The notes under the pieces were generated by a model. That model was given only the letters and a program-made list of their open reading frames with translations, was not told where the DNA came from and did not search any database. Positions 1-5,626 of a DNA stretch of 5,626 nucleotides are shown piece by piece; position 1 is the stretch's first letter; every line of letters begins with the position of its first letter. The position numbers were made by a program, and so were the translations under genes. The stretch is from an uncultured Clostridia bacterium (GTDB lineage: Bacteria > Bacillota_A > Clostridia > Christensenellales > Aristaeellaceae): assembly GCA_945871545.1 (NCBI GenBank), contig CAMBWJ010000139.1, positions 1-5,626 on the forward strand, read 5' to 3'.

Positions 1-333
1 GAAGGCGAGGACGTTCAGGAGAAGCGTCGCCCCGGCGATCAGCGCAAAGGACGCGCGGATGCTCTCCCGCAGCCCATCCTCGTCGCGCTGGCCGAAGCGT
101 ATGGAGAACAGCGCCCCGCTGCCCATGCACAGCCCCAGCAGAATCGAGGTCAGAAAGGTCATCAGCGTGAAGGACGAGCCGACCGCCGCCAGCGCGTTCT
201 TCCCCAGAAACCTGCCGACGATCAGCGTGTCCGCAATGTTGTAGCACTGCTGCAACAAATTTCCCAGAATCATGGGCACCGCAAAGCGCAGCATGGAGCC
301 CATGACCGGCCCGCGGGTCAGATCCCTGTCCAT
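1..333 (-). CDS. MATE family efflux transporter, N-terminal part (runs off left edge)
   Basis: MATE proteins are polytopic inner-membrane antiporters that export drugs or other organic compounds in exchange for Na+ or H+. The 111 visible residues begin MDRDLTRGPVMGSMLRFAVP. Residues 25-52 carry the family's N-terminal signature (GNLLQQ-YNIADTLIVGRFLG-ALAAVGSS), which forms the end of the first membrane helix and the loop after it. A second hydrophobic stretch (about 53-78) and a third (about 94-111) follow. The remaining helices of the usual 12 lie outside the window. The ATG at 333 is preceded by a weak GGATG Shine-Dalgarno 7 nt upstream, and no other start codon lies in frame within the preceding leader. 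The gene is divergent from an Lrp/AsnC regulator, which may control it. Family assignment is firm; the substrate is unknown. Confidence 0.93.
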   Translation of the reverse strand, partial: MDRDLTRGPVMGSMLRFAVPMILGNLLQQCYNIADTLIVGRFLGKNALAAVGSSFTLMTFLTSILLGLCMGSGALFSIRFGQRDEDGLRESIRASFALIAGATLLLNVLAF

Positions 334-377
334 GACATCACATCCAAATCGTAAGTTATAAATTTCGTTTCGTAATA

Positions 378-406
378 ATTATAGCAATACAGCTTGCCAA
401 TGTCAA
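378..406 (-). promoter_or_regulatory. Promoter of the MATE gene
   Basis: Read on the minus strand, TTGACA (401-406) and TATAAT (378-383) are both perfect matches to the housekeeping sigma consensus and are separated by exactly 17 bp. Transcription would start near 371, giving a leader of roughly 40 nt before the ATG at 333. Such a perfect promoter suggests that control is by repression rather than activation (inference). Confidence 0.85.
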
Positions 407-426
407 TCGACCATTTACAATTCGAT
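406..426. promoter_or_regulatory. Candidate operator between the divergent MATE and Lrp/AsnC promoters
   Basis: ATCGA (406-410) and TCGAT (422-426) form a 5-bp inverted repeat with an 11-bp spacer. The arms are centred about 16 bp apart and cover or touch both -35 boxes. The position suits autoregulation by the Lrp/AsnC protein, but the arms are short and could occur by chance. Confidence 0.35.
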
Positions 427-442
427 CAGAAGGACGTATAAT
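414..442 (+). promoter_or_regulatory. Promoter of the Lrp/AsnC regulator gene
   Basis: TTTACA (414-419) and TATAAT (437-442) are separated by 17 bp, giving a near-consensus promoter. Its -35 box lies 7 bp from the -35 box of the divergent MATE promoter, so one bound protein could affect both. The start of transcription would be near 449, very close to the Shine-Dalgarno GGGAGG at 453-458. Confidence 0.82.
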
Positions 443-466
443 ATCTCCAGATGGGAGGGATACGCC

Positions 467-925
467 ATGTTTCTGGACGGACTGGACGCGCTGGACCAGC
501 AGATCGTGCAGCTGCTGATTGAAAACGCCCGAAGCTCCTATTCGGAGATCGGGCAGAAAATCGGGATTTCCCGCGTGGCGGTGAAGATGCGCATACAGGC
601 GCTGGAGCAGCGCGGGGTGATCGAGGAGTACACCACCGTCATCAATCCGCAGAAGATCGGCGGCGCGGTGTCCTGCTACTTCGAGATCGAGACCCAGCCG
701 GACGCGCTGCCGGAGGTGGAGCAGATTCTGAAGGGGAACGACGTCGTCACGCAGATCTATCGCGTGACCGGCAGGAACAAGCTGCACGTGCACGCGGTGG
801 CGGCCTCCGGCGAGGAGATGGAAGCGCTGATCCGGGAGGTGATCGATCCGCTCCCCGGCGTGATCGATTGCAGCTGCAACATCATCCTCTCCCGGATCAA
901 GGACATCAAGGGTCTGCGGCTGTGA
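467..925 (+). CDS. Lrp/AsnC family transcriptional regulator
   Basis: This is a complete 152-residue DNA-binding regulator, the usual length for the family. Residues about 5-55 form the winged helix-turn-helix. It opens with LDALDQQIVQLLIENARSSY, and the recognition helix lies in the segment SRVAVKMRIQALEQRG (35-50). Residues about 65-148 form the RAM/AsnC ligand-binding and oligomerisation domain, including the stretch VTGRNKLHVHAVA (100-112) where the family has its ligand-responsive loop. Members assemble into dimers to octamers and often respond to amino acids or other small metabolites. The ATG at 467 has a strong GGGAGG Shine-Dalgarno 8 nt upstream. The gene is divergent from the MATE exporter gene, so autoregulation plus control of MATE is likely by analogy. 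The ligand cannot be told from the sequence. Confidence 0.93.
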   Translation: MFLDGLDALDQQIVQLLIENARSSYSEIGQKIGISRVAVKMRIQALEQRGVIEEYTTVINPQKIGGAVSCYFEIETQPDALPEVEQILKGNDVVTQIYRVTGRNKLHVHAVAASGEEMEALIREVIDPLPGVIDCSCNIILSRIKDIKGLRL

Positions 926-941
926 CAGTGCAGCCGCTCTT

Positions 942-960
942 ACCGCCGTGTGCGGCGGTT
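942..960 (+). terminator. Weak hairpin just after the Lrp/AsnC gene
   Basis: ACCGCCG (942-948) pairs perfectly with CGGCGGT (953-959) around the 4-nt loop TGTG. It lies 16 nt past the stop codon and is followed by TTTACA, which is a poor U-tract. It may assist the longer hairpin directly downstream. Confidence 0.45.
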
Positions 961-970
961 TACACATGAC

Positions 971-1007
971 AACGCAGCGATTGCATGCCTTTGCAATCGC
1001 TGCGTTT
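971..1007 (+). terminator. Strong hairpin, probable terminator, possibly bidirectional
   Basis: AACGCAGCGATTGCA (971-985) pairs with 992-1006 in a perfect 15-bp stem around the 6-nt loop TGCCTT. On the plus strand the stem runs into TTTCATT; on the minus strand it runs into TTGTCAT. Both U-tracts are imperfect. It is placed to end the Lrp/AsnC transcript and could also stop the convergent PstS-like transcript coming from the right. Confidence 0.7.
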
Positions 1008-1040
1008 CATTGAACCAGGCCCGTCTGTTTCCTGCCATGG

Positions 1041-1068
1041 AGCTCCCGGGAAATCAGCGCCGGGAGCT
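1041..1068. repeat. Inverted repeat in the convergent gap
   Basis: AGCTCCCGG (1041-1049) pairs with CCGGGAGCT (1060-1068) around a 10-nt loop. No T-run follows on either strand, so a simple intrinsic terminator is unlikely. It might protect the 3' end of the minus-strand transcript. The rest of 1069-1195 shows only a 6-bp hairpin, ACCCGC (1144-1149) with GCGGGT (1155-1160), and no gene. Confidence 0.4.
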
Positions 1069-1195
1069 GGGTGTGCGCGTCTGACCCGTTTTTGATCTGC
1101 GGCTCCCCGCCGGAGAAGGCTCGTGGACGCTGAGACAAGGCGGACCCGCTGAGCGCGGGTGCATCCGCGCGAAGGAATGGTCCCGCTTCCTGCGA

Positions 1196-2878
1196 TCAGA
1201 GCAGCATCATCCGGGTTACAGCATCAAACACGCCGGTGGCCTCGAGGCCCTGGGCGATCTGGAAAGCGCTCACAGCGTCGGCAGTCGCCCTGTCGTATTC
1301 GCCGGTGCATTGATCCTCGCCGAGATAGCCCAGCTCCAGCAGCGCCTGCTGCATCTCCGCAACATCCTCGCCCGCCATGCATGCTTCATGCCGGTTGTAG
1401 GAGAAGGTGCGCGGCGCGGTTGCCGCCGTGGCGCGACGCAGCTCGGAGAGGTACCGGGCGGTCAGATCGCAGTTTACCCGGAGCACACCGTTCATCCGGA
1501 CGAAGGCATCGCCATAGCTGTCCACCATCGGCACATACCACGCCCGCCCCTCGAACGCGCTGCAGCAGGCCTCCTGATGGAACCTCAGCCCGGCCCGGGC
1601 ATAGCAGCCCTGCCAGATGCGCACCAGCTCGTCCTCGGTAAAGGCGCACAGCTCCCCGCGCGTGATCCGTCTCTCTCTGAGCGCATCGATGACCGCACCA
1701 ACCTCCGCGCTGTCGGGATTTCCGCTGCGCGCGTGGATCACCACCGAATCCGAAAAGCCTACGGACAGCGTGCTGTGTTCCGCAATCAGCTCCCGGCTCA
1801 CATCGCTGCCGATCCAATCGAACAGCTGCCGTGCGGGGCTGTCCGCGGGTTCATCCGCCCGGATCGCCACATAGGAGGTGGTCACGAAGGGATAGTTTCC
1901 GTTCTGGAAGTTCTCGGTGGTGGGCGCGTAGCCGTCCACATTGAACAGCTTCAGCGCAGCGTTGTCCTGCTCCAGCCTGGAATAGCGGGAGGAGACCCAC
2001 ACATCCCGATCCTCATAGCAAACCTGGTACCACGCCACATCCCGCTCGTCAAAGCGCGTGCGCCCCGCGTATTCCAGCGTGGTTCCCGCAGGCACGGCGG
2101 CCACAACGTCGTATTCCAGGCCGGAATAATCCCGAAGGTTGACGCTGCCCGTGGTCACGACCTTCGGCTTTTCCACCTCGTGGCTGAGGAACACGTTGCT
2201 CACGTAGGACATGATGTTGTAGCCGATGGAGAAGCGGTTTTCCATCACGTTCAGCGTGACGTCGCTCATGTCGTCGATCTCCTCCATCTTGTAGGGCGTC
2301 GCGCCGACGACCTCGCCCTCCTGAAAGCCCAGCGACTGGAAATCGGGCATCTCGTAGCCCGTCCACACCAGATTTTCAAACATCCGCTGGCTGCCGGACT
2401 CCGGATTGCGTATGTAGGCCACGATCTCGCCGCCGACGGGACAATCCCGAACGCCGTACCAGTCCGTAATGTCGCCCCGGTAGATGGAGCGGATCTCCGC
2501 GCTGGTGAGGTTCTGCGCCGGATTGCTGGCGTTGCCCATGAACACCAGGCCGTCGTAGCCGTAGATTTTCATCTCAATATCCACGCCTGCGTCGGCAAAG
2601 TACTGCATCTCGTCCGCCGTGGGCGCGATCAGGAAGATGACGTCCGCCTTGCCGTCGGCAAGGTTCAGCCACGCACCGTGGGTCTTGGAGCACATGGGCG
2701 CGGGGCCTTCCACCCCCTGTCCGGTGAAGTAGGCATAGATTGCATCCGTGATGGGAATGCGCGCGGTGGAATTGTCGATCTGCGGAAGCGACGTCAGGCG
2801 CTCCGCCAGGGCCATGCCGCCCAGCGCCACGCAGAGCGTCAGCAGTAGCGCCGCGCACCAGTACAGCTTGCACTTCAT
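1196..2878 (-). CDS. Secreted PstS-like binding protein with inserted SH3b domain, YARHG-like segment and peptidoglycan-binding domain
   Basis: This 560-residue protein has a Sec signal peptide (about 1-25, likely cut after ALA). The cysteine in it is not in a lipobox, so it is probably released or wall-bound rather than a lipoprotein. Residues about 30-235 and 307-380 together resemble a PstS-type phosphate-binding fold: DNSTARIPITDAIYAYFTG (35-53), LTSAEIRSIYRGDITDWYG (124-142), NPESGSQ (158-164), SIGYNIMSY (217-225), then NVDGYAPTTENFQNGNYPF (313-331). Between the halves, residues about 239-303 look like a bacterial SH3 domain (GSVNLRDYSG, VPAGTTLEY, WYQVCYED, VWVSSRY). Residues about 411-451 resemble a YARHG domain (CYARAGLRF, then AWYVP). 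Residues about 499-560 are a peptidoglycan_binding_1 domain (AEMQQALLELGYLG, TADAVSAFQ, GVFDAVTRMMLL). The ATG has AAGGGGGG 7 nt upstream. No Pst permease or ATPase is nearby, so wall-associated binding or sensing fits better than transport (inference). Phosphate as the ligand is unproven. Confidence 0.85.
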   Translation of the reverse strand: MKCKLYWCAALLLTLCVALGGMALAERLTSLPQIDNSTARIPITDAIYAYFTGQGVEGPAPMCSKTHGAWLNLADGKADVIFLIAPTADEMQYFADAGVDIEMKIYGYDGLVFMGNASNPAQNLTSAEIRSIYRGDITDWYGVRDCPVGGEIVAYIRNPESGSQRMFENLVWTGYEMPDFQSLGFQEGEVVGATPYKMEEIDDMSDVTLNVMENRFSIGYNIMSYVSNVFLSHEVEKPKVVTTGSVNLRDYSGLEYDVVAAVPAGTTLEYAGRTRFDERDVAWYQVCYEDRDVWVSSRYSRLEQDNAALKLFNVDGYAPTTENFQNGNYPFVTTSYVAIRADEPADSPARQLFDWIGSDVSRELIAEHSTLSVGFSDSVVIHARSGNPDSAEVGAVIDALRERRITRGELCAFTEDELVRIWQGCYARAGLRFHQEACCSAFEGRAWYVPMVDSYGDAFVRMNGVLRVNCDLTARYLSELRRATAATAPRTFSYNRHEACMAGEDVAEMQQALLELGYLGEDQCTGEYDRATADAVSAFQIAQGLEATGVFDAVTRMMLL

Positions 2879-3128
2879 TGAGTATCCCCCCTTGATTCGG
2901 TTTGCGGAATGCGCGCCGCGTCACTGCGGCTTCATCCGGCTCGTGTGTCTCGGGCGCTGCGCTTCATGGGCCAGCCGGACGATCCATCCCCCGGCATCCG
3001 AAATCCGCACGCCCGCAACGCTTATTTGACGTAGATCTGACACAAATTGTTCAATGTATCCCGCATTGCGCGCACAAGTGAAGCAGCCCGCTTCCGCACC
3101 GGGAGGGATGCATCCATCCGGCAACCCG
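2879..3128 (-). other. 250-bp gap between the two minus-strand genes
   Basis: The gap holds the AAGGGGGG Shine-Dalgarno of the PstS-like gene (2886-2893) and an AT-rich island (about 3020-3060) in otherwise GC-rich DNA. On the minus strand this island contains ATTGAACAAT, a 4-bp inverted repeat around a 2-bp centre, and could hold a promoter, but I find no good -35/-10 pair. A 10-bp palindrome, GGATGCATCC, lies at 3106-3115. There is no clear terminator after the lipoprotein gene, so read-through into the PstS-like gene is possible. A 67-codon open frame with a TTG start (2921-3124) has no Shine-Dalgarno and no recognisable family, and is not called as a gene. Confidence 0.4.
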
Positions 3129-4961
3129 TCACTTCAGGGTGATGTACTGCTCCGGCTGGGCGAGGACAGCGCCGCCCGCCCTGAAATGGTTCAGCCACAC
3201 ATCCTTCACCGGATCCTCGCCCTCCGTGAACGTGCGGCTTTCATCCGCAAGGAAGGGCGCAAAGTGCGCATATGTCGCCAGGCAGGTCACAGAGAAGCTG
3301 TCGTCATCCCCGATGTCCCTGCCATCCTTCCGCACCTTGGTCAGTGTGTAGCTCCCCTCGTCCTCCTGCACCTCGATGGCAACGCCGCTGACGATGGGCA
3401 GAGAGCCGCGGTTGAAGGGTATGAAGCCGCCTTCGATTCCTTCGACGCAGGCACGGATCGTCTCCTTCAGCTCCGCGCCGCTCATCTCCCGGTGGAAGGA
3501 CACCAGGCCGTTGGGCATAATCATGCTGCCCGCCATCTTTTCCGTGTAATCCGCCTGAAGCACGGAGCCCGTGAAGCTGTCGCCCGTCGCCAGCAGCACG
3601 TCGCTGCCATAGATCCCGCGCAGGGTGTTTGCCATGACCGAGTAGGCTTCGCTGCCGCCCTTGCTGTGGAAGATGGCGGAGTAGCCCTTCCCGGAGCTCA
3701 GGACGGTTTCGGCGGAAGCATCCCCGGGCTGGCGGAGCTGAGCGTCAAAGGCTGCGTATGCCTGCTGCGCGTCGTATTCGCCCGCAATCATCTTCGAGAC
3801 CACGTCCCTGGACACGGCGAAGAAATCATTGGAGGCGATGCGGATGTACATGTGGTTCTGCTCGATCAGCGGCCTCAGGTTCGCCAGATGCCCGGTCAGA
3901 TGAATGCCCACATCCTGGCTGTAGCTCAGAACGTCCCCGCTGGCGAGCACCGTCTGTCCCTCCTCGGAGAGCATCACATCCAGAATCTGCATCGCCTTCT
4001 CCCGGCGGCTATTGTCCTGTTCCAGATTGCGGTTCAGCGCCACCTGCAGGTAGGGCGTGGTCATCAGCCACTGCTCGCCATTCTGTCCGAAATAGGGCAG
4101 AAGCACCGTGTCTATCCCCTGGTTCAGAAATTCCAGCACCCGCGCGGAGCTGCCGGTAATCATGGCAACCTCGCCCCTTGCGAACATGTTGATCACAGGG
4201 GTATAGCCCAGCTCCAGTACATCGGGGGTCAGGTTCACATCCCGAATAAACTGCTCCATCCGTTCAAACACGCCCGGCCAGACGACCTCATCCAGCCCGA
4301 CGCGCTCCGTACTTGCGGGATCGGAATAGGCCATGCGCCACCTGCATCCTTCCAGGGAGGTGAGCTCCGGGATGGACAGGCCCTGCAGGGCCTCCATGCA
4401 GGTATAGTCGTAGACAAAATCGCCCACATGCCCCCGGATGCCCACTTCTTCAAAGGCCTGGCACGCGGAGACGAAGCTCTCGTAATCCGTGGGCAGGGGA
4501 ATGTTGTACTCCTCAAACAGGCCACGGTTGGTGACGAAGCCGTGCACATCGGCGCTCAGCGGCAGCCAGTTGATGCTGCCATCCTCATTCGTGAAGCTGG
4601 CGAGATAGGCGTCATAGAAGGCGCCGGCCTCGGAGGTCGTGGACAGATCCATCAGGCTGTCCTTCAGCGGCGCGGCATCATGCAGCGAAAAGCGGCAGCA
4701 GGTGATGATGTCCGGCAGCGCGCCGTTCTCATTCATGAATTTGTAGAAGTCCAGATCATTGTTGCCCACGACAAACTGGATGTTCATATCCGGCAGCTGG
4801 GACTGGATGTAGGGCGCGTAGCTTTCGTACATCGCACCGGTCCACAGATACACCGTAATCGTGTCCGCATCTTCCTTCGCGGTTTTGTTTGCTGCGCAGC
4901 CCGTAACCAGCGCCAGTACCATGATGAGAGACAGCAGTAAACCGATCCATTTCCTCTTCAT
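3129..4961 (-). CDS. Lipoprotein: extracellular solute-binding domain fused to 5'-nucleotidase C-terminal domain
   Basis: The protein has 610 residues. Residues 1-22 are a lipoprotein signal peptide with lipobox VTGC, so Cys22 would be lipidated and the protein held on the outer face of the membrane. Residues about 33-412 match a family 1 type ABC solute-binding fold (TITVYLWTG, ALPDIITCCRFSLHDAAPL, GLFEEYNIPLPTDYESFVSAC, MFARGEVAMITGSSA, AMQILDVMLSEEGQTVL). Most such proteins stop near this point. Here residues about 436-600 follow and resemble the 5'-nucleotidase C-terminal (substrate-specificity) domain: VMANTLRGIYGSDVLLATGD, PNGLVSFHREMSGAELKETI, SGVAIEVQEDEGSYTLTKVR, DSFSVTCLATYAHF. The metallophosphatase half that does catalysis in real 5'-nucleotidases is absent, so a binding role is more likely than an enzyme. 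The ATG at 4961 is chosen because AAGGAG lies 8 nt upstream and the signal peptide begins there; an in-frame ATG at 5054 lacks a Shine-Dalgarno and would bury the signal. No permease is adjacent. The gene is divergent from a TetR regulator. Confidence 0.85.
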   Translation of the reverse strand: MKRKWIGLLLSLIMVLALVTGCAANKTAKEDADTITVYLWTGAMYESYAPYIQSQLPDMNIQFVVGNNDLDFYKFMNENGALPDIITCCRFSLHDAAPLKDSLMDLSTTSEAGAFYDAYLASFTNEDGSINWLPLSADVHGFVTNRGLFEEYNIPLPTDYESFVSACQAFEEVGIRGHVGDFVYDYTCMEALQGLSIPELTSLEGCRWRMAYSDPASTERVGLDEVVWPGVFERMEQFIRDVNLTPDVLELGYTPVINMFARGEVAMITGSSARVLEFLNQGIDTVLLPYFGQNGEQWLMTTPYLQVALNRNLEQDNSRREKAMQILDVMLSEEGQTVLASGDVLSYSQDVGIHLTGHLANLRPLIEQNHMYIRIASNDFFAVSRDVVSKMIAGEYDAQQAYAAFDAQLRQPGDASAETVLSSGKGYSAIFHSKGGSEAYSVMANTLRGIYGSDVLLATGDSFTGSVLQADYTEKMAGSMIMPNGLVSFHREMSGAELKETIRACVEGIEGGFIPFNRGSLPIVSGVAIEVQEDEGSYTLTKVRKDGRDIGDDDSFSVTCLATYAHFAPFLADESRTFTEGEDPVKDVWLNHFRAGGAVLAQPEQYITLK

Positions 4962-5097
4962 TGCGTTCGCTCCTTGTCTTTCATTTTTTCTTCTCAGGCC
5001 ATTGCGACAAAATCGCGCTCTGCTGCAAAAGCCGGGGCCGTATGGAAATTGCATTTCAAAAAAGCGATGAATTTTATAAGTATACGTAAAGTTTCCC
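4962..5097 (-). other. Long 5' leader of the lipoprotein gene
   Basis: If transcription begins near 5097, the untranslated leader is about 135 nt. It contains small stems: GAAAT/ATTTC (5045-5049 with 5053-5057) and GCGA/TCGC (5004-5007 with 5013-5016), the latter flanked by GGCC at 4997-5000 and 5036-5039. I recognise no known riboswitch, and no U-rich terminator hairpin is evident. Confidence 0.4.
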
Positions 5098-5104
5098 TTT
5101 TATA

Positions 5105-5133
5105 ATTATATACGCCCCATCGCCAAAAATCAA
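5105..5133 (-). promoter_or_regulatory. Promoter of the lipoprotein gene
   Basis: Read on the minus strand, TTGATT (5128-5133) and TATAAT (5105-5110) are separated by 17 bp. The -10 box is perfect and the -35 box matches 4 of 6. It points toward the solute-binding lipoprotein gene and lies back to back with the TetR promoter. Confidence 0.78.
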
Positions 5134-5174
5134 GCTGTCCGATCAATGCTTTCAGTATAAACATGAAAAGAAGC

Positions 5175-5203
5175 TTGACAGCTAACGAATATTAGCTTAT
5201 ACT
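5175..5203 (+). promoter_or_regulatory. Promoter of the TetR-family gene
   Basis: TTGACA (5175-5180) and TATACT (5198-5203) are separated by 17 bp, giving a near-consensus promoter. Transcription would start near 5210, about 34 nt before the GTG start. The whole spacer is occupied by an inverted repeat, which suggests repression by a bound dimer. Confidence 0.85.
5180..5197. promoter_or_regulatory. Candidate TetR operator inside its own promoter
   Basis: AGCTAA (5180-5185) and TTAGCT (5192-5197) form a perfect 6-bp inverted repeat with a 6-bp centre, 18 bp in all, filling the gap between the -35 and -10 boxes. This size and place are typical of TetR-family operators. A related direct repeat follows: TTAGCTTATA (5192-5201) and TTAGTTAATA (5204-5213), 8 of 10 bases alike, 12 bp apart. 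Binding here would block the regulator's own promoter and might reach the divergent one. Confidence 0.6.
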
Positions 5204-5243
5204 TTAGTTAATAAAAATTAGCCACAGAGAGGAGCGCATTTCC

Positions 5244-5626
5244 GTGCACACCAGAGAACGGATTCTGCTGGAGGCCCTGCGCCTGTTTTCCCGGAAGGGC
5301 TATGACGCGGTGAGCGTCGAGCAGATTGCGGAGGCCGTGGGCGTCAAGGCCCCGTCGCTGTACAAGCACTACCGGAGCAAGCAGGACATCTTTGACGCGA
5401 TCTTCGAGGAGACGGCGAAGCGCTACGGGGCATTCACGGACTCCATTTCCGTCCATATGGGCGATTCCGCGCAGGATTTGCAGGTATTCCGCAGCATCAC
5501 GGCGGATGGTCTGGTGGAGAAGGTCAAGTCCCTGATTTCCTACTCCCTCCACGACGAATTTGTCAGCCAGTTCCGGCGGATGATGACCATCGAGCAGTTC
5601 CGCTCCCCGGAGCTGTCGGCGCTGTA
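5244..5626 (+). CDS. TetR/AcrR family transcriptional regulator, N-terminal part (runs off right edge)
   Basis: The visible 127 residues include the whole TetR DNA-binding domain. Helix 1 is in RERILLEALRLFSRKGYDAV (4-23), and the helix-turn-helix is SVEQIAEAVGVKAPSLYKHY (24-43), followed by RSKQDIFDAIFEE. From about residue 60 begins the variable ligand-binding domain, which is incomplete here. The start is a GTG with AGAGAGGAG (5226-5234) 9 nt upstream. No in-frame ATG gives a complete helix 1, so the GTG is needed for a functional domain. Members are usually repressors released by a small molecule. The divergent solute-binding lipoprotein gene and the regulator's own promoter are the likely targets (inference). 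The ligand cannot be predicted. Confidence 0.92.
   Translation, partial: MHTRERILLEALRLFSRKGYDAVSVEQIAEAVGVKAPSLYKHYRSKQDIFDAIFEETAKRYGAFTDSISVHMGDSAQDLQVFRSITADGLVEKVKSLISYSLHDEFVSQFRRMMTIEQFRSPELSAL

What the first reader, a model, noticed from the sequence alone, without database searches (positions are those of the whole stretch)
3162..3656. Solute-binding lipoprotein fused to a 5'-nucleotidase C-terminal domain without the catalytic half
Residues about 436-600 follow the plan of the 5'-nucleotidase C domain: an ANTLRGIYGSDVLL segment, then MSGAELKETI, then SGVAIEVQEDEG, then DDSFSVTCLATY. In known enzymes such as UshA this domain binds the nucleotide and an N-terminal metallophosphatase domain cuts it. 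Here the partner is an ABC-type solute-binding domain instead. One chain would then hold two ligand-binding units at the membrane, perhaps one for a nucleotide-like ligand and one for a sugar or oligomer. I know of no described function for this arrangement.
Basis: partly seen in the sequence, partly recalled or inferred. Interest (0 to 1): 0.7.

Follow-up and report, generated by a model that had tools for sequence, protein, structure and literature searches.

The report
Sugar-binding sensor lipoprotein with nucleotidase-type domain
A gut-type bacterium's surface protein joins a sugar-binding domain to the substrate-holding half of a nucleotide-cutting enzyme, and related genes mostly sit beside a signalling kinase and never, in our sample, beside a transporter, so it is probably part of a sensor rather than an importer or an enzyme.

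The parts
3129..4961 (-). Gene for the 610-aa SBP / 5'-nucleotidase-C lipoprotein (start at 4961, not the longer mechanical ORF start at 5054)
   Evidence: ribosome-binding AAGGAG at 4970-4975, - strand; conserved lipobox
4896..4961 (-). Signal peptide and lipobox, residues 1-22, LVTGC
   Evidence: sequence; Cys22 at least 90% conserved in 62 sequences
3717..4865 (-). Solute-binding domain, residues 33-415
3132..3716 (-). 5'-nucleotidase C-type domain, residues 416-610
   Evidence: profile search of PDB, fold, Pfam PF02872 in relatives
3564..3587 (-). Segment TGDSFTGS (residues 459-466) where the pocket-keeping branch has NGGGIRAS; the Arg is a Thr here
   Evidence: alignment, (residue correspondence approximate at this divergence)
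3504..3515 (-). Segment PNGL (residues 483-486) where pocket-keeping members have PF[DN]N; base-stacking Phe absent
   Evidence: alignment; role of Phe429 from PMC7922932 (passages); that this column is Phe429 is my alignment and recall
3228..3290 (-). Segment residues 558-578 where pocket-keeping members have DYMAG...GNGDG[YF]; aromatic and GDG absent
   Evidence: alignment
1196..2878 (-). Neighbouring gene downstream: PBP_like_2 (PstS-like) + SH3_3 + peptidoglycan-binding domain; takes the place held by the kinase gene in many relatives
   Evidence: (no kinase beside the window copy)
5244..5624 (+). Divergent TetR-type regulator, cut by the window end

Best explanation
It is an extracellular, membrane-anchored ligand-binding protein that works with a histidine kinase. 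Shown: a carbohydrate-type SBP fused to a 5'-nucleotidase C domain on a predicted lipoprotein; no catalytic domain; relatives mostly encoded directly upstream of a membrane hybrid histidine kinase (often a weak Cache-type sensor match and PAS, then HisKA, HATPase and one or two receiver domains), in several clusters as two such SBPs in a row before one kinase. Inferred: the SBP half closes on a sugar or oligosaccharide, and the loaded protein contacts the kinase's extracellular sensor domain and changes its activity. The C domain, which in the window's branch has lost the nucleoside-pocket motifs, serves as a rigid docking or dimerisation module rather than a second pocket. The window copy has no kinase beside it; it would have to act on a kinase encoded elsewhere, or be a leftover of a lost pair.
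For: Kinase beside 59 of 74 unique family genes and ABC permease beside 0 of 74 (5 undetermined, 10 neither). Three of the 74 (L071, L075, L077) came in through a kinase search; without them 56 of 71. Short SBPs: 17 of 21 beside permeases, 4 of 21 beside kinases. In the distant pocket-keeping branch a kinase follows directly in 10 of 11 hits, the 11th being cut by a contig end. Kinase architecture by Pfam. SBP N-domain and kinase-sensor distances correlate in 16 chosen pairs (r 0.92; none of 2000 permutations as high), though co-inheritance alone would also give this. Two loci keep kinase relics right after the SBP gene: L002 and L035. Genomes of five kinase-less loci (L001, L007, L008, L014, L028), and of L015 whose gene is cut by a contig end, hold a related kinase at 38-52% identity, in L008 on the same contig about 9 kb downstream. 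Characterised precedent in a Clostridium: CuaDSR (PMC10384115, abstract and passages).
Against: The window gene itself has no kinase within the sequence given; neither do nine other family genes, seven of them of the window's own type (L001, L002, L007, L008, L014, L022, L028). In L014 the next gene is a GGDEF diguanylate cyclase instead. Short SBPs without the C domain can also sit beside kinases (4 of 21), so the C domain is not needed for such pairing. Gene adjacency is not proof: two P. aeruginosa kinases were not activated by the SBPs encoded near them (PMC11113362, passages). No ligand, binding or regulation data exist. Docking by the C domain is inference only.
Confidence: 0.62

Rival explanations
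1. It is the substrate-binding subunit of an ABC sugar importer whose permeases are encoded elsewhere; the C domain is an ornament.
For: SBP_bac_1 and SBP_bac_8 over cut-off; closest folds are importer-type SBPs for raffinose, xylooligosaccharides and chitin oligosaccharides; the window copy has no kinase beside it.
Against: Permease beside 0 of 74 family genes versus 17 of 21 short SBPs.
Confidence: 0.15
2. Two-pocket receptor: SBP half binds a sugar and the C domain binds a nucleoside or nucleotide, perhaps both ends of one nucleotide-sugar.
For: A distant branch of the same fusion keeps NGGGIR, PF[DN]N and GNGDG motifs: 88 of 120 listed members match all three patterns, and its C domain matches T. 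thermophilus 5'-nucleotidase at E 3.7e-29. UshA stacks the base between Phe429 and Phe498, and CpdB's isolated C domain holds a substrate site (PMC7922932, abstract and passages).
Against: In the window branch 0 of 120 listed members match any of the three patterns (the patterns were drawn from the other branch).
Confidence: 0.12
3. The window copy is an orphan left after loss of its kinase gene and is decaying or has another role.
For: L002 carries a relic of the kinase C-terminus (84-aa match at 67%; 91% over 55 aa) directly downstream of its SBP gene; L035 likewise keeps kinase residues 763-961 in pieces after an SBP gene end; the L008 copy has in-frame stops in its first 75 codons. Eight window-type genes including the window have no kinase beside them.
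Against: The window ORF is intact and full length; dN/dS against five relatives is about 0.07-0.12, though dS exceeds 1 and part of that history may predate any loss; no kinase relic is found in the window.
Confidence: 0.2
4. It is a nucleotidase or nucleotide-processing enzyme.
For: A relative bears a database name beginning 'Trifunctional nucleotide phos' (P0171, cut in the listing).
Against: No metallophosphatase family in the window protein; the C half alone is inactive in CpdB (PMC7922932, abstract).
Confidence: 0.02

Closest known systems
CuaDSR three-component system of Ruminiclostridium cellulolyticum (PMC10384115, abstract and passages seen)
   Same: A lipoprotein SBP encoded beside a membrane histidine kinase, in a Clostridium; a sugar SBP used for sensing; CuaD binds CuaS.
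   Different: CuaD is a 410-aa SBP; no C-terminal 5'-nucleotidase domain is mentioned in what I saw. CuaS is a 627-aa class I kinase with a separate regulator CuaR; the kinases here that were scanned are hybrids with receiver domains. No kinase lies beside the window copy.
TorT/TorS and XylFII/LytS (their papers seen only as reference-list entries in PMC9602780; details recalled)
   Same: Extracytoplasmic binding protein presents ligand to a membrane kinase; TorS is a hybrid kinase (recalled).
   Different: Binding proteins of another SBP type, without a 5'-nucleotidase C domain (recalled).
UshA / CpdB / NadN 5'-nucleotidases
   Different: No catalytic metallophosphatase half; base-binding motifs lost in the window branch.
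Sugar SBPs such as RafE and 3quf (PDB titles)
   Same: Fold and Pfam families of the N half.
   Different: Extra C-terminal domain; no permease genes beside the 74 sampled family genes.

Membership tests
5'-nucleotidase C-terminal domain (PF02872) | Window protein itself over the Pfam gathering score | tested here: not met
   No match at E<=1 for whole protein or C-terminal 193 aa
5'-nucleotidase C-terminal domain (PF02872) | Homology shown through the family | tested here: met
   P0100, P0103, P0119, L032 and the second SBP of L012 over cut-off; profile against PDB, 3ivd E 1.5e-9
5'-nucleotidase C-terminal domain (PF02872) | Fold | tested here: met
5'-nucleotidase C-terminal domain (PF02872) | Base-binding aromatic clamp and GGGIR / PFxN / GDG motifs | tested here: not met
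   Absent in the window; 0 of 120 listed close relatives match any pattern
5'-nucleotidase / UDP-sugar hydrolase enzymes | N-terminal metallophosphatase domain | tested here: not met
   No metallophosphatase family listed for the window protein
SBP_bac_1 / SBP_bac_8 solute-binding proteins | Pfam score over cut-off and fold | tested here: met
ABC importer binding subunit | Permease genes in the neighbourhood | tested here: not met
   0 of 74 family genes, window included; 17 of 21 short control SBPs
SBP-histidine kinase three-component system | SBP gene beside a membrane histidine kinase gene: family | tested here: met
   59 of 74; 56 of 71 without kinase-derived loci
SBP-histidine kinase three-component system | SBP gene beside a membrane histidine kinase gene: the window copy | tested here: not met
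   only 572 bases are available upstream of the longest ORF form
SBP-histidine kinase three-component system | Physical binding of SBP to the kinase sensor domain and ligand-dependent signalling | not testable with these tools
   needs bench work

The most novel reading that the evidence does not exclude
Gut Clostridia use a whole class of two-domain sensor lipoproteins in which a nucleotidase substrate-binding domain was cut away from its catalytic half and joined to a sugar SBP. In one branch both pockets work and the kinase reads a nucleoside/nucleotide (or a nucleotide-sugar held at both ends) from outside the cell. In the window's branch the nucleoside pocket was lost and the domain became the part that docks on the kinase's extracellular sensor domain, with two paralogous SBPs competing for or pairing on one kinase.
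Probability: 0.22. Interest if true: 0.8.

Novelty: new variant of a known kind. Interest (0 to 1): 0.58.

Why it matters
Members that carry a database name are called solute-binding or ABC substrate-binding proteins, 5'-nucleotidase C-terminal domain proteins, or even a 'Trifunctional nucleotide phos...'. If they are kinase-bound receptors, then a large family has been placed in the wrong functional class: 7980 proteins scored at E<=1e-10 against the window protein, of which only the best 120 were seen, and 168 against the other branch. Gut Clostridia would then have a set of extracellular sensors for host or diet molecules that can be tested directly. The branch with the nucleoside motifs would be a candidate extracellular nucleotide sensor built from an enzyme's non-catalytic half.

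Tried and rejected
Tried without result. (1) Direct Pfam and NCBIfam scans of the window protein for a 5'-nucleotidase domain: nothing at E<=1. (2) phmmer of the single C domain against the PDB: nothing at E<=10. (3) Finding the window's own genome: none is held; in 197 genomes of the family of G007 the closest proteins were 77% and 80% identical. The PstS-like neighbour was not found in 197 genomes at E<=1e-60 (no positive control, so this shows nothing). (4) Kinase relic beside the window gene: none at E<=1e-3. (5) Literature: no paper; 148 papers, 20 seen; none; one paper, on fungal receptors; 111 papers, 20 seen; 25 papers, 20 seen. The one listed paper holding all three terms (PMC8477406) lists the domains as separate genes (passages). 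None of the listed titles and abstract openings, nor the passages I saw, describes this fusion or its pairing with kinases. The library holds open-licence PMC papers only.

Considered and rejected. Assembly chimera: nearly all of the 120 listed homologs carry the chain at about full length. Enzyme: no catalytic domain. A nucleotide pocket in this protein: motifs absent. A single origin of the fusion: in a tree of N domains (18 of the 20 controls; two were dropped for short matched spans) the short SBPs fall on one side of a branch but with support of only 76/80 and with long branches meeting, so this is left open. The C-domain identity of the 590-607 aa relatives (L081, L086, L087, L089) is by length and alignment only; L081 gave no PF02872 match, and L018:62-1894 no Pfam match at all.

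Cautions on counts. In the 74-gene count, rows were de-duplicated by a 60-aa central string, rows under 350 aa were left out, and some rows are fragments or lack a C-domain hit (for example L067, 489 aa, without one). The kinase rule was: among the two nearest same-strand ORFs downstream within 2.6 kb, or nearest upstream within 600 bases, by a phmmer score over 80 bits to two kinases; only the kinases were checked by Pfam. Twelve of the regions were long-frame SBP hits that I chose; eight came from the kinase search. L089 is counted as 'neither' although its next gene is another SBP at a contig end. The control set is 20 short-frame hits that I picked (16 with permeases, 4 with kinases) plus one short SBP in L026. 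The pocket patterns were written from the pocket-keeping branch, so 88 of 120 is partly circular; 0 of 120 in the window branch is the informative figure. The 16 pairs are chosen window-type pairs, not all of them.

Full report
WHAT IS THERE. The gene runs from 4961 to 3129 on the minus strand and encodes 610 residues. The start at 4961 has AAGGAG eight bases upstream, so the longer mechanical ORF from 5054 is not the likely protein. It begins with a signal peptide and lipobox (LVTGC22). Two Pfam solute-binding families pass their cut-offs in the first 340 residues. The finding's coordinates 3162-3656 correspond to residues 436-600, as claimed.

HOW WIDESPREAD. A search of 5.8 billion proteins scored 7980 candidates and all 7980 matched at E<=1e-10; only the best 120 are listed. 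These are mostly about 600-640 aa long and covered over nearly the whole query, so the two-domain chain is the normal form among them. Genome contigs gave 36 loci; the record titles name Clostridia, Clostridiales, Lachnospiraceae, Oscillospiraceae, Blautia, Faecalicatena, Bacillota or just 'bacterium', with one Eggerthellaceae, and several samples are colon, caecum or rectum. A second, distant branch (L080, L082, L083 and relatives; 168 proteins at E<=1e-10) has the same order with an unmistakable PF02872 domain (E 8e-36 in L082); it was found in 10 of 299 genomes of one family at E<=1e-30. In six genomes searched with PF02872 all six matched, with 14 places in all; two of these look like ordinary 5'-nucleotidases by their N-termini (L037, L038).

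NEIGHBOURS. In most loci a histidine kinase gene follows directly. The partners scanned carry HisKA, HATPase and one or two receiver domains; many also have PAS and a Cache-domain match below Pfam's cut-off. Several clusters have two SBP-nucleotidase-C genes in tandem before one kinase (L009, L010, L011, L012, L016, L018, L019, L036). Counted over 95 unique SBP genes: of 74 in the fused family, 59 have a kinase beside them, 0 a permease, 10 neither, and 5 cannot be judged. Three of the 74 were found through the kinase; without them it is 56 of 71. Of 21 short SBPs, 17 have a permease and 4 a kinase, so kinase pairing is not confined to chains with the C domain. In the distant branch the kinase follows directly in 10 of 11 hits, and the 11th is cut by a contig end. 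In two clusters (L010, L023) a receiver-HTH protein lies upstream, and near the SBP genes of L014 and L008 lies a receiver-EAL-GGDEF protein; in L014 the gene directly after the SBP is itself a GGDEF protein. The outputs may thus differ.

THE WINDOW COPY. Its downstream neighbour is a PstS-like protein with SH3 and peptidoglycan-binding domains (1196-2878), not a kinase. Seven other window-type genes also lack an adjacent kinase: L001, L002, L007, L008, L014, L022, L028. L002 keeps a piece of the kinase's C-terminus right after the SBP gene, and L035 keeps pieces of kinase residues 763-961 after an SBP gene end, so in at least two loci the kinase was lost or broken secondarily. Of seven such genomes searched with the kinase's sensor part (L001, L002, L007, L008, L014, L028, and L015, whose gene is cut by a contig end), six hold a related kinase at 38-52% identity; L002's gave only the relic (52 aa, 79% identical) and weak matches. 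In L008 that includes a kinase on the same contig, about 9 kb downstream of the SBP gene, but the L008 SBP gene itself has in-frame stops in its first 75 codons. The window protein is intact and has dN/dS of about 0.07-0.12 against five relatives, with dS above 1, so this is only a rough sign of constraint.

THE POCKET. UshA stacks the base between Phe429 and Phe498 (PMC7922932, passages). The distant branch keeps NGGGIR, PF[DN]N and DYMAG...GNGDG[YF]; the window branch has TGDSFT, PNGL and TCLAT...DESR there. By pattern, 88 of 120 listed members of the distant branch match all three motifs and 0 of 120 of the window branch match any. Residue-level correspondence at this divergence is approximate, and which column holds UshA's two Phe is my alignment and recall.

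MECHANISM. The best reading is a kinase-linked receptor: ligand closes the SBP half, and the lipoprotein then acts on the kinase's extracellular domain. The precedent is CuaDSR in R. cellulolyticum, where a 410-aa lipoprotein SBP binds cellobiose and its kinase CuaS (PMC10384115, abstract and passages). Caution: in P. aeruginosa two kinases were not activated by the SBPs encoded near them, while 10 of 11 characterised SBP-kinase couples are encoded together (PMC11113362, passages). The role of the C domain is open. Distances of N domain and C domain correlate with those of the kinase sensor part across 16 chosen pairs (r 0.92 and 0.85), but shared descent would do the same.

NOVELTY. SBP-kinase systems are known. 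I saw no description of an SBP fused to a 5'-nucleotidase C domain in the listings of nine answered searches within an open-licence library. Sequence databases already show the domain order in many members of the distant branch and in three of the 120 listed close relatives, and name them as solute-binding proteins or by the nucleotidase domain.

Noticed in passing
window 1196-2878 (-): A PstS-like PBP_like_2 protein fused to a bacterial SH3 and a peptidoglycan-binding domain, so two unusual binding-protein fusions lie side by side.
   Followed up: partly
L009, L010, L011, L012, L016, L018, L019, L036: Tandem pairs of SBP-nucleotidase-C lipoproteins followed by a single hybrid kinase; the second SBPs that were aligned are 35-39% identical to the window protein.
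   Followed up: partly
L095, L097, L099, L105: Short SBPs (434-484 aa) without a C-domain hit that also sit beside kinases, suggesting a wider SBP-kinase class in these genomes.
   Followed up: no
L080, L082, L083, L111-L120: Distant branch of the fusion with apparently intact nucleoside-binding motifs; a candidate extracellular nucleoside or nucleotide sensor.
   Followed up: partly
L002:3577-3828 and L035:746-1130: Relics of the kinase gene directly downstream of SBP genes (L002: 84-aa match at 67%, 91% over 55 aa; L035: pieces of kinase residues 763-961).
   Followed up: yes
L014:3288-4904, L014:5009-7600, L076:2702-5284: A GGDEF protein directly after one SBP gene and receiver-EAL-GGDEF proteins near two, a possible cyclic-di-GMP output.
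   Followed up: partly
P0171 (Eisenbergiella tayi): A database name beginning 'Trifunctional nucleotide phos' (cut in the listing) on a protein with SBP and 5'-nucleotidase C domains and no metallophosphatase family in its precomputed Pfam list: a likely misannotation.
   Followed up: no
window 5244-5624, L003:16109-16723, L029:2379-2987: TetR-type regulators (by N-terminal resemblance only for the last two) near members of this family in three loci; may be chance.
   Followed up: no
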